A stretch of 64,000 nucleotides of DNA from Mangrovicoccus algicola (lineage in GTDB: Bacteria > Pseudomonadota > Alphaproteobacteria > Rhodobacterales > Rhodobacteraceae): contig NZ_JACVXA010000003.1 in assembly GCF_014903745.1 (NCBI RefSeq), positions 1 to 64,000 on the forward strand, in the 5' to 3' direction. Position numbers and translations under genes: made by a program. Positions 1 to 64,000 of the stretch are shown here, one piece after another. Each line of letters opens with the position of its first letter. Positions within the stretch are counted from its first letter, which is position 1. The notes under the pieces are model-generated. The model was not told the DNA's origin, searched no databases, and saw only the letters and a program-made list of their open reading frames with translations.

Positions 1-1
1 T

Positions 2-514
2 GACGGGCCGGTCTCGCCGGAGGCCGGGCTGCTGGATCCGGTGATCGCCGATGGCGGGGTGCTGGGCGATCTGACCGGCAATGGCGGGGCTTTGGGCGAG
101 ATCAGCGGCTCCGACGGGGTGCTGGGCGATCTGGTCGGCAATGACGGCGCGCTCGGCGCCGTGACCGGCGCAGACGGGCTGGTCGGCGACCTGACCGGCA
201 CCGGGGTGTTGGGCGGCGGCACCGGCGGGGGCGGCGAAGATCCGCTGGACGGGCTGACCGGCGAGGACGGGCTCCTGGGGGGACTGCTCGGCGAGGGGCA
301 TGACCCGGCGGACGGGGCCTTCGGCGGGGACGGACTCCTCGGCGGGCTCGCCGACGCGAAGCAGGACCTGATCGGCGGCCTGACCGGGGGAGAGGGCCCG
401 TCGGCCGGTCTGAGCGGCGGGATCTTCGGTGAAGGCGGCGTCTTCGCGGAAGGAGACATCGCCGCGGCGACGGACCTGCTGGCAGAGCTCGACACCGGCG
501 ACGACCAGGTCTGA
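2..514 (+). CDS. Glycine-rich repeat protein, C-terminal fragment (5' end outside window)
   Basis: The reading frame is open from the left window edge to a TGA at 512-514, so this is the end of a longer protein. A GTG at 41 is possible but is more likely internal, because the repeat pattern continues upstream of it. About 170 residues are visible, dominated by Gly, Asp and Leu in loose units of about 13 residues of the form GxLGDLTGxxG, then more irregular GLLGGL segments. The last 30 residues lose the repeat. The acidic Gly/Asp composition resembles extracellular or surface repeat proteins. I see no catalytic motif or membrane segment in this part and assign no function. A strong hairpin follows the stop. 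Confidence 0.6.
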   Translation, partial: DGPVSPEAGLLDPVIADGGVLGDLTGNGGALGEISGSDGVLGDLVGNDGALGAVTGADGLVGDLTGTGVLGGGTGGGGEDPLDGLTGEDGLLGGLLGEGHDPADGAFGGDGLLGGLADAKQDLIGGLTGGEGPSAGLSGGIFGEGGVFAEGDIAAATDLLAELDTGDDQV

Positions 515-533
515 GCCCGGCCCCGCCCGGTGG

Positions 534-560
534 CCCGCCCCGCCTGCACGGCGGGGCGGG
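534..560. terminator. GC-rich hairpin between convergent genes
   Basis: An 11-bp perfect stem (CCCGCCCCGCC at 534-544 with GGCGGGGCGGG at 550-560) closes a 5-base loop. It lies between the convergent ends of the glycine-rich gene and the GntR gene. There is no clear T tract on either side, so it may terminate weakly or simply protect 3' ends. Confidence 0.5.
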
Positions 561-590
561 TCGATGTCTGCCCGCGTCCCCGGAGGCGCG

Positions 591-1265
591 TCAGCCCGGC
601 AGGCCGGGGCGCGGGCCGCGCAGGCGCGCGCGATGGGCGTTGCGGATATGGGCCTGCATCGCCGCCTCGGCCGCGGCGCCGTCGCGGGCCTGCAGCGCGG
701 CCAGGATCGCGCGATGCTCCGCCGCTGCGCCCTGCTGCCTTTCGGGATCGCCCAGTGTCGTGGGCCCGAGGATGAGCATGGTCCTCTCCAGCCCGCGGAT
801 CGCCCCGGTCAGGAAGCGGTTGCGCGCCGCGTCATGCAGCGCCGCATGGAAGCGCCGGTTGGCCTCGGAACTGGCCCGGTCATCGCCGCCGCCAAGCGCC
901 GCTTCCACGCCGGCCTGCAGCACTTCCAGCTCTTCCAGCTCCACCTCCGAGGCGATCCGCGCCGCCAGCCGCGCCGCCGTCCCTTCCAGCACCGAGCGCA
1001 TCTCGTAGAGCTCGGCCACCTCCGCGTAATCGAGCTGCCGGACCGTGGCCCCCTGGCGCGGCAGATGCGCGACCAGCCCCTCGGATTCCAGAAGCCGCAG
1101 CGCCTCGCGCACGGGCGTGCGGGACAGGCCCAGCCGCCGGGCAAGCTCCACCTCGCGCAGCCGCGCCCCGGGGGCGAGCGCGCCCGAACGGATATCGCCG
1201 ATCAGCCGCTGATAGGCCGCCTGCCCCTGGGAGGGCGGCACCGGCTCCGTGGGGTCCTGTGTCAT
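591..1265 (-). CDS. GntR-family regulator, FCD (FadR-type) subgroup
   Basis: A predicted 224-aa cytoplasmic transcription regulator. An N-terminal winged helix (about residues 14-75) carries the recognition helix SRTPVREAL at 48-56. An all-helical FCD ligand-binding domain follows, with typical RFHAALHDAARN spacing. I chose the ATG at 1265 over an upstream in-frame start at 1322 because GAGAGGGG lies a suitable distance before it. It is divergent from the AbrB-type membrane protein, and the 74-bp gap between them holds a direct repeat of GGATAC. Local control of that neighbour is therefore likely. The effector is unknown; FCD proteins usually sense organic acids. Confidence 0.85.
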   Translation of the reverse strand: MTQDPTEPVPPSQGQAAYQRLIGDIRSGALAPGARLREVELARRLGLSRTPVREALRLLESEGLVAHLPRQGATVRQLDYAEVAELYEMRSVLEGTAARLAARIASEVELEELEVLQAGVEAALGGGDDRASSEANRRFHAALHDAARNRFLTGAIRGLERTMLILGPTTLGDPERQQGAAAEHRAILAALQARDGAAAEAAMQAHIRNAHRARLRGPRPGLPG

Positions 1266-1297
1266 GTCCCGTGGCTTCCCCTCTCTTGCATCCTTCT

Positions 1298-1313
1298 GGA
1301 TACTGTTGGATAC
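1298..1313. promoter_or_regulatory. Direct repeat GGATAC/GGATAC, candidate GntR operator
   Basis: GGATAC occurs at 1298-1303 and 1308-1313, ten bases apart (one helical turn), between the GntR gene and the divergent membrane protein. On the minus strand it reads TGTATCCAACAGTATCC, which resembles the TGTATCC part of the operators found near 60.1 kb and 61.0 kb. The operator role is inference. Confidence 0.4.
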
Positions 1314-1339
1314 ACATCGCATATCCCATGGAGGCCGCG

Positions 1340-2380
1340 ATGAAAACCCTGCATGCCCTGCGCCTGAAGACCCTGGCCCTCGGCCTCGGGGGGGCGCTGC
1401 TGTTCCGCTGGGCGGGCATGCCGCTGCCCTTTCTCTTCGGGCCGCTCGCCGCCTGCCTCGCGGCGGCGCTGGCGGGGCAGGACCTGAAGGGGCCGGGGGC
1501 GGTCTCGGCCGGGGCGCGCACCATCCTCGGTGTCGCCGCGGGCGCGGCGATCACGCCCGAAGTGGTGGGCATGCTGCCCTCGATGGCGGTCTCCGTCGCG
1601 CTGGTGCCGGTCTTCGTGGCGCTGATCGGGCTGATCGGCATGCCCTTCTTCCGCCGCCTGGGCTATGACGCGCCGACCGCCTGGTACGCCGCGATGCCCG
1701 GCGGCTTCCAGGACATGGTGGTCTTCGGACAGGAAGCGGGCGCCGATGTGCGCGCGCTGTCGCTGATCCAGGCGACGCGGGTGCTGTTCATCGTCACGCT
1801 GGCGCCCGTGCTGATCGTGCATCTCTACGGGCGCGGGCTGGACAATCCGGTGGGCGAGCCCTTCGTGTCGCTGCCCGCGGGCGAGCTGGCGCTGATGGCG
1901 GCGGCGGCGCTCGGCGGCTGGAAGCTGGCGGCGCGGGCGGGACTGTTCGGCGCCTCGATCCTCGGTCCCCTGATCGCCACGGTGATCCTGGCGCAATGCG
2001 GGCTGCTGCATCACCGCCCCCCGCGCGAGGCGATCCTGGCGGCGCAGTTCTTCATCGGGCTGGGCATCGGCGTGCATTATGTCGGCGTCACCCTGGCCGA
2101 GATCCGCCGCTATGTCGCCTCCGGGGCGCTTTATGTCGGCATCCTGGCGATCCTCTCGGCACTGTTCACCGAAGTGGTCAGCCTCGCGGGCCTGGCGCCG
2201 CCGGTCGATGCCTTCCTCGCCTTCGCCCCCGGCGGCCAGTCCGAGATGACGGTGCTGGCCATCGTCACCGGGGCGGATCTGGGCTTCGTCATCGTCCATC
2301 ACATGGTGCGGATGGTGACGGTGATCCTCGGCGCGCCGGTCGCCGCGCGCTGGCTGATGCCCCCGCGCGGCGATCCCTGA
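1340..2380 (+). CDS. AbrB-duplication family membrane protein
   Basis: A 346-aa integral membrane protein of the family named after an AbrB duplication, often mislabelled as an ammonia monooxygenase or transcriptional regulator. It has about ten hydrophobic segments in two homologous halves. Family-typical patterns are visible: PLPFLFGPL near the N-terminus, MPGGFQDM in the first half and FAPGGQSEMTVLA in the second. The start at 1340 has GGAGG at 1330-1334; an in-frame ATG at 1328 overlaps that site and is less likely. Function in this family is not settled; transport is the usual guess. The GntR gene is divergent, and the gene ends 6 bp before the convergent TctAB end. Confidence 0.8.
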   Translation: MKTLHALRLKTLALGLGGALLFRWAGMPLPFLFGPLAACLAAALAGQDLKGPGAVSAGARTILGVAAGAAITPEVVGMLPSMAVSVALVPVFVALIGLIGMPFFRRLGYDAPTAWYAAMPGGFQDMVVFGQEAGADVRALSLIQATRVLFIVTLAPVLIVHLYGRGLDNPVGEPFVSLPAGELALMAAAALGGWKLAARAGLFGASILGPLIATVILAQCGLLHHRPPREAILAAQFFIGLGIGVHYVGVTLAEIRRYVASGALYVGILAILSALFTEVVSLAGLAPPVDAFLAFAPGGQSEMTVLAIVTGADLGFVIVHHMVRMVTVILGAPVAARWLMPPRGDP

Positions 2381-2386
2381 GCCGCT

Positions 2387-4363
2387 CTAGCGGAAGGGCC
2401 AGGGCAGGTCGGCATGGGCCTGCAGCCATCCCATGGGGAAATTCAGCCCCAGCGCCGCCGCCAGCCCCGCCACCGCACAGGCCGCGACCGCGGTCATGGC
2501 CAGCGCCCGGACGGGCCCGGTCCCGGCGCGGCGCATCAGGAAGAGCGGCAGGAAGACCAGCATCGCGGCGAAGAATCCCGCCAGCGCCGAGCCCGCGATC
2601 AGCGCGGCGATCCAGGCGACCCCGCCCCAGACCGGCGGCCCGGCGCCGCCCGCCTCGGCATCCAGATGCGCCGGATGTCCCGCGCCGCCGCGGATCAGCT
2701 GCCACAGCAGAAGCCCCGTCATGGCCAGTCCCAGCAGCGTGACCGTGGCCGGGAAGACCCCGCCGAGAAAGCTCTGCCCCAGCGCATCGGCGAGGCCGAT
2801 CCCGAGGAACCCCGCGACGGCCAGCGCGAAGAGGATCTGCGGCCCCCGCCCGCGCCGTCCCGCCCCGGCGGAAGCCGGGGCCTCCTGCGGATCGGCCGCG
2901 CCATGCTCGTCGATGCGGTTCCTCAGCCCGACCCGGACAGAGGCCGCCGCCAGCGCGCCGATCACCAGCACCCCGGGATCCAGGAGAAAGGCCCAGCCGT
3001 GGAATTGCAGCGACTGGTAGAAATAGGTCTCGGTCTGGGAGGCCAGCACGAAGCCGATCAGCACCGCCGGGCGCGGCCAGCCGAAGCGTTTCATCAGGAT
3101 CCCCGCGACGCCGAGGGCCAGCAGCGCCAGCAGGTCGCCGATATCGCGCGTCGCCTGGAAGGCGGCAAAGCACATCACCACCATCATGAAGGGCGCCAGC
3201 AGCGGGAAGGGGATGCGCGTCAGCCGCGCGATCGGCGCCGCCAGGCCGAGGCAGATCCCCGCCCCCATGACATTGGCGATGGCCAGCGACCAGATCAGCG
3301 AATAGGTGATGTCCAGATCGCGCGTCACCATGCCCGGCCCCGGATCGATGCCCAGCAGCACCAGCCCGGCCAGGAACACCGCCATCGCCCCCGATCCGGG
3401 GATGCCGAACAGCACGGTGGGCAGCATCGCGCCCCCCTGCATCGCGTTATTGGCGCTTTCCGGCGCGATCACCCCGCGGATGTCGCCCTGGCCGAAGCTC
3501 TTGGGCGCCTTCACCGTCTGCACCGCGTGGCCATAGGCCATCCAGTCGACCACCGCGCCGCCCAGCCCCGGGACCGCCCCGATCATGCAGCCCATGCCCG
3601 CGCAGCGCAGCGACAGCCACAGGTTGCCCCACCAGTCGAGGACACCGCGCCGCCACCCCTTGCCCAGCGTGGCGCTCTGCGAGATGGCGCCGCCGCCGCG
3701 CAGCAGATCGGCGATCTCGGGCACCGCGAAGAGGCCGAGCGCCACCACGACAAGCGGCACCCCGTCATAGAGATAGCCGGTGCCGAAGGTCATGCGGAAC
3801 TCGCCGGTCGAGGGCGCCCCTCCCATCGCGCCGATCAGCAGGCCGAGCGCCGCCGCCGCCAGCCCCTTGGCCAGGCTGCGCCCCGCCAGGGCCGCGACCA
3901 TCGACAGGCCGAACACCGCCAGCATGAACAGCTCCGGCGCGCCGAACATCAGCACCAGCGGCCGGGCGATGACGACGAAGCCGGTCAGCACCACCGCCCC
4001 GAAGACGCCCCCCATCATCGAGGAGACGAAGGCCGCCGACAGCGCCCGCGCCGCCTCGCCCCTGCGCGCCAGCGGGAATCCGTCAAGCACGGTGGCCTGG
4101 CTGGCGGTCGATCCGGGGATCCCCATCAGCACCGAGGCGAAGGTGTCGGATGTCGGGATCACCGCGACCAGCCCGACCAGCATGGCCAGCGCCGAGATCT
4201 GGTCCATCCCGTAGAGGAACGGCATCAGAAGCGACAGCCCGGCAATGCCGCCCAGCCCGGGGATCACCCCGATGACCAGCCCGAGCGAGACGCCCAGGAG
4301 CATGAAGAACAGGTGCTGGACGGTGAACAGGGCCGCCAGCGCAGCCAGCAGGGTTTCTGCCAC
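2387..4363 (-). CDS. tctA: Tripartite tricarboxylate transporter, fused TctA-TctB membrane subunit
   Basis: A 658-aa membrane protein. Residues 1 to about 500 are a TctA permease with around 12 membrane segments and the glycine-rich signatures VIGVIPGLGG (about 31-40) and VPGLGG in the second half, plus SVLMGIPGS. After a charged linker rich in Ala, Gly and Arg (about 490-510), the last 150 residues form four hydrophobic segments, as expected for the small TctB subunit. The usual separate tctB is absent, so this is a TctA-TctB fusion. It lies downstream of tctC on the same strand, 83 bp away with a hairpin between. It imports a carboxylate using the ion gradient; the substrate is not readable. 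Confidence 0.85.
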   Translation of the reverse strand: MAETLLAALAALFTVQHLFFMLLGVSLGLVIGVIPGLGGIAGLSLLMPFLYGMDQISALAMLVGLVAVIPTSDTFASVLMGIPGSTASQATVLDGFPLARRGEAARALSAAFVSSMMGGVFGAVVLTGFVVIARPLVLMFGAPELFMLAVFGLSMVAALAGRSLAKGLAAAALGLLIGAMGGAPSTGEFRMTFGTGYLYDGVPLVVVALGLFAVPEIADLLRGGGAISQSATLGKGWRRGVLDWWGNLWLSLRCAGMGCMIGAVPGLGGAVVDWMAYGHAVQTVKAPKSFGQGDIRGVIAPESANNAMQGGAMLPTVLFGIPGSGAMAVFLAGLVLLGIDPGPGMVTRDLDITYSLIWSLAIANVMGAGICLGLAAPIARLTRIPFPLLAPFMMVVMCFAAFQATRDIGDLLALLALGVAGILMKRFGWPRPAVLIGFVLASQTETYFYQSLQFHGWAFLLDPGVLVIGALAAASVRVGLRNRIDEHGAADPQEAPASAGAGRRGRGPQILFALAVAGFLGIGLADALGQSFLGGVFPATVTLLGLAMTGLLLWQLIRGGAGHPAHLDAEAGGAGPPVWGGVAWIAALIAGSALAGFFAAMLVFLPLFLMRRAGTGPVRALAMTAVAACAVAGLAAALGLNFPMGWLQAHADLPWPFR

Positions 4364-4403
4364 GGGAACTCTCCGACAGGTTTTTCAGGGGGGGATGGGC
4401 GGA

Positions 4404-4428
4404 CAGGCGGCATCGGGAGCGCCGCCTG
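4404..4428. repeat. Intercistronic hairpin after tctC
   Basis: CAGGCGGC (4404-4411) and GCCGCCTG (4421-4428) form an 8-bp stem with a 9-base loop between the end of tctC and the start of tctAB. There is no T tract. Similar hairpins follow most other binding-protein genes in this window. Confidence 0.45.
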
Positions 4429-4446
4429 CCCGGTCGTGCCCGGGCG

Positions 4447-5541
4447 CTATTCGCCCAGGCGGACGCCGTATTCCTCGGCCAGCAGCGAGACGACGGCCTT
4501 GCGGTGCTCCTCCGAGATGGTCGTGCCCTTGCGGAACAGCGCCTCGGCCGCCCTGCCGTTCACCTGGTCGTAATTGCCCAGAACGTCGGCGCGGTTGGCC
4601 TGGTAATCGGGATCGTCCTTCATCGCCTCGAACCCGGCGACCAGCGTGTCGACCACCTCGTCGGGCGTGTCCCTGGGCACGAAGATCATCTTCTGCGCCG
4701 GGAAGCCCGCGGTGAAGAAGGCCATGTAGGCGTCGAATTCCGGGCCCGCCGGCGGTTCGCCATGCAGCATCTCGTAGACCTCGCCGAAATGCGGAAGGTC
4801 GGGATAGTTGGGATCGCGCACCAGGTTGCCCTCGCCATCCATCATCCCCCAGGTGAAGATCGGCACCGCCTCGCCCGCATCGACCAGCGGCTGGACGTTC
4901 TGGATATAGGCCGAGGTCGTCTGGTAATCGATGGTGATCTCGCCGCGCTCGAAGGCCAGCCGCGCATCGGCGCGGGCCTTGAAGCCGAAGACATGCTGCA
5001 CGTCGAGCCCCAGCAGGCGGAATCCCAGCAGCGGCACGAGGTCGAGCGAGGTCGCCCCCTGGCTGCCATAGGTCAGCTTGCTCCCCTCCAGCTTGGCGAT
5101 GTCCCCCGGCCCGGTCACGCCGGATTCGGGGCGTACGAAGACGATCCCGCCGGTGGGCGCCGCCGAGACGATGCGCCAGTCCTGATACTCGTATTTGACC
5201 CGCGGATCCTGCAGCAGGTAGGGGAACTGCGTCGAGGCCGAGGTGATCAGCCATTCGCGCCCCGTCGGCTTGGCGCGCAGCGCGAAGAGGTTCGCCCCCT
5301 TGATCGAGCCGCCGCCCGGTTCGTAGGTCAGCGAGATCACCGGATTGCCGGGCAGGTACTTGGTCAGGATCGGCGCCTCGAACTGCGCGATCGTGCCCGA
5401 GCCGCCGCCGGGCGAGAAGGGCACGAGCCAGTCGATCTTGCCCCCCGAGAAGTCATCCGCCGCCCCCGGCCCCGCCATCAGGACAAGGGGCGCCATGGCC
5501 GCGAGCCCGAGGGCCCCGCGACGCGAAATTCCGGTCGTCAT
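4447..5541 (-). CDS. tctC: TctC-family periplasmic carboxylate-binding protein
   Basis: A 364-aa binding protein of the tripartite tricarboxylate transporter family. The N-terminus ISRRGALGLAAMAPLVLMA looks like a twin-arginine signal, with cleavage near GPGAADD. The mature start holds the family pattern WLVPFSPGGGSG, the first ligand-binding loop. The start at 5541 is preceded by GGGAGGAGAG. It is the first gene of a tctC-tctAB operon, divergent from the tctD/tctE-like sensor system, the classic arrangement for citrate or tricarboxylate uptake. It is longer than the usual 300-330 aa. The substrate is probably a di- or tricarboxylate, unproven. Confidence 0.88.
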   Translation of the reverse strand: MTTGISRRGALGLAAMAPLVLMAGPGAADDFSGGKIDWLVPFSPGGGSGTIAQFEAPILTKYLPGNPVISLTYEPGGGSIKGANLFALRAKPTGREWLITSASTQFPYLLQDPRVKYEYQDWRIVSAAPTGGIVFVRPESGVTGPGDIAKLEGSKLTYGSQGATSLDLVPLLGFRLLGLDVQHVFGFKARADARLAFERGEITIDYQTTSAYIQNVQPLVDAGEAVPIFTWGMMDGEGNLVRDPNYPDLPHFGEVYEMLHGEPPAGPEFDAYMAFFTAGFPAQKMIFVPRDTPDEVVDTLVAGFEAMKDDPDYQANRADVLGNYDQVNGRAAEALFRKGTTISEEHRKAVVSLLAEEYGVRLGE

Positions 5542-5685
5542 TGCGATTCTCTCCTCCCAGAGCGAAATTGCATTTCCGTCATGGCCGGTTCTGCCATAGG
5601 GATCGGGCGTGTCTCCAGCACCGCCTGTCTCCCCGGGGCCACCATAGGGCAGCCACCTGTCCAGAACCTGTCCGGGAGAGGAAAA

Positions 5686-6357
5686 ATGCGCGTCACGCTG
5701 ATCGAGGATAATGAAGGGCTCGCCGGGGCGATCCGGGATTCGCTGGAGGATCACGGATTCGGCGTCGACTGGCTGGCCGACGGGGCGGAGGGCGCGGCCT
5801 TCCTCGCCGCCGAGGGCGCCGATGTCGCGGTGCTGGACCTGAACCTGCCCGGCCGCCACGGGCTGGAGATCCTGCGCGGGCTGCGCGCGGCGGGCAACCC
5901 GGTGCCGGTGCTGGTGCTGACCGCGATGGGCCGCACCTCGGACCGGGTCGGAGGGCTGGAGGCCGGCGCCGACGACTACCTGGTGAAACCCTTCGAGATG
6001 GCCGAGCTGATCGCCCGGATCCGGGCGCTGGGGCGGCGCGGGCGGCAGGTCTCGGACCCGGTGGAGCAGCTGGGCATGCTGCGCTTCGACCGCGCCAGCC
6101 GCCGGCTGGACGGGCCGGACGGGTCCCTCGCCCTGCCCCGGCGCGAATTGGCGCTGTTCGAATGCCTGCTGGCGCATCGCGGGCGCGTCGTGCCGCGCGA
6201 ACGGATCGCCGACACGCTCTACGGCACCGGCGCGGATGTCGAAACCAATGCGCTGGACCTGCTGGTGTCGCGGCTGCGGCGCAAGCTGGAGGGTTCGGGC
6301 GTGGTCATCCGCACGGCGCGGGGGCTGGGCTACATGCTGGATGCGGCTGCGCGATGA
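5686..6357 (+). CDS. tctD: OmpR/TctD-type response regulator
   Basis: A 223-aa response regulator. The receiver domain has acidic residues E7/D8, phospho-acceptor D51 (VLDLNLPG), T79 and K101 (LVKPFE). A winged-helix Trans_reg_C domain follows, ending RTARGLGYML. The start at 5686 has GGGAGAGG before it. Its stop overlaps the start of the sensor kinase (ATGA), and it diverges from tctC across 144 bp. The context matches TctD-TctE control of a tricarboxylate transporter, so it probably activates tctC-tctAB. The symbol rests on context and domain type. Confidence 0.85.
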   Translation: MRVTLIEDNEGLAGAIRDSLEDHGFGVDWLADGAEGAAFLAAEGADVAVLDLNLPGRHGLEILRGLRAAGNPVPVLVLTAMGRTSDRVGGLEAGADDYLVKPFEMAELIARIRALGRRGRQVSDPVEQLGMLRFDRASRRLDGPDGSLALPRRELALFECLLAHRGRVVPRERIADTLYGTGADVETNALDLLVSRLRRKLEGSGVVIRTARGLGYMLDAAAR

Positions 6358-7736
6358 GCGCCCCCGGCGCCACCGTCTCGGGCAGCCTGCGGCGGCGGCT
6401 GTTCCTGACCATCATCGGGCCGCTGATCCTGATCACGCTGGGATCCGCCGCGATCCGCTATCACCAGTTCGCCGGCCTGTCGCAGCGGGTCTACGACAAC
6501 ACCCTGCTGACCGTCGCGCTGACGATCTCGCGCGATGTGATGATCTCGGAAGGGGACATGCTGAAGACCCAGCTGCTGACCAGCCTGACCGGCGCGCTCG
6601 GCGACACGCTGTATTACCGCATCGTCGGACCGGACGGCGCCTGGATCACCGGCTATTCCGACGCCCCGCCGCGCCCCGCCGCGCTGGCCGCCGCCGCGCC
6701 GGGCGAGCCGCAGGTCTATGACAGCCGCGTGGGCGCCATGCCGGTGCGGGTGCTGTCGATCAGCGAGGCGATGCATGACCGGCCGCTGGACGGGGTGGTG
6801 ACGGTCGAGGTCTGGACCACCGTCAACCAGCGCCGCGCGCTGAGCATGGAGCTGCTGGGCCAGACCGCGATCCAGTTCGCCGCGATCCTCGCCGCGGCGG
6901 CCGCCCTGCTGTGGTTCGGCATCCATTCGGGTCTGCGCCCGCTGCGGCGGCTGGAGGAGGCGATCCTCGCCCGCAGCCCGCAGGACCTCCAGCCGATCCG
7001 CCGCGCGGTCCCGGCCGAGCTGTCGACGCTGGTGGCCGCGATGAACGGGCTCTTCGCCCGGCTCGACCGCGCCTTCGTGCTGCGCGACGCCTTCATCTCC
7101 GACAGCGCCCATCAGATCCGCACTCCCGTCGCCGCGATCCAGGCCCGGGCCGAGGCCTGCCTGACCGCCCCCGACGAGGCGCGGCTGCGCCAGCGCGTCG
7201 CCGCCCTGGCCGAGGCCGCGCGCGCCGCCGGGCGGCTGGTCAACCAGCTTCTGTCCCAGGAACGCGTGCGCGGGCGGGAATTGCGCTCGATGGCCGAACC
7301 GGTCGACCTGGCCGCGCTGATGGCCGCGACGACGCGCGATTTCGCCGCCGGCGCCCTCTCCCGCGGGATCGACGTGAGCTTCGATATCGACGGCGATCCC
7401 CGCCCCGTCACGGCCGATCCGGTGATGCTGGGCGAGATGCTGACCAACCTTCTGGAGAATGCCGTCGCCCATGGCGGCGCGGGCGGGTGGATCGCCGTGA
7501 CCCTGCGCTTCTGCTCCGGCGAGGCGGTGCTGGAGGTCGCCGATCGCGGCCCGGGCATCGCGCCCGCCCTGCGCGAGCGGGTGTTCGACCGGTTCTTCCG
7601 CGCCGCGCCGGGCAGCGGCCCCGGCGCCGGGCTTGGCCTGGCCATCGTGCGCGACATCGCCCGCGCCCATGGCGGCGATGCCTGTCTCGCCGGGACCGCC
7701 CGGGGCTGCACGATCCGCGTGAGCCTGCGGGGCTGA
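6354..7736 (+). CDS. tctE: Sensor histidine kinase, TctE-like
   Basis: A 460-aa membrane kinase. One membrane segment lies at about 15-33, a periplasmic sensor at about 40-160 and a second segment at about 172-190. The H box is SAHQIRTP with H253, the N box LLENAVAHGG with N369, and the ATP lid has DRGPGI (397-402) and GAGLGLAIV (424-432). It overlaps the response regulator by 4 bp. The sensor domain resembles the N-terminal domain of TctE/QseC-type kinases. It probably senses the carboxylate, or the loaded binding protein, of the divergent tct operon. Confidence 0.87.
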   Translation: MSAPGATVSGSLRRRLFLTIIGPLILITLGSAAIRYHQFAGLSQRVYDNTLLTVALTISRDVMISEGDMLKTQLLTSLTGALGDTLYYRIVGPDGAWITGYSDAPPRPAALAAAAPGEPQVYDSRVGAMPVRVLSISEAMHDRPLDGVVTVEVWTTVNQRRALSMELLGQTAIQFAAILAAAAALLWFGIHSGLRPLRRLEEAILARSPQDLQPIRRAVPAELSTLVAAMNGLFARLDRAFVLRDAFISDSAHQIRTPVAAIQARAEACLTAPDEARLRQRVAALAEAARAAGRLVNQLLSQERVRGRELRSMAEPVDLAALMAATTRDFAAGALSRGIDVSFDIDGDPRPVTADPVMLGEMLTNLLENAVAHGGAGGWIAVTLRFCSGEAVLEVADRGPGIAPALRERVFDRFFRAAPGSGPGAGLGLAIVRDIARAHGGDACLAGTARGCTIRVSLRG

Positions 7737-7792
7737 TCGACCGCCGCCGCCGGAGGCGTGTCGCGCCGGTCCCGGGACGCGGCCCGGATGCG

Positions 7793-8665
7793 TCACTCCG
7801 GCGGCGCGGCAAAGGCGGAATGGCACCAGTCCCAGACCGCCTGCGCGGCCGGCCGGGGCGGGGCGCCGCGCCTGCGCAGAAGGTAGTAATCGGCGCCCGT
7901 GTCATACCCGGCCGGGCCCAGATCGATCAGCCGCCCGGCCGCGATATCGGCCCGCACGAAAGCGCGGGAGGCAATCGCCACGCCCTGCCCGGCCAGCGCC
8001 GCGTCCAGCGCCAGCGACACCTGGTTGAACACCGCGCCGGGCCGCTTGCCCGGGCGTCCGAACCAGCGGGTCCAGTGGTCATAGGCATCATGCAGCAGCG
8101 GCAGCGCAGCGATGTCGGCGGGGTCCAGCGGCGCAACGCGGTCCCCCAGGAGATGCGGGCTGGCCACCAGCACCAGGTCCTGCCGGAACAGGAACCGCGC
8201 CTCCAGCGCGGCGGGAAAGGGCGGGCGCGTCTCGCGGATGGCGATATCGACCTGGTCGCGGTCGAGATCCGACACCGCCACCGTGGCCAGCGTGCGCAGG
8301 TCGATCCCCGGCAGCGCCGCGGCCAGCGAGGGCAGCGCCGGGATCAGCAGCCGCGCGGCGAAGGTCGGCGTGACGCTGATCGTCACCACCCCGGCGCGGC
8401 CCGCCACCTCGCCGGTGGCGCGGCGCAGGATGTCGAAGGCCCGGACGATCTCGGCATGATAGGCAGCACCCTCGGCGCTGAGCGCCAGCCCGCGCGGCAG
8501 CCGCCGGAACAGTGCCAGCCCCAGGTGATCCTCCAGCAGGCGCACCTGCTGGGCGACCGCGCCCTGTGTGACGCCCAGCTCCTCGGAGGCGGCGCGGAAG
8601 CTCAGCCGCCGCCCGGCGGCCTCGAAGCTGCGCAGCGCGTTCAGCGGCGGCAGGGTCCGGCGCAT
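7793..8665 (-). CDS. LysR-family regulator, GcvA-like
   Basis: A 290-aa LysR regulator. The N-terminal helix-turn-helix begins LPPLNALRSFEAAGRRLSF and continues AASEELGVTQGAVAQQV, as in the GcvA/AmpR branch, followed by a periplasmic-binding-protein-like effector domain. The ATG at 8665 has GAGGAAA upstream; a GTG at 8680 would add five residues. It is divergent from the Fsr-like MFS exporter across 173 bp, the usual place for a LysR-controlled promoter. I could not pick out a convincing T-N11-A box. The inducer is unknown. Confidence 0.87.
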   Translation of the reverse strand: MRRTLPPLNALRSFEAAGRRLSFRAASEELGVTQGAVAQQVRLLEDHLGLALFRRLPRGLALSAEGAAYHAEIVRAFDILRRATGEVAGRAGVVTISVTPTFAARLLIPALPSLAAALPGIDLRTLATVAVSDLDRDQVDIAIRETRPPFPAALEARFLFRQDLVLVASPHLLGDRVAPLDPADIAALPLLHDAYDHWTRWFGRPGKRPGAVFNQVSLALDAALAGQGVAIASRAFVRADIAAGRLIDLGPAGYDTGADYYLLRRRGAPPRPAAQAVWDWCHSAFAAPPE

Positions 8666-8838
8666 CGATGGTTTCCTCACCCGATAGATTTCCTACAGTC
8701 TCGCAGCGGTCGTTCTGGCGCGAAAGCCCCCGCGGAACAAGGCAGTCTGCGCGGCGACACCACCGCTGATTCCACCCCGCGCCCGCAGCGCTGCCGCACC
8801 ACTCCCGGCCGCAGCCGGCGCCCAGACCGGGACCCGCC

Positions 8839-10020
8839 ATGATCGCCCAGCCGCCGCGCCTTCTTCCCGTCTCGTTTCCCGTCATCCTGGCGGTGAGCGG
8901 GTCGCACCTGGTCAATGACCTGATCCAGTTCCTCCTTCCCGCGCTCTATCCGGTGCTGAAGCCGCAATACGGGCTGAGCTATTTCCAGCTGGGGCTGCTG
9001 ACCCTGGCGCAGCAGATCACCGCCTGCGTCCTCCAGCCCGTCCTGGGGCTTTATGGCGACCTGCGGCCCAAGCCGCGGATGCTGGCGCTCTCCATGGCGG
9101 TGGTCGCCGCGGGGGTCGTCCTGCTGGCCGTCGCGGGGTCCTTCGCGCTGCTTCTGCTGGCGGCCACCGTGCTGGGGATCGGCTCGGCGCTGTTTCATCC
9201 CGAGGCCTCGCGGATCTGCCGCATGGCCTCGGGCGGGCGCTACGGGCTGGCGCAGTCCAGCTTCCAGGTCGGCGGCAATGCCGGGACCGCGCTGGGGCCG
9301 CTGGCGGCGGCGATGATCGTGCTGCCGCTGGGACAGGCCAGCACCGTCTGGTTCGGGTTGCTGGCCGTCGCCTCGGTCATGGTCCTGCTGCGGGTGGGGG
9401 GTTGGGTCGTTCAGCATCACGCCACCATCCGCGCCGCCGGAACCGCGGGGGCCGCCGCCCCCGCCCTGCCGCGCGCCCGGCTGATCCTGTCCTTCGCGGT
9501 GATCGGCGCGCTGCTGCTGAGCAAGTTCGTCTATGTCGAGACCTTCAAGGCCTATTACGCCTTCTTCCTGATCGAACGCTTCGGGCTGGGCATCGGCGCG
9601 GCGCAGGGGCTGTTGTTCGTGTTCCTGGCCGCGGTGGCCTTCGGCACCTTCGCCGGCGGGCCGCTGGGCGACCGGATCGGGCGCAAGCGGGTCATCTGGG
9701 GCTCGATTCTCGGCGCGCTGCCCTTCGCGGCCGCCCTGCCCTTCGCCTCGCTCTGGGGGGCGGTGGCGCTGAGCATCGCGGTGGGGCTGGTGCTGTCCTC
9801 GGCCTTCTCGGCGATCGTGGTCTATGCCCAGGAGCTGATGCCGCACCGGGTCGGCATGGTCGCGGGCTTCGTCTTCGGCTTCGCCTTCGGGATCGGCGCG
9901 CTGGGGGCGGCGGCGCTGGGGGCGCTGGCCGACCGGATCGGGATGGAGCAGGTTTTCGCGCTCTTGCCGCTGCTGCTGCTTCTGGGGCTGCTGACCGCGC
10001 TGCTGCCCGAACGCGGCTGA
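8839..10020 (+). CDS. MFS exporter, fosmidomycin-resistance (Fsr) type
   Basis: A 393-aa major facilitator with 12 hydrophobic segments. The opening SHLVNDLIQFLLPALYPVL is characteristic of Fsr-like proteins: an early Asn-Asp in the first helix and no long N-terminal domain. GDLRPKPRML after helix 2 and GDRIGRKR in the second half are the MFS loop motifs. It probably exports a drug or small metabolite from the cytoplasm. The divergent LysR gene is the likely regulator. The natural substrate cannot be read from the sequence. Confidence 0.85.
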   Translation: MIAQPPRLLPVSFPVILAVSGSHLVNDLIQFLLPALYPVLKPQYGLSYFQLGLLTLAQQITACVLQPVLGLYGDLRPKPRMLALSMAVVAAGVVLLAVAGSFALLLLAATVLGIGSALFHPEASRICRMASGGRYGLAQSSFQVGGNAGTALGPLAAAMIVLPLGQASTVWFGLLAVASVMVLLRVGGWVVQHHATIRAAGTAGAAAPALPRARLILSFAVIGALLLSKFVYVETFKAYYAFFLIERFGLGIGAAQGLLFVFLAAVAFGTFAGGPLGDRIGRKRVIWGSILGALPFAAALPFASLWGAVALSIAVGLVLSSAFSAIVVYAQELMPHRVGMVAGFVFGFAFGIGALGAAALGALADRIGMEQVFALLPLLLLLGLLTALLPERG

Positions 10021-10076
10021 GCGCCGGGGGCGGGGGGATCTTCGGGAAATTGCTCCGCCCCAATTTGTTCGTTTCA

Positions 10077-10084
10077 CAATATTG
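10077..10084. promoter_or_regulatory. CAATATTG palindrome in an AT-rich promoter patch
   Basis: A perfect 8-bp palindrome sits in the only AT-rich stretch (about 10060-10090) of the gap before the TRAP operon, about 90 bp upstream of the dctP start. It may be an operator or part of the promoter; the assignment is weak. Confidence 0.25.
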
Positions 10085-10174
10085 CAAGTTCCCCCGTCCC
10101 GTGGCAACTAACCGCTTCCGCGACCCCGCCCCCATTGCCGGAGCGGCCGCGACCGAGGAGTCTGGGAGGACAGA

Positions 10175-11179
10175 ATGACTTTCGCGAAACTGGGCGGCAC
10201 CGCCCTGGCCACCGTGCTCGCAGGGGCGGTGATGATCGGCACGGCAGGGGCGGAAACCCTGCGCCTGTCGCAGAACACGGGCGACACCACCACCTGGCAG
10301 AAGGGCGCCGAGAAATTCGGCGAGCTGATCTCGGAGGCCACGGGCGGTGAGATCGAGGTGCGGGTTTTCCCCAACGCCCAGCTGGCAGGCGGCGACCAGA
10401 TGCGCCAGGCCGAGATGGTCGGGCGCGGCGCGCTGGACCTGGTGGTGACCTCGGCGATCAACGTCACGCCGCTGGTGCCCGAGATGGCCGCCTTCTCGCT
10501 GCCCTATCTCTATGCCGATTACGACCAGGTCGACGCCACCACCCAGGGCGCGCCGGGCGAGACCCTGGCCGGCATCCTGGCCGAGAAGGGCATCATCGTC
10601 CTGGCCTGGGGCGAGAACGGGTTCCGCGAGGTCACCAACAATCTCCGCCCGATCCAGGCGCCCGAGGACATGAAGGGCCTCAACATGCGCGTCGCGGGGC
10701 CGATGTATATCGACGTGATGAACGCGCTCGGCGCCAATCCGCAGCAGATGCAGTGGTCCGAGACCCTCACCGCGCTGCAGCAGGGCGTGGTCGACGGGCA
10801 GGAAAACCCGATCGGCGCGGTGATCATCCCGCAGCAGGTCTACGAGATGCAGAAATACATGACGACCTGGCATTACTCGTACGACCCGATCTTCCTGGGC
10901 ATCAGCCAGAAGAAATGGGACGGCTACGACGCCGAGACGCAGCAGAAGCTGCGCGCGGCGGCCCAGGAGGCCATGGCGTGGCAGCGCCAGATCAGCCGCG
11001 AGGCCACCGCCTCGGGCATCGAGTTCCTGCGCGAGAAGGGCATGGAGGTGCATGAACCCTCCGCCGAGGAACTGGCCGCCTTCAAGGAGGCGACCCAGCC
11101 CGCCTTCGACGCCTGGGCGGCCAAGGTCGGCCCCGAGCTGGTCCAGTCCTTCCAGACCGCCATCGACGGCGCGAACTGA
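10175..11179 (+). CDS. dctP: TRAP transporter substrate-binding protein DctP
   Basis: A 334-aa periplasmic binding protein with a Sec signal (about residues 1-26, ending GTAGA). DctP-family features are present: a helix-forming WQKGAEKFGELI segment, NMRVAGP with the Arg that normally pairs with the substrate carboxylate, and QQGVVDGQENPI in the hinge region. GGGAGGAC precedes the ATG. It is the first gene of dctP-dctQ-dctM-SDR. Substrates are organic or sugar acids; the neighbouring SDR and lactonases suggest a sugar acid, which is only context. Confidence 0.9.
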   Translation: MTFAKLGGTALATVLAGAVMIGTAGAETLRLSQNTGDTTTWQKGAEKFGELISEATGGEIEVRVFPNAQLAGGDQMRQAEMVGRGALDLVVTSAINVTPLVPEMAAFSLPYLYADYDQVDATTQGAPGETLAGILAEKGIIVLAWGENGFREVTNNLRPIQAPEDMKGLNMRVAGPMYIDVMNALGANPQQMQWSETLTALQQGVVDGQENPIGAVIIPQQVYEMQKYMTTWHYSYDPIFLGISQKKWDGYDAETQQKLRAAAQEAMAWQRQISREATASGIEFLREKGMEVHEPSAEELAAFKEATQPAFDAWAAKVGPELVQSFQTAIDGAN

Positions 11180-11186
11180 ACCCCCG

Positions 11187-11218
11187 CAGGCGGGGGCGCC
11201 CCGGGCGGCCCCCGCCTG
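11187..11218. repeat. Intercistronic hairpin between dctP and dctQ
   Basis: An 11-bp stem (CAGGCGGGGGC at 11187-11197 with GCCCCCGCCTG at 11208-11218) encloses a 10-base loop. It has no T tract. It probably lowers read-through into dctQM or protects the dctP message from 3' decay. Confidence 0.5.
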
Positions 11219-11241
11219 CCTGTCGAGCATCCGGAGGGGCC

Positions 11242-11730
11242 ATGGCCTTCATCTTGCGCGAGGCCGAGAAGATCATCTGCGCGGTGCTCTTCCTGGCCAT
11301 GACGTTTCTCGGCTTTGCCAATGTGGTCGTGCGCTACGGCACGCATTACTCGCTGGCCGCCACGGAGGAGCTGCTGACCAACGGCTTCCTGCTGCTGACC
11401 GTCTTCGGCGCGGCGATCGCGGCGCGGCGCGGCGAGCATCTGGCCGTGGGGCTGGTCCATGACCTGCTGCCGCCTGCGGCACAGCGCGCCGTGCTGGTCC
11501 TGTCGGTACTGGCCTCCGCCCTGCTCCTGGCGATGTCGGCCTGGTTCTCCTGGCAGGCGATGACCAACCTGATGGGCAACGGCATGCGCTCCTACGGGCT
11601 GCAGATCCCGGCCTGGTACTACCAGGCGGCGGTGCCCTTCGGCTTTGCGCTGGTGCTGATCCGCTACCTGCAGCACGCGCATGAGGTCTGGCAGGGCCGC
11701 GCCGGCGACGAGGTGATCCCCGATGCATGA
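11242..11730 (+). CDS. dctQ: TRAP transporter small membrane subunit DctQ
   Basis: A 162-aa protein with four hydrophobic segments in the DctQ pattern: FLGFANVVVRYG in helix 1, a loop with TEELLTNGFLLL, and ARRGEHLAVGLV leading into helix 3. GGAGGGGC precedes the ATG. Its end overlaps the dctM start by 8 bp, so the two are translationally coupled. It pairs with DctM in the inner membrane to dock the loaded DctP. Confidence 0.88.
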   Translation: MAFILREAEKIICAVLFLAMTFLGFANVVVRYGTHYSLAATEELLTNGFLLLTVFGAAIAARRGEHLAVGLVHDLLPPAAQRAVLVLSVLASALLLAMSAWFSWQAMTNLMGNGMRSYGLQIPAWYYQAAVPFGFALVLIRYLQHAHEVWQGRAGDEVIPDA

Positions 11731-13051
11731 CCTGATCCCCGGACTTCCCGCGGGCACCGAGATGGTGATCCTGTTCTTCCTGCTCCTGGCGCTGCGCGTG
11801 CCGGTGGCCTTCTCGCTAGGGCTCTCGGCGATCTACGCGATGTGGCAGATGGGCTTCGGGCTGGAGCTGGCGGGCGACCTGATCGCCACCGGCATCACCA
11901 AGTTCTCCCTGCTGGCGATCCCGTTCTTCATCCTGGCGGGCACGCTGATGGGATCGCTGGGCATCGCCGAGCGGATGATCCGGTTCTTCCGCGTGCTGAT
12001 CGGCGGCACGCCGGGCGGGATGGGCGTCGTCGGCACCGTGGTCTGCCTGTTCTGGGGCGCGGTCAGCGGCTCGGGCCCGGCCTCGGTCGCGGCGATCGGG
12101 CCGATGATCATCAAGGGGATGGAGGAGGACGGCTATCCGCGCGCCTATGCCGCCGGGCTGGTCTGCACCGGCGCGGCGCTGTCCATCGTCATCCCGCCCT
12201 CGATCGGGCTGGTGATCTACGGGGTGATCGCCGAGACCTCGATTTCCCAGCTGTTCCTGGCCGCGATCCTGCCGGGGCTGTTCATGGGGCTGACCATGCT
12301 GGTGACGCTGCCCTTCGCCAAGCCGCGCGGGACGGGGCGGGCGGCGCTGGAGCGGCTGAGCCCCATGCCCCATGCCGACCGGCCCTATGGCCGCAGGCTA
12401 TGGCTGTCCTTCCGCGAAAGCTTCTGGGGGCTGATGACCCCCGTGGTGATCCTGGGCGGCATCTATTCGGGCATCTTCACCCCCACCGAGGCGGCGCTGG
12501 TGGCGACGGTCTATGCCCTGCTGGTGGGCGGGCTGGTCTACCGCACGCTGACCATCGCGGGGCTCTACCGGTCGCTCGGCGATGCGGCGGCCTCCTCGGC
12601 GACGGTGATGCTGGTGGTCGCCTATGCCAGCCTCTTCGGCTGGGTGGTGACGGTCGAGGACCTGGTGGGCAGCTATTCCGGCGCGCTGCTGGGCCTGTCG
12701 GGCAACGAGGCGGTGATCCTGCTGGTCATCATGGCGATCCTGCTGATCGCCGGGATGTTCATGGACGCGGTCACGGTGATGTTCATCTGCCTGCCGATCT
12801 TCATGCCGGTGGTGCATGAACTGGCCTGGAACCCGGTCTGGTTCGGGGTGCTGGTCATGGTCAACCTGGCCATCGGGCTGATCACCCCGCCGGTGGGCAT
12901 CAACCTCTATGTCGCGGCCAATGTCACCCGCCTGCCGATCGAGCGCATCGCCCGCGGGGCCCTGCCCTTCCTGCTGGTCAGCCTCGCGGGGCTGGCGGTG
13001 ATCGGGCTGGTGCCGCAGCTTTCCCTGGCCCTGCTCGGGGCCGCAGACTGA
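11723..13051 (+). CDS. dctM: TRAP transporter large membrane subunit DctM
   Basis: A 442-aa membrane protein with about 12 helices. It has the usual DctM motifs: PFFILAGTLMG, GSGPASVAAIG in the re-entrant loop, PPSIGLVIYG, GIFTPTEAA, and LITPPVGINLYV near the end. It is the ion-coupled channel subunit and works with DctQ and DctP of the same operon. Length is normal. Ten bases separate it from the downstream SDR, so the SDR is probably cotranscribed. Confidence 0.9.
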   Translation: MHDLIPGLPAGTEMVILFFLLLALRVPVAFSLGLSAIYAMWQMGFGLELAGDLIATGITKFSLLAIPFFILAGTLMGSLGIAERMIRFFRVLIGGTPGGMGVVGTVVCLFWGAVSGSGPASVAAIGPMIIKGMEEDGYPRAYAAGLVCTGAALSIVIPPSIGLVIYGVIAETSISQLFLAAILPGLFMGLTMLVTLPFAKPRGTGRAALERLSPMPHADRPYGRRLWLSFRESFWGLMTPVVILGGIYSGIFTPTEAALVATVYALLVGGLVYRTLTIAGLYRSLGDAAASSATVMLVVAYASLFGWVVTVEDLVGSYSGALLGLSGNEAVILLVIMAILLIAGMFMDAVTVMFICLPIFMPVVHELAWNPVWFGVLVMVNLAIGLITPPVGINLYVAANVTRLPIERIARGALPFLLVSLAGLAVIGLVPQLSLALLGAAD

Positions 13052-13061
13052 GGACGGGCGC

Positions 13062-13814
13062 ATGACCCAGAAAACAGCCATCGTCACCGGCGCCGCGCGC
13101 GGCATCGGCCTGGCCACCACGCGGCAATTCCTGGCCCGGGGGCACCGCGTGGCGATGATCGACCGCGACGCGGCGGCCCTGGCGGAGGCGGCCGAAGGGC
13201 TCGACGGCGTGCTGCCGGTGGTCTGCGACGTGTCGGATCCCGATGCGGTGGCGGCGATGACCGCCGAGGCGGCGGGCGCCTTCGGGCGGATCGACGCGCT
13301 GGTCAACAATGCGGGCGTCGCCGATTTCGGCCCGATCGAGGCCACGGATTTCGCCCGCTGGCGCGAGGTGATGGCGACCAACCTCGACGGCGTGTTCCTG
13401 TGTTCGCAGGCGGCGATCCCGCATCTGCGCGAAACGCGGGGCGCGATCGTCAACATCGCCTCGATCTCGGGGCTGCGCGCCTCGACCCTGCGCGTGGCCT
13501 ACGGCACCTCCAAGGCGGCGGTGATCCACCTGACCATGCAGCAGGCCGCCGAGCTGGGCGAATACGGCATCCGCGCCAATTGCGTGGCGCCCGGCCCGGT
13601 GCGCACCAAGCTGGCCATGGCGGTGCATTCGCCGCAGATCATCGCCGCCTATCACGACGCGATCCCGCTGAACCGCTACGGCTCGGAGGACGAAATCGCC
13701 TCGGTCATCACCTTCCTCTGCTCGGAGGCGGCCAGCTATGTCACCGGCCAGACCATTGCCTCGGATGGCGGGTTCCAGGCGACGGGGGTGGGCCTGCCGG
13801 CCCTGCGCGGCTGA
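13062..13814 (+). CDS. Short-chain dehydrogenase/reductase
   Basis: A 250-aa classical SDR of the cytoplasm. The cofactor loop is TGAARGIG (9-16) and D34 after beta-2 suggests NAD(H). NNAG follows at 82-85, and the catalytic S134, Y147 and K151 (YGTSK) are present. It is the last gene of the TRAP operon and converges on the lactonase gene cluster. Likely roles are oxidation of an imported sugar or sugar acid, or of a 2-keto-3-deoxy acid in the neighbouring deoxy-sugar pathway; the sequence does not decide. Annotation as FabG would be misleading here. Confidence 0.82.
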   Translation: MTQKTAIVTGAARGIGLATTRQFLARGHRVAMIDRDAAALAEAAEGLDGVLPVVCDVSDPDAVAAMTAEAAGAFGRIDALVNNAGVADFGPIEATDFARWREVMATNLDGVFLCSQAAIPHLRETRGAIVNIASISGLRASTLRVAYGTSKAAVIHLTMQQAAELGEYGIRANCVAPGPVRTKLAMAVHSPQIIAAYHDAIPLNRYGSEDEIASVITFLCSEAASYVTGQTIASDGGFQATGVGLPALRG

Positions 13815-13833
13815 GCCCCGCCCTGCCCCGGCC

Positions 13834-14763
13834 TCAGGGCCGGGCGCCGCGGCACCAGGGCTCCGCCCCCTGCGCATCGACGAAAAGGCGATAGACGCCG
13901 GTCGTCGCGGTGATGAACAGCGTCCGCCCCCGCGGCCCGCCGAAGGCCAGGTTCGATACCCTCTCGGGCACCAGGACCTTGCCCAGCAGGTCCCCGTCGG
14001 GGGCGAAGCACTGCACCCCGTCCAGCGCGGAGGTCCACAGATTGCCCTCGGCATCCACCCGGAACCCGTCGGGGAAGCCCGCATCGACCTCGCAGGCGAT
14101 GCCGTCATCGACCGGCCCCGCCGCCGTCATGCGGAACCGCCGGATCACCGGCGCGACGGAGGGATCATGGCTGCGCCCGCTCTCGGCGACATAGAGAAGG
14201 CTTTCATCGGGCGAGAAGGCAAGGCCGTTGGGCTGGGTGAAATCGGTGATCATCGCCTCAACCGCACCATCCGGGGCAATGCGGTAGACATGGCGGCCCG
14301 GCTGCTCGGGCTCCGCGCGGTAGCCCTCGAAGCTCGACAGGATGCCATAGGTCGGATCGGTGAACCACACGGCGCCGTCGGAGGCGACCACCAGGTCATT
14401 GGGCGAATTCAGCCGTCGCCCCCCGTGGCTGTCGGCCAGCACGGTGATGCGCCCGTCGGGTTCGGTCCGGGCCACGTCGCGGCTCCCGTGGCGGCAGGAG
14501 ACCAGCCGCCCCTGCCGGTCGCGGGTATGGCCATTGGCGAAGCCCGAGGCGCCGCGGAACAGGCTGACCCCGTCCGCCTCGCTCCAGCGCATCACCCGTT
14601 CGGAGGGAATGTCGCTGAACAGCAGGCAGCCATGGTCGCCGAACCAGACCGGCCCCTCGACCCAGGTGAATCCGCCGGCGATCCGTTCCAGCGGCGCGGT
14701 GCGGTGCACGAGACGGCGGAACCGGTCATCGGCGTAATGCAGGTGGTCGGGCAGCAGGCTCAT
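13834..14763 (-). CDS. SMP-30/gluconolactonase-family sugar lactonase
   Basis: A 309-aa six-bladed propeller lactonase. Metal-site landmarks are E36 in VEGPVW, N119-D123 in LNSPNDL and N179 in QPNGLAF. It lacks a signal peptide, so it is cytoplasmic. It would open a sugar-1,4- or 1,5-lactone to the aldonate. It is the last of three minus-strand genes (amidohydrolase, mutarotase, this gene), with about 36 bp between it and the mutarotase. A second, unrelated lactonase-like enzyme is encoded two genes upstream. Confidence 0.85.
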   Translation of the reverse strand: MSLLPDHLHYADDRFRRLVHRTAPLERIAGGFTWVEGPVWFGDHGCLLFSDIPSERVMRWSEADGVSLFRGASGFANGHTRDRQGRLVSCRHGSRDVARTEPDGRITVLADSHGGRRLNSPNDLVVASDGAVWFTDPTYGILSSFEGYRAEPEQPGRHVYRIAPDGAVEAMITDFTQPNGLAFSPDESLLYVAESGRSHDPSVAPVIRRFRMTAAGPVDDGIACEVDAGFPDGFRVDAEGNLWTSALDGVQCFAPDGDLLGKVLVPERVSNLAFGGPRGRTLFITATTGVYRLFVDAQGAEPWCRGARP

Positions 14764-14799
14764 CGGCAGGGGCTCCTTTCGCGGAGGCAGGGACAGGGG

Positions 14800-15129
14800 T
14801 CAGTCAAGGTGGAACACCTCCTCCATCGGCGCCCACCATTCGCCCTCCGCCCGGCTGTCCAGCGGGCGCTGCATCGGCCCGCAGACCGCCCACCAGTCCC
14901 GCGTCACCGGATCGGCGGCGATGGCGGCGCTGTCCGCGGCGAAATCCGTGCCGCGATATTCCCAGTAGCCGAACATCACCATCTCGGGTTCGCGCAGGAA
15001 GATCGAGTAATTGGTGATGTTCGAGGCGCGCAGCCGCTCCAGCACGGCAGGCCAGGCATCGGCATGAAGACGCCGGTATTCGGCCACATGCTCCGGCGCC
15101 AGGCCGATCATCATTCCCATCCGCTGCAT
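14800..15129 (-). CDS. L-rhamnose/L-fucose mutarotase (RhaM-like)
   Basis: A 109-aa protein, the usual size for the RhaM family, which interconverts alpha and beta anomers of deoxyhexoses. It shows the conserved ITNYSIFLREPEMVMFGY core, an early HADAWPAVL segment and the closing WWAPMEEVFHLD. The ATG at 15129 follows GGGGAGG and sits one base after the stop of the upstream amidohydrolase gene, so the two are coupled. It feeds the correct anomer to the adjacent aldose dehydrogenase. Whether fucose or rhamnose is preferred cannot be read. Confidence 0.85.
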   Translation of the reverse strand: MQRMGMMIGLAPEHVAEYRRLHADAWPAVLERLRASNITNYSIFLREPEMVMFGYWEYRGTDFAADSAAIAADPVTRDWWAVCGPMQRPLDSRAEGEWWAPMEEVFHLD

Positions 15130-15130
15130 C

Positions 15131-15958
15131 TCACGCCTCCCCGATGCCATAGAACCGCGCCGCCGTTCCGGAAAACAGCGCCTGCCGTTCCGCCGGGGAC
15201 AGATCCGCCGCCAGGGCCTGTGCCGCCCGGTGCCAGCCGCCGTAATCGCCGGCCAGATGCAGCACCGGCCAGTCGCTGCCCCACATCACCCGCCCGGCCC
15301 CGAAACACGCCAGGACATGGTCGAAGACGGGGCGGAAATCCTCCGCCTGCCAGCCCGGCCCCCATTCCGTCGCCAGTCCCGAGAGCTTGCAGAAGACCCT
15401 GGGATGCCGCGCCAGCGCCGCCATGCCGCCGCGCCAGTCATCGCCGGGATCGCCGTCCCGGAACACCGGCTTGGCACAATGGTCGATCACCAGCGGCAGA
15501 TCGGGCAGCCGCGCCGCCAGATCGCCGATCACCCCCAGATGGCGCGGCGTGACCAGCGCATCCAGCCGCAGACCCGCCGCCGCCACCGCCTCCAGCCCCG
15601 CCAGGACCTGCGGGTGCAGGATCCAGTCCGTCGCCACGATATCCTGCAGCATGGGGCGGATCCCCCGCAGCCGCGGATGCGCGATCCGCGCCAGCTGCGC
15701 GGGCACGTCGCCCTCCAGGTCGACCCAGCCCACCACCGCGCGGATCTGCGGCGTCGCATCGGCCAGCGACAACAGGAACTCGGTCTCCGCCAGCGTGGGC
15801 GCCGCCTGCACCGCCACCGTGCCCGTCACCCCCGCCGCACGGGCCAAAGGCGCCAGATCCGCAGGCAGCAGGTCGCGCCGGATCGCCGCCACGCCGTCAT
15901 CCATCCAGCCGTAATCCCCCCGGCCGATCCGCCAGTAATGCTGATGCGCGTCGATCAC
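15131..15958 (-). CDS. Amidohydrolase-family sugar lactonase (fucono-/rhamnonolactonase-like)
   Basis: A 275-aa TIM-barrel hydrolase of the amidohydrolase-2 family. The metal motif is DAHQHYW (H5, H7), with IDHCAKP in the middle and WGSDWPVL carrying the late Asp. This subfamily includes L-fucono-1,5-lactone and L-rhamnono-lactone hydrolases. It is the first gene of the three-gene minus operon and starts opposite the aldose dehydrogenase, with an operator copy in the shared 99-bp gap. Hydrolysis of the lactone made by that dehydrogenase is the best guess. Confidence 0.8.
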   Translation of the reverse strand: MIDAHQHYWRIGRGDYGWMDDGVAAIRRDLLPADLAPLARAAGVTGTVAVQAAPTLAETEFLLSLADATPQIRAVVGWVDLEGDVPAQLARIAHPRLRGIRPMLQDIVATDWILHPQVLAGLEAVAAAGLRLDALVTPRHLGVIGDLAARLPDLPLVIDHCAKPVFRDGDPGDDWRGGMAALARHPRVFCKLSGLATEWGPGWQAEDFRPVFDHVLACFGAGRVMWGSDWPVLHLAGDYGGWHRAAQALAADLSPAERQALFSGTAARFYGIGEA

Positions 15959-15981
15959 GCCAACTCCCCCCTTGCCAGCAC

Positions 15982-15998
15982 TTTGTACTAAATAATAA
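15982..15998. promoter_or_regulatory. Operator copy 1: TTTGTACTAAATAATAA
   Basis: This 17-mer sits in the 99-bp gap between the divergent amidohydrolase and aldose dehydrogenase genes. It matches two 17-mers in the promoter region of the GntR gene and ABC operon 2 kb away (17972-17988 and 18020-18036) at 15 of 17 and 14 of 17 positions. It is an AT-rich island in GC-rich DNA and is probably bound by the GntR protein encoded at 17027-17929. Confidence 0.7.
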
Positions 15999-16057
15999 CG
16001 TACACGTCAGAGGCGCCGTCAACCGCAATTCCGCCGGAGGGGCGCAGGGAGGCCAGG

Positions 16058-17023
16058 ATGAAGACCCGCCATATCGGACGCACCGGACTGGAGGTGAGCG
16101 AGATCGCCTTCGGCTGTGCGAGCATCGGCAACCTGTATCGCGAGGTGACGGAGGCAGAGGCGCAGGCCGTGCTGGACGCCGCATGGGAGGCGGGCATCCG
16201 CTATTTCGACACGGCACCGCATTACGGGCGCGGCCTGTCGGAAATGCGGCTGGGCCGGTTCCTGGCCGACAAGCCCGGCGCGGTGATCTCCACCAAGGTG
16301 GGGCGGCTGCTGTCGCCCGCGCGCAGCCCCATTGCCGAGGCTGACGGCTATGTCCGCCCCGCGCAGAACGACATGCGCTACGACTATTCCGGCGACGGGA
16401 TCGAGGAAAGCCTGGAGCAGAGCTGCGAACGGCTGGGGCGCAGCGGCGTCGACATCCTCTATGTCCACGATATCGGCGCCTATACCCATGGCGCCGCCAA
16501 TGAGGCGCATATGGAGGCTTTCCTCGGCTCGGGCTATGCGCGGCTGCGGCGGATGAAGGAACAGGGGCGGATCCATGCCTTCGGGCTGGGGGTGAACGAG
16601 AACGAGGTCTGCCTGCAGGTGATGCGCGAGGCGGGTCCGCTGGACGTGATCCTTCTGGCCGGGCGGCTGACGCTTCTGGACCGCTCGGCCGAGGCGGCGC
16701 TGGTCCCGGCCTGCCGCGCGGCGGGCACCAGCCTGGTGCTGGGGGGCGTGTTCAATTCCGGCATCCTCGCCACCGGCCCCGTCCCCGGCGCCACCTATGA
16801 TTACGGTCCCGCCCCGGGGGAGGTGCTGGAGCGCGTCGCGGATCTGCAGGCGCGCGCCGGGGCGCAGGGCCTGCCGCTGGCCACCGCCGCGCTGCATTTC
16901 GCGATGCGCCATCCGGCAACGGCCGCGGTGTTGCTGGGCACGGCCAAGCCCGCCAGCCTCAGGCGCAATCTCGACGCCCTTGCCACCGCCATGCCTGCGG
17001 GCGCGGAGGCGGCGCTGGCCTGA
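16058..17023 (+). CDS. Aldo/keto reductase, L-fucose (D-threo-aldose) dehydrogenase-like
   Basis: A 321-aa AKR with the catalytic tetrad D51, Y56 (FDTAPHYGRG), K80 and H137 (YVHDIG). The YGRGLSEMRLGRFL segment and the later IGAYTHG stretch resemble D-threo-aldose 1-dehydrogenases, which oxidise L-fucose or L-galactose at C1 to the lactone with NAD(P). Two lactonases, a mutarotase and a dehydratase in the same operator-linked locus support this. GGGGCGCAGGGAGGCC lies upstream of the ATG. The gene ends 3 bp from the convergent GntR gene, inside a hairpin. Confidence 0.83.
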   Translation: MKTRHIGRTGLEVSEIAFGCASIGNLYREVTEAEAQAVLDAAWEAGIRYFDTAPHYGRGLSEMRLGRFLADKPGAVISTKVGRLLSPARSPIAEADGYVRPAQNDMRYDYSGDGIEESLEQSCERLGRSGVDILYVHDIGAYTHGAANEAHMEAFLGSGYARLRRMKEQGRIHAFGLGVNENEVCLQVMREAGPLDVILLAGRLTLLDRSAEAALVPACRAAGTSLVLGGVFNSGILATGPVPGATYDYGPAPGEVLERVADLQARAGAQGLPLATAALHFAMRHPATAAVLLGTAKPASLRRNLDALATAMPAGAEAALA

Positions 17024-17035
17024 ACCTCAGGCCAG
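17015..17035. terminator. Hairpin spanning both convergent stop codons
   Basis: CTGGCCTGA (17015-17023) and TCAGGCCAG (17027-17035) form a perfect 9-bp stem with a 3-base loop. The stop codon of the aldose dehydrogenase is in one arm and the stop codon of the GntR gene in the other. It could act on both transcripts; no T tract is present. Confidence 0.5.
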
Positions 17036-17929
17036 TTCGTGATGGCGCAGCGAAGACAGCAGCGTCGTCTTGGAGGTGCGCAGATGCCGCCCCGCCGCCG
17101 CCTGCGCGGCCGGGGCGTCGCGCGCCTCCAGCGCATCGATGATCTCCAGGTGCTCCTCGATCGCGGCGGCGTTGCGGGTTTTCTCCTCGGTCTTGTCCCA
17201 CATGAAATGATAGTGGAAGATCAGCGAGATGACCTTCTGGAACTCGGCGGTGAACCGATTGGTGACGACCGAGTTCAGCGCCTGGTGGAACCGCTCGTCC
17301 AGCTTCGAGAAGGCGTGGAAATCGGTCTCGATCGCGGCGCGCAGGCGCAGATGCGCCGCCCGCAGCTCAGCCAGCTCGGCCCAGACCGGGTGATCGACCG
17401 GCGCCTCCGCCAGCCGCGCCACCGCGTCGAGTTCCAGCACCGAGCGGAAATCCGACAGCTCGATGGCGAAATCGCGGGTGAAGCCCAGCAGCATCCACCC
17501 CCCCTGCGGCCGCCGCGAGACCAGGCCGAAGCGGCTGAGCCCGGCGAGGAATTCCTTCAGCTCGTGCTGCGGCACATCGAAATGGCGCGACAGTTCGGCC
17601 ACCGACAGCGCCGTCCCCGCGGGCACGTCGAAACGCAGCACCCAGTCGAGGAATCTCTGTTCCAGATCCTCCGCCCCCCCCTCGGGGCGCAGGAGGTCGA
17701 TCCGGTCCTCCGCCAGCGGCGCGCGCAGCAGCAGCTTCTCCCGCCCCGACCAGGCCAGCAGCCCGGTCTCTTCCATCCGGCCCAGGCAGCGGCGGATGAT
17801 CGTGCGGCTGACCCCGGCAATCTCGGCCAGGCCCGTCTCCGAGGGCATCACGGATCCCGGCGGCAGCGCGCCGCAGTAATCGAGGATCCGGTTATAGGCC
17901 TCGCGGAACCGCGTGTCGCTGCGCGCCAT
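17027..17929 (-). CDS. GntR/FCD regulator with two apparent winged-helix domains
   Basis: A 300-aa regulator, about 70 residues longer than a normal FCD protein. A first winged helix (about 8-70) has the helix SRTIIRRCLGRMEETGLL. A second similar segment (about 92-150) reads LSVAELSRHFDVPQHELKEF, then LSRFGLVSRR and a wing. The FCD domain follows, with ERFHQALNS and HYHFMWDK. The ATG at 17929 has AGGAG six bases upstream; a start at 17986 would run through an operator copy and is rejected. Two copies of the 17-bp operator lie just upstream and a third controls the lactonase/dehydrogenase promoters. It probably represses the locus and itself until a sugar acid binds. Confidence 0.82.
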   Translation of the reverse strand: MARSDTRFREAYNRILDYCGALPPGSVMPSETGLAEIAGVSRTIIRRCLGRMEETGLLAWSGREKLLLRAPLAEDRIDLLRPEGGAEDLEQRFLDWVLRFDVPAGTALSVAELSRHFDVPQHELKEFLAGLSRFGLVSRRPQGGWMLLGFTRDFAIELSDFRSVLELDAVARLAEAPVDHPVWAELAELRAAHLRLRAAIETDFHAFSKLDERFHQALNSVVTNRFTAEFQKVISLIFHYHFMWDKTEEKTRNAAAIEEHLEIIDALEARDAPAAQAAAGRHLRTSKTTLLSSLRHHELA

Positions 17930-17971
17930 GATCTGCTCCTTCTGCTGTCCCGCGCCGGGCGCCGGACTGTA

Positions 17972-17988
17972 TTTGTACGAAATCATAA
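17972..17988. promoter_or_regulatory. Operator copy 2: TTTGTACGAAATCATAA
   Basis: This second 17-mer lies 43 bp upstream of the GntR start codon. It contains ATTT-N5-AAAT dyad symmetry (17971-17983). Autoregulation of the GntR gene is the likely meaning. Confidence 0.65.
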
Positions 17989-17995
17989 AAAACCG

Positions 17996-18036
17996 TTGAC
18001 GGGAATCAAAGCACGTTTTTATGTATCAAATAATAA
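17996..18036 (+). promoter_or_regulatory. ABC operon promoter with operator copy 3
   Basis: A TTGACG -35-like box (17996-18001) lies 18 bp before TATGTA (18020-18025). The latter is the start of the third 17-mer TATGTATCAAATAATAA (18020-18036). An operator on the -10 region would allow repression. The ABC permease starts at 18062. Confidence 0.5.
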
Positions 18037-18061
18037 AAAACATCGTGCGAAAGGGAGGCGC

Positions 18062-19105
18062 ATGACCCTGGCATCCAGACCCGCCGCCATGAGCGCGCGG
18101 CGCAGCCGCGCCGCCGCCTTTCAGTTCCTGCCCGATGCGGCAAAGCTTCACCGCCTTTCCGCGCTGGCGACGCTGTTCCTGCTGATCCTCGGCTTCGCCC
18201 TGGCCAGCCCGGCCTTCTTCTCGGTCAATAACGGGCTGACGATCCTGCTGCAGACCTCGGTGATCGGGCTTCTTGGGATCGGCATGACCATGGTCATCAT
18301 CACCGGGGGCATCGACCTGTCCGTCGGCTCCGTGCTGGCGCTGTCGGGCGTGGCCTCGGGCATGGCGATCAAGGCCGGCGTTCCGGTCGGCCCCGGCATG
18401 GCCTTCGGCGTGGCGGTGGGCGCGGCCTGCGGCGCGCTCAACGGGCTGATCGTGACGCGGATGCGCATCCCCCCCTTCGTCGCCACGCTGGGCATGATGC
18501 TGATGGCGCGGGGGCTGGCGCTGCAGCTGACCGGGGCGGCGCCGATCTCGCAGCTGGGCGAGGCCTTCGGGCGGCTGGGCAACGGCGCGCTGTTCCGGAT
18601 CGTGGAAATGCGCCCCAACGGCTTTCCCAAGGTGATCTTTCCCGGCATCCCCTACCCGGCCATCGTGCTGCTGATCGTGGCCATCGCCGCCGCCTACCTG
18701 CTGCGCCGGCGCCAGATCGGCCGCCACATCTATGCCACCGGATCGAACGAGGAGGCCGCGCGGCTCTCGGGCGTGCGCACCGACCGCGCCAAGCTCTATG
18801 CCTATGCCATGTCCGGCGCGCTGGCGGGGCTGGCGGGGATCGTCCTGATGTCGCGGCTGGTGACCGCCCAGCCCAGCGAGGGCGTGATGTACGAACTCGA
18901 CGCCATCGCGGCGGCGGTGATCGGCGGCGCGTCGCTCTCCGGCGGGGTGGGCACGGTGCCCGGCACGATGATCGGCGCCTTCATCATCGGCATCCTGCGC
19001 AACGGCCTGAACATGGCCGGGGTGTCGGCCTTCATCCAGCAGATCGTCATCGGCGCCGTCGTGATCGCCGCGGTCTGGATCGACCATATCCGCAACCGGC
19101 CCTGA
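18062..19105 (+). CDS. Sugar ABC transporter permease, RbsC type
   Basis: A 347-aa inner-membrane permease of the ribose/fucose/rhamnose family. About eight to ten helices are visible, with GGIDLSVGSVLALSG in the first third, GALNGLIVTRMRIPPFVATLG in the middle (20-residue excerpt, ATP-binding-subunit coupling region) and ATGSNEEAARLSGV. GGGAGG precedes the ATG. Unusually, the permease is the first gene, followed by the binding protein, the ATPase and two catabolic enzymes. It works with the next two genes to import a sugar, probably a 6-deoxyhexose or related aldose. Confidence 0.88.
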   Translation: MTLASRPAAMSARRSRAAAFQFLPDAAKLHRLSALATLFLLILGFALASPAFFSVNNGLTILLQTSVIGLLGIGMTMVIITGGIDLSVGSVLALSGVASGMAIKAGVPVGPGMAFGVAVGAACGALNGLIVTRMRIPPFVATLGMMLMARGLALQLTGAAPISQLGEAFGRLGNGALFRIVEMRPNGFPKVIFPGIPYPAIVLLIVAIAAAYLLRRRQIGRHIYATGSNEEAARLSGVRTDRAKLYAYAMSGALAGLAGIVLMSRLVTAQPSEGVMYELDAIAAAVIGGASLSGGVGTVPGTMIGAFIIGILRNGLNMAGVSAFIQQIVIGAVVIAAVWIDHIRNRP

Positions 19106-19185
19106 GGCTGCGGAAGGCCCGCCCCGGGACGCAAGAAGCCCGGGCGCGGCGGAACAGGGAACAGTCTCTACTGAGGAGGAATGAG

Positions 19186-20124
19186 ATGCGTCCGATCAAG
19201 CTTGCACTTGTGACATCGACACTTGCCCTTGCCGCGGGCTTCGCGCAGGCGGGCGAAATCGCGGTGATCGTCAAGACCACCAGCTCGAATTTCTGGCAGA
19301 ACGTCAATCGCGGCGCCGAGGCCGCCATCGCCGCCCAGGGCGAGCACAGCTTCACCTTCGACGGCCCCGCCACCGAAAGCGCGGTGGCCGACCAGGTGAA
19401 CCTGGTGGAGAACGCGATCAATCGCGGCGTCGCGGGCATCGTCCTGGCGCCGTCGGATCCCGAGGCGCTGGCCCCGGCGGTCAAGCGCGCCTACGAGGCC
19501 GCCATCCCCGTCGTCATCATCGACAGCGCCCTGGCCGACAGCGCCGAGGGCACCTACCAGTCCTTCCTGTCGACCGACAACTGCGCCGCGGGCGAGGAAG
19601 TCGCCAAGCGGATGATCGAGAAGGCCGGCACGGAGGGCAAGGTCGCGATCATGTCCTATGTGGCGGGCGTGGGCTCGGAGATCGGGCGGGTCGGGTGCTT
19701 CTCCGACTACCTCGCGGCCAATTCCCAGCTCGAGATCGTCGGGCCGTTCTATTCGCAGAGCCAGATGGCCAACGCGCTGAACCAGACCACCGACATCCTG
19801 GCCGCCAATCCCGACCTGGTGGGCATTTTCGGGGCCAATGAACCCACCGCGGTCGGCATGGGCCGCGCCATCGTTCAGGCGGGCAAGGCGGGGCAGCTGG
19901 TCGCGCTCGGCTTCGACGGCAATGCCGATCTTCAGCAATTCGTCCGCGACGGGGTGCTGGACGCGACGGCGGTGCAGGGATCCTTCGCCATGGGCGAGAA
20001 GGGGATCGAGACGATCATCCGCATCCTCGGCGATGACGCGGTGGAGCCCTTCGTCAATACCGGCGTGGTGCTGGTCGACAAGGACAACATCGACACCGAC
20101 ACCGCGCAGAACGTCCTCTACTGA
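19186..20124 (+). CDS. Sugar ABC transporter periplasmic binding protein, RbsB type
   Basis: A 312-aa binding protein with a Sec signal (about 1-22, ending FAQAG). Ribose-binding-family landmarks are KTTSSNFWQNV in the first ligand loop, GVAGIVLAPSDPEAL, DSALADS, GIFGANEPTAVG and LGFDGNADL. GAGGAGG precedes the ATG. It lies 80 bp after the permease and 65 bp before the ATPase, with a hairpin in the second gap. It delivers the sugar to the permease; the exact sugar is not readable. Confidence 0.88.
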   Translation: MRPIKLALVTSTLALAAGFAQAGEIAVIVKTTSSNFWQNVNRGAEAAIAAQGEHSFTFDGPATESAVADQVNLVENAINRGVAGIVLAPSDPEALAPAVKRAYEAAIPVVIIDSALADSAEGTYQSFLSTDNCAAGEEVAKRMIEKAGTEGKVAIMSYVAGVGSEIGRVGCFSDYLAANSQLEIVGPFYSQSQMANALNQTTDILAANPDLVGIFGANEPTAVGMGRAIVQAGKAGQLVALGFDGNADLQQFVRDGVLDATAVQGSFAMGEKGIETIIRILGDDAVEPFVNTGVVLVDKDNIDTDTAQNVLY

Positions 20125-20141
20125 GCCGGATCCGCGCGACC

Positions 20142-20162
20142 GCGGGGGGCGCCGCCCCCCGC
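20142..20162. repeat. Intercistronic hairpin after the sugar-binding protein gene
   Basis: GCGGGGGGC (20142-20150) pairs with GCCCCCCGC (20154-20162) across a 3-base loop, just downstream of the binding-protein stop. No T tract. It is the same arrangement as after the other periplasmic binding-protein genes here. Confidence 0.45.
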
Positions 20163-20189
20163 CCCTTCCGGCAGAAAGGCAGCCACAGC

Positions 20190-20969
20190 ATGACCCGCCC
20201 CCTCGTGGAACTCATCGATATCGAGAAGCATTTCGGCGGCATCCGCGCGGTCGACCGCGTCTCGCTGGACCTCTGGCCGGGCGAGGTGGTCGGCGTGCTG
20301 GGCCATAACGGCGCGGGCAAGTCCTGCCTGATGCGGATCCTGTCCGGGGCGATGACGCCCTCGGCCGGCGAGATCCGCGTCAACGGCAGCCCCGCGTCCT
20401 TTTCCAGCCCCAATGACGCCCGCGCGGCCGGGATCGAGACGATCTACCAGACCCTGGCGCTGGCCGATCACCTGGACGCGGCCGCCAATCTTTTCCTGGG
20501 CCGCGAACTCAAGACCCGGTTCGGCAATCTCGACGACGCGCGGATGCTGGCCGAGGCCAGGACCGTGCTGGCGCGGCTGAACCCGAATTTCAAGAACCTG
20601 CGCGATCCGGTCTCGTCGCTGTCCGGCGGGCAGAGGCAGGTGATCGCCATCGCCCGCGCGATCTATTTCGACACAAAAATCCTGATCATGGACGAACCCA
20701 CCGCGGCGCTGGGACCGTCGGAAACCGCCATGGTCGCCGACCTGATCCGCCAGCTGCGCGACGAGGGCATCGGCATCTTCCTCGTCAGCCATGACATGCA
20801 TGACGTGTTCGAGCTGTGCGACCGGGTCGTGGTGATGAACAAGGGCCGGCTGGTCGGCGCCCATGCCATCCACGAAGTGTCGAAGGACGACGTGCTGAGC
20901 CTGATCGTCAAGGGCGAGCTGCCCGCCGACTGGTCGGCGCGCAACCTGATGGCGGAGGCGGCGCAATGA
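20190..20969 (+). CDS. Sugar ABC transporter ATPase, single-domain
   Basis: A 259-aa ATPase with Walker A GHNGAGKS (38-45), Q-loop YQTLA (86-90), signature LSGGQ (144-148) and Walker B LIMDEPT (165-171). Most RbsA-type partners have two fused ATPase domains of about 500 aa; this one is a single domain, so it must act as a homodimer, as in FrcA-type systems. Its stop overlaps the ATG of the zinc dehydrogenase (ATGA), tying uptake to catabolism. Confidence 0.88.
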   Translation: MTRPLVELIDIEKHFGGIRAVDRVSLDLWPGEVVGVLGHNGAGKSCLMRILSGAMTPSAGEIRVNGSPASFSSPNDARAAGIETIYQTLALADHLDAAANLFLGRELKTRFGNLDDARMLAEARTVLARLNPNFKNLRDPVSSLSGGQRQVIAIARAIYFDTKILIMDEPTAALGPSETAMVADLIRQLRDEGIGIFLVSHDMHDVFELCDRVVVMNKGRLVGAHAIHEVSKDDVLSLIVKGELPADWSARNLMAEAAQ

Positions 20970-21976
20970 GGGATCTTCCCGGCGACCTGATGGATTGCGG
21001 CATCTGCGTCGCGCCCGGCCGGTTCGAGGTCGCGCCGCGCGCATGGCCGATGATCGCCCCGCCCGGCTGGCGGCTGGTCGATATCGCGGCGATCGGCATC
21101 TGCGGCACGGATTACCACATCTTCGAGGGGAAGCACCCGTTCCTCGACTATCCGCGGGTGATCGGGCACGAGCTGTCCGGCCACCTGGCGGACGGGCCGG
21201 ATGCCGGTCAGCTGGTAGTGGTGAACCCCTACCTGTCCTGCGGCACCTGCCGGGCCTGCCTGCGCGGGAAACCCAATTGCTGCGCCGCGATCGAGGTGCT
21301 GGGCGTGCATCGCGACGGCGGCATGTGCGCCCGCATCGCGGTGCCGGAGGCGAACCTCTATCCCGCCGAGGGGCTGAGCGCGATCCAGGCGGCGATGGTC
21401 GAATTCCTCGCCATCGGCGCCCATGCCGTGGCCCGCGCCGGGCTGGTCCCGGGCGACCGCGTGCTGGTCACCGGCGCGGGACCCATCGGGCTGGGCACCG
21501 CGATCTTCGCGCGGCTCGCCGGGGCGGAGGTGCATCTGAGCGACCTCTCCGCCGAAAGGCTGGCCACGGCGCGGCGGCTCTTCGGCTTCGAGCGCCTGCA
21601 GGAGGCGGGCCGCGACATCCTGGCGGGGGACCTGGCCGAGGGGTTCGACACGGTCTTCGACGCCACCGGCAGCGCGGCATCGATCATGGCGGGCTTTCCG
21701 CTGGTCGCGCATGGCGGATCGAGCGTGCTGGTCAGCGTGGTCAAGGACGACATCACCTTCGCCGATGCCGAGTTCCACAAGCGCGAGACCCGCATCATCG
21801 GCAGCCGCAACGCCCTGCGCGCCGATTTCGACCGGGTGATCGCGGCCATCCGCGACGGACAGGTGCCCACGGACGCCATCGCCACCGAGGTGCTGCCGCT
21901 GGCCGACCTGCCCGGCCGCTTCCCCGGCCTCGCCGCCGAGCGCGGCGCCATCGTCAAGGTGCTGGTGACGCCATGA
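20966..21976 (+). CDS. Zinc-dependent medium-chain alcohol dehydrogenase (sugar acid/polyol type)
   Basis: A 336-aa MDR enzyme. Catalytic zinc ligands are C in GICGTDYH and H-E in GHELSG. A structural-zinc Cys cluster (LSCGTCRACLRGKPNCC) follows, and VTGAGPIGLGTA is the nucleotide loop. It resembles L-galactonate or L-threonine-type dehydrogenases that oxidise a secondary hydroxyl with NAD. It overlaps both neighbours by 4 bp. In the locus it could oxidise a deoxy-aldonate or the 2-keto-3-deoxy acid made by the next enzyme. Confidence 0.83.
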   Translation: MRDLPGDLMDCGICVAPGRFEVAPRAWPMIAPPGWRLVDIAAIGICGTDYHIFEGKHPFLDYPRVIGHELSGHLADGPDAGQLVVVNPYLSCGTCRACLRGKPNCCAAIEVLGVHRDGGMCARIAVPEANLYPAEGLSAIQAAMVEFLAIGAHAVARAGLVPGDRVLVTGAGPIGLGTAIFARLAGAEVHLSDLSAERLATARRLFGFERLQEAGRDILAGDLAEGFDTVFDATGSAASIMAGFPLVAHGGSSVLVSVVKDDITFADAEFHKRETRIIGSRNALRADFDRVIAAIRDGQVPTDAIATEVLPLADLPGRFPGLAAERGAIVKVLVTP

Positions 21977-23499
21977 AGGACCTCACGGATCCCCCCTGCG
22001 CGCTGCATCTGCACCCCGAGGACAATGTCCTGGTGGCGCTGCGCGCCGTGCCCGCGGGCACGGTCCTGCCCGGCGGGATCACCGCGGCGGAGCCCGTCCC
22101 GGCGGGGCACAAGATCGCCGCCGCCGCCATCGCCGCGGGCGAATCCGTACGCAAATACGGGCAGATCATCGGCGCGGCGACGCAGCCCGTGGCCCCGGGC
22201 ATGCATGTCCATGTCCATAATCTCGGCATGGGCGCGCACCGGCAGGATTACGGCTTCGCCCTGGATGCACGGCCCCTGCCCCCGGCCGCGGGCGCCGACA
22301 GCTTCCTGGGGTTCCACCGGCCCTCGGGCCGGGTCGGGACGCGCAACTATATCGGCATCCTGACCTCGGTGAATTGCGCAGGCTCCGTCGCGCGCTTCAT
22401 CGCCGAGGCCGCCACGCGCGGGGGTCTGCTCGATGCCTATCCCAATGTCGACGGGATCGTGCCCATCGTCCATGGATCGGGCTGCGGCATGTCCGGCAAG
22501 GGCGAAGGCTATGACACGCTGTTCCGCACCCTGGCGGGCTATGGGCGCAACCCGAATTTCGGCGCGATCCTGATGGTGGGGCTGGGCTGCGAGGTGATGC
22601 AGATCCCCGACCTGGTGGACCGCGCCGCGATGAAGGACCGCGAGAGGTTCCGCTACATGACGATCCAGCACGAGGGCGGCACCCGCGCCACGGTGGATCG
22701 CGGGCTGGGCCTTCTGCGCGAACTGGCCGCCGCCGCCGACACCGCCCGGCGCGCCCCGGCCCCGGCCTCGGCGCTGGTGCTGGGGATGCAATGCGGCGGC
22801 TCGGACGGGTATTCCGGCGTCACCGCCAATCCCGCGCTCGGCCATGCCTCGGACCTGCTGGTGCGCCAGGGCGGCACATCGATCCTGTCGGAGACCTCGG
22901 AAATCTACGGCGCCGAACACCTTCTGACCCGGCGCGCGGTGGACGCGCCCACGGGGCGCAGGCTGGTCGGGCTGATCGAGTGGTGGGAGGATTACACCGC
23001 CCGCAATTTCGGCGAGATGGACAACAATCCCAGCCCCGGCAACAAGCGCGGCGGGCTGACCACGATCCTGGAGAAATCGCTGGGCGCCGTCGCCAAGGGC
23101 GGCACCGCGCCGCTGGCGGGGGTCTACAAATTCGCCGAACCCATCGACCGCCCCGGCTTCGTCTTCATGGACAGCCCCGGCTACGACCCCTGTTCGGTGA
23201 CCGGCCAGACCGCCTCGGGCGCCACCCTCATCGCCTTCACCACCGGGCGCGGCTCGGTTTCGGGCTACCAGCCGGTGCCCTCGGTCAAGATCGCGTCGAA
23301 TGCCGACCTGTGGCGGCGGATGGAGGGCGACATGGACGTCAATTGCGGCGACATCCTCGACGGGACCCCAATTGCCGACAAGGGGCGCCAGATCTACGAG
23401 CTCTTGCTGCGCGTGGCCTCGGGCGAGAAGACCAAGAGCGAGGCGCAGGGCTTCGGCGCGGTGGAATTCGTTCCCTGGCAGATCGGCGCGGTCATGTAG
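21973..23499 (+). CDS. uxaA: UxaA-family altronate/galactarate-type dehydratase
   Basis: A 508-aa iron-dependent sugar-acid dehydratase. The N-terminal SAF domain (about 8-85) has HPEDNVLVAL, KYGQIIG and HVHVHNLG. The large C-terminal UxaA domain has GRVGTRNYIGI, GSGCGMSG, QCGGSDGYSG and NPSPGNKRGG. Both domains on one chain match altronate dehydratase size. The family removes water from C2/C3 of an aldonate to give a 2-keto-3-deoxy acid. Next to an L-fucose-type dehydrogenase the substrate may be L-fuconate or L-galactonate rather than altronate, so the symbol marks the family only. Confidence 0.83.
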   Translation: MKDLTDPPCALHLHPEDNVLVALRAVPAGTVLPGGITAAEPVPAGHKIAAAAIAAGESVRKYGQIIGAATQPVAPGMHVHVHNLGMGAHRQDYGFALDARPLPPAAGADSFLGFHRPSGRVGTRNYIGILTSVNCAGSVARFIAEAATRGGLLDAYPNVDGIVPIVHGSGCGMSGKGEGYDTLFRTLAGYGRNPNFGAILMVGLGCEVMQIPDLVDRAAMKDRERFRYMTIQHEGGTRATVDRGLGLLRELAAAADTARRAPAPASALVLGMQCGGSDGYSGVTANPALGHASDLLVRQGGTSILSETSEIYGAEHLLTRRAVDAPTGRRLVGLIEWWEDYTARNFGEMDNNPSPGNKRGGLTTILEKSLGAVAKGGTAPLAGVYKFAEPIDRPGFVFMDSPGYDPCSVTGQTASGATLIAFTTGRGSVSGYQPVPSVKIASNADLWRRMEGDMDVNCGDILDGTPIADKGRQIYELLLRVASGEKTKSEAQGFGAVEFVPWQIGAVM

Positions 23500-23507
23500 A
23501 CCCGCCC

Positions 23508-24257
23508 TCAGAGCAGTTTCGAGATCTCGGCCGCCACTGCCAGCACGCGGGCGGTCAGCGCGGGGTCGGGCTGCATCTGCATCTCGTGGCCCGAGAGGTT
23601 CATCGCCGCCACGTAATGGCCGTGGCGCGACACCAGCGGCGCGGCGATGGAATAGGTGCCGGTCGCCAGGTGAGAGCCCTGCGCGACATGGCCGCGCCTG
23701 CGGTCGGCCTTCAGCAGCGGTTTCAGCTCGGCCAGCGAGGCGGGCGCGGCCGGGCTCATCCGGTCGAAGGCATAGCCCGCGAAGCGGCGGTCCAGTTCCT
23801 CCTCGGGCAGATCGCTGAGCAATACCCGCCCCATCGTGGTCGAGAAGGCCGGCAGGCGCGACCCCACCGGCACGTTCGACACCATCGCCCGGTCCGACAG
23901 CGCGCGATGGACATAGACGATCTCGGTTTCCTGCAGCACCGCGACATGGACGGTGAAGCCCGTCTCGTTGCGCAGCGCCTCCGCCAGCGGCCGCGCCAGG
24001 TCATAGACATCCAGCGAGGCGAGGTAGCGATAGCCCAGGTCCATCACCCTGGGCGCCAGGCGATAGCGGTTCTCCTGGCGGATCAGGTAGCCTTCGCGTT
24101 CCAGCGTCACGATGAACCGGTAGGCGGCCGAACTGGTCACCGAGATCGCCTCGGCGATCTCGGTCAGCGTCATCTCGGGGCGGCGCGGCTCGAAGCATTC
24201 AAGGATGCTCAGGCCCCGCAACAGCGAGTTCGAGCGGTAATCGGGCTCCTTTGCCAT
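23508..24257 (-). CDS. IclR-family regulator of the hut genes
   Basis: A 249-aa IclR regulator. The N-terminal helix-turn-helix (about 10-70) has SLLRGLSILECF and LTEIAEAISVTSSAAYRFI. The C-terminal GAF-like effector domain has the TTMGRVLLSDL and GTYSIAAPLV patterns. It starts 12 bp after the hutF stop on the same strand, so it is the last gene of hutG-hutF-iclR. It probably controls this operon and perhaps the divergent TAXI transporter; a CAGCTG-centred palindrome in the shared gap is a candidate site. Confidence 0.85.
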   Translation of the reverse strand: MAKEPDYRSNSLLRGLSILECFEPRRPEMTLTEIAEAISVTSSAAYRFIVTLEREGYLIRQENRYRLAPRVMDLGYRYLASLDVYDLARPLAEALRNETGFTVHVAVLQETEIVYVHRALSDRAMVSNVPVGSRLPAFSTTMGRVLLSDLPEEELDRRFAGYAFDRMSPAAPASLAELKPLLKADRRRGHVAQGSHLATGTYSIAAPLVSRHGHYVAAMNLSGHEMQMQPDPALTARVLAVAAEISKLL

Positions 24258-24269
24258 GGCCTGCCCTCC

Positions 24270-25682
24270 TCAGCCTGCGCCGCGCGCCGCCAGCCGCGCC
24301 GAGATCCGCGCCATGGCGGCGGCGTAATCCGCGCGGATGCGGTCCTCCTGCGGGTGGCACCCGGCCTGCACGACCCGGCGGCCGCGCACGACCACATCGC
24401 CGACATGGAACCCGCGCCCGGCGAAGACGTGAAAATCCAGCGCCGCCTCCGGCGCGACCGGGGCCATGGCAGCGGGCTCGTCGCTGGCCAGTTCCACGAA
24501 ACTGGCCATGCCGCCCACTGCCAGCCCCGCCTCCGGGCGGCCCGCCGCACGGGCGCCGCCGGTGACGGCGCGGCCCCACAGGTTGGTGCCGACATGAGGC
24601 GCGTCCATGGCGGCCAGGACGTTGCGCTGCCGGTCGCGCAGGCGCTGGCTGTATTCCAGCATCTGCAATTCCTGCGCCGCGACGGTGGCGATGTTGGAAT
24701 CCGAACCGATGCCGAAGACGCCGCCCTGGTCGAGGAACTCGGCGGCACGGAAGATGCCGTCGCCCAGATTGGCCTCGGTCAGCGGGCACAGCCCCGCCAC
24801 CGCGCCGGAACGCGCGATCTGCGCCAGCTCGGCATCGGTCAGATGGGTGGCATGGATCAGGCACCAGCTGCGGTCGACGGGGGCGATGTCGAAAAGCTGT
24901 TCCACCGGGCGGCGGCCGTTCCAGGCCTGCGCGTCCTCGACCTCCTTCACCTGCTCGGAGACATGGATATGCACCGGGCAGCCCGGCAGGATCGCCGCAC
25001 GCAGATCCATCAGCCCGGCCATTTCCACCGTGGTGACGGCGCGCAGCGAATGCGGCGCGATGCCCAACACGTGGCCCGCGGCCTCGGCCGGCGCCTTCAG
25101 CGCCCCCAGCATCGCGGCATAGCCGTCGAGATCCTGGATGAAGCGCCGCTGCCCCTCGCCGGGGGGCAGCCCGCCGAAGCCCGAATGCGCGTAGAAAACC
25201 GGCAGATGCGTCAGTTCCAGCCCGGTCGCCTCGGCGGCGGCGAAGATCGCCAGCGACAGTTCCTCGCGGCGCGCATAGGGGCGGCCGTCGAGGTCATTAT
25301 GGACATAGTGGAATTCGGCGATGCCGGTATAGCCGCCCTTGAGCAGCGACAGGTAGAGCCGCGCGGCAATCGCCTGCATGTCCTCGGGCGAGAGCGTCAG
25401 CGCGAAGAAATACATCATGTCACGCCAGGACCAGAAACTGTCCACCGGATTGCGGCGCAGCTCGGTCAGCCCCGCCATCGCGTATTGGAACGCATGGCTG
25501 TGCAGGTCGGTGATCCCCGGCACGACCGGGCGCTCATAGACCGGCAGGCCCAGCGGGTTGCCATCCTCGGCAAGCGCCGCGATGGTGCCGTCGGCGGCGA
25601 ATTCGGCCGAGACGTTCCGCCGCCAGCCATCGGCGGTCAGCACCTGGCGGAAATGCGCGCCCTGCAGACGGTCGCCGCTCAT
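24270..25682 (-). CDS. hutF: Formimidoylglutamate deiminase
   Basis: A 470-aa amidohydrolase. It has LHSHAFQYAMAGL (metal-binding HxH), the HVSEQVKEVEDAQAWNGRRP stretch typical of HutF, HATHLTDAE and GIGSDSNIATVAAQEL with the late metal Asp. It hydrolyses N-formimino-L-glutamate to N-formyl-L-glutamate and ammonia in the five-step histidine pathway. Its start overlaps the hutG stop (ATGA), and hutG performs the next step. The earlier steps (HutH, HutU, HutI) are not in the window. Confidence 0.9.
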   Translation of the reverse strand: MSGDRLQGAHFRQVLTADGWRRNVSAEFAADGTIAALAEDGNPLGLPVYERPVVPGITDLHSHAFQYAMAGLTELRRNPVDSFWSWRDMMYFFALTLSPEDMQAIAARLYLSLLKGGYTGIAEFHYVHNDLDGRPYARREELSLAIFAAAEATGLELTHLPVFYAHSGFGGLPPGEGQRRFIQDLDGYAAMLGALKAPAEAAGHVLGIAPHSLRAVTTVEMAGLMDLRAAILPGCPVHIHVSEQVKEVEDAQAWNGRRPVEQLFDIAPVDRSWCLIHATHLTDAELAQIARSGAVAGLCPLTEANLGDGIFRAAEFLDQGGVFGIGSDSNIATVAAQELQMLEYSQRLRDRQRNVLAAMDAPHVGTNLWGRAVTGGARAAGRPEAGLAVGGMASFVELASDEPAAMAPVAPEAALDFHVFAGRGFHVGDVVVRGRRVVQAGCHPQEDRIRADYAAAMARISARLAARGAG

Positions 25683-26509
25683 GCCTCCGCCTCCGCGCCC
25701 GGCACGAAGCCGGTCATCGCGGCGACGAGCGCGCCGAGCGCGGTCTTCAGCCGGTCGGCCCGTTCGGGCAGATAGGTCCAGGGGCTTTCTTCCAGCATGT
25801 AGCAATCCTGCGCGATCTCGATCTGCAGCGCGTGCACATGCGCCGCCGGGTCGCCGTAATGGCGGGTGATGAACCCGCCCTTGAACCGCCCGTCGCGCAC
25901 GGCGCTGAAGCCCGAGGCCTCGAGCGCGGCGAAGGCGGCATCCGACAGGGCCGGCGCACAGGAGGCACCGGAATTGGTGCCCAGGTTCAGATCGGGCAGA
26001 CGCCCCTCGAACAGGCGCGGCACGTGGCTGCGGATCGAATGCACGTCCAGCAGCAGGCAATAGCCATGGGCGTCGCGGATGCGCGCGATCTCGGCCGCCA
26101 GCGCGGCGTGATAGGGCGCCCAGTAATCGGCGATGCGCGCCGCGCGTTCCTCGGCATCCGGCTCCATCCCCTCGCGGTAAAGCGGCCTGCCGTCGAAATC
26201 GATGGTGGAGATCAGCCCCGTCGTCGCCCCCGCATAAAGCGGCGCATCATCCCGCGGCCGGTTCAGATCGACCGCATAGCGCGACATCCGCGCCGCCAAA
26301 AGCGAGCCGCCCGCAGGCAGGATGTCACGGGCGATGCGGTCCATGTGCCAGTCGGTATCGCACAGATCCAGCGCCTCTTGCGTCAGCGCCGCGCGCAAGC
26401 CCTCCGGCAGGTCCACCCCGGCATGCGGGACGTTCAGCAGCACCGGGCCGTCCCCTGAAATCCCGTTGAACAGAGCCGTTTCAACCTGTTGCGGGGTATC
26501 GTTCGCCAT
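25679..26509 (-). CDS. hutG: N-formylglutamate deformylase
   Basis: A 276-aa N-formylglutamate amidohydrolase. NVPHAGVDLP near the start, SRYAVDLNRPRDD, DVHSIRSHVPRLFEG and GGFITRHYG are family patterns, with the metal His in VPHAG and DVHS. It releases formate from N-formyl-L-glutamate to give glutamate. It is the first gene of the minus-strand hutG-hutF-iclR operon. The 139-bp gap to the divergent TAXI gene carries the promoter region. Confidence 0.9.
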   Translation of the reverse strand: MANDTPQQVETALFNGISGDGPVLLNVPHAGVDLPEGLRAALTQEALDLCDTDWHMDRIARDILPAGGSLLAARMSRYAVDLNRPRDDAPLYAGATTGLISTIDFDGRPLYREGMEPDAEERAARIADYWAPYHAALAAEIARIRDAHGYCLLLDVHSIRSHVPRLFEGRLPDLNLGTNSGASCAPALSDAAFAALEASGFSAVRDGRFKGGFITRHYGDPAAHVHALQIEIAQDCYMLEESPWTYLPERADRLKTALGALVAAMTGFVPGAEAEA

Positions 26510-26519
26510 GTCATTCCCT

Positions 26520-26533
26520 TTTGCAGCTGAAAA
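26520..26533. promoter_or_regulatory. Palindrome TTTGCAGCTGAAAA, candidate IclR operator
   Basis: A CAGCTG core (26524-26529) is flanked by TTT and AAA, giving 12 of 14 symmetric positions. It lies 11 bp upstream of the hutG start and 116 bp upstream of the TAXI gene. TTGACA at 26540-26545 could be a -35 box for the plus-strand genes, though I see no good -10. Binding by the IclR protein is inference. Confidence 0.4.
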
Positions 26534-26648
26534 CTGTTATTGACATGCAAAAACTTCCCGTCAAGAAACATCTCATCCAACCCCGCGACGGGCGCGCCTT
26601 GCGGCACGCAGAGAACGGGGACACCGCAACAGTCCATGGAGGCTTCCC

Positions 26649-27623
26649 ATGACCTTTTCCCGGCGCCATTTCCTCGGCACCTCCGCGCTGGCCGTCGCCG
26701 CGCTGGCGACCCCGGCGCTTGCCGCGGGCCGCACCTTCTTCGGCATCGCCACCGGCGGCACCGGCGGCACCTACTACCCGCTGGGCGGCATGCTGGCGCA
26801 GCTGATCTCCAACACCGCGGAACTGCCCGACACCAAGCTGTCGGCCACCGCCGAGACCGGCAATGCCTCGGTCGCCAATGCCCAGCTGCTGGGCCGCGGC
26901 GAGATCGAGTCGGCCTTCGTCGCCGCCGACATCCTGGACGCCGCCTATCACGGCAAGGGCCAGTTCGAGGGCGAGCCGGTGGAGAATATCTGCGCGATCG
27001 GCGCGCTCTATCCCGAAACCGTCCAGCTGGTGGTGCGCGCCGATAGCGGCATCGAGACCTTCGAGGACCTCAAGGGCAAGTCGATCTCCTCCGGCTCGCC
27101 GGGTTCGGGCCAGTGGCAGCTGCTGGGCGACCTGCTGGAAGCCCATGGCATGGTGCGCGAGGACGTGTCGGAAGATTACTCCTCCTTCTCGCAGTCGGTC
27201 GACAAGATCAAGGACGGCAACCTGGACGCGTCGCTGATCACCGCGGGCCTGCCGACCTCCTCGGTCACCGACCTGGCCAACGGCCATGACATCCGCATCG
27301 TGCCGCTGAACGGCCCGGCCATCGCCAAGCTGCAGGAAACCCAGCCCTATTACGCCAATTCCGTGATCCCCGCGGAAAGCTACAAGGGCGTGGACGCGGA
27401 TGTGGAAACCCTGGCCGTGCGCGCCATCTGGGCGACCCATGCCGAGGTTCCCGAGGATGTCGTCTATGCCGTGACCAAGGCGCTGTACGAGAACACCGAG
27501 ACGCTGGGCAATGTCCACCCGATGGGCAAGCAGATCTCGATCGACAAGGCGCTCGAGTCGGTCTCGGTCCCGGTCCATCCCGGCGCCCAGAAATACTACG
27601 ACGAGAAGGGCATCAGCCAGTAA
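26649..27623 (+). CDS. TAXI-family TRAP transporter substrate-binding protein
   Basis: A 324-aa periplasmic protein. The signal FSRRHFLGTSALAVAALA is twin-arginine-like. The mature start has GIATGGTGGTYYPLGGMLA, the TAXI family hallmark, then TAETGNASVANAQLL. TAXI proteins bind glutamate-like or other acidic substrates. It overlaps the DUF1850 gene by one base and heads a TAXI-DUF1850-fused permease operon. Its position opposite hutGF suggests import of histidine, urocanate or glutamate, but this is only context. Confidence 0.9.
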   Translation: MTFSRRHFLGTSALAVAALATPALAAGRTFFGIATGGTGGTYYPLGGMLAQLISNTAELPDTKLSATAETGNASVANAQLLGRGEIESAFVAADILDAAYHGKGQFEGEPVENICAIGALYPETVQLVVRADSGIETFEDLKGKSISSGSPGSGQWQLLGDLLEAHGMVREDVSEDYSSFSQSVDKIKDGNLDASLITAGLPTSSVTDLANGHDIRIVPLNGPAIAKLQETQPYYANSVIPAESYKGVDADVETLAVRAIWATHAEVPEDVVYAVTKALYENTETLGNVHPMGKQISIDKALESVSVPVHPGAQKYYDEKGISQ

Positions 27624-28126
27624 TGGCAATGCTGCGGATCCTCCGCGGCACGGGGAGGGCGGCCACGGCCGCCCTCCTGCTGCTTTGTGCGGCCCTGCCC
27701 GGCGCGGCCCGGGCCGGGGACGGCTGGCTGTGCCTGAGCGAGACCCGCGGCGCGGGGCGCGAGATCGCGCGGCTGCCGCTGGGGCCCGAGGGCACCTTCG
27801 AGCTGAGCTTCATCCATTCCGTGTCGCGCACCCCCGTCACCGATGCCTATCGCGTCGAGAGGGGCGAGATCGTGCAGACGCGCGAGACCTTCATGGCGCA
27901 TGGCGCGGGTCTGCCCTCCATCGCCAATGACATCGACGCCACCGGCTGGCGCCACGAGGACGGGCATTTCATCCTCGACATGCACCGCCGGACCGGACCG
28001 ATCCCGCTGCGCATCCAGGCGCAATACGAGAACACCCTTCACATTGCCGGGACCGATCTGCCCTTGGCGGATCTGGGCCATTCGGCGCTCACCCTTGCCC
28101 CCTGCGACGAGGAGACACCGCTTTGA
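27623..28126 (+). CDS. DUF1850 protein of the TAXI-TRAP operon
   Basis: A 167-aa protein with an N-terminal hydrophobic signal (about 10-32, ending GAARAG). The core ELSFIHSVSRTPVTDAYRV followed by E-containing strands is the DUF1850 signature. Such genes are commonly sandwiched between a TAXI binding protein and a fused TRAP permease, as here, so it is probably a periplasmic accessory of the transporter. It overlaps both neighbours: the previous stop by 1 bp and the next start by 4 bp. An ATG at 27629 is an alternative start. The molecular role is unknown. Confidence 0.8.
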   Translation: MAMLRILRGTGRAATAALLLLCAALPGAARAGDGWLCLSETRGAGREIARLPLGPEGTFELSFIHSVSRTPVTDAYRVERGEIVQTRETFMAHGAGLPSIANDIDATGWRHEDGHFILDMHRRTGPIPLRIQAQYENTLHIAGTDLPLADLGHSALTLAPCDEETPL

Positions 28127-30354
28127 CCCGAGGGACGCCCCAGACGGACAATCACGGCCATACGGCCGCCGATGGCGACCGCGACTTCACCCCCGACGAG
28201 GTGGAGGCGCTGGTCCGCGAATATGACGCGGAATCGAATTTCCGCGACCTCGTCGGACCGGTCGCGATCCTGGTGACCGTGGCCTCGGTCGCGCTGTCGC
28301 TGTTCCATGTCTATACGGCGGGCTTCGGCCTGCTGAACGAGGTGATGCACCGCACCATCCACCTGAGCTTCGTCATGGGGCTGATCTTCCTCGTCTTCCC
28401 GAGGAAGCGCGCCACCCCCGACCGGCGCATGTGGATCGAGTCGCTGATCTTCGCCGCCTTCTACCTGTACCTTCTCTATGGGCTTTTCACCGCGCTGCCC
28501 GCAAGCACGCTCAAGACCGTCTTCACCGCGGTCATGGCCGTGCTGATCGTGCTGACGCTGCCCATCAACCGCAAGGGCGCCACGCCGGGGCGGATCGCGC
28601 TGCGCGACTGGGTCTTCGCGGCCTTCGGCGCGGGGTTCTCGGCCTATCTGTCGGTCTTCTTCCAGCATGTCTTCATCGACAATGTCGGCAACCCGCCGGA
28701 GCCGGTCTACATGATGGGGCTGATCGCCATCGTCATGACGCTGGAGGCGACGCGGCGCACGATGGGCGCGACCCTGGCCTGGATCGGCGTCGGCTGCCTG
28801 ATCTACGCGCTGGCCGGTCCGTACCTGCCGGGGATCCTGGCGCATCGCGGCTATTCGATCACCCGGATCATCAACCACCTCTTCGTCGGCACCGAGGGCA
28901 TCTACGGCGTCGCGGTCGGGGTGGTGGCGACCTACGTGTTCCATTTCGTGCTGTTCGGCATCCTCGCCCAGATGAGCGGGCTGGGGCAGCTGTTCATCGA
29001 CCTGGCCACGATCATCGCCGGGCGCGCCTCGGGCGGCTCGGCCAAGGTCTCGGTCGTCTCATCGGGCTTCTTCGGGATGATCTCGGGCTCGCCCATCGCC
29101 AATACCGTCACCACCGGCGCCTTCACCATCCCGCTGATGAAGAAATCGGGCTTCTCCGGGCGCTTCGCGGGCGCGGTGGAGGCCTCTGCCTCCTGCGGCG
29201 GGCAGATCACCCCGCCGATCATGGGCGCCTCCGCCTTCGTCATGACCGAGATGCTGGGCATCCCCTATAACGAGCTGATCCTGATCGCCATCGTGCCGGC
29301 CTGCTTCCATTACATCGCCATCCTGCTGATGGTGCATCTGGAGGCGAAGAAGCTGGGGCTGACCGGCATGTCGAAGGACAAGATCCCGCAATTCGGGGCG
29401 GTCCTGGCCCGGTCCTGGCACCTCTTCGTGCCGCTCGGCGTCATGGTCGCGATGCTGCTGATGCAGTACACGCCCTTCCTCGCCGCGTTCTGGGGGATCA
29501 TCCTGACCATCGTCTTCAGCTACGTGCCGCTGGTGATGCGCAGCCTGGGCAACACCACGATGGACACGTCCACGGTGCTGACGCCGCCGCGGCTGGTGCG
29601 CGGCTTCGAGGATGGCGCGAAATTCGCGCTGGCCATCGGCGCGGCCTGTGCCTGCGTGGGCTTCCTGCTGGGGATGACGACGCTGACCGGGCTGGGCTTC
29701 AAGTTCTCGGCGGCGGTGGTCGAGCTGGCCCATGACCTGGCGACGCTGGTCACGGCGCTCGATTTCACCGGGCTCCTGTCGGAGAACGGGCTGGCGCTGT
29801 TTTTCGGGCTGATCTTCGTGGCCATCGCCTGCATCATCATGGGCGCGGGCATCCCGACCACGCCGACCTACATCATCCTGGCCTCGATCGCCGCGCCCGC
29901 GCTGATGGAATTCGACGTGCCGCTGATCGCCACGCATTTCTTCGTCTTCTATTTCGGGGTGCTGGCCGACGTGACGCCGCCCGTGGCGCTGGCCGCCTAT
30001 GCCGCGGCGGGGCTCGCGCGGTCCGAACCGATGACGACGGGGACGACCGCCTTCCGGCTGTCGATGGGCAAGGCGCTGGTGCCGTTCATGTTCATCTACG
30101 CGCCGAGCCTGCTTTTCGTGAACTTCACCTGGGTGGAATTCTCCACGGCGCTGGTCTCGGGTCTGCTGGGCGTTCTGGCACTGTCGGCCGCCTATATCGG
30201 CTGGTTCCGCCGGCCCCTGGTCCTGTGGGAAAAGGTGCTGCTGACGATCGCGGGGCTTCTCCTGATCTCCACCCACTGGGCGGCGATCAGCGTGGGCGTC
30301 CTGATCGTGGCGGCCATCCTTCTGCGGCCGGGCCCCCGCGCCGCCGCCGCCTGA
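28123..30354 (+). CDS. TRAP transporter fused DctQ-DctM permease (4TM/12TM)
   Basis: A 743-aa membrane protein. A charged N-terminal tail (about 45 residues) precedes four helices of DctQ type and then a DctM-type unit with SGSPIANTVTTGAFTIPLM, SCGGQITPPIMGASAFVM, GAGIPTTPTYIILA and ADVTPPVALAAYAA. This is the usual partner of TAXI binding proteins. It is the last gene of the operon and is followed at once by a strong intrinsic terminator. Transport is probably proton- or sodium-coupled uptake of the TAXI ligand. Confidence 0.9.
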   Translation: MTRGTPQTDNHGHTAADGDRDFTPDEVEALVREYDAESNFRDLVGPVAILVTVASVALSLFHVYTAGFGLLNEVMHRTIHLSFVMGLIFLVFPRKRATPDRRMWIESLIFAAFYLYLLYGLFTALPASTLKTVFTAVMAVLIVLTLPINRKGATPGRIALRDWVFAAFGAGFSAYLSVFFQHVFIDNVGNPPEPVYMMGLIAIVMTLEATRRTMGATLAWIGVGCLIYALAGPYLPGILAHRGYSITRIINHLFVGTEGIYGVAVGVVATYVFHFVLFGILAQMSGLGQLFIDLATIIAGRASGGSAKVSVVSSGFFGMISGSPIANTVTTGAFTIPLMKKSGFSGRFAGAVEASASCGGQITPPIMGASAFVMTEMLGIPYNELILIAIVPACFHYIAILLMVHLEAKKLGLTGMSKDKIPQFGAVLARSWHLFVPLGVMVAMLLMQYTPFLAAFWGIILTIVFSYVPLVMRSLGNTTMDTSTVLTPPRLVRGFEDGAKFALAIGAACACVGFLLGMTTLTGLGFKFSAAVVELAHDLATLVTALDFTGLLSENGLALFFGLIFVAIACIIMGAGIPTTPTYIILASIAAPALMEFDVPLIATHFFVFYFGVLADVTPPVALAAYAAAGLARSEPMTTGTTAFRLSMGKALVPFMFIYAPSLLFVNFTWVEFSTALVSGLLGVLALSAAYIGWFRRPLVLWEKVLLTIAGLLLISTHWAAISVGVLIVAAILLRPGPRAAAA

Positions 30355-30364
30355 CAAAAAGACG

Positions 30365-30395
30365 ACGCCCGCCGGAGCGATCCGGCGGGCGTTTT
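30365..30395 (+). terminator. Rho-independent terminator
   Basis: A perfect 12-bp stem (30365-30376 with 30381-30392) closes a GCGA tetraloop and runs into TTTT. An A-rich tract (CAAAAAGA) on the left side would serve the opposite strand. It lies between the fused TRAP permease and the convergent DehR-like gene, so it is probably bidirectional. Confidence 0.85.
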
Positions 30396-30420
30396 CATGC
30401 CGGGCGATCCGCGTCGCGGA

Positions 30421-31302
30421 TCAGCGCGGCAGCGTCCGGAAATAGTCGTAGATTTCGGGCACGTTGCCCTCGCCCATCCCCGCCTCGAAGGCCGCCTGAA
30501 GATTGGCCGACGTGCCCTCGGCGATCTGCGCGCGGGTCCCCAGGTCCTCGGCCATCGCCAGGAAATAGGCCAGGTCCTTGTTGGCATTGGCGATCGAGAA
30601 GCCCAGGTCGCTGACCCCGTCCACGGCGTAATTCTTGCAGAACTTCATGAAGGGCGATGCCGAGGGGCCGGTCGACATGATCTCGTAGAGCTGCGCGCGA
30701 TCGACCCCGGCCTTGTCGGCCACGGCGAAGGCCTGGCTCATGGTGCAGACCGTGGTCATGCCCATGAAGTTGTTGATCAGCTTGGTCGTGTGCCCGGCGC
30801 CGAGCGCCCCGAGATGGAAGACGTTCTCGCCCTGGTCCTGCAGCACGGGCAGCACCTTGTCGAAGACCGCGCGATCGCCGGCGGCCATGATGTTCAGAAG
30901 CCCGTCCTTTGCATGGGCCGGGGTCCGCCCCAGCGGCGCATCGATCATGCCCGCGCCCTTCGCCGCCAGATCGGCGCCGATCCGGCGGGTCGATGCGGGG
31001 ATGGACGTGCCGAAATCGATGAGGACCGCGCCCTCGCGGATCCCGGCCAGGATGCCGTCCTCGGCATAGACCAGCTTCTCGACCACCTCGGAGGTCGTCA
31101 GGCACAGCATCACGATATCGGCCGCCGCAGCCAGGTCGCGGCCGCAGGCCGCCTCGCGGGCATTGCCGCGTGCGGTGACTGCCGCGACCGCATCGCTGTT
31201 GAGGTCCATGACGACCAGCTCATAGCCCTTCTTCTGAAGGTTTTCGACCATGTTGCCGCCCATGAGGCCCAGGCCGATGAATCCGATGACGGGTTTGGTC
31301 AT
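30421..31302 (-). CDS. dehR: DEH reductase candidate, 3-hydroxyisobutyrate dehydrogenase family
   Basis: A 293-aa NAD(P)-dependent reductase. The cofactor loop is GFIGLGLMGG (7-16), with the substrate loop DAPLGRTPAHAKDG (121-134) and catalytic K174 and N178 (TKLINN). Generic annotation would be tartronate semialdehyde reductase (GarR). However, Vibrio DehR, which reduces the alginate monomer DEH to KDG, belongs to this family, and the divergent genes are kdgF and an SSS symporter, the same companions as in Vibrio. I therefore prefer DEH reductase. The ATG at 31302 has GGAG upstream; the earlier ATG at 31338 is rejected. Confidence 0.72.
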   Translation of the reverse strand: MTKPVIGFIGLGLMGGNMVENLQKKGYELVVMDLNSDAVAAVTARGNAREAACGRDLAAAADIVMLCLTTSEVVEKLVYAEDGILAGIREGAVLIDFGTSIPASTRRIGADLAAKGAGMIDAPLGRTPAHAKDGLLNIMAAGDRAVFDKVLPVLQDQGENVFHLGALGAGHTTKLINNFMGMTTVCTMSQAFAVADKAGVDRAQLYEIMSTGPSASPFMKFCKNYAVDGVSDLGFSIANANKDLAYFLAMAEDLGTRAQIAEGTSANLQAAFEAGMGEGNVPEIYDYFRTLPR

Positions 31303-31775
31303 AGCTGACTCCAGAATTATTTGCGTCGTACCGCGCACCGGTAAAGCAATTCTTCCGGTAAATCCATACTTGGATCCCAGTTAATGGCATGTGCGGTTAT
31401 CTCCATGATGTTCGGAATGTTACGGTTCCACCCGGACAAATCTAGATGAGCTAAGCGCTATAACTAACTGTAAATAATAACTTCTAAATGAAGACCCGGA
31501 AGCACGAGACACGAACCGCGCTGGATTCATCATATTTTCCGGCAAAGAAACTTGTAGCCAAGAGAATCATATTCTAGAAGGACCGCACCGTCAGGGGGGC
31601 AATCTGGCGGGTCGCTTCATCGCCGGGGCGCGGTGCGCCACGCCGGGGAAAGCTGCGAAACCGGGGCCGAATGGCGCCCTGCGGCCCTGCCCCGCAGGCA
31701 ACGGGCGACAGTCTTTCCGGCATCGCGCCAGCGCGCGGCGCCGGGCTCATCCGCCAGAGATCAGGGAGACGACAA
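31303..31775. other. 473-bp divergent intergenic region, AT-rich in its first half
   Basis: No gene is convincing here. From about 31303 to 31575 the DNA is far less GC-rich than the rest of the window, with repeated short A/T runs and several CTAG-type tetramers (31442-31445, 31573-31576). The second half returns to normal GC. It separates the dehR-like gene from kdgF and must hold their promoters. The segment ACTTGGATCCCAG (31368-31380) matches 12 of 13 bases of the operator near 44.8 kb. Confidence 0.6.
31368..31380. promoter_or_regulatory. Degenerate copy of the ATCCTAG-type operator
   Basis: ACTTGGATCCCAG differs at one base from ACTTGGATCCTAG at 44802-44814 in front of uxuA. It is 66 bp upstream of the dehR-like start codon, which would put that gene under the same alginate/uronate control. 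One mismatch falls in the CTAG core, so binding is uncertain. Confidence 0.35.
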
Positions 31776-32111
31776 GTGGACATCCGGAATTTCTTCTACG
31801 GCAAGGATCACGAGCTGGAGGATCTCGGCGGCGGCATCCGGCGCCGCATGGCCGCCTTCAACGACAACGCGATGTGCGTCGAGGTGCATTTCGACACCGG
31901 TGCCGTCGCCGCATTGCACAGCCACCCGCATGAGCAGATCAGCTATGTCGTCTCCGGCGTCTTCGAATTCGAGATCGGCGGCGAAAAGAAGATCGTCCGC
32001 GCCGGGGACACCACCTACAAGCAGCCCGGCATCGAGCATGGCGCAACCTGCCTGGAAGAGGGCATGCTGCTGGATTTCTTCACGCCGCATCGCGAAGACT
32101 TCGTGAAATAG
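31776..32111 (+). CDS. kdgF: KdgF-like cupin (unsaturated uronate ring opening)
   Basis: A 111-aa single-domain cupin. The metal ligands are H48, H50, Q54 (HSHPHEQ) and H88 (GIEHGA), and the C-terminus LLDFFTPHREDF is a KdgF hallmark. KdgF speeds conversion of the cyclic 4,5-unsaturated monouronate released by alginate and pectin lyases into the linear keto form (DEH/DKI). The start is a GTG at 31776 with GGGAGAC upstream; the longer frame from 31671 has no family match. It is cytoplasmic, lies upstream of the SSS symporter and diverges from the DEH reductase candidate. Confidence 0.88.
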   Translation: MDIRNFFYGKDHELEDLGGGIRRRMAAFNDNAMCVEVHFDTGAVAALHSHPHEQISYVVSGVFEFEIGGEKKIVRAGDTTYKQPGIEHGATCLEEGMLLDFFTPHREDFVK

Positions 32112-32248
32112 CCCGTCCCGGGCCGTCGCGACCCCGCGCACCCTCCCCCGCCCGCTCCGCTCAGCCGCCGCGCTGATCCCGCCGCCGGTCGCCCTGACCG
32201 GTCCCGGCCCCGTTGCGCCCGGCCGATGCCGGGCAGGCAGGACATCCG

Positions 32249-34021
32249 ATGGATTACGATCTTACCACCTCCCTCTTCGAACGCAGGGTCGACCTTGGCC
32301 TGGTCGTCCTCTACCTGATCTTCATTGTCGCGATCGGCTTTCTCTTCCGCGGCAAGTCCGACAGTCCCAGCAACTATTTCCGCGGCGGCGGCAAGCTGCT
32401 GTGGTGGATGACCGGGGCCTCGGCCTTCATGGTCCAGTTCTCCGCCTGGACCTTCACCGGCGCGGCGGGCAAGGCCTATACGGACGGCCTGGCGGTCGCA
32501 GTCATCTTCATCGGCAACGCGATCGGCTATTTCCTGTCCTTCCTGCTGGTGGCCGAGATCTTCCGCCAGACGCGCTGCATCACCCCGGTCGACGCGATCC
32601 GCCGCCGGTACGGCGCGGTGAACGAACAGGTCTTCACCTGGGCGCAGGTGCCCCTGGGCGTGATCCAGGCCGGGATCTGGCTGAACGGGCTGGCGATCTT
32701 CGCCTCCGCCGTCTTTGGCGTCTCGATCGAGACCACGATCATCATCACCGGGCTGGTCGTCATGTTCGTGTCGCTGACCGGCGGGGCCTGGGCGGTGGTG
32801 GCCTCCGACTACGTGCAGATGCTGGTCATCATGGCCGTCTCGATCACCGCGGTAATCTTCGTCGGCTTCGAATTCGGCCTGACCCGGGTGATCGTCGAAT
32901 TCCCCGCCGAGCTGTTCACCAACGACCTGAACTATGCCGGGCTGTTCGTGATCTGGGCGCTGATGTCGATCACCAAGCAGATCTTCTCGACCAACAACAT
33001 GTTCGACGCCTCGCGCTATCTGGTGGCCAAGGACAGCGCCAATGCCCGCAAGGCGGCGCTGCTTGCGGCGATCCTGATGTTCGCGGGCACCTTCATCTGG
33101 TTCCTGCCGCCCATGGCCACGGCCCTGATGGGGGTGGATCTGCAGGCGGCCTATCCGACCCTGGGCAGCAAGGCCGCCGATGCCGCCTATCTGGCCTTCG
33201 TCGATGTCGCGATGCCGGTGGGCATGGTCGGGATCATGATGGCCGCGCTGTTCTCGGCGACCATGTCCTCCATGGATTCGGGCCTGAACCGCAGCGCGGG
33301 CATCATGTCGATCAACTTCTACAAGCCGGTGATCCGCCGCGGATCCTGCAGCGACGCGGAACTGGTGATCTTCGGCAAGGTGACGACGGTGCTCTTCGGC
33401 GTGCTGATCGTGCTGGTGGCGCTGTTCATCGCCTCGCTGAAGGAACTCAGCCTGTTCGACATCATGCTGCAGATGGGCAGCCTGATCCAGATGCCGATCC
33501 TGATCCCGCTTTTCCTGGCGATCTTCGTGCGCAAGGTGCCGGACTGGGCGCCCTGGGCCACCGTGCTTGTCGGGCTGGGCGTCTCGCTGGCGTCGAAATA
33601 CCTGCTGACGCCGGATCTTCTGGCGACGCTGGGCGGGGTCAGCTTCACCGGCCGCGAAAGCGCCGACCTGGTCTTCATCGTCTCGATGCTGCTGCACCTG
33701 GTGGTGACCACGGGGTTCTTCTTCTGGACGCGCCGGTTCCATGACGACGTGAGCGAGCGCCGCCAGCAGGAGATCGATGCCTTCTTCGAGGATATCGCCA
33801 CGCCCGTCGAACCCGAGGAAGCCGACGCGGTCACCGACCAGGAACAGCGCCGCAAGCTGGGCACGCTGTCGATGATCTACGGGGCCACGATCCTGCTGCT
33901 GCCGCTGATCCCGCAGCCCGATCACCAGGGCCGCGCGATCCTGGGCTTCGCGCTGACCGGCGGGATCGTCCTGGGCCTCGGCGCGCTGCTGCGGCTGTCG
34001 GCCCGGGGCGGCCGGGGCTAG
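32249..34021 (+). CDS. Sodium:solute symporter (SSS), probable oligo-uronate/DEH importer
   Basis: A 590-aa membrane protein with about 14 helices. It has the family features NYFRGGGKLLWWMTGASAF near the start, FSAWTFTGAAGKAY, TSNN-like STNNMFDASRY and ATMSSMDSGLNRSAG. The ATG at 32249 has AGGA upstream. ToaA-type symporters of this family import unsaturated alginate oligomers or DEH in Vibrio. Here the gene follows kdgF by 137 bp, and the dehR-like gene lies beyond. The substrate is inferred from neighbours. Confidence 0.82.
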   Translation: MDYDLTTSLFERRVDLGLVVLYLIFIVAIGFLFRGKSDSPSNYFRGGGKLLWWMTGASAFMVQFSAWTFTGAAGKAYTDGLAVAVIFIGNAIGYFLSFLLVAEIFRQTRCITPVDAIRRRYGAVNEQVFTWAQVPLGVIQAGIWLNGLAIFASAVFGVSIETTIIITGLVVMFVSLTGGAWAVVASDYVQMLVIMAVSITAVIFVGFEFGLTRVIVEFPAELFTNDLNYAGLFVIWALMSITKQIFSTNNMFDASRYLVAKDSANARKAALLAAILMFAGTFIWFLPPMATALMGVDLQAAYPTLGSKAADAAYLAFVDVAMPVGMVGIMMAALFSATMSSMDSGLNRSAGIMSINFYKPVIRRGSCSDAELVIFGKVTTVLFGVLIVLVALFIASLKELSLFDIMLQMGSLIQMPILIPLFLAIFVRKVPDWAPWATVLVGLGVSLASKYLLTPDLLATLGGVSFTGRESADLVFIVSMLLHLVVTTGFFFWTRRFHDDVSERRQQEIDAFFEDIATPVEPEEADAVTDQEQRRKLGTLSMIYGATILLLPLIPQPDHQGRAILGFALTGGIVLGLGALLRLSARGGRG

Positions 34022-34151
34022 CCCGCCGGGCGCGGGGGCGGAATTTGGTGCAGAAATGCCCCTTCCGCCCCGCCCCGGCGCAGTTCGCGGTTGCCTCGCA
34101 CGCCGGGCATGAGAGAGTCGCGGCATGACACGACTGACGGAATCCCGCCCC

Positions 34152-34442
34152 ATGCGCCATTGCCTGCTTCCCGTTCTGCTGCTGACCGGCCTTGCCGGCT
34201 GCGATCCTGCCGCCTTCAACATGGGCGGCGCCACGGCCGATCCCGTGCCCGAGGCCGTGCGCGCCATGGCTGCGCCGGGCCAGAATGTCGATACGGCGCG
34301 GGTGCTGGAAGACAACTGCTACTGGTACGACCATGCCGGGCCGGTGGAGACCACGCCCTTGCCGCTGCTGACCGCCGAGGGGCGGCCGATCTGCCGCGCG
34401 GCCCCCGATGCCGCGACGGAGGCCGAGGCCCCCGCCGCCTGA
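34152..34442 (+). CDS. Small lipoprotein of unknown function
   Basis: A 96-aa predicted lipoprotein. The signal MRHCLLPVLLLTGLAGC ends in the lipobox LAGC with C17 as the acylated residue. The mature part has NCYWYDHAGPVETTPLPLLT and a second Cys, then an Ala/Glu-rich tail. I do not recognise the family. A longer start at 34125 would bury the signal, so 34152 is preferred, although its ribosome site is weak. It ends 3 bp from the convergent L,D-transpeptidase. Confidence 0.55.
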   Translation: MRHCLLPVLLLTGLAGCDPAAFNMGGATADPVPEAVRAMAAPGQNVDTARVLEDNCYWYDHAGPVETTPLPLLTAEGRPICRAAPDAATEAEAPAA

Positions 34443-34445
34443 GCC

Positions 34446-35108
34446 TCAGCTCTGGGCCGTGACGGTCGGCTCCGCCGGATGCAGGACCGCACGGCTGCCC
34501 AGGGCCACGGTATCGTAAAGCCCGATGATATGCGCCATCACCATGCGCACGCAGCCCGAGCTGGCCCGGCCGCCGATCGACCGCGGATGCGGCGTGCCAT
34601 GGATGCGCAGATAGGTGTCCCGGTTGCCGGTATAGAGATACAGCGCCCGCGCCCCCAGCGGGTTGGTCGGCCCTCCGGGCATCCCGTCGGCATGCTGGGC
34701 ATAAAGCTCCGGGTCGCGCTCGATCATCTCCGGCGTGGGCGTCCAGCCGGGCCATTTCGCCTTGCGCTTGATCGTGTAGCTGCCCGGCTCGTAAAGCTGG
34801 CCGCGCGCGATCGCAACGCCATAGCGGTCGGCCGTGCCGTCATCGCGGACATGATACAGATAGCGCGCGACGGCATCGACATGGATGTCGCCCGGCGTCA
34901 GGCCCGCATTCGCCTCCACCCGGGTCGGCAGGAAGCGCGGATGAAAGCCCCAGGGATTGGTGGTCGCCGGGTCGTAATTGGCGGGAGTGACCTGCGCATC
35001 CCAGCGCGCCCATTGACCCGCGGTCTGGGCCGGGGCGGCAGAGGGAAATGCCAGCGGCGCGGAAAAGAGCGCGGCGCCGCTCATCAGGAAATGGCGTCTT
35101 GCCATCAT
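34446..35108 (-). CDS. L,D-transpeptidase (YkuD domain)
   Basis: A 220-aa exported enzyme with a twin-arginine-like leader MMARRHFLMSGAALFSAPLA. The YkuD catalytic motif is LRIHGT (H170) through SIGGRASSGCVRM with C186. It would form 3-3 cross-links in peptidoglycan or attach proteins to it. The MMARR start at 35108 (or 35105) has GGGAGA upstream. This cell-wall gene and the convergent lipoprotein interrupt the alginate genes and look unrelated to them. Confidence 0.87.
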   Translation of the reverse strand: MMARRHFLMSGAALFSAPLAFPSAAPAQTAGQWARWDAQVTPANYDPATTNPWGFHPRFLPTRVEANAGLTPGDIHVDAVARYLYHVRDDGTADRYGVAIARGQLYEPGSYTIKRKAKWPGWTPTPEMIERDPELYAQHADGMPGGPTNPLGARALYLYTGNRDTYLRIHGTPHPRSIGGRASSGCVRMVMAHIIGLYDTVALGSRAVLHPAEPTVTAQS

Positions 35109-35278
35109 GTGCGGAAATCTCCCGGCTAAGACAGGTAGCAACGATACCGGGGGACTCTAGCCTGACGGGCCGCCGGGTCCAATGCCGGGAGGCGCGCTTC
35201 TGCGTGACTGTGGCCGTGAAGTATCGCGGAATTGCGTAGAATTCCGGAGATTCCCGGGCTGGCGCCCGCATGCGAAAC

Positions 35279-35313
35279 GGCCCCGGGGCCCGCCCCATCG
35301 GGGCCCCGGGGCC
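35279..35313. terminator. Large GC inverted repeat after the RTX lyase gene
   Basis: GGCCCCGGGGCC occurs at 35279-35290 and again at 35302-35313. Each copy is itself palindromic, so the pair can form a 12-bp stem with an 11-base loop or two small hairpins. It lies 37 bp downstream of the stop of the minus-strand PL7-RTX gene and probably terminates or protects its transcript. The rest of 35109-35349 shows no gene. Confidence 0.5.
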
Positions 35314-35349
35314 ATCCGGCGCGGCAGGGCCGCGCGCCGGACAGGGTGG

Positions 35350-36825
35350 TCAGAGGATCAGGTCCGACAGTCCGAAATCGGCAGCGGTCTCGTCCAGCAG
35401 CGTGGCCAGATGCACCCGCGCGCCGCTGCCCGCATCGCCGTCGAGATCGACATAGAGCCGGGTATCCGCCCCGTCCTGGACGAATTCCACATAGCCGCCC
35501 GAGATCGCGTTGGAGCCGCCAAGCCCCGAGGCCCCGTCGAGGATCTCCGACAGGTCGAGGACATCGCCGTTGGGACGGCTGAAATCGGCGACGACATCGG
35601 TGCCGTGCAGGTCGGTGAACACGTAGGTATCCGCCCCCGCGCCGCCCTTCAGCCAGTCCGAACCGCTGCCCGCGACCAGCACGTCATCGCCGTCATTGCC
35701 CCACAGCTCGTCGCTGCCCGACCCGCCGGTCAGCGTGTCGTTTCCGGCACCGCCCTTGAGCGTGTCATTCCCGGCATTGCCGTTGAGCACGTCATTGCCG
35801 GCATCGCCCTTCAGGCTGTCATAGCCGCCGCCGCCATTGATCGTGTCATTGCCGCCGCCGCCCGAGACCGTATCGGCCCCCGCGCCCGCATTGATCAGAT
35901 CGGCGCCGGAGGTGCCGGAGATGTCATCGGCGCCGGACGTGCCATCGATGGTGTTTCCCGACCCGCCGCCCGTGCCGCCGCCGCCCGATCCGCCGCCCGG
36001 GTTGTCACCCAGCCAGGCATCGCGGCCGCCGCCCTCGTCATGGCTGATATCGATGCCGAAGAAGGCCGCCTCGGCCGCGCCGGACCCTTCCGACGCATGG
36101 CCGGAGACATGCGTGACGCCCTGATAGACGCCTGCCTTGAAATAGAAGCTGTCCCCGTTCCAGTCATCGATGATCTCGGTCGGGTCCACCCCGTCGGTGG
36201 GCACTGCCGAATAGGTCTGCCCGTCGGCATAGATCGCGACGATCAGCTTTCCGTCGACCACTTCGATGATGTAGGAAAAGGTCTCGCCCAGGGCGACATT
36301 CGGGCGCTGCCCGGCGGCGTTCTCGAAATAGAACAGCCGTTCGTCGCCGTCGCTGCCGGTCAGTTCGTTGGCATAGTACAGGTCCCCGTCGGCATTGTAG
36401 TACAGGCGGCACAGCTCGTCATTGGCGCCGTGGATCTGCCCGACGATGACGCGGGCCGGGTCTCCGTCATCCTCCTCTGCCAGCTCCGTGACCTTCAGCG
36501 TCGCCGAAAGCGTGCCCCCCTGGCTGACCGACCAGGCCGCATTGCTGCCATCGTCATTCATTTCCCGCAGCTCGGAGCGGGTATAATTGGTATTCGCGCT
36601 GGTTCTGGCGCCATTCACATCCGCGCGAAAGATCATCGCGTCCTGATTGGCATCGTAGTAGAAAAACTCTTCCGCCTCGAAACCTTCGAAATTCGGCGGT
36701 TTCACCTCATAGGCAGTATCGTCGAAGAAATTCCCGTCTCCGCCGTCGCTCTTGAAATAATCGGCATCGACCGGCAGGGTGACCTTCCAGTTGTTCAGGT
36801 CAAAAATACTGTGATTCCAGGGCAT
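35350..36825 (-). CDS. PL7 alginate lyase with C-terminal RTX calcium-binding repeats
   Basis: A 491-aa secreted lyase. The N-terminal PL7 domain (about 1-262) holds the three diagnostic motifs RSELREM (83-89), QIH (130-132) and YFKAGVYQ (228-235); QIH in this family usually marks polyguluronate or mixed preference. A Gly-rich linker leads to RTX nonapeptides (about 290-400) and a final beta domain. There is no N-terminal signal, so export by a type I secretion system is expected, but none is encoded here. The ATG at 36825 has GGAGGAGA upstream. A copy of the ATCCTAGAATC operator lies 56 bp upstream. Confidence 0.92.
   Translation of the reverse strand: MPWNHSIFDLNNWKVTLPVDADYFKSDGGDGNFFDDTAYEVKPPNFEGFEAEEFFYYDANQDAMIFRADVNGARTSANTNYTRSELREMNDDGSNAAWSVSQGGTLSATLKVTELAEEDDGDPARVIVGQIHGANDELCRLYYNADGDLYYANELTGSDGDERLFYFENAAGQRPNVALGETFSYIIEVVDGKLIVAIYADGQTYSAVPTDGVDPTEIIDDWNGDSFYFKAGVYQGVTHVSGHASEGSGAAEAAFFGIDISHDEGGGRDAWLGDNPGGGSGGGGTGGGSGNTIDGTSGADDISGTSGADLINAGAGADTVSGGGGNDTINGGGGYDSLKGDAGNDVLNGNAGNDTLKGGAGNDTLTGGSGSDELWGNDGDDVLVAGSGSDWLKGGAGADTYVFTDLHGTDVVADFSRPNGDVLDLSEILDGASGLGGSNAISGGYVEFVQDGADTRLYVDLDGDAGSGARVHLATLLDETAADFGLSDLIL
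35626..35958 (-). repeat. RTX (GGxGxDxLx) nonapeptide repeat region
   Basis: About twelve tandem nonapeptides, such as GGGNDTING and GGAGNDTLT, are encoded here. They form a calcium-binding parallel beta roll typical of type I secreted enzymes. Confidence 0.85.
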
Positions 36826-37283
36826 TGCTTCTCCTCCATCCCGTCGCCTCCCCGCGCCGGGTTCTTGTAGACAAGTTCGTATCCTAGAATCAAAATTGGT
36901 GTCAACGTGCATTTAGCTAGCAAAACAAACACAGGAGGCAATCCGCTCACCGGAAGAAACCGCGGTTTTATTCGGGTGAAAAAGCGACTTTTATTTCCAT
37001 GGTTTGCGGTTTTTCATTTCACATCTGCCCCGAATGCGTTTCGCCTCAGTTCCCGCGGGAAAACCTCCCGACACAGGCGCAACAATGCCGGGCCTCCACG
37101 GGAGGCTCCGGCGGCACGTCCCCGCATGGCCGCGGGAGATCCTTCCTCCTGCCGCGCAGATGCCGAAATGCCGTCCCGCGCTCCTGCCCGATGCCGGTCC
37201 GATAGTCCTATCCCTTCCGCCGACGGTTGAACCGGCCTGCGCGGGAACCATCTCTACCGCCAGTACAGTCACGGAGTTTCGTC
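36826..37283. promoter_or_regulatory. 458-bp divergent region with operator ATCCTAGAATC
   Basis: No convincing gene lies between the RTX lyase and the amino-acid ABC operon. The motif ATCCTAGAATC (36881-36891) is identical over 11 bases to that in front of uxuA (44808-44818). On the minus strand TTGACA (complement of 36900-36905) lies just upstream of it as a likely -35 box for the lyase. AT-rich DNA runs from about 36870 to 37020. The right part should hold the promoter of the plus-strand ABC genes; none is clear. Confidence 0.6.
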
Positions 37284-38030
37284 ATGAACCGCATCCTCGC
37301 GACCATTCTCGCCCTCGGGCTGGGCCCGGCCGCCGCCGCCGCCGAGACCCTGACCGTCGGCATGTCCGGCGGCTATTTTCCCTTCACCTTCGTGAAACAG
37401 GACCAGCTCCAGGGCTTCGAGGTGGATGTGATGAACGCGATCGGCGAAAAGGCCGGGCTGGACATCGAGTTCCAGACCATGTCCTTCTCCGGGCTGATCG
37501 GCGCGCTGGAGGCCGGGCGGATCGACACCGTGGCGAACCAGATCACCATCACCCCCGAGCGCGAGGCCCGTTTCGCCTTCAGCCAGCCTTATGTCCATGA
37601 CGGGGCCCAGGTCGTGGTGCGCGAAGGCAATGACGCCATCGCCGGCGTGGAGGATCTGCGCGGCCGCACGGTCGCCGTCAATCTGGGGTCCAATTTCGAG
37701 CAGCTCCTGAACGATCTGCCCTATGCCGACGAGATCGACATCCGCACCTATGAATCGAACATCGCGCAGGATACCGCGCTCGGCCGGGTCGATGCCTTCG
37801 TGATGGACCGCGTCTCCTCGGCCCAGCTGATCGCCGAAAGCCCGCTGCCGCTGGCGCTGGCGGGCAAGCCCTTCTCGGAGATCCGCAATGCCCTGCCCTT
37901 CCGCGACGACGAGGCGGGGCGCGCGATGCGCGACAGGGTCGATGCCGCGCTTGTCTCGCTGCGCGAGGACGGGACCCTGGCCGGGATTTCGCAGAAGTGG
38001 TTCGGCGCAGACATCACCACCGCGGAATGA
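37284..38030 (+). CDS. Polar amino-acid ABC transporter binding protein
   Basis: A 248-aa periplasmic binding protein of family 3 with a Sec signal (about 1-19). The ligand-site patterns are GGYFPFTF, LQGFEVDVMNAIGEKAG, GRIDTVANQITITPER and GRTVAVNLGSNFEQ. These fit cystine or other polar amino-acid binding proteins. The ATG at 37284 has GGAG upstream; a start at 37227 is possible but spoils the signal. The permease follows 4 bp after its stop. It looks unrelated to alginate and may supply sulfur or nitrogen. Confidence 0.85.
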   Translation: MNRILATILALGLGPAAAAAETLTVGMSGGYFPFTFVKQDQLQGFEVDVMNAIGEKAGLDIEFQTMSFSGLIGALEAGRIDTVANQITITPEREARFAFSQPYVHDGAQVVVREGNDAIAGVEDLRGRTVAVNLGSNFEQLLNDLPYADEIDIRTYESNIAQDTALGRVDAFVMDRVSSAQLIAESPLPLALAGKPFSEIRNALPFRDDEAGRAMRDRVDAALVSLREDGTLAGISQKWFGADITTAE

Positions 38031-38034
38031 CGGA

Positions 38035-38709
38035 ATGAGGGGACTGGACCTCGACTACATGCTGGGACTGGTCCCGGTCATCCTGTCCTATGTGCCGCTG
38101 ACCCTGGCCATGGCGGCGGCAGCGATGGTTCTGGCGCTGATCCTTGCGGTGGCGCTGGCGGTGGAACGGGTGATCCGCGTTCCGGTCCTGGACGGGCTGG
38201 TCCTGCTGTTCATCAGCTTCTTCCGGGGCACGCCGCTCCTGGTGCAGCTGTTCCTGTTCTATTACGGCCTGCCCCAGGTGATGTCCTTCCTCACCGCCAT
38301 CGACGGGGTGACGGCCGCGGTCATGGGGCTGACCCTGCATTTCGCCGCCTACATGGCCGAGACGATCCGCGCCGCCATCACCGGGGTGGATCGCAGCCAG
38401 TGGGAGGCGGCGCAATCCGTCGGCATGACCCAGGCGCAGATGATGCGCCGCGTGATCCTGCCCCAGGCCGCCCGCATCGCCGCGCCCACGCTGGTCAATT
38501 ACTTCATCGACATGATCAAGGGCACCTCGCTGGCCTTCACCCTGGGCGTGACCGAGATGATGGGTGCCACCCAGAAGGAGGCCGCCGGCAGCTTCCTCTA
38601 TTTCGAGGCCTTCCTCGTCGTGGCGATCCTCTACTGGATCATGGTCGAGGGGCTGAGCCAGGCGCAGAAGCGGCTGGAGATCTTCCTGAACAGGGCCTAT
38701 GCGCGATGA
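38035..38709 (+). CDS. Polar amino-acid ABC transporter permease
   Basis: A 224-aa HisM/GlnP-type permease with about five helices. FFRGTPLLVQLFLFYYGLP is the family signature, and the cytoplasmic EAA loop reads WEAAQSVGMTQAQMMRRVIL. Its start lies 4 bp after the binding-protein stop and its end overlaps the ATPase start (ATGA), so the three genes form a tight operon. It probably works as a homodimer in the inner membrane. Confidence 0.88.
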   Translation: MRGLDLDYMLGLVPVILSYVPLTLAMAAAAMVLALILAVALAVERVIRVPVLDGLVLLFISFFRGTPLLVQLFLFYYGLPQVMSFLTAIDGVTAAVMGLTLHFAAYMAETIRAAITGVDRSQWEAAQSVGMTQAQMMRRVILPQAARIAAPTLVNYFIDMIKGTSLAFTLGVTEMMGATQKEAAGSFLYFEAFLVVAILYWIMVEGLSQAQKRLEIFLNRAYAR

Positions 38710-39440
38710 TCCGGATCGAGGGACTGACCAAGCGCTTCGGCGCGACGACCGTGCTGGACGGAATCGACCTGCAGATCGGGCGGGGCGAACGCGTCGTGGT
38801 GATCGGCCCGTCGGGCACCGGGAAATCGACGCTCCTGCGCTGCGTGAACTTCCTCGACCGGCCGGATGCGGGGCGCATCTCGATCGGCGCCATCTCCGTC
38901 GATGCCGCCCGGGCGGGACGGGCCGATATCCTGGCGCTGCGGCGGGCGACGGCCTTCGTCTTCCAGAATTACGGGCTGTTCGCCAATCGCAGCGCGCTGG
39001 GGAACATCATGGAGGCGCTGGTCACCGTGCAGAAGCGCCCGCGCGCCGAGGCCGAGGCACGCGCCCGCGAGATCCTTTCCGAAACCGGGCTGGCGGACAA
39101 GGCCGACAGCTATCCCGCCAGCCTCTCGGGCGGGCAGCAGCAGCGCGTCGGCATCGGCCGCGCCATGGCCATCGGCGCCGATCTGATGCTGTTCGACGAA
39201 CCGACCTCGGCGCTGGATCCCGAATGGGTCGGCGAGGTCCTCGACCTGATGCGCTCGGTCGCGCAGACGCGGCAGACCATGCTGATCGTCACCCACGAGA
39301 TGCGCTTCGCCCGCGAGATCGCCGACCGGGTCGTGTTCATGGATGGCGGGCGGATCGTGGAACAGGGCCCGCCCGCCCGGATCTTCGACGCCCCCCGGGA
39401 CGCGCGGCTCAGGCGGTTCCTGGCGCGCGTGTCGGGCTGA
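38706..39440 (+). CDS. Polar amino-acid ABC transporter ATPase
   Basis: A 244-aa ATPase of the GlnQ/HisP type. Walker A is GPSGTGKST, the Q-loop FVFQNYGLF, the signature LSGGQQQRVGIGRAM and Walker B LMLFDEPTSALDPE. It powers the import of the amino acid bound by the first gene. It converges on the TRAP dctM gene across 33 bp filled by a hairpin. Confidence 0.9.
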   Translation: MIRIEGLTKRFGATTVLDGIDLQIGRGERVVVIGPSGTGKSTLLRCVNFLDRPDAGRISIGAISVDAARAGRADILALRRATAFVFQNYGLFANRSALGNIMEALVTVQKRPRAEAEARAREILSETGLADKADSYPASLSGGQQQRVGIGRAMAIGADLMLFDEPTSALDPEWVGEVLDLMRSVAQTRQTMLIVTHEMRFAREIADRVVFMDGGRIVEQGPPARIFDAPRDARLRRFLARVSG

Positions 39441-39466
39441 GCGCCCGGCCCCGCGGGGCCGGGCGC
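39441..39466. terminator. Strong GC hairpin between convergent operons
   Basis: GCGCCCGGCCCC (39441-39452) pairs with GGGGCCGGGCGC (39455-39466), starting directly after the ATPase stop. It probably ends transcription from both sides, although no T tract follows. Confidence 0.55.
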
Positions 39467-39473
39467 GCGGCCG

Positions 39474-40760
39474 CTACATCAGCTGGTTGGGCAGATACAT
39501 CACGACCTGCGGAAACAGGATCATGACCAGTACCGTGATCAGCACCGCCGCGATGAAGGGCAGCGATTCCAGCGTGTATTCCTTGTAGGAACAGCCCAGG
39601 ATCCCGCAGACGGTGAACATCGACACGCCCACCGGCGGGGTCATGCCGCCGAAGGTCACCAGCGTCATCATGATCAGCCCGAAATGCACCGGGTCGATCC
39701 CCGCGGCGGTGACCACCGGAACCAGGATCGGCGTCAGCAGCATGACCAGCACCGTCGCCTCCACCAGCATGCCCAGCACCAGCAGGAACCCCGACACCGC
39801 CAGAAGCAGAACCGTCGGATCCGTCACCGCCGTCAGGGCGAATTCGGCGATGTCCTGCGGCACGCGCTCGAAGGTGATGACATAGCCGAACACCCCCGAG
39901 AAGATGATGATGATCATGATCATGCCGATGTCGCGGATGCTGCGCAGGCAGGCCTCCAGCACCTTCTGCGGGGTCAGTTCGCGATAGACCAGCATGCCGA
40001 TCACCAGCGTGTAGGCCACCGCGAAGGCGCCCGCCTCGGAGGGGGTGAAGATGCCGAAGCGGATCCCCAGCAGCAGCCAGACCGGGAACAGCACCGCCCA
40101 GAAGGCGCCGCGCAGCTCCACCCAGACCTCGCACAGGCTCGGCGCCCGCGCGGTTTCCGGCCGGTAGTCCCGCCGCCCCGCCACGATCCGCGTGGCGATC
40201 ATCAGCGCGACGGTCAGCAGGACCCCCGGCACGATCCCGGCGATGAACAGCTTGCCGATGGAAACCTCGCCCAGATAGCCGTAGAGGATCAGCCCCAGGC
40301 TGGGCGGGATGGTCGCGGTGATCAGCCCGCCGATGGCCAGAAGCGCGCCGACGAAGCCCGGGCGATAGCCCTTCTCCACCATCGGCACGCCCAGGACGCG
40401 GGCCTGCATGGCCGCATCGGCCACGGCCGAGCCCGACACGCCGCCCATCATCGCGCTGAGCAGCAGCGAGGATTGCGCCAGCCCGCCGCGCATCCAGCCC
40501 GCCAGCACCGTGGCCAGCCCGATCAGCCGGTGGGTGATCCCCGATCCGTTCATCAGGTTGCCCAGCAGGATGAACAGCGGCACCGCCAGAAGCGGGAAGG
40601 ACTGGCTGACCGCGACGATCCGCTGCGCGGCGGTGGAATCCGGCAGGAAGGTCGAGGGCATCAGGAAGAAGGACGTCCCCGCGATGCCGATGGCGAAGGC
40701 CACGGGCATCCCGATGACGATCAGGACGAGGGTCAAAACCAGGATGAGACCGGAAATCAC
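39474..40760 (-). CDS. dctM: TRAP transporter large membrane subunit DctM (uxuA operon)
   Basis: A 428-aa membrane protein. It has VPLFILLGNLMNGSG, GVSGSAVADAA, TIPPSLGLILYG, GIFTPSEAGAFAV and TPPVGVSMF, all DctM landmarks. The start is a GTG at 40760 that overlaps the dctQ stop (GTGA) and is preceded by GAGGAA. It is the last gene of the operon uxuA-AGE-dctP-dctQ-dctM. With that context the substrate is probably a hexuronate or aldonate such as mannuronate or mannonate. Confidence 0.88.
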   Translation of the reverse strand: MISGLILVLTLVLIVIGMPVAFAIGIAGTSFFLMPSTFLPDSTAAQRIVAVSQSFPLLAVPLFILLGNLMNGSGITHRLIGLATVLAGWMRGGLAQSSLLLSAMMGGVSGSAVADAAMQARVLGVPMVEKGYRPGFVGALLAIGGLITATIPPSLGLILYGYLGEVSIGKLFIAGIVPGVLLTVALMIATRIVAGRRDYRPETARAPSLCEVWVELRGAFWAVLFPVWLLLGIRFGIFTPSEAGAFAVAYTLVIGMLVYRELTPQKVLEACLRSIRDIGMIMIIIIFSGVFGYVITFERVPQDIAEFALTAVTDPTVLLLAVSGFLLVLGMLVEATVLVMLLTPILVPVVTAAGIDPVHFGLIMMTLVTFGGMTPPVGVSMFTVCGILGCSYKEYTLESLPFIAAVLITVLVMILFPQVVMYLPNQLM

Positions 40761-41272
40761 AGCAGTTCCTCGGAAGTCGTGGCATCCTCCACCCGCGCGA
40801 TGTCGGGCTCCAGGAGCTTGGAGGGACCCGCGGCGGCCAGCCGGCGCAGGAAGGAGATGGCCAGCAGCGCCGCGCCCACCGGCAGGGCCAGCGTGACCAG
40901 CCCGTAGGACAGGCCCGAGGCGCCCAGTTCGCGCTGCCAGTTGCCAAGCGCCAGGTGCCAGCCATGCCAGGCCATGAAGATCAGGAAGGGCAGGATGATG
41001 GCCGCGCAAAGCAGCGACAGCGCGGCGCGCCCGCGCGGCGACAGCGCATCGCTGAGCGCCGAGACGCGGATATGTTCGCCCGAGCGCGTGGCGATATCCG
41101 CCCCCAGCATGATGGTCCAGATCAGGCACAGCTGCGCATATTGCGGCGCAGCGGCCAGCGGTGCGCCGATGCTGCGGCCGATCCCCGAGGCGAGGACGGC
41201 GATCACGACCCCGGCCAGCGCGGCCAGGGTCAGAACCGTCTCTACCCCGTCATAGATTTTCCAGAACCTCAT
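40757..41272 (-). CDS. dctQ: TRAP transporter small membrane subunit DctQ (uxuA operon)
   Basis: A 171-aa protein with four hydrophobic segments. ASGIGRSIGAPLAAAPQYA leads out of helix 1, and ADIATRSGEHIRVSALSD is the typical DctQ loop before helix 3. GGAGGAGCC lies upstream of the ATG. It sits between dctP (76 bp away, with a hairpin) and dctM (overlapping). Confidence 0.86.
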   Translation of the reverse strand: MRFWKIYDGVETVLTLAALAGVVIAVLASGIGRSIGAPLAAAPQYAQLCLIWTIMLGADIATRSGEHIRVSALSDALSPRGRAALSLLCAAIILPFLIFMAWHGWHLALGNWQRELGASGLSYGLVTLALPVGAALLAISFLRRLAAAGPSKLLEPDIARVEDATTSEELL

Positions 41273-41310
41273 CGGCTCCTCCCTGAAGCTTCGGGGTTGC
41301 GCAAGGAAAC

Positions 41311-41339
41311 GGCCCGCCCGGCGGTGGCGCGGGCGGGCC
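41311..41339. repeat. Intercistronic hairpin between dctP and dctQ (uxuA operon)
   Basis: GGCCCGCCCG (41311-41320) and CGGGCGGGCC (41330-41339) form a 10-bp stem with a 9-base loop just after the dctP stop. No T tract. It probably sets a dctP-high, dctQM-low ratio. Confidence 0.5.
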
Positions 41340-41348
41340 GGGCCGCGC

Positions 41349-42320
41349 TCAGTCGTCGAGTTCGGCCTCGAGCGCGGCGCGCGCCTCGCTCAGCCCGATC
41401 TCGTCATAGACCGGGGCGACCGCCTCGCGGAACGGGGCCAGGTCGACCTCGTTGAAGGTGACCCCGGCGGCTTCCATTTCCGCCTGCACCTCGGCCAGCT
41501 TGTCGACGGTCATCTGCGTCGCCGCATCGCCCGCCGCGGCAAGTTCCTCGGTCACGATCGCCTGCAGATCCGCGGGCAGCGCCTGGAACCACTGGTCGGA
41601 GGTCACCAGGCCGGTGAACAGCTGGATATGGTTGGTGAAGGCGACATTGGTCGTCACCTCGTGCAGCTTGATCCCGTAGGCCCCGGTCAGCTGCGCCTCC
41701 GCCCCGTCGATGGCGTCGAGCTGCAGCGCGGAATAGACCTCGGACCAGGGCATCGGCGCGGGGGTGGCGCCCATCGCGTCGATCGTGGCGACCCAGCCGG
41801 GCGCGTCGATGGTGCGCACGCGCACGCCTTCCAGGTCGGCCGGGCTCTCGATCGGCTTGCGAGTGAACATCTGGCGGGTGCCCTGGAACCAGTTGTAATC
41901 CAGCAGGCGCAGACCGCTGGCCTCGGCCAGCCCCTCGACCCAGTCCTTGTAGACCTGGGTGTCGGTGATCGCGGCATAGCCGGTATAGTCATCCACCAGA
42001 TAGGGCGCGGCGAGGATGCCCAGTTCCTTCTGGAACGGCGCCAGGCGGCCGGCATCGACCAGAACGGCAATCGGCGCGCCGTTGCGGATCTGCTCCAGCA
42101 CGTCATTGTCCTCGCCCAGCTGCGAGCTGGGATAGATGGTGATCTCGATGGCGCCCTCGCTGCGCGCCTCGATCTTCTCCTCGGCCTGCTGCATCGCGAT
42201 CACCATCGGATCGGTCTGCGGCTGCGAGGTCGACAGCGCCAGCTGGTAATCCGCGGCCAGGACCGGCGCGGCGCCCAGGATCGCCGCAAGCGCGGCGGTG
42301 CTGCAAATCAGGTGTTTCAT
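41349..42320 (-). CDS. dctP: TRAP transporter substrate-binding protein DctP (uxuA operon)
   Basis: A 323-aa periplasmic protein with a Sec signal (about 1-22, ending PVLAA). It has the DctP features GVRVRTIDAPGW, with the substrate-carboxylate Arg, and PMPWSEVYSALQLDAIDGAE. It starts 38 bp after the AGE-family gene, in an operon headed by uxuA, which suggests uptake of a hexuronate or mannonate. That assignment is by context only. Confidence 0.88.
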   Translation of the reverse strand: MKHLICSTAALAAILGAAPVLAADYQLALSTSQPQTDPMVIAMQQAEEKIEARSEGAIEITIYPSSQLGEDNDVLEQIRNGAPIAVLVDAGRLAPFQKELGILAAPYLVDDYTGYAAITDTQVYKDWVEGLAEASGLRLLDYNWFQGTRQMFTRKPIESPADLEGVRVRTIDAPGWVATIDAMGATPAPMPWSEVYSALQLDAIDGAEAQLTGAYGIKLHEVTTNVAFTNHIQLFTGLVTSDQWFQALPADLQAIVTEELAAAGDAATQMTVDKLAEVQAEMEAAGVTFNEVDLAPFREAVAPVYDEIGLSEARAALEAELDD

Positions 42321-42358
42321 GGTCTACTCTCCCTTTTGGTATGCGTCGGATCCGGTCG

Positions 42359-43576
42359 TCAGGACCGGGAGGCCGGGGCCGCAAGCGGCCACAGCCCGGC
42401 CGAGGCGCCTTCGGTCACGAAAAGCGCCACGTGATACAGAAGCCGGCTGAGCCCCGCGGGCCAGGACACGTTCCCCCCCGCGTCGAACTGGTTGACCCAG
42501 GCCGGGCGGCCGTCGCCGTCGAAATAGCGCCCGAAGATCACCTCCGCGATCTGCCGCGCCCGCTCCGCCGCGGCCGCGTCGCCTGTCTCGCGCGCCCGGG
42601 CGGCATAGAATTTCCCCGCCTCGGTCAGCGGCCACAGAAGATGCGTCTCCTCCGTCACCCTCCCCTGCGCATCGACGGCGTCGAACAGCGCGCCTTCCAT
42701 CGGCCCCCTGCCCTGCCAGCCATGCGCGGTGACGAAGCCATGCATCGCCGGGACCAGGCCTGCCGCCCCGGCGCGGCCGGTCAGCAGCGCGTGGCGCTCC
42801 AGCAGCCAGGCCCATTCATACTGGTGCCCCGGTTCGCGCCGCAGCCCCGCGGCCGTGTCGAGCGGGCGGAAATCCGGCCCGGTGAATTCGCGCACCGCCC
42901 CGGTGGAGGGGTCGATGAAATACCGCTCTGCCACCGCGACCAGCCAGTCGGCGCGATCCGCCCAGATCCGGTCGCCGGTCAGCTCCAGGCATTGCAGCAC
43001 CGCCTCCAGCAGGTGCATGTGCGGGTTCTGCGCGCGCAGATCATCCGGCCCCGCACCCCGGGCCGCCATGCGGTCATCCTCCCACAGGGCGTCACTGACG
43101 CGATCGGTCAGAACCGTGTCGATGAAGTCCCAGCAGCCGTCGATTTCGGCGGCGGCGACGGCCTGCGGATCGGCATCGCGCAGGGTCACCAGCGCCAGCA
43201 GCACGAAGGTCTGGTCATAGCTGCGCCGCAGCGCGGCACCGGGATCCTCCAGCGGCGTGCCGTCCGCCGCCACGCTGTAGCGGCAGCCGCCATCGGCATC
43301 GCGCAGATGGGCCCGCAGGAAATCGCAGATGCGCCCTGCCGCCGCCACCAGCCGGGCATCGCCCGTCAGCCGCCCCAGATGCGCCAGCATGAAGACCGTG
43401 CGCGCCTGGGTCAGCGTGGTGACCGGCCCGCCCTCGCGGGCCAGTTCCTCGATCACCGGGGCCGGATCCGTCCCGGCAGGCAGCGCCAGGTCCAGCCAGG
43501 CCGGGATCAGCGCGGAGGCGAAGGCCCCCGCCATCCGGCAGCCCTGCAGGCCGTCGGGCATCGCCACCGCGGTCAT
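42359..43576 (-). CDS. AGE-family epimerase/isomerase (N-acylglucosamine 2-epimerase fold)
   Basis: A 405-aa cytoplasmic alpha/alpha-barrel enzyme. Family landmarks are RTVFMLAHLGR, the RRSYDQTFVLLAL stretch, NPHMHLLEAVLQC, EPGHQYEWAWLL and EETHLLWPLTEAGKFY; the His residues in the last three are the usual catalytic pair and ligands. Members interconvert mannose/glucose/fructose-type sugars by C2 epimerisation or aldose-ketose isomerisation. It overlaps uxuA by 4 bp. Acting on mannuronate to give fructuronate is an attractive idea, since no UxaC is present, but it is unproven; a mannose-type substrate is the conservative reading. Confidence 0.8.
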   Translation of the reverse strand: MTAVAMPDGLQGCRMAGAFASALIPAWLDLALPAGTDPAPVIEELAREGGPVTTLTQARTVFMLAHLGRLTGDARLVAAAGRICDFLRAHLRDADGGCRYSVAADGTPLEDPGAALRRSYDQTFVLLALVTLRDADPQAVAAAEIDGCWDFIDTVLTDRVSDALWEDDRMAARGAGPDDLRAQNPHMHLLEAVLQCLELTGDRIWADRADWLVAVAERYFIDPSTGAVREFTGPDFRPLDTAAGLRREPGHQYEWAWLLERHALLTGRAGAAGLVPAMHGFVTAHGWQGRGPMEGALFDAVDAQGRVTEETHLLWPLTEAGKFYAARARETGDAAAAERARQIAEVIFGRYFDGDGRPAWVNQFDAGGNVSWPAGLSRLLYHVALFVTEGASAGLWPLAAPASRS

Positions 43577-44784
43577 GCCCGTGCGGCCCCGTGTTCCAGC
43601 GCCGCCATGATGCCGCGCAGTTCCGCCAGCCCCTTGAGCCGCCCGATCGCCGGATAGCCGGGCTGCGCCTTGCGGCCCAGATCGTCGAGGATGTCCTGCC
43701 CGTGATCGGGACGGAACGGGATGGAGACATCCGCCCGCCCTGCCGCGCGCCGCCGCGCCTCCTCGGCCACGACCGCCTTCATCAGCGCGACCATGTCCGT
43801 GCCGCCGCCCAGATGCTCGGCCTCGTAGAAGGAACACGGGACGGTATCGGTGTCGCGGGTGACATTGCGCAGATGCAGGAAATGCACGCGATCGCCCAGC
43901 CGCTCCATCATGCCCGGCAGGTCATTGTCCGGCCGCGCGCCCAGCGAGCCCGAACACAGGGTCACGCCATTGGCGGGCAGGTCCACCGCATCCAGCACCG
44001 CGCGGTAATCCGCCTCAGTCGACATGATCCGCGGCAGGCCCAGCAGCGGGAAGGGCGGATCGTCGGGATGACAGCACAGGCGCAGCCCCAGCCGCTCGGC
44101 CTCGGGGGCCACCTCGGCGAGGAAATCGATCAGGTGACCGCGCAGCGTCGCCGTCGGCAGCCCGGCATATTCAGCTAGATGCGCGCGCACATCCTCCAGC
44201 GTGAACTGCTCGGCCGCACCGGGCAGGCCGCAGACAAGGTTGTCCATCAGCTGCTGCCGGCGGGCCTCGTCCATCGCCGCGAACCGCACCGCCGCCTCGG
44301 CCACCACCGCCTCGGGAAAGCTTTCGGCCGCGCCGGGGCGTTGCAGGATGTGGATGTCGAATGCGGCGAAATCCGCCAGGTCGAAACGCATCGCCGTGCC
44401 GCCATGGGAAACCTCCCAGGCCAGGTCGGTCCGCGTCCAGTCCAGCACCGGCATGAAGTTGTAGCAGATCACCTCGATCCCGGCACGGGCCAGGTTGGCC
44501 ATGCTTTCGCGGTAATGCGCGATATGCGTGCGCCAGTCGCCCTGCTGCTTCTTGATGTCCTCGGAAACCGGCAGGCTTTCGACCACCTCCCAGGCCAGGC
44601 CCGAGGGGCGGCCGTCGCGGCGGCGCCCGATCTCGTCCTGGCGGCGGCGGATCTCCTCGGGGCTCCAGACCGCCCCCGTGGGCACGTGATGAAGCGCCGA
44701 GACGACCCCCTCCACCCCGGCCTGCATCATGTCGTCGATGCCGACCCCGTCCAGCGGACCGAACCATCGCCATGTCTGTCGCAT
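43573..44784 (-). CDS. uxuA: D-mannonate dehydratase UxuA
   Basis: A 403-aa TIM-barrel dehydratase. The start MRQTWRWFGPLDGV is diagnostic for UxuA, followed by VCYNFMPVLDWTRTDL-like text, LCCHPDDPP, CSGSLGARPDNDLP, HFLHLRNV and FRPDHGQ. Metal ligands are expected in the Cys/His/Asp of these motifs. It converts D-mannonate to 2-keto-3-deoxy-D-gluconate (KDG). The ATG at 44784 has GGGAGG upstream. It heads a five-gene operon with the AGE enzyme and a TRAP transporter. An ATCCTAGAATC motif overlaps its likely -10 box. A second, unrelated mannonate dehydratase (ManD) is encoded at 47.3-48.5 kb. Confidence 0.95.
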   Translation of the reverse strand: MRQTWRWFGPLDGVGIDDMMQAGVEGVVSALHHVPTGAVWSPEEIRRRQDEIGRRRDGRPSGLAWEVVESLPVSEDIKKQQGDWRTHIAHYRESMANLARAGIEVICYNFMPVLDWTRTDLAWEVSHGGTAMRFDLADFAAFDIHILQRPGAAESFPEAVVAEAAVRFAAMDEARRQQLMDNLVCGLPGAAEQFTLEDVRAHLAEYAGLPTATLRGHLIDFLAEVAPEAERLGLRLCCHPDDPPFPLLGLPRIMSTEADYRAVLDAVDLPANGVTLCSGSLGARPDNDLPGMMERLGDRVHFLHLRNVTRDTDTVPCSFYEAEHLGGGTDMVALMKAVVAEEARRRAAGRADVSIPFRPDHGQDILDDLGRKAQPGYPAIGRLKGLAELRGIMAALEHGAARA

Positions 44785-44807
44785 GCGCACCTCCCTCTTC
44801 AACTTGG

Positions 44808-44836
44808 ATCCTAGAATCGTCTATCTTGTTTGACAA
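44808..44836 (-). promoter_or_regulatory. uxuA promoter with operator ATCCTAGAAT on the -10 box
   Basis: On the minus strand TTGTCA (complement of 44831-44836) is followed 17 bp later by TAGGAT (complement of 44808-44813), a reasonable sigma-70-type pair. TAGGAT is part of the near-palindrome ATCCTAGAAT (44808-44817). Binding there would block the polymerase. The GntR gene divergently transcribed from 44891 is the obvious candidate repressor. Confidence 0.65.
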
Positions 44837-44890
44837 GTATGGTAGTATGGCTTGCTTGATTTATTTTGGACAGGCCGGTACAGTCCGGGC

Positions 44891-45565
44891 ATGAGCCTCG
44901 ATCCCTCCTTCGAACTGTCCGCCCCCGTGGGCAGCCAGCTGATCCTGACGCTGCGGCGGCGCATCGTGACCGGCGAACTGGTGCCCGGCACGCGCCTGTC
45001 CGAGAAGGAGATCGCCGCCGATTACGGCCTGTCGCGCCAGCCCGTGCGCGAGGCGTTCATCAAGCTCTCCGCCGACCGGCTGGTCGAGGTGCGCCCGCAG
45101 CGCGGCACCTTCGTGTGCCGCATCAAGATAGAGGACGTGATGACCTCGCGTTTCGTGCGCGAGGCGGTGGAGGCCGATATCGCCCGGCTTGCCGCGACCC
45201 GCGCCGATGATGCCGCCATCCGCCTCTTGCGCGACATGCTGGACCGGCAGCGCGCCAGCCTGGGCGCGGGGGGCCCGGTCTTCATGCAGCTCGACGAACA
45301 GTTCCACCGGGCCCTGGCCGAGACCGCCGGACAGGCCGGCGCCTGGCTGCACCTGGAATCGATCAAGATGCACATGGACCGGGTCCGGCACCTGACCGCC
45401 GCGGAACTGCCCGTGGCGCCGCTGGTCGATCAGCACGCGGCCATCGTGGAGGCCGTGGCCGCGCGCGATCCCGACCGGGCCGAGGGTGCCGTCCGCGCGC
45501 ATCTGCGCGGCGTGCTGGAACATCTGGAGGCCATGAAGCTGTCCCTGCCGGATTACTTCATCTGA
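44891..45565 (+). CDS. GntR/FCD regulator, divergent from uxuA
   Basis: A 224-aa regulator. The winged helix (about 10-75) carries SEKEIAADYGLSRQPVREAF, and the FCD domain has DEQFHRALAETAGQ and a late DQHAAIVEA with the metal His. The ATG at 44891 is preferred over a TTG at 44852 because it fits family length, although the ribosome site is poor. It is divergent from uxuA over 106 bp with an ATCCTAGAATC motif. Its recognition helix SRQPVR equals that of the GntR at 60259, so both may read the same operator. The likely ligand is KDG or a uronate. Confidence 0.85.
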   Translation: MSLDPSFELSAPVGSQLILTLRRRIVTGELVPGTRLSEKEIAADYGLSRQPVREAFIKLSADRLVEVRPQRGTFVCRIKIEDVMTSRFVREAVEADIARLAATRADDAAIRLLRDMLDRQRASLGAGGPVFMQLDEQFHRALAETAGQAGAWLHLESIKMHMDRVRHLTAAELPVAPLVDQHAAIVEAVAARDPDRAEGAVRAHLRGVLEHLEAMKLSLPDYFI

Positions 45566-45727
45566 GCCGCCGGGCCGACCGGCCAGAGCCTTCCGCAATT
45601 TTGAGTGATCGCTCCAGTGGTGGCTTGCCGAGGCCTGCCGCGGGACCTAGCCTTCGCCCGAACGCATCAGCGCGGCCCCCGTCCCGAAACAGGCAGGCGG
45701 TGCCGCGGCAATCGAAGGAACCGAGCG

Positions 45728-46588
45728 ATGTCCGATTACACCCCGCCCAAGGTCTGGACCTGGGATGCGCAGAGCGGCGGCAACTGGTCCAAGATCAACC
45801 GTCCCGTCGCGGGCCCCACCCATGAGGCCGAACTGCCGCTGGGACGCCATCCGATCCAGCTTTATTCGATGGGCACGCCGAACGGCCAGAAGGTGACCAT
45901 CATGCTCGAGGAGCTGCTGGCGCTGGGTCACGCGGGGGCGGAATACGACGCGCACCTGATCCGCATCGGCGAGGGCGACCAGTTCTCCTCGGGCTTCGTG
46001 GCGCTGAACCCCAATTCCAAGATCCCCGCCATGCTGGACCGCGACACCGGCATCCGGGTCTTCGAAAGCGGGTCGATCGTGCTGTACCTGGCCGAGAAAT
46101 TCGGCGCCTTCCTGCCCTCCGACCCCGCCGCGCGCACCGAGGTGATGAACTGGGTGTTCTGGCTGCAGGGATCGGCCCCCTATCTGGGCGGCGGCTTCGG
46201 GCATTTCTATGCCTATGCCCCCGAGAAATTCGAATACGCGATCAACCGCTTCACCATGGAGGCCAAGCGGCAGATGGACGTGCTGGACCGCGAACTGGCG
46301 GAGAAGCGCTTTCTCGGCGGCGACAGCTATTCCATCGCCGATATCCTGACCTGGCCCTGGTACGGCAACCTAGTGCTGGGCAAGGCCTATGATGCGGGCG
46401 AATTCCTGGATGTGGACAGCTATGCCAATCTGGGCCGCTGGGCCCGCGAGATCCTGGAGCGGCCCGCCGTGCAGCGCGGGCGGATCGTGAACCGCACCTC
46501 CGGACCGCTGTCCGAGCAGCTGCATGAACGCCATGACGCCTCGGATTTCGATCTGCGCACCCAGGACAAGATCGCCCCGGAAACCTGA
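45728..46588 (+). CDS. yghU: Glutathione S-transferase-like protein, YghU type
   Basis: A 286-aa thioredoxin-fold protein. The extended N-terminus with PPKVWTWDAQSGGNWSKINRP and HPIQLYSMGTPNGQKVTIML is diagnostic for YghU/YfcG-like disulfide oxidoreductases, which use glutathione and have little classical transferase activity. FESGSIVLYLAEKFG is the glutathione site, and the C-terminal helical domain has FGHFYAYAPEKFEYA. It lies 162 bp after the GntR gene and 19 bp before a second GST. Its link to uronate metabolism is unclear; protection against reactive keto-uronates is possible. Confidence 0.87.
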   Translation: MSDYTPPKVWTWDAQSGGNWSKINRPVAGPTHEAELPLGRHPIQLYSMGTPNGQKVTIMLEELLALGHAGAEYDAHLIRIGEGDQFSSGFVALNPNSKIPAMLDRDTGIRVFESGSIVLYLAEKFGAFLPSDPAARTEVMNWVFWLQGSAPYLGGGFGHFYAYAPEKFEYAINRFTMEAKRQMDVLDRELAEKRFLGGDSYSIADILTWPWYGNLVLGKAYDAGEFLDVDSYANLGRWAREILERPAVQRGRIVNRTSGPLSEQLHERHDASDFDLRTQDKIAPET

Positions 46589-46607
46589 CCGGCGCAGAGG
46601 AAGAGAC

Positions 46608-47282
46608 ATGCTGAAATTCTACTATCACCCGACGCCCAACCCGATGAAGGTCGCGCTGTTCCTGGCCGAGACCGGCCTGCCCTTCGACCTGGTGCCGATC
46701 GACACGGCGAAGGGCGAACAGCACGATCCCGCCTTCCGCGCGATCAATCCCAATGGCAAGCTGCCCGCCATCGTCGACGAGGACGGCACCGCAGTTTTCG
46801 ACAGCACGGCGATCCTTCTCTACCTGTCGGAGAAGACCGGGCGGCTCGGCGCGGCGCCGGAACAGCGCGGCGCCCTCCTGTCATGGCTGATGTTCATCGG
46901 CACGGGGCTCGGGCCGTTCTCGGGGCAATCGGTGCATTTCCACCATGCCGCGCCCGAGGAAATCCCCTATGCCCGGAACCGCTACATGAAGGAGGCGCGC
47001 CGCCATTACCAGGTGCTGAACGACCATCTGCGGGGCCGCGACTTCATCGTGGGCGACAGCTATTCGATCGCCGACATCTCGGCCTGGGGCTGGGTGATGC
47101 GCGCGCCGCGGGTGATGGGCGAGGACGCGCTGGCCGATTTTCCCGAGGTCGCGCGCTGGTTCGAGGCGATCAATGCCCGCCCCGCCGTGGAAGTGGCCGG
47201 CCGCATCGCCGAAGGCATTCCCTTCAAGACCCCGGGCGACGCGGCGTCGCTGCGGGCGCTCTATCCCGGCAATTACGCCTGA
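46608..47282 (+). CDS. Glutathione S-transferase family protein
   Basis: A 224-aa cytosolic GST. The N-terminal domain starts LKFYYHPTPNPMKVALFLAE and contains NPNGKLPAIVD and FDSTAILLYLSEK (glutathione-binding Pro and Ser). The C-terminal helical domain has FIVGDSYSIADISAWGW. AGAGGAAGAG precedes the ATG. It is probably cotranscribed with the YghU-like gene. It converges on the manD operon, with a hairpin in the 36-bp gap. The substrate is unknown. Confidence 0.85.
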   Translation: MLKFYYHPTPNPMKVALFLAETGLPFDLVPIDTAKGEQHDPAFRAINPNGKLPAIVDEDGTAVFDSTAILLYLSEKTGRLGAAPEQRGALLSWLMFIGTGLGPFSGQSVHFHHAAPEEIPYARNRYMKEARRHYQVLNDHLRGRDFIVGDSYSIADISAWGWVMRAPRVMGEDALADFPEVARWFEAINARPAVEVAGRIAEGIPFKTPGDAASLRALYPGNYA

Positions 47283-47292
47283 TCCCGGCCGG

Positions 47293-47310
47293 GGGGCGGC
47301 CTGCCGCCCC
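47293..47310. terminator. Compact hairpin between convergent GST and manD genes
   Basis: GGGGCGGC (47293-47300) pairs with GCCGCCCC (47303-47310) in the 36-bp gap. It has no T tract and would serve both sides as a weak terminator. Confidence 0.4.
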
Positions 47311-47318
47311 TCTGCGCC

Positions 47319-48542
47319 TCAGTAATCCCACATCGTCCCGTCCTCGAGCCGCACCACCGGGTGGCTGCCCGGCGCATAGACGTAGCGCGCGGCGAGGGCC
47401 TCGTCGAAATCCACCCCCAGCCCCGGCGCGTCGCTGACATGGAACAGCCCGCCTTCCATGCGGTGATCCGAGGGAAACAGCGCGTCGCATTCGGCCGTGC
47501 CCAGCACCAGGTATTCCTGGATGCCGAAATTGGGGGCCCAGGCATTCAGATGCGCCTGCGCCGCCATCGAGACGGGCGAATGGCTGGGGGCGCCGTGGAA
47601 ACCGGTGCGCACATGATGCATCCCGGCCAGGTCGACGATCCGGCGCACCGGCGTGATCCCCCCGGCATAGGTGACGGCCACGCGGATGAAATCGATCAGC
47701 TCCTGCTTGATCAGCCTGTTGCACTGCCAGAGCGACTGGAACACTTCGCCGATGGCGACCGGAACGGTCGAATGCTGCCGCAGCAGCCGCAGCGCATCCT
47801 GGTCCTCGGCAGGCGTCGGGTCCTCCAGCCAGAAGAGGTCGGCAGGCTCCACCGCCCGGGCGAAGGCCGCCGCCTCCCGCGGCATCAGCCGGTGATGCAC
47901 GTCATGCAGGATCTTCAGCTCGGGCCCGAAGCGGTCGCGCAACTCGCACAGGGCGCCGGGCATGTAGCGCAGATAGCGGCCGCTGTCCCAGTATTCGACG
48001 CTCGGGCGGAGGCCGCCGAAATCGGTGATGTAATGGCGCGCGCCGCGCGTCCCGGGCACGGCATAGCCCGCCCCCGGCATGCCGGGAATGCCGCATTGCA
48101 CCCGCACCGCCCTGTAGCCCTCTTCGATGCGGGCGGCCACCGAATCCGCCAGATCCTCCAGGTCCGATCCGGCGGCATGGGCATAGACCAGCGCGCCGTC
48201 GCGGCTTCGTCCGCCCAGCAGCTGATGGACCGGCAGCCCGGCGATCTTGCCCTTGATGTCCCACAGCGCCATGTCGATCGCGCCATAGGCGGCCATGGCG
48301 ATCGGGCCGCCGCGGAAATAGGCCCCGCGATAGAGGAACTGCCAGATATCCTCGCTGTTGCGCGGGTCCATCCCGATGATCGCCGGGATCAGGTAATCGC
48401 GCAGATAGGCGGCCGGCAGCGTCTCGCGGTTGTTCAGCGTCGCATCGCCCAGCCCGTAGACGCCCTGATCGGTCAGGATCTTGAGCGTCACGTAGTTCTT
48501 GCCCGGCCCGCCGACGAAGACCTTGGCATCGGTAATTTTCAT
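47319..48542 (-). CDS. manD: D-mannonate dehydratase, ManD/RspA type (enolase superfamily)
   Basis: A 407-aa enolase-superfamily enzyme. The start KITDAKVFVGGPGKNYVTLK, GDATLNNRET, EDIWQFLYRGAYFRGGP, AAIDMALWDIKGK-like text and LLGGRSRDG all fit ManD proteins, as do HDVHHRL, FWLEDPTPAE, AIGEVFQSLW (Mg ligands D/E/E) and the ending RLEDGTMWDY. It dehydrates D-mannonate (sometimes D-gluconate) to KDG. The ATG at 48542 is chosen because family alignment starts there. It is the last gene of the ten-gene alginate operon. A second mannonate dehydratase, UxuA, is nearby. Confidence 0.88.
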   Translation of the reverse strand: MKITDAKVFVGGPGKNYVTLKILTDQGVYGLGDATLNNRETLPAAYLRDYLIPAIIGMDPRNSEDIWQFLYRGAYFRGGPIAMAAYGAIDMALWDIKGKIAGLPVHQLLGGRSRDGALVYAHAAGSDLEDLADSVAARIEEGYRAVRVQCGIPGMPGAGYAVPGTRGARHYITDFGGLRPSVEYWDSGRYLRYMPGALCELRDRFGPELKILHDVHHRLMPREAAAFARAVEPADLFWLEDPTPAEDQDALRLLRQHSTVPVAIGEVFQSLWQCNRLIKQELIDFIRVAVTYAGGITPVRRIVDLAGMHHVRTGFHGAPSHSPVSMAAQAHLNAWAPNFGIQEYLVLGTAECDALFPSDHRMEGGLFHVSDAPGLGVDFDEALAARYVYAPGSHPVVRLEDGTMWDY

Positions 48543-48561
48543 GTCCTGTCCTTCCGCCCGC

Positions 48562-49692
48562 TCAGTCCAGGCCCGAAACGTCCGTCCAGCCGTCATCGCG
48601 GCGGATCAGGTCGATGATCTGCTGATAGCGCGCCCCCTCGCGGAAGGTCGGGTAGGGCTCGACCGGCTCGCCCCGGATGTCGCCGACGAAGGCGCGCGCA
48701 AGATAGTGCCAGCACTGCTCGGTCTCGCCCGCCACATCCGGAACGGAGGCCGCGATATCGCCGGGCAGCGGCAGATCCCGCCAGCCCGCCTTCGGCCCCC
48801 ATAGCGACAGCTGCCCGCTGCCATAGTGTCCCTTGATGTAGATCGCGCCCTTCGCGCCATAGATCACGATGTGATCCTCGTGGAACCGCGGCACCAGCCC
48901 GCCATGCTTGAACAGGACGGAGACCGGTTTCTCCGCGAAGGGGCTCTGCAACCGTGCCAGCACGGTATAGGACCATTCGACATCGCTTTCGCCCCATTTC
49001 AGCGCGGGATCGCCCAGATCCTCGGGGATGTGGTCCCGCCGCGTGGCGAAGTTGTGCACCCCCTCGACGATCGGCGCCCGGCCCAGGTCGTCGCGCACCT
49101 CGCCCATGACCGAGAGGATCTTCTCGCCGGCCACGGCACAGGCGATGGACAGCGTATGGGTGAAGTTGTTGTTCAGCCGTCCGCCGCCGGCGGATTTCTG
49201 GTGGGACCAGCCGAAGGGGATGTTGCGGTCCAGGTTGAAATGCGAGATGCACTCGATCTCGGTCGGCGCGCCGATGGCGCCTTCGGCCACCAGTCGTTTC
49301 GCGTGCTGCACGCTGGGCGCATAGCGGAAACTGGCGGCATAGGCGGTCTTCACCCCGGCCGCGCGCGCCAGCCGGGCCAGCTCCGCCGCCGTGTCCGCCC
49401 GGTCGGTCATCGGCTTGTCGCAGAAGACATGGCAGCCCGCGGCGATGGCCCGGCAGATCGGATCGTAATGCGCGCCGCCCGGCGTGGCGATCGAAACGAT
49501 GTCGGGCCGGCACCGCTCCAGCGCCGCCTGCCAATCCGTGCCGGCGAAGGGGATGCCCTTCCGCCGTGCCACGTCCTCGGTCACATGGGGCGTGCGCCCG
49601 ACGATGCCCGCGATCTCGCATCCCGCCGCGCGGAAGGCATCGGCATGGCCCTCGCCGGCGAAACCGGTTCCGGCAATCAGGACTTTCAGCAT
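48562..49692 (-). CDS. Gfo/Idh/MocA-family oxidoreductase
   Basis: A 376-aa NAD(P)-dependent enzyme. The Rossmann part starts LKVLIAGTGFAGEGHADAF, with SIATPGGAHYDP and the catalytic-Lys motif CDKPMTDR. The C-terminal alpha/beta domain follows. The family oxidises or reduces sugars and sugar derivatives. Position between kdgK and manD suggests a uronate/aldonate conversion, for example reduction of mannuronate or fructuronate to mannonate, which would feed ManD. This is inference. Spacing to manD is 19 bp. Confidence 0.83.
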   Translation of the reverse strand: MLKVLIAGTGFAGEGHADAFRAAGCEIAGIVGRTPHVTEDVARRKGIPFAGTDWQAALERCRPDIVSIATPGGAHYDPICRAIAAGCHVFCDKPMTDRADTAAELARLARAAGVKTAYAASFRYAPSVQHAKRLVAEGAIGAPTEIECISHFNLDRNIPFGWSHQKSAGGGRLNNNFTHTLSIACAVAGEKILSVMGEVRDDLGRAPIVEGVHNFATRRDHIPEDLGDPALKWGESDVEWSYTVLARLQSPFAEKPVSVLFKHGGLVPRFHEDHIVIYGAKGAIYIKGHYGSGQLSLWGPKAGWRDLPLPGDIAASVPDVAGETEQCWHYLARAFVGDIRGEPVEPYPTFREGARYQQIIDLIRRDDGWTDVSGLD

Positions 49693-49737
49693 GTCGTCAT
49701 CTCCTTCCGGCCGCGTCCTGCGCGGCCAGCCCCCGTG

Positions 49738-50673
49738 TCAAAGCACAGCGGCGTCCTTCAGCGGCACCAGCGCGCCGCGCCCGCCGATGCAGTGGCGCGC
49801 CATGGCCGCCGCGGCGAGGATGCGGTCGCGGATCGTCATCCCTTCGTCGCCCAGGCAGGCCAGGTAGACCGCGTTGAAACTGTCGCCCGCCGAGGTGGTG
49901 TCGACCACCTCCGCGGCGGCGGGGATCTCGACCACGCCCTGCGCGGCGCCTTCGAGGTAATGGACCGCCCCCGGCCCGTTCTTCACCGTCACCGCCAGCG
50001 TCCCGGCCGCGCGGTAGCGCGCGATCGTCGCCTGCGGATCGGCATCGCCGAAATGGGTCGCCTCATCCTCGAAGGAGGGCAGCACCAGGTCGCTCAGCGC
50101 CGCCGCCTGCATGGTCCGGTCGCGCATCGTGGCGGCATCCTCCCACAGGCGCGGACGCAGGTTGGGATCGAAGGCCACCAGCCGCCCCTGCACGCGGGCC
50201 CGTTCCAGCGCCCTGAACAGCCGCGTCCGCGCGGGATCCGACAGGATCGCCAGGGTGATCCCCGAGAAATAGATCGTGTCCGCCTCGGCCATCGCCTGAT
50301 CCAGGCGGCGCGAATTCTCCGCAAGCAGCCGCGCCGCCGACATGTCCCGCCAATAGGAGAAGCTGCGTTCGCCATCCTTCAGCGCGATCAGGTACAGCCC
50401 CATCGTCCCGCCCGGCACCTGCCGCACGAAACGCCGGTCGATCCCGGTCTCGTCGAGGAAGGCCAGGAACCGGTCGGAGACGGCATCGTCGCCGATGGCC
50501 GTCAGGTAGGAGACCAGCGCCTGTGGCCGGACCTGGCGGATGTACCAGGCGGTGTTGAACGTGTCCCCGGCAAAGCCGCGGCGATAGGCCTCCGCCTCCC
50601 CGGCGGGACTGAACTCGATCATGCATTCGCCGATGGCGAGGATCCGGGGAGTGGATGGCGGAGATTGATCCAT
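49738..50673 (-). CDS. kdgK: 2-keto-3-deoxygluconate kinase (PfkB family)
   Basis: A 311-aa PfkB-fold kinase. AIGECMIEFSP at the start, GGDTFNTA-like AGDTFNTAWYIRQV, the DPNLRPRLW stretch and DTTSAGDSFNAVYL (catalytic Asp in AGDSF) fit KdgK. It phosphorylates KDG to KDPG, the entry to the lower Entner-Doudoroff pathway. The ATG at 50673 gives the family start; 50736 is too long. The aldolase that would cleave KDPG is not in the window. It follows the PL7 gene by about 59 bp in the operon. Confidence 0.9.
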   Translation of the reverse strand: MDQSPPSTPRILAIGECMIEFSPAGEAEAYRRGFAGDTFNTAWYIRQVRPQALVSYLTAIGDDAVSDRFLAFLDETGIDRRFVRQVPGGTMGLYLIALKDGERSFSYWRDMSAARLLAENSRRLDQAMAEADTIYFSGITLAILSDPARTRLFRALERARVQGRLVAFDPNLRPRLWEDAATMRDRTMQAAALSDLVLPSFEDEATHFGDADPQATIARYRAAGTLAVTVKNGPGAVHYLEGAAQGVVEIPAAAEVVDTTSAGDSFNAVYLACLGDEGMTIRDRILAAAAMARHCIGGRGALVPLKDAAVL

Positions 50674-50732
50674 GGGATGCCCTGCTGCTGTCCTGCCGCG
50701 AAGGGGCCGCCGCAAAGGCGGCCCCGCCCGGC

Positions 50733-52166
50733 TCATTCGTGCTCGACCTCGAGCTTGTAGAAGGTGACCTGGTCGAAATCGCGCTCCGGCCAGGTGGTGG
50801 TGTTGTTCTGCGAATAGGCCCCGGCCTTGAAATACATGAAGTCCTTGCCGTGGGAGTAGCCGCTGTCGCTCATGTCGAAGGGTTCGGCCTCGATCACGCT
50901 GCCGTCGTCGCGGGTGATGGTGACATGCAGCATCGGGCGCGCCGTGCCGTCGTCATCCTCGGTGCTGACGCGGATCTCGTAGGAGAAGACCTCGTCCAGC
51001 GCGATCCCGTCCTCGGGGTTGGGCGCCATGTCGCCGCGATCGCCGATGACCTCGACATACAGGTCGTCCTGCTCGACCGGCTCATGGGCGAAATAGATCG
51101 AGCCGAACTTGTTGGTCGGCAGCTTGCGGTAATAGAGCCGGATGGGTTCGTCATCCTTGGCATGGATCTGCCCGATGATGACCCGGCCGACCTTGCCGCG
51201 TTCGCCGATGCGGGTGACCTGGTTGACCGCCAGCGTGGCGCGCATCGTGCCGTCGACGCCGCCGGCCAGCTCCTGCGCCTCGGCGGGTGCCGTGCCGAAG
51301 ACCCAGTTGTTCTTGTTCGGCGTGCCGTCATCGATGCGGGTGGAGATGCTTTCGTCGCCGCCGCGCATCATCTCGCGCAGCTCGCTGCGCACATAGCTGG
51401 AATTCTGGGTCGTGACGCCGCCGGGCACGGCACGGAACACCATGCCGCCGGTCACCGGGTCGGTGTAGAAGAAATCGGGATCCGACCAGCCCTGAAGGTC
51501 GTTCTCCTCGATCTCGTCGACCTTGCCGTTGCCGTCGCGATCCACCGGCAGCGTGATCTTCCACCGCGTCAGGTCGAAATTTTCGCTGGGCGGGGCATCG
51601 GTCCTCAGCCCGTAGGCGCTCAGCCCCGCGACCCGCGCTCCGTCGCTGCCGTCGCCGGAGGCCGCCATCTCGCCGGAGCCGCAGCCATAGACCTGCACCT
51701 CCAGCACGCTGTTCCATTCGCTGCCCTCGTTGCCCAGCCCCACGACGCGCAGATAGCGGGCCTCGACATCCTCGATATCCACGCGCTCGATCGCGGTGGT
51801 GCCGCCCTGGCTGGTGGTCTCGCCCAGCACCGGCGCGAAGGTCTCGCCGTCCATCGAGGCCTCCAGCCGGAACATGTTCCGCCGCTCGTCGCCCTTGTAG
51901 AAGGCAAGCCCGGCCTCGCGCAGCTGCTGCGCCTCGCCCAGATCCAGGGTCAGCGTCTTGCCGGCCCCTTTCGAGGACCAGCGCGAATCCGGGTCGAACA
52001 TGCCGTCCACGGCGTATTCCGGGCCGTAGGACCCGTCGAAGCTGCCGTCATCGACGGCCGAGACCACGCGCAGCTGCGCGGGATCGGTGCAGGCGGTCTG
52101 CGCCAGGGCAGCCCCGCCCATGAGCGCCAGGGCGGCGGTGCCGCAGGCAAGTGTCAAGCGTTGCAA
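50733..52166 (-). CDS. CBM32-PL7 alginate lyase, Sec-secreted
   Basis: A 477-aa lyase. A Sec signal (about 1-22, cut after ALA) is followed by a discoidin/F5-8C-type carbohydrate-binding module, CBM32 (about 28-160), an acidic Gly/Ser linker, and a PL7 domain (about 195-477) with RSELREM (260-266), QIH (333-335) and YFKAGAYSQ (445-453). It cleaves alginate by beta-elimination outside the cytoplasm. It differs from the RTX lyase at 36 kb in export route and binding module. A long hairpin lies just upstream. Confidence 0.92.
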   Translation of the reverse strand: MQRLTLACGTAALALMGGAALAQTACTDPAQLRVVSAVDDGSFDGSYGPEYAVDGMFDPDSRWSSKGAGKTLTLDLGEAQQLREAGLAFYKGDERRNMFRLEASMDGETFAPVLGETTSQGGTTAIERVDIEDVEARYLRVVGLGNEGSEWNSVLEVQVYGCGSGEMAASGDGSDGARVAGLSAYGLRTDAPPSENFDLTRWKITLPVDRDGNGKVDEIEENDLQGWSDPDFFYTDPVTGGMVFRAVPGGVTTQNSSYVRSELREMMRGGDESISTRIDDGTPNKNNWVFGTAPAEAQELAGGVDGTMRATLAVNQVTRIGERGKVGRVIIGQIHAKDDEPIRLYYRKLPTNKFGSIYFAHEPVEQDDLYVEVIGDRGDMAPNPEDGIALDEVFSYEIRVSTEDDDGTARPMLHVTITRDDGSVIEAEPFDMSDSGYSHGKDFMYFKAGAYSQNNTTTWPERDFDQVTFYKLEVEHE

Positions 52167-52222
52167 GATGAATCCTCCCGGATGATGATGACGGGCCCCG
52201 CGGGGCCTCCTCCCGTCCCTGT

Positions 52223-52251
52223 CCGGCAGCCGCCACGGCGGCGCCTGCCGG
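52223..52251. repeat. Nested hairpin between the SDR and PL7 genes
   Basis: CCGGCAG (52223-52229) and CTGCCGG (52245-52251) form an outer stem around an inner GCCGCC/GGCGGC stem. A second self-complementary stretch, GGCCCCGCGGGGCC, is at 52194-52207. Both lie in the 105-bp gap of the alginate operon and may tune PL7 expression or mRNA decay. Confidence 0.4.
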
Positions 52252-52271
52252 GATGTTCCGCAGGCAGCCGC

Positions 52272-53015
52272 TCAGCTGAAGAGCATGCCGCCGTTGATGT
52301 CGATATTCGTGCCCGTGATGAAGGCGGAGTCGTCGCTGACCAGGAACAGCACCGCATTGGCGATGTCCTCGGGCAGGCCCTGGCGCCGGACCGGGGTGGC
52401 GGCCTCCACGTTGCGGCGCACCTCGTCGCGGGTGAAGACATTGTGGAAATCGGTGTCGATCATGCCCGGGCACAGCGCGTTGACCCGGATATTCGGCCCC
52501 AGTTCCTTGGCCAGCCCCCGCGTCAGCGTCATCACCGCCCCCTTCGAGGCGGCATAGGCCGCAGCCCCCGGACCGCCGCCATCGCGCCCCGCCTGGCTGG
52601 CAAGGTTCACGATCGTGCCGTAATCCATGAATTTCAGGCTTTCATGGATCATCAGGAAGGTGCTGGTCAGGTTCAGGTCCATGACCTTGTTCCAGTGTTC
52701 CAGCGTCATCTCGGCGATCGGCACCCGCGCGATCAGCCCCCCGGAATTGTTCACCAGGATATTCAGCCCGCCGAAGGTCTCCACCGTCCTGGCCACCAGC
52801 GCGATGACCTGTTCGGGGTCGTTGAGGTCGCCCTGCATGGCAAAGGCCTGCCCCCCCGCGGCGCGGATCTTTTCCACAACCGCATCCGCCCCGGCGGAGG
52901 AGGAGAAATAGTTGACGGCCACATTCGCGCCCTCGGCGGCCAGCTTCAATGCGCAGGCCGCGCCGATATCGCGCCCGCCACCGGTGACGATGGCGGTCTG
53001 TCCCTTGAGTTTCAT
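52272..53015 (-). CDS. SDR-type DEH reductase candidate
   Basis: A 247-aa classical SDR. The cofactor loop is TGGGRDIG (11-18), an unusual GGGRDIG form, then NNSG, catalytic Ser in NLASQAG and YAASK. Sphingomonas A1-R-type enzymes that reduce the alginate monomer DEH (4-deoxy-L-erythro-5-hexoseulose uronate) to KDG are SDRs of this size, and this gene sits between PL15 and PL7 lyase genes and upstream of kdgK. KduD-like activity is the alternative. NADPH or NADH preference cannot be told safely. Confidence 0.8.
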   Translation of the reverse strand: MKLKGQTAIVTGGGRDIGAACALKLAAEGANVAVNYFSSSAGADAVVEKIRAAGGQAFAMQGDLNDPEQVIALVARTVETFGGLNILVNNSGGLIARVPIAEMTLEHWNKVMDLNLTSTFLMIHESLKFMDYGTIVNLASQAGRDGGGPGAAAYAASKGAVMTLTRGLAKELGPNIRVNALCPGMIDTDFHNVFTRDEVRRNVEAATPVRRQGLPEDIANAVLFLVSDDSAFITGTNIDINGGMLFS

Positions 53016-53057
53016 GATCTGTCCTTCTCGTCTTGCCCGGTCCCGGGCCGCGGTCGC

Positions 53058-55376
53058 TCAGGTATTGGCCAGCTTCTTCATCACGACCTTGAAGCTGTTC
53101 TCGTCGGCATCGGTGAAATACAGGTCCGCGTCATAGCCCTGATCGTCCATGAAGTTGAAAATCCGCTGCGGCTCCTCCAGCCTGTAGGGCACCAGCAGCG
53201 TGGCGATGCGGTGGCGCGTGGCGGCCGGGTAGCGCGCGGTCAGGCAGGTGCTGACCGGCAGGCCCTCGTATTCCGCCGGATCGACATCGGGGAACCCGGT
53301 CTCCTGGCTCAGCTCGGGCTTGCCGCCCTCGGACCACACGACCTGCCCGTAGAACCCCGCGCGCTCTCCCTTGTAGCGGAATGAATTGGTGCCCAGCTCG
53401 TAGCGGCCATTGGCATGCAGCAGCCAGTCCAGGCTAACCGGCTCGGAGGCATCCACCTTGTCGACGATCACGAAATAGCTGCCGCGCACGAAATAGACCT
53501 CGCGTTCGGCGCGCGTCACCTCGGGAGAGAGGCTCTGATAGGCGGCGGTCGCATCGCCATGGATGAAGATGTGGTCCTCGCGCTGCTCGGCGGCCAGGAT
53601 CCGGCCCGAGGCGGCCATCGCCCGCGCCTTGTCCTTCTCGGCATACTGGCCCTTGCCGTTGATCAGGATCGCATTCTTGGACCGGGTCTGGCGCCGCCAC
53701 AGCCGGTGCATGGTGGAATTGAAGGCGACATAGTACCCGGACTGGATCGCCAGGTCCTCGCCGAAGGCCGCCATGCAGAAGGCATTCTGGTCGCCATGGC
53801 TGTGGCTGATCGACCCGAAGGGCGAGGATTTGAACACGAATTGCACATGCTTGTCGGGATCGGCCATCTCGTGCTGGACCCCGACCCAGCCGATGCCGCG
53901 GAAATGGCGCAGCCCGCTTTCCGGCGCGGTCGCCTCCACCACCGGGAAGTCGGTGCGGAAGGTCAGCTCGTCGAAATTCGTGTCCCACCAGCCCCAATTG
54001 TAGAACGCGCCTTCCGTGCCCGGGTTCAGGCGCAGGTTCTCGTCGCAATACCACTGGTAAGCGCCCTTGCCCGTAACGCCCGCGAACTGGCGCATGTTCA
54101 GCCCGGTCTTGATGCAGGGCAGGTCGCCCTGGGTGCTGTCATCGCCGAAACTGGCCCGGCGCGTGTTGGGCGCCTTGCAATACAGCGGGAAATCCCCGGT
54201 ATTCTGGAAGAAGGGCCGCGCATACAGGTCGAGCCCGGCGAAGGATTTCAGCCGGTTGGCCGCCTCGATCAGATAGGCGATGCCCATCATCCAGTAATTG
54301 GTGCCCTCCGCCCAGCCGCCATCGGCATCGCCCCAGGGCGAATAGACGGTGAACAGGAACTCGATGCAGTAATCCAGCCAGGCGCGCGCCTCGCCGTCCT
54401 CATCCTCGTCGAGAAGCGCGATGCAGGCCGGAACCAGCGTCAGCGAGACCGACCGGACCGCGTGGCTGTCATAGGGAAACAGATGGATCTTGGCGTTGAC
54501 GATGGCATGTTCGGCAATGTCGCGGGTCCGCGCCAGCAGCGCGTCGCGCACGGTCGCGCGCTCCTGCGCGTCCAGATCGTCATGCAGCCAGTCATAGCCC
54601 CAGGCGAGGGCGTTGTTCACCCGGTAGGCCCATTCGTCCGTATAGGCGCGCGAGGTGACGCCCATCGGATCCCAGGAGGCGATTTCCAGCAGCCATTCCT
54701 TCGCCCGCGCCGTCATCGCGGCATCGCCCGTCACCTTGCCGCCGATGGCCAGGTGCCGCACGGCATACATGCATTCCTGCAGCTCGATATAGGTCTTGCG
54801 CCAGACCGGCGCGACGCGCTTGTGACCGGGATAGCCCGCGGGTTCGCGCATGATCTCGCGATCCATCCAGGGCAGGACGGATTTGTCGTAGAAGGTCTGC
54901 CATGTGCAATGCGCCGGGTCGGCGGCAATGGCGGCACGGAATTCCGGCAGCCGCGCGGCCCCCATCCACAGCCGGGGATGGGCCATGTCCGCGGAGGCGT
55001 AGCGCGCCGCGCGCGCGGGCAGCGGCGTCTCGGGCAGACCCGCGGCGATGGCGAAGCTGCGCACGGAACTCCAGGCGCTGGCGGGGCGGCCGGCATCGTC
55101 GCAGACCGCGTAGCTCCAGTAATGGACCCCCTCGGGCAGAACGGTGTCGGGGGTGAAGAAATTCAGGTCGATCGGGCCGAAGAGCCGGGTCCCCTCGGAG
55201 GGGAAATCGGGATCCTGCGACAGGCGCAGCACATAGCGCGCCGTGTCCTCGATGACGGGCAGCCAGGTGAAACGCGGCGGGTTCTCGCGGATCTCCGAAC
55301 TGTCATCCGGGGCGTAGCTGATCGTCAGGCGGCCCGCGCGCGGTTCGTCGAGATCGGGGGTGATGGTGCCGAGCAT
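53058..55376 (-). CDS. PL15-type exolytic oligoalginate lyase
   Basis: A 772-aa cytoplasmic lyase with no signal peptide. An N-terminal DUF4962-like part with a small beta domain (about 1-115) is followed by an alpha/alpha barrel and a C-terminal heparinase II/III-type beta sheet domain. Candidate catalytic residues are H305 in YDSHAVRS, Y361 in EGTNYW, and the His of SHSHGDQNAF (524-533). Length and these positions agree with Atu3025 of Agrobacterium (PL15). It releases unsaturated monomers from oligoalginate imported by AlgSM1M2Q. It lies 77 bp after algQ, with a hairpin between. Confidence 0.88.
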   Translation of the reverse strand: MLGTITPDLDEPRAGRLTISYAPDDSSEIRENPPRFTWLPVIEDTARYVLRLSQDPDFPSEGTRLFGPIDLNFFTPDTVLPEGVHYWSYAVCDDAGRPASAWSSVRSFAIAAGLPETPLPARAARYASADMAHPRLWMGAARLPEFRAAIAADPAHCTWQTFYDKSVLPWMDREIMREPAGYPGHKRVAPVWRKTYIELQECMYAVRHLAIGGKVTGDAAMTARAKEWLLEIASWDPMGVTSRAYTDEWAYRVNNALAWGYDWLHDDLDAQERATVRDALLARTRDIAEHAIVNAKIHLFPYDSHAVRSVSLTLVPACIALLDEDEDGEARAWLDYCIEFLFTVYSPWGDADGGWAEGTNYWMMGIAYLIEAANRLKSFAGLDLYARPFFQNTGDFPLYCKAPNTRRASFGDDSTQGDLPCIKTGLNMRQFAGVTGKGAYQWYCDENLRLNPGTEGAFYNWGWWDTNFDELTFRTDFPVVEATAPESGLRHFRGIGWVGVQHEMADPDKHVQFVFKSSPFGSISHSHGDQNAFCMAAFGEDLAIQSGYYVAFNSTMHRLWRRQTRSKNAILINGKGQYAEKDKARAMAASGRILAAEQREDHIFIHGDATAAYQSLSPEVTRAEREVYFVRGSYFVIVDKVDASEPVSLDWLLHANGRYELGTNSFRYKGERAGFYGQVVWSEGGKPELSQETGFPDVDPAEYEGLPVSTCLTARYPAATRHRIATLLVPYRLEEPQRIFNFMDDQGYDADLYFTDADENSFKVVMKKLANT

Positions 55377-55411
55377 GGGGCGTCTTTCCGGTTCGTGTCT
55401 TTGGGAAGGCA

Positions 55412-55440
55412 GGCACGGCGGGGGAAGAGTCCGCCGTGCC
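55412..55440. repeat. Intercistronic hairpin after algQ
   Basis: GGCACGGCGG (55412-55421) and CCGCCGTGCC (55431-55440) form a 10-bp stem with a 9-base loop between algQ and the PL15 gene. No T tract. It is the same design as after the other binding-protein genes. Confidence 0.5.
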
Positions 55441-55453
55441 CTTGGGGAACTGC

Positions 55454-57016
55454 TCAGTTGTACTGGCGCTGATAGGCGCTGTTCATCGCCTCCAGCACCT
55501 GCGGCAGCCCCATCCGGTCGAGGGTGGAGACATAGCTGTCCCAGTCGGCGGTCACATCGCCCGAACCGAGGATCCAGGCCTGCTGGCGTTCCAGCATGTA
55601 GGTCTGGATCGACGGCCAGAAGCGGTCATAGACCTCCTGCTCGTCCTTGTTCAGCGCGACGCCGAGGAACTGGTCGACCAGCAGATCCTCCGTGTCATAG
55701 AGCTTGATCCCCTCGCGCGCGCCCTCGGAGGTCCACTGCCATTCATAGCGGTAGTCCATCCAGTAGCCGCGGTAGATCTGCGCGCCTTCCAGGTACATCT
55801 GGCTGTTAACCGGCGTGCTGCTGGAAAGCACCTCGTCGGTGAAGACGGGCTCGCCGTCGACCATGTTCCAGGTCTTGCCCTCGACCCCGAAATTCGACAG
55901 GTTCCGGCCCTCTTCGGTGAACCAGTAGTCGAAATAGCGGATCGTCTCCTCCGGGTGCTCGTTGGAGAAGGAGATCGCCCAGCCATCCGGCTTGATCGGG
56001 ATGCGGCGATGTTCCTCCATGCGCACCCCGCCCGCGGATTCCGGCGGCAGGAAGGGCGAGAAGTCGAAGCCCGGGATCTTGTCGGCCAGCGCCTGGTTGT
56101 AGCCCGAGGTCGAGGCGAACCAGTCATGGGTCACCCCGCCCAGGTTCTCGCCCAGCAGGTATTCGCGCGAGGAGGAGCCGCGGGTGAAGATCTCGGGATC
56201 GATCAGGCCCTCGGCATACCATTTCGCGATATTGGCGATGCCGTCGCGATAGGCCTCCACCGCATAGGGATGCACCACCTCGCCGTCATCGACGTAGAAG
56301 TCGTGATAGGTGTCGGATCCCGACGAGCGCGCATCCCACAGGGTCAGCAGGCGCAGCACCTCTTCCCAGTCGCGGGCGAAATAGGGCACTTCGTCCTTCT
56401 GGCCGTTGCCGTTGGGATCCTGGTCGCGGAAGGCCTTGAGCACCTCGTAGAGCTCGTCGACATTGTCCGGCGTCTCCAGCCCCAGCTTGTCCAGCCAGTC
56501 GCGGCGGATGTACCAGGCGCGGCCGTATTTGCCGTCGGGCAGGTAGGGGATGTAGTACATCTTGCCGTCATGGGCCGAGATCGCTTGCCGCAGCTCCGGG
56601 CGCTCGTCGAAGAAGGCCTTGATATGCGGCGCGTGTTCCTCGATCAGATCGTCCAGCGGCTGGAAGGCGCCTTCGGGGCCGTACTGGTTCACCGGCTGCT
56701 GGATGCGGTTGCCGCCGACGATATCGGGCAGCTTGCCCTGCGCCAGGAGCAGGTTCATCGCCTCGTTATTGTCCTTGGTGTTCTTCCCGGCCGTGGCGTC
56801 GATCAGCCAGATGCCGGTCTTCTCGCGGGCGACTTCCTCCACCGGGTAGATCTTGCTGGTATCGCCGCCGACCCCGTAGCCCTGGGCGCGCGGCCAGTGC
56901 ATGTGGATGGTCAGTTCCAGCGGCTCGTCGACGATCGGAAATCCGTCATCGGCCAGTGTCGGCGATGTCAGGGCCGTGCAGGCGAGCGCCGCGGCAAGGC
57001 TGGTCCGGATACGCAT
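55454..57016 (-). CDS. algQ: Alginate-binding periplasmic protein, AlgQ1/AlgQ2 type
   Basis: A 520-aa periplasmic protein with a Sec signal (about 1-22, ending PTLA). The text follows AlgQ2 of Sphingomonas sp. A1 almost end to end: LTIHMHWPR, GQLPDIVGGNRIQQ, YIPYLPDGKYGRAWYIRRDW, LGGVTHDWFAS and NFGVEGKTWNMV. The calcium loop DPNGNGQKDE (200-209) is kept. It hands oligo- or polyalginate to AlgM1M2S. The ATG at 57016 is chosen to give a normal signal. It is gene four of the operon, 29 bp after algM2. Confidence 0.93.
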   Translation of the reverse strand: MRIRTSLAAALACTALTSPTLADDGFPIVDEPLELTIHMHWPRAQGYGVGGDTSKIYPVEEVAREKTGIWLIDATAGKNTKDNNEAMNLLLAQGKLPDIVGGNRIQQPVNQYGPEGAFQPLDDLIEEHAPHIKAFFDERPELRQAISAHDGKMYYIPYLPDGKYGRAWYIRRDWLDKLGLETPDNVDELYEVLKAFRDQDPNGNGQKDEVPYFARDWEEVLRLLTLWDARSSGSDTYHDFYVDDGEVVHPYAVEAYRDGIANIAKWYAEGLIDPEIFTRGSSSREYLLGENLGGVTHDWFASTSGYNQALADKIPGFDFSPFLPPESAGGVRMEEHRRIPIKPDGWAISFSNEHPEETIRYFDYWFTEEGRNLSNFGVEGKTWNMVDGEPVFTDEVLSSSTPVNSQMYLEGAQIYRGYWMDYRYEWQWTSEGAREGIKLYDTEDLLVDQFLGVALNKDEQEVYDRFWPSIQTYMLERQQAWILGSGDVTADWDSYVSTLDRMGLPQVLEAMNSAYQRQYN

Positions 57017-57045
57017 GTGTTTTCCTCCCGGTATGCGTGCGTGGA

Positions 57046-57927
57046 TCATTCCTTCACCCCTCCCATGAGGATTCCCTTGGTGAAGTATTTCATCATGAAC
57101 GGGTAGATCAGCAGGATCGGGATGATCGAGCAGACGATGATCGCCGCGCTGACCGTCTCGAAGCTGTAGGCCGAGGTCATCAGCGAGGAGGCGAATTCCT
57201 CGTTATCCGTCAGATCGGCGATGGTCTGGCGCAGATAGACCTGCAGCGGGACCTTCTCGGTATCCTGAAGCAGCACCATCGCCCAGAAGAAGCCGTTCCA
57301 GCGCGACACGATGCAGAACAGCGCGACAGTCGCGATGGCGGGTTTCGACAGCGGCACGAAGACCTTCCACAGCACCTGGAACTCGTTGGCCCCGTCCATC
57401 CGCGCGGCCTCCTCGAAGCTTTTCGGGATCGCCTCGAAGAAGTTGCGCAGCAGGATGATGTTGAAGCCGTTGACCGCGAAGCCGATGATGATGCCGAAAT
57501 AGCTGTCCAGCAGCCCCAGGTCCCGCATGTTCAGGAAGAACGGGATCAGCCCGGCATTGAACCACATGGTGAAGGCCACCATCAGGTTCCAGAACCGCCG
57601 CCCGTACAGCTGCGGCTTGGACAGCGCATAGGCGCCGGGGATGATGAAGATCAGCGAGGTGATCGTGCCGAAGATCGTGTAGATGAACGTGTTCTTGTAG
57701 CTGATCCAGAACATCGGTTCGCTCAGCACGCGCTTGTAGGCCTCGATGGTGAAGCCCACCGGGGTCAGGATGACATTCCCGGCCCGTGCCTCGAAGCCGG
57801 AGCTGAAGGACAGCGACGTGATGTAGATGAACGGATACAGCGTCGAGAGCGTGAACAGCCCGATCAGCACCATGTTGACGATGACGAACAGACGGTCGCC
57901 GCGGGAATAGAGATGAAGCTTGTTCAT
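57046..57927 (-). CDS. algM2: Alginate ABC transporter permease AlgM2
   Basis: A 293-aa inner-membrane permease with six helices, of the LplC/AlgM2 branch of carbohydrate permeases. The EAA loop is EAARMDGANEFQVLWKVFVP, and the C-terminus PFMMKYFTKGILMGGVKE is family-typical. It forms the heterodimeric pore with AlgM1. It lies 7 bp downstream of algM1. GC content and codon use match the neighbours except for a few AT-richer membrane stretches. Confidence 0.92.
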   Translation of the reverse strand: MNKLHLYSRGDRLFVIVNMVLIGLFTLSTLYPFIYITSLSFSSGFEARAGNVILTPVGFTIEAYKRVLSEPMFWISYKNTFIYTIFGTITSLIFIIPGAYALSKPQLYGRRFWNLMVAFTMWFNAGLIPFFLNMRDLGLLDSYFGIIIGFAVNGFNIILLRNFFEAIPKSFEEAARMDGANEFQVLWKVFVPLSKPAIATVALFCIVSRWNGFFWAMVLLQDTEKVPLQVYLRQTIADLTDNEEFASSLMTSAYSFETVSAAIIVCSIIPILLIYPFMMKYFTKGILMGGVKE

Positions 57928-57934
57928 GGCGCGG

Positions 57935-58930
57935 TCACCAGAGCGAGGTGCGCGAGAAGCGCTTGGACAGGGTGTTGGCGGAGATCACGAGCACGAAGGC
58001 CATCACCGCGTTGAACAGGCCGGCCGCGGCGGCAAGGTCGTACTGACCGCCCTGGATGCCCTGCCGGTAGATGAAGGTGTTGACCACGTCGCCCGTCGCA
58101 TAGGTCGCCGGCTGGTACAGCAGGATGATCATCTCGAAGCTGATCTCGAGAATGTTGCCGATGCGGATGATCAGCATGATGATGATCGTCGGCAGGATGC
58201 TGGGAATGGTGATCTTCCAGATCATCTGCCAGCGGCTGGCCCCGTCGACCACCGCGCTTTCGTAGAGCGTCGGCGAAATCCCCGCGATGGCGGCCAGATA
58301 GACGATCGACTGGAACCCCGCCTCCTGCCAGATGCCGGTGCCGATGAAGATCGGGCGGAACCATTCGGGCTTGGTCAGGAAGTAGATCGGATCGACCCCG
58401 AACCATCCCAGGAAGGTGTTCACGATCCCCGCCGAGGGCGAGAAGGCCGTGATGACGATCCCCGCGATGATCACCGAGCTGATGAAATGCGGCAGATAGA
58501 CGATGGTCTGGGCGGTCTTGCGGTACCAGGGGCTGAGGATCTCGTTGAACATCACCGCCAGCAGGATCGGCACCGGGAACCCGAAGAGCAGCCCGTAGGC
58601 GCTCATGATCACCGTGTTCTTCAGCGCCCGCAGGAACTGGTCGTTGTTGAACAGGGTCTGGAAATGCTCCAGCCCGATCCAGGGGCTGCCGGAAATGCCC
58701 CGGAAGATGGAGTAGTCCTTGAAGGCGATCTGCAGCCCGTACATCGGCTTGTAGAGGAAGACGAGCAGCCAGATCACCGTCGGGATCAGCATGACGTAAA
58801 GCTGCCATTCGCGTTTGAGGTGGTCGCCCACCCGCGCGACCCGGCTGGGGGCGCGCTCGCGCTGCGCCTCGCGGGCCTCGATCACCAGTTCCTCGGTGCG
58901 ATTGCCCTGTATCTCGGGGACATGGGTCAT
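57935..58930 (-). CDS. algM1: Alginate ABC transporter permease AlgM1
   Basis: A 331-aa permease of the LplB/AlgM1 branch. A charged 40-residue cytoplasmic tail precedes the first helix (WQLYVMLIPTVIWLLVFLY). Family patterns are KPMYGLQIAFKDYSIFRGI and GSPWIGLEHF, and the EAA loop is YESAVVDGASRWQMIWKITI. It overlaps the algS stop region by 4 bp (ATGA). It pairs with AlgM2 for alginate import. Confidence 0.92.
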   Translation of the reverse strand: MTHVPEIQGNRTEELVIEAREAQRERAPSRVARVGDHLKREWQLYVMLIPTVIWLLVFLYKPMYGLQIAFKDYSIFRGISGSPWIGLEHFQTLFNNDQFLRALKNTVIMSAYGLLFGFPVPILLAVMFNEILSPWYRKTAQTIVYLPHFISSVIIAGIVITAFSPSAGIVNTFLGWFGVDPIYFLTKPEWFRPIFIGTGIWQEAGFQSIVYLAAIAGISPTLYESAVVDGASRWQMIWKITIPSILPTIIIMLIIRIGNILEISFEMIILLYQPATYATGDVVNTFIYRQGIQGGQYDLAAAAGLFNAVMAFVLVISANTLSKRFSRTSLW

Positions 58931-60057
58931 TGCGCGGCCGCCTCCGCGCCGAAGCTCAGCGCCTCGCCTGCCCGCTGGCCCGGCAGCGCGCGGCCGCTGC
59001 GGGCATCGAAGAGGCGCAGCAGGTCGGGACGCACGGCAAAGCTGACCCGGCTGCCGACCTTCAGCGGCTGGCCGATCGTCTCGGCGCGGATGACGAAGGG
59101 ATCGTCGCCCAGCATGCAGTGGATCAGCGCCTCGGAGCCCAGGGTCTCCACCAGGTCGACATCGACCTGCATGGTGCCCGGTTCCGGCGCGGTGCGCAGC
59201 TCGGCATATTCGGGACGGATGCCGATCACGATCTCCTGCCCCGGGCGCAGCGCCTCCAGAGCCGGAAGCGGCAGGCTCTGGCCCTTGAATTCCGCGATCG
59301 GCCCGCCCTCGCCCGCCACGACGGTGGCGCGCTGCATGTTCATCGGCGGCGAGCCGAGAAAGCCCGCGACGAAGGTGTTGACCGGGTTCAGGAACAGCTC
59401 CATCGGGGTGCCGACCTGCTCGATCCGGCCGTCATGCATCACCACGATCCGGTCGGCGAGGGTCATCGCCTCCACCTGGTCATGGGTGACGTAGATCGAG
59501 GTCGCGCCCAGCCGGTTGTGCAGGCGCTTGATCTCGGCGCGCATCTGCGTGCGCAGCTTGGCATCGAGGTTCGACAGCGGTTCGTCGAAGAGGAAGACCT
59601 TGGGCCTGCGCACGATGGCGCGCCCCATGGCGACGCGCTGGCGCTGGCCGCCGGAGAGGTCGGCCGGACGGCGCTCCAGGTAGTCGGTCAGCCCCAGGAT
59701 GCCGCCGACCTCGTCGACGGAACTCTTGATGAGCTCCTTCTTCTCCTTGCGGATCCGCAGGCCGAAGGCGATGTTCTCCGCCACGTTCAGATGCGGGTAG
59801 AGCGCGTAGTTCTGGAACACCATCGCCACGTCGCGATCCTTGGGCGCGACGCGGTTCATCTTGCGACCGTCGATGGTCAGCGTGCCGCCGGAGATTTCCT
59901 CCAGCCCCGCGATCATCCTCAGCGTCGTCGACTTGCCGCAGCCCGAAGGCCCCACAAGCACGACGAACTCGCCCTCCTGCACGTCCAGTTCGATCCCGTG
60001 GACAACTTGCACTGCACCATAAGCTTTTACGATTCCATCCAGACGGACACCGGACAT
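58927..60057 (-). CDS. algS: Alginate ABC transporter ATPase AlgS
   Basis: A 376-aa MalK/UgpC-type ATPase. Walker A is GPSGCGKST, the Q-loop VFQNYALYPHL, the signature LSGGQRQRVAMGRAI and Walker B VFLFDEPLSNLDAK. A C-terminal OB-type regulatory domain follows (from about 240). It powers AlgM1M2. The ATG at 60057 has GGGAGGA upstream; the frame from 60129 is rejected. It is the first gene of the ten-gene alginate operon. The upstream gap of 201 bp carries two ATCCTAG motifs. Confidence 0.92.
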   Translation of the reverse strand: MSGVRLDGIVKAYGAVQVVHGIELDVQEGEFVVLVGPSGCGKSTTLRMIAGLEEISGGTLTIDGRKMNRVAPKDRDVAMVFQNYALYPHLNVAENIAFGLRIRKEKKELIKSSVDEVGGILGLTDYLERRPADLSGGQRQRVAMGRAIVRRPKVFLFDEPLSNLDAKLRTQMRAEIKRLHNRLGATSIYVTHDQVEAMTLADRIVVMHDGRIEQVGTPMELFLNPVNTFVAGFLGSPPMNMQRATVVAGEGGPIAEFKGQSLPLPALEALRPGQEIVIGIRPEYAELRTAPEPGTMQVDVDLVETLGSEALIHCMLGDDPFVIRAETIGQPLKVGSRVSFAVRPDLLRLFDARSGRALPGQRAGEALSFGAEAAAQ

Positions 60058-60140
60058 CGCATTCCTCCCAAAAAGGCCGCCCGCAGTGCGGACGGCTGGT
60101 CCTCGGGGCATTGGTGGCCGGGTTTTCACCGATCGTCAAG

Positions 60141-60168
60141 ACTTGTATCCTAGTTTTTATCCTAGACG
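60141..60168. promoter_or_regulatory. Tandem ATCCTAG operators between algS and the GntR gene
   Basis: ATCCTAG occurs at 60147-60153 and again at 60159-60165, 12 bp apart. The segment ACTTGTATCCTAGTTTT (60141-60157) is repeated exactly at 60988-61004 in front of the next TRAP operon. The site lies about 90 bp from both divergent start codons. It probably binds the GntR protein encoded at 60259. I could not assign confident -35/-10 boxes. Confidence 0.7.
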
Positions 60169-60258
60169 AATACGGGTGGGCCCAATGCCGCGCCCCGCAG
60201 ACCCCGCTGGCCTTGCGGCGTCCGCTTATATATATGCAACGCACGCAATGGAGATCGC

Positions 60259-60960
60259 ATGGCCAAGACTGCTGCTCTGCCCGCCGACAAACGGGTAACC
60301 GTCGACGAGATCGCGGATTACCTCTATCGGGAGATCACGTCGCTGCGGCTGCTGCCGGGGACGCGCATTTCGGAAACGGATATCGCGATGCGATTCGGCG
60401 TCTCGCGCCAGCCCGTGCGCGACGCCTTCCGCCGCCTGGAGACGATGGACCTGATCCTGGTGCGGGCCAAGAAGGCCACCGAGGTCCGCAAGTTCTCCAT
60501 CCGCGCGATCGAGAAAAGCCGGTTCGTCCGGGCGGCGGTAGAGGCGGCCGCGCTGCGCCAGGCCGCGGCAATGTGCGATGCGGCCGGGGGATTCCAGCTG
60601 GATGCCTGCATCGCGCTTCAGCGCAAGGCCCTCGCAGAGAAGGACTTCGCGGGGTTTGCCGGGCTCGATTACGATTTTCACAAGACCATCTGCGAAATCG
60701 GCAAGGTCCCCTATGCCTTCGACGTCATCCGCAGCGAAAAGGAAAAGGTCGACCGCCTGTGCATCCTGGGCCTGTCCAAGGAGGATCGCATGCCGCAGCT
60801 GGTCGCCGACCATGAAGCCATCGCCACCGCGGTGAAGGCCGGGGATGCGGAACGTGCCGTGACTGCCGGAATGGCGCATCTCGGCCGCCTCGACGACACC
60901 ATCGCCGCGATCCTCGTCCAGAGCGCGGCCTTCTTCGAGGATCTCGACCCGCCGTCCTGA
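60259..60960 (+). CDS. GntR/FCD regulator of the alginate operon
   Basis: A 233-aa regulator. The winged helix (about 12-78) has SETDIAMRFGVSRQPVRDAF, and the FCD domain has DYDFHKTICEIG and DHEAIATAV with metal-type His residues. It is divergent from algS and lies upstream of a TRAP operon. Copies of the ATCCTAG motif flank it on both sides. Control of the alginate operon, of itself and of the TRAP operon is likely, with KDG or DEH as plausible inducer. It shares the SRQPVR recognition helix with the GntR at 44891. Confidence 0.86.
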   Translation: MAKTAALPADKRVTVDEIADYLYREITSLRLLPGTRISETDIAMRFGVSRQPVRDAFRRLETMDLILVRAKKATEVRKFSIRAIEKSRFVRAAVEAAALRQAAAMCDAAGGFQLDACIALQRKALAEKDFAGFAGLDYDFHKTICEIGKVPYAFDVIRSEKEKVDRLCILGLSKEDRMPQLVADHEAIATAVKAGDAERAVTAGMAHLGRLDDTIAAILVQSAAFFEDLDPPS

Positions 60961-60987
60961 CCCATCGGAAAAACGATCCGGAATTTC

Positions 60988-61004
60988 ACTTGTATCCTAG
61001 TTTT
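60988..61004 (+). promoter_or_regulatory. ATCCTAG operator upstream of the third TRAP operon
   Basis: ACTTGTATCCTAGTTTT is identical over 17 bases to 60141-60157. It lies 68 bp upstream of the dctP start and just after the GntR stop, in an AT-rich patch. It suggests the TRAP operon is controlled together with the alginate operon. Confidence 0.7.
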
Positions 61005-61071
61005 CATTCCTGCATGGTCCATTCCGGCGCGCGACGGGAGATGCGCGCCGACACATGCAGGGAGGAACAGC

Positions 61072-62043
61072 ATGAAACATGTCCTTGGGGCAACCACCGC
61101 GGCCGTGATCGGCCTGGCCACCGGCGCGCAGGCACTGGATCTGCGCGGCTGGAACATCCATGTCGAGGATTACCCGGTCTCCATCGCGATGGAATCCTTC
61201 CTCGAAGAGGTCAGCGAAAAGACCGGCGGCGAGATTTCCGGCAAGGTTTTCCATAACGGGGTGCTGGGCGACCAGCCCGACGCGATCGAGCAGATGCGCC
61301 TGGGCGCCATCGATTTCGGCGAATTCAGCCTCGGCCCGATGGGTCAGGCCGTGCCCGAGACCAATGTCGTGTCGCTGCCCTTCATCTTCGCCTCCGTGCC
61401 GGACATGTACCGGCTGATGGACGGCGAGGTCGGCGCGGCCATCGGCGAGGGCATGAAGGCCAAGGGGATCATGCCGCTGGGCTGGTACACGGCCGGGGCG
61501 CGGTCCTTCTACAATTCCGAGCGCCCGATCACCGCCCCCGCCGATGTCGAGGGGATGAAGGTCCGCGTGATGTCCAACGACCTCTTCGTGCAGATGGTCG
61601 AGGCGATGGACGGCAATGCCACCCCCATGGCCTTCGGCGAGGTCTACCAGTCGATCAAGACCGGGGTCGTCGACGGGGCGGAGAACAACCCGCCCTCCTA
61701 CGAATCCACCAATCACTACGAGGTGGCGAAGTACTTCTCGCTGACCGAGCACCTGATCATTCCCGAATGCCTGTGCATGAGCCTGAAGACCTGGGAGAAA
61801 CTGACCCCCGAGCAGCAGGAGATCGTCCTGAGCGCCGGGCAGGCCAGCGCCACCTATCAGCGCGAACTCTGGGCCGAGCGCGAGGCGCAGAGCCTCGAGA
61901 CGGTGAAGGCGGGCGGCACCGAGATCAACGAGATCGCCGACAAGGCCCCCTTCCAGGAGGCGATGACCCCGGTCTATGACGCCTTCCTGGCGGCGAACCC
62001 GGATCTGGCGGATATCGTCGCACTGATGCGCAGCCCCGAATAA
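61072..62043 (+). CDS. dctP: TRAP transporter substrate-binding protein DctP (alginate region)
   Basis: A 323-aa periplasmic protein with a Sec signal (about 1-21, ending GAQA). DctP-family features are GMKVRVMSNDLF, with the substrate Arg, and PMAFGEVYQSIKTGVVDGAEN, then NPPSYES as in sugar-acid-binding members. GGGAGGAAC lies upstream. The shared operator points to a uronate or DEH-like ligand, by inference. Confidence 0.9.
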   Translation: MKHVLGATTAAVIGLATGAQALDLRGWNIHVEDYPVSIAMESFLEEVSEKTGGEISGKVFHNGVLGDQPDAIEQMRLGAIDFGEFSLGPMGQAVPETNVVSLPFIFASVPDMYRLMDGEVGAAIGEGMKAKGIMPLGWYTAGARSFYNSERPITAPADVEGMKVRVMSNDLFVQMVEAMDGNATPMAFGEVYQSIKTGVVDGAENNPPSYESTNHYEVAKYFSLTEHLIIPECLCMSLKTWEKLTPEQQEIVLSAGQASATYQRELWAEREAQSLETVKAGGTEINEIADKAPFQEAMTPVYDAFLAANPDLADIVALMRSPE

Positions 62044-62052
62044 GCAGACTGC

Positions 62053-62076
62053 CGGGCGGGGCGCCTGCCCCGCCCG
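62053..62076. repeat. Intercistronic hairpin between dctP and dctQ (third TRAP operon)
   Basis: CGGGCGGGGC (62053-62062) and GCCCCGCCCG (62067-62076) form a perfect 10-bp stem with a 4-base loop just after the dctP stop. No T tract follows. Confidence 0.5.
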
Positions 62077-62097
62077 CCTTGCCCGGAAGCCATATCC

Positions 62098-62625
62098 ATG
62101 CCCCATCCCCCGGCCTATGTCCGGAGCATCGAGCGCGCCCTCGATCTCCTCCAGTTGCTGTGCCTCGTGCTCGCCTCGGCGGCGCTCGCGGTGCTGATCG
62201 CCAGCTTCGGCTGGCTCGTCTTCGGCAGATACGTGCTGAACGCCACCCCCACCTGGGTGGAACAGCTGGCGCTTCTGCTGATCTGCTACATCGCCTTTCT
62301 CGGCGCCGCCGCGGGCGTGCGCGATGACAGCCATATCGGCGTCACGCTGTTCCGCGACCTGCTGCCCGCCCGGGCGCAGAAACTCGTCATCATCGCCGTC
62401 GACCTGGCGCTCGCGGGATTCGGCATCGCGATGCTGGCCGCGGGGGCAAGCCTGATGGCCTTCGGCTGGGACACGCTTCTGCCCATGCTGAACCTGCCCG
62501 AGAGCGTCCGCACCGGCGCCATCACCTCGCTGGGCGCGCTTATGGCGGTCTTTGCCGGAACCCGCGCGCTGCTGCGCATCGTCCATTTCCGCAACTGGGC
62601 GCCCCGCGCGCCGGAGGACATCTGA
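62098..62625 (+). CDS. dctQ: TRAP transporter small membrane subunit DctQ (alginate region)
   Basis: A 175-aa protein with four hydrophobic segments. FGRYVLNATPTWVEQLALLL and VRDDSHIGVTLFRDLLPARA are the DctQ landmarks. Its stop overlaps the dctM start by one base (TGATG). The ribosome site is weak (GGAAGCC), consistent with lower expression than dctP. Confidence 0.87.
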   Translation: MPHPPAYVRSIERALDLLQLLCLVLASAALAVLIASFGWLVFGRYVLNATPTWVEQLALLLICYIAFLGAAAGVRDDSHIGVTLFRDLLPARAQKLVIIAVDLALAGFGIAMLAAGASLMAFGWDTLLPMLNLPESVRTGAITSLGALMAVFAGTRALLRIVHFRNWAPRAPEDI

Positions 62626-63905
62626 TGGGTCTCGCACTTCTTCTGGGCGTCTTCGCGCTTTGCGTGCTGGTCGGCATGCCTGTCGCCTTCGCCATGGGCA
62701 TCGCCGCGGCCGGGGCCTTCTGGTATGACGGCTTTCCGCCGATCATGACCTTCCAGCGCGCCACTTCGGGGATCTCGGTCTTCTCGCTCCTGGCGATCCC
62801 GTTCTTCATCTTCGCCGGCGAGATCATGCTCCATGGCGGCATCGCCAAGCGGATCGTCGCCATGGCCTCGGCGCTGGTGGGGCATCTGCGCGGCGGCCTG
62901 GCCATGGTCAACATCTTCTCCTCCATGCTCTTCGGCGGCATCTCGGGCTCGGCCGTGGCCGATATCTCGGCGCTCGGCTCGCTGCTGGTTCCGGTGATGA
63001 AGGAGCGCGGCTATCGCCCGGATTTCGCGGTGAACGTCACCGTCACCTCCTCGATCGCGGGGATCGTCATTCCCCCCAGCCACAACATGATCATCTTCGC
63101 GGTGGCGGCCGGCGGCGGGATCTCGGTCTCGGGCCTGTTCCTGGCCGGGGTGATCCCCGGCATGCTGATGTGCATCTGCCTGGCCATCGCCGCCTGGATC
63201 CTGTCGGTGCGCCACGACTACCCGGCCGAACCCTTCCCCGGCTGGGCCACGGTGGGGCGCACGGCGCTGGACGCGATCCCGGGCTTCATGACGGCGGTGA
63301 TCATCGTCGGCGGCACGCTGTCGGGCGTCTTCACCGTGACCGAATCCGGCGCCTTCGGGGCGATCTACGCGCTGGTGCTGAGCATCTTCTACTATCGCAG
63401 CCTCAGCTGGCGCAGCTTCTGCATGGCGCTGGCCGGGGCCGTGCGCACCACCGCCATGGTGATGGTGCTGATCGCCTTCGCCAGTTCCTTCGCCTACCTG
63501 CTGGCGCTCTACCAGGTGCCCGCGCGGCTGTCGGACCTGCTGGTCACCGTCTCGGAGAATCCCGTCATCATCCTGCTGATGATCAACGTGATCCTGCTGG
63601 TGCTGGGGATGATCATGGACATGGCGGCGCTGATCCTGATCTGCACGCCGATCTTCCTGCCCATCGCCAAGGGGCTGGGAATGGACCCGGTGCAGTTCGG
63701 CATCATGCTGCTGATCAACCTGGGCATCGGCCTGTGCACGCCGCCGGTGGGAACCTGCCTTTTCGTGGGATGCGCCGTCGGAAAGATCAGGATAGAACAG
63801 GCCATGAAATCGATCTGGCCCTTCTACCTGGCGCTTTTCGCGGCGCTCGTGCTGGTCACCTACGTGCCGGCCGTGTCGCTGTGGCTGCCATCCGTGATGG
63901 AGTAA
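62625..63905 (+). CDS. dctM: TRAP transporter large membrane subunit DctM (alginate region)
   Basis: A 426-aa membrane protein with about 12 helices. It has PFFIFAGEIMLHGG, GGISGSAVADISALG, IPPSHNMIIFAVAAG, TVTESGAFGAIYAL and LCTPPVGTCLFVG, all DctM motifs. SHNMIIF in the second motif replaces the more common SLGLI-type text and occurs in sugar-acid members. It ends 4 bp before a downstream membrane gene. Confidence 0.9.
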   Translation: MGLALLLGVFALCVLVGMPVAFAMGIAAAGAFWYDGFPPIMTFQRATSGISVFSLLAIPFFIFAGEIMLHGGIAKRIVAMASALVGHLRGGLAMVNIFSSMLFGGISGSAVADISALGSLLVPVMKERGYRPDFAVNVTVTSSIAGIVIPPSHNMIIFAVAAGGGISVSGLFLAGVIPGMLMCICLAIAAWILSVRHDYPAEPFPGWATVGRTALDAIPGFMTAVIIVGGTLSGVFTVTESGAFGAIYALVLSIFYYRSLSWRSFCMALAGAVRTTAMVMVLIAFASSFAYLLALYQVPARLSDLLVTVSENPVIILLMINVILLVLGMIMDMAALILICTPIFLPIAKGLGMDPVQFGIMLLINLGIGLCTPPVGTCLFVGCAVGKIRIEQAMKSIWPFYLALFAALVLVTYVPAVSLWLPSVME

Positions 63906-63909
63906 CGCG

Positions 63910-64000
63910 TTGAACGACTGGCGCGCCCTGCTGGGCATGTCCTGGCCGATGTGCCTGCGGATGCTGATGCTGCACGGCACGGTGGTGCTGGATGCCTGGC
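63910..64000 (+). CDS. Start of a membrane protein, possibly MATE-family (3' end outside window)
   Basis: An open frame begins at a TTG (63910) with GGAG eight bases upstream and runs off the right edge; 30 codons are visible. The start NDWRALLGMSWPMCLRMLML continues into HGTVVLDAW. A first helix with a proline and a following V-x-D resembles the start of MATE exporters, but too little is seen to be sure. It lies 4 bp after dctM, so it may be cotranscribed. Confidence 0.35.
   Translation, partial: MNDWRALLGMSWPMCLRMLMLHGTVVLDAW

Follow-up and report, generated by a model that had tools for sequence, protein, structure and literature searches.

A long palindromic operator is linked to a GntR/FCD regulator with two predicted winged-helix domains at a sugar catabolic locus of Mangrovicoccus algicola

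Gene content of the locus

We analyzed a 64,000-nucleotide stretch of Mangrovicoccus algicola DNA (contig NZ_JACVXA010000003.1, positions 1 to 64,000), referred to here as the window. On the minus strand lie genes for an SMP-30/gluconolactonase-type lactonase (13834 to 14763), a RhaM-type sugar mutarotase (14800 to 15150), and a PF04909 amidohydrolase that resembles L-fucono-1,5-lactonases (15131 to 15958). An aldo/keto reductase gene follows on the plus strand (16058 to 17023); its product is a presumed aldose dehydrogenase whose nearest solved relatives are L-galactose dehydrogenases. The 300-amino-acid regulator is encoded next, on the minus strand (17027 to 17929). Beyond it, plus-strand genes encode an ABC sugar importer composed of a permease, a binding protein, and a one-domain ATPase (18062 to 20969), a Zn-dependent alcohol dehydrogenase (20963 to 21976; nearest NCBIfam model PRK10083, below its cutoff), and an altronate/galactarate-type dehydratase (21976 to 23499), whose gene adjoins that of an IclR-type protein (23508 to 24257). 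For the amidohydrolase, the nearest NCBIfam model is the fuconolactonase model (220.7 bits, below the cutoff of 400), and the 4dlf group is its sole strong relative of solved structure.

The locus contains parts of a nonphosphorylating L-fucose/L-galactose cluster, namely, an aldose dehydrogenase, a lactonase, a mutarotase, and a dehydratase. One related locus (L041) adds a UxaB-like dehydrogenase, a 2-dehydro-3-deoxygluconokinase-like kinase, and a 2,4-didehydro-3-deoxy-L-rhamnonate hydrolase-like protein. L-Fucose is 6-deoxy-L-galactose; thus, the cluster enzymes fit either sugar, or both. From its sequence, the gene set is predicted to serve the uptake and breakdown of a sugar related to L-fucose and L-galactose. 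The original prediction described a deoxy-sugar regulon, which is possible but unproven, since L-galactose dehydrogenases stand closest to the aldose dehydrogenase and the UxaB-like and kinase genes of relatives fit L-galactose equally well. L-Rhamnose was not favored as the substrate, as the known rhizobial RhaR regulators are of the DeoR type (PMC3870299). By type, not by sequence, the arrangement can be likened to Sinorhizobium meliloti SMc02772-4, where a CUT2-type L-fucose importer lies beside a putative L-fucose dehydrogenase (PMC3454389). The CUT2-like importer ATPase of the window (20190 to 20969) has one domain and 259 amino acids, and the ATPase gene gguA beside a closely related importer on a rhizobial plasmid (L166) encodes about 516 amino acids, the size of a two-domain protein.

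Three copies of a 23-bp palindrome

Three copies of a 17-bp operator had been proposed for this locus, and all are present exactly, on the plus strand, at 15982 (TTTGTACTAAATAATAA), 17972 (TTTGTACGAAATCATAA), and 18020 (TATGTATCAAATAATAA). With up to three mismatches allowed, the IUPAC consensus of these 17-mers had three matches in the 64-kb window and no fourth, versus 0.05 in dinucleotide shuffles. Pattern searches of the genome (4.39 Mb, 145 contigs) returned only these three places at up to two mismatches, and the same three with a 21-bp consensus taken from relatives; the many scattered copies that the original prediction had named as evidence against a regulon were not found in either search. 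At up to three mismatches there were 14 genomic matches, the other eleven all with three mismatches, versus 11 for a reversed control pattern. As it spans just a portion of the site, the 17-mer consensus fit many relatives poorly.

To derive the site from other genomes, we assembled a set of 80 orthologous loci, all in named genomes. The training set consisted of the 260-bp regions upstream of the regulator gene in 79 of these and left out both the Mangrovicoccus locus and the window. In an expectation-maximization search unseeded by the window, GTCAAnTGTTTTTaATtaTTtnataCA ranked first among the motifs. Repeated sites were then sought with the consensus of the operator part of that motif as the seed, which yielded a 23-bp matrix. 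On the regulator strand, the matrix reads TTGTTTTTAAT-N-ATTNNATACAA, an odd palindrome in which TTGT/ACAA arms enclose an A+T core. This matrix found exactly three sites of at least 9 bits in the window, and the 17-mers form their left part. Operator 3 (15983 to 16005; TTGTACTAAATAATAACGTACAC; 19.2 bits) lies between the lactonase operon and the aldose dehydrogenase gene, and its arms are perfect across five bases (TGTAC...GTACA). Operator 1 (17973 to 17995; TTGTACGAAATCATAAAAAACCG; 23.2 bits) and operator 2 (18021 to 18043; ATGTATCAAATAATAAAAAACAT; 29.8 bits) are 48 bp apart. The conserved unit is therefore not 17 bp long but a 23-bp odd palindrome, TTGT-N15-ACAA, with the A+T-rich core TTTAAT-N-ATTAAA, and judged by sequence, its length is about twice that typical for this repressor family. 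A reading of the two copies 48 bp apart as a direct repeat was dropped, as the single unit is itself palindromic and, among relatives, the best score for the distal copy comes in either orientation.

Conservation of the sites and their link to the regulator

Two sites upstream of the regulator, 46 to 51 bp apart (mode, 50) and usually facing the transporter operon, were found in 65 of the 80 loci, one site was found in 9, and none was found in 6; these loci are related to each other, and the counts are not independent trials. Training had excluded the catabolic intergenic region, so that a third site there counts as held out. Such a site was present in 58 of the 80 loci, 0.9 to 3.3 kb from the regulator start and mostly directly before the amidohydrolase gene, the aldose dehydrogenase gene, or both. 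The nearest regulator relative in the named-genome collection, that of Mangrovicoccus sp. HB161399, is 86% identical, and a genome of the same genus likewise carries a regulator with 86% identity. Chance occurrence of A+T-rich words in a G+C-rich genome has a negligible probability of explaining these sites. The matches are indeed A+T rich and lie in A+T-rich intergenic gaps; however, at the same threshold an order-3 Markov sequence modeled on the same loci gave 0 matches in 1.53 Mb, and a Markov model trained on the regulator promoter regions themselves gave 0.015 sites per 300 bp. With three sites seen in the window against 0.05 expected, the conservation across the 80 loci already refutes chance.

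As a negative control, we used four plasmid loci that carry the same importer family (binding proteins 66 to 72% identical) and lack a close relative of the regulator. Three of the four also have an aldose dehydrogenase and a lactonase; one has a 223-amino-acid FadR/GntR gene beside the importer, and one has a GntR gene of 25% identity 3 kb away. No site of at least 10 bits occurred in any of these four 18.9-kb loci. Thus, the sites follow the regulator and not the pathway, and comparative genomics together with this control gives good support to the prediction that one operator ties the GntR protein encoded at 17027 to 17929 to the transcripts of the lactonase/aldose dehydrogenase genes, the regulator gene, and the ABC-dehydrogenase-dehydratase operon. 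It is very improbable that the sites belong to another regulator, such as the IclR-type protein, and merely travel with the cluster. The IclR gene does adjoin the dehydratase gene, and the Campylobacter jejuni L-fucose operon cj0481-cj0489, which resembles the window in its UxaA-type dehydratase, its amidohydrolase, and a repressor gene divergent from the operon, is controlled by an IclR protein, FucR (PMC12566272). The C. jejuni operon also differs in having an SDR dehydrogenase. Its transporter is FucP, of another kind than the importer of the window. Against control by the IclR-type protein, the motif is absent where the pathway occurs without a close relative of the GntR regulator, and it follows the two-headed regulators described below into loci of other pathways and to distant paralogues.

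The regulator is predicted to contain two winged-helix domains

The protein matches Pfam PF00392 (GntR; 52.6 bits, cutoff 27) in two stretches and PF07729 (FCD; 71 bits, cutoff 24.3). An AlphaFold2 model built from 62 sequences (mean pLDDT, 86; pTM, 0.62) contains a GntR-type winged helix (wHTH1, residues ~2 to 67), a second winged helix (wHTH2, ~86 to 147), and a helical FCD domain (~152 to 298); the model is of a monomer, and at this pTM the orientation of the domains is uncertain. In structure comparisons, residues 85 to 299 match the full length of FCD regulators that have one head (TM0439; Z, 19.7; 204 residues; root mean square deviation [RMSD], 3.3), and residues 1 to 81 align separately with GntR winged helices (BusR; Z, 10.1; and PhnF; Z, 9.7; 64 residues; RMSD, 1.7 Å). 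According to the model, then, the regulator is an ordinary wHTH-plus-FCD repressor with a second, N-terminal GntR head. The original assignment to the GntR family holds, but the protein is not a plain member, having two winged-helix domains plus FCD. Members of the FadR subfamily usually have one winged helix per subunit, although this is not strictly defining, and the regulator model has two. Among the structure matches listed, no solved chain spanned both winged helices and the FCD domain in one low-RMSD alignment, which records an absence only. Text searches of the open-access literature found no described GntR/FCD regulator with two winged helices, which is not proof of novelty.

The two heads differ in their conserved residues. 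In wHTH1, residues E31, S41, R42, T43, and R46 are invariant in all 62 orthologs and in all 25 members of a mixed set. The S-R-T counterparts are not kept in wHTH2, where most orthologs have His at position 122 and Gln or Lys at 125. In the FCD domain, all 62 orthologs keep D211, H215, H260, and H282, which match, by conservation only, the Asp-His-His metal site of DgoR, a type of site that is not universal in the subfamily. DgoR is an FCD repressor that binds an aldonate, D-galactonate, and its metal site comprises Asp146, His150, and His195 (PMC7674646). By analogy with these conserved metal ligands, a sugar acid is likely the inducer.

Operators overlap predicted promoters

Promoters were called by eye from consensus matches, and their start sites do not come from mapping. 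The predicted promoter of the ABC operon (17996 to 18025, plus strand) has a −35 box TTGACG at 17996 to 18001, an 18-nucleotide spacer, and a −10 box TATGTA at 18020 to 18025; operator 1 abuts this −35 box, and operator 2 overlaps the −10 box. Directly after operator 1 on the importer strand, TTGAC is found in 57 of 68 aligned pairs, the window counted, and most of the others have TTGGC. The predicted regulator promoter (17982 to 18009, minus strand) has a −35 box TTGATT at 18009 to 18004, a 16-nucleotide spacer, and a −10 box TATGAT at 17987 to 17982, within operator 1; AATCAA is kept at the place of this −35 box in many close orthologs. The reading frame called mechanically for the regulator begins at an ATG at 17986, inside operator 1, and the conserved start (MAR...) is at 17929. 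For the lactonase operon, the predicted promoter (15993 to 16022, minus strand) has a −35 box TTGACG at 16022 to 16017, an 18-nucleotide spacer, and a −10 box TTATTA at 15998 to 15993, held within operator 3. Every operator of the window thus overlays a predicted −10 box, which, taken at face value, is the arrangement expected of an autoregulating repressor. Among relatives, the positions of the −10 boxes vary. One group of relatives keeps operator 3 at a roughly constant distance from the start of the amidohydrolase gene; in another group, with many members, TTGAC occurs on the opposite strand instead, and the transcript controlled there may therefore differ between lineages. A model of strict helical phase, with the two sites as a cooperative pair, was dropped because the spacing varies from 46 to 51 bp, a range explained by −35/−10 geometry.

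We consider it highly probable that the product of the gene at 17027 to 17929 uses the three sites as its operators and that this protein is an autoregulated, aldonate-sensing repressor with two DNA-binding domains per subunit reading a doubled operator. In the proposed mechanism, a dimer would occupy each 23-bp palindrome when inducer is lacking. It would then hide the −10 box of the lactonase operon at operator 3, that of the regulator gene at operator 1, and that of the ABC-dehydrogenase-dehydratase operon at operator 2, with operator 1 also flanking the −35 box of the last. A sugar acid of the pathway, of the L-fuconate or L-galactonate type, would bind at the FCD metal site and release the repressor. 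The first winged helix, with its FadR-type GT/AC-reading residues, would read the outer TTGT/ACAA arms, and the second, which lacks those residues, would read the A+T core.

Activation or mixed action, with the operators serving as activator sites, seems improbable. Some FCD regulators, such as CitO, act as activators, and CitO has been described as inducing. Operator 1 abuts the ABC −35 box at a fixed place, a position that activators also use; however, operators 2 and 3 overlap predicted −10 boxes, and the −35 boxes are near consensus (TTGACA/TTGACG), so that no activator would be needed. We therefore infer repression rather than activation.

How the two domains would share the operator

FadR-subfamily boxes have the form TKGT/ACMA, typically with 2 to 3 nucleotides between GT and AC, with known exceptions, and covariation work has linked an HTH arginine to the G of the box (PMC4494728); we keep the position numbering of that work apart from that of the regulator. 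The operator of the window spans 23 bp and has 15 nucleotides from GT to AC. We judge it unlikely, though well worth weighing, that only one winged helix reads DNA. In that case wHTH1 would contact the TTGT/ACAA arms, wHTH2 would be a spacer or dimerization piece that sets the 15-bp distance, and the A+T core would be kept for the −10 boxes or for easy bending. The retention of the S-R-T/R recognition residues in wHTH1 alone, with H122 and Q/K125 in the second domain of orthologs, is in keeping with a single reader, as is the overlap of the operators with −10-like hexamers. However, conservation of the core extends to both halves of the dyad, both in operators and in paralogues that differ in promoter strand. 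In addition, the unit of wHTH2 and FCD can be aligned from end to end with regulators that bind DNA through that domain, and wHTH2 of paralogues keeps an Arg at the position equivalent to R46. Only about half a helical turn separates the GT boxes from the core half-sites, and two heads would need a special geometry to read them simultaneously.

Paralogues and central spacing

The same genome encodes a second two-headed regulator (contig 84, 13816 to 15862; 40% identical), divergent from a UxaB/mannitol dehydrogenase-like gene; in many relatives, the UxaB-like gene lies inside the main cluster instead. The palindrome upstream of the contig 84 regulator, CGGTCTTTTATTTATAATGAACCA, scored 20.6 bits in a GT-N16-AC form versus 9.7 bits in the form of the window, whereas the three window sites had the opposite preference (20.1 to 24.9 bits in their own form versus 2.5 to 8.6 bits). 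Among 26 distant members (L029 to L039 and L132 to L161; 36 to 42% identity), we found 15 long palindromes within 260 bp upstream, against 0.13 expected, a result that ties the long operator to the two-headed architecture in general. The palindromes of these distant paralogues are GT-N15/16-AC, mostly of the N16 form, and those of orthologs are GT-N15-AC. The ortholog count is biased, as those sites were picked with an odd matrix, and unbiased support for the spacing comes from the de novo motif and from the paralogue scan with both spacings. A single central base pair may keep the paralogues apart, and flanking bases differ as well (GGT/ACC versus TGT/ACA).

A broader proposal has, in our estimate, an even chance of being right. 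Here, an FCD-repressor subfamily would have gained a second winged helix, and its dimer would read a 21- to 24-bp palindrome with four heads, the N-terminal pair on the GT/AC arms and the inner pair on the A+T core. Paralogues in one cell would be separated by one central base pair, as between GT-N15-AC in the window and GT-N16-AC on contig 84.

Relation to other FCD regulators and distribution

The regulator shares with the FadR subfamily (VanR/Atu1419, PDB code 6za3; TM0439, 3fms; and DgoR) the GntR winged helix, the FCD domain, and an Asp-His-His-(His) metal site. Palindromic TKGT/ACMA-box operators, several of them overlapping promoters of divergent genes, are also common to both; however, the regulator of the window has an additional N-terminal winged helix. 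The operator of Atu1419 is a 10-bp palindrome (PMC7797058), in contrast to the 23 bp found here. BioR, an alphaproteobacterial FCD regulator that controls biotin genes, recognizes TTATMKATAA, an A+T-only palindrome much like the TTAAT-N-ATTAA core of the window, but outer GT/AC arms are missing from its site (PMC4494728).

As a local sugar regulon, this one is ordinary. The unusual feature, across the whole subfamily, is the combination of a second regulator head with an operator of about double the standard length. GntR/FCD proteins are among the largest groups of bacterial repressors. Their operators are as a rule short and similar, so that cross talk between paralogues is a standing question. 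A natural duplication of a domain, with a longer operator as its result and spacing differences of 1 bp between paralogues, offers a simple system for the evolution of new specificity. The 23-bp matrix can be used to find the regulon in genomes of Rhodobacterales and Hyphomicrobiales, and it also helps to name an uncharacterized marine and soil sugar pathway.

A further copy had been anticipated before an SDR-bearing TRAP operon, and the matrix scan found none there in the window. That arrangement occurs at another locus, L080, where a TRAP binding-protein gene has a weaker copy (2629 to 2651; 15.7 bits) 170 bp upstream. At L076, a strong operator copy (17397 to 17419; 26.7 bits) is flanked by the gene for a second regulator, 31% identical, and by a TRAP binding-protein gene; judged from this placement, two paralogues in one genome may share sites. 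A class-wide search, with one genome per sampled species and a profile from 11 paralogues, found few members outside Rhodobacteraceae. Three loci outside the family of the window, L161, L159, and L160, carry two-headed regulators with upstream palindromes of 22 to 24 bp, and L160 has two such palindromes, 43 bp apart.
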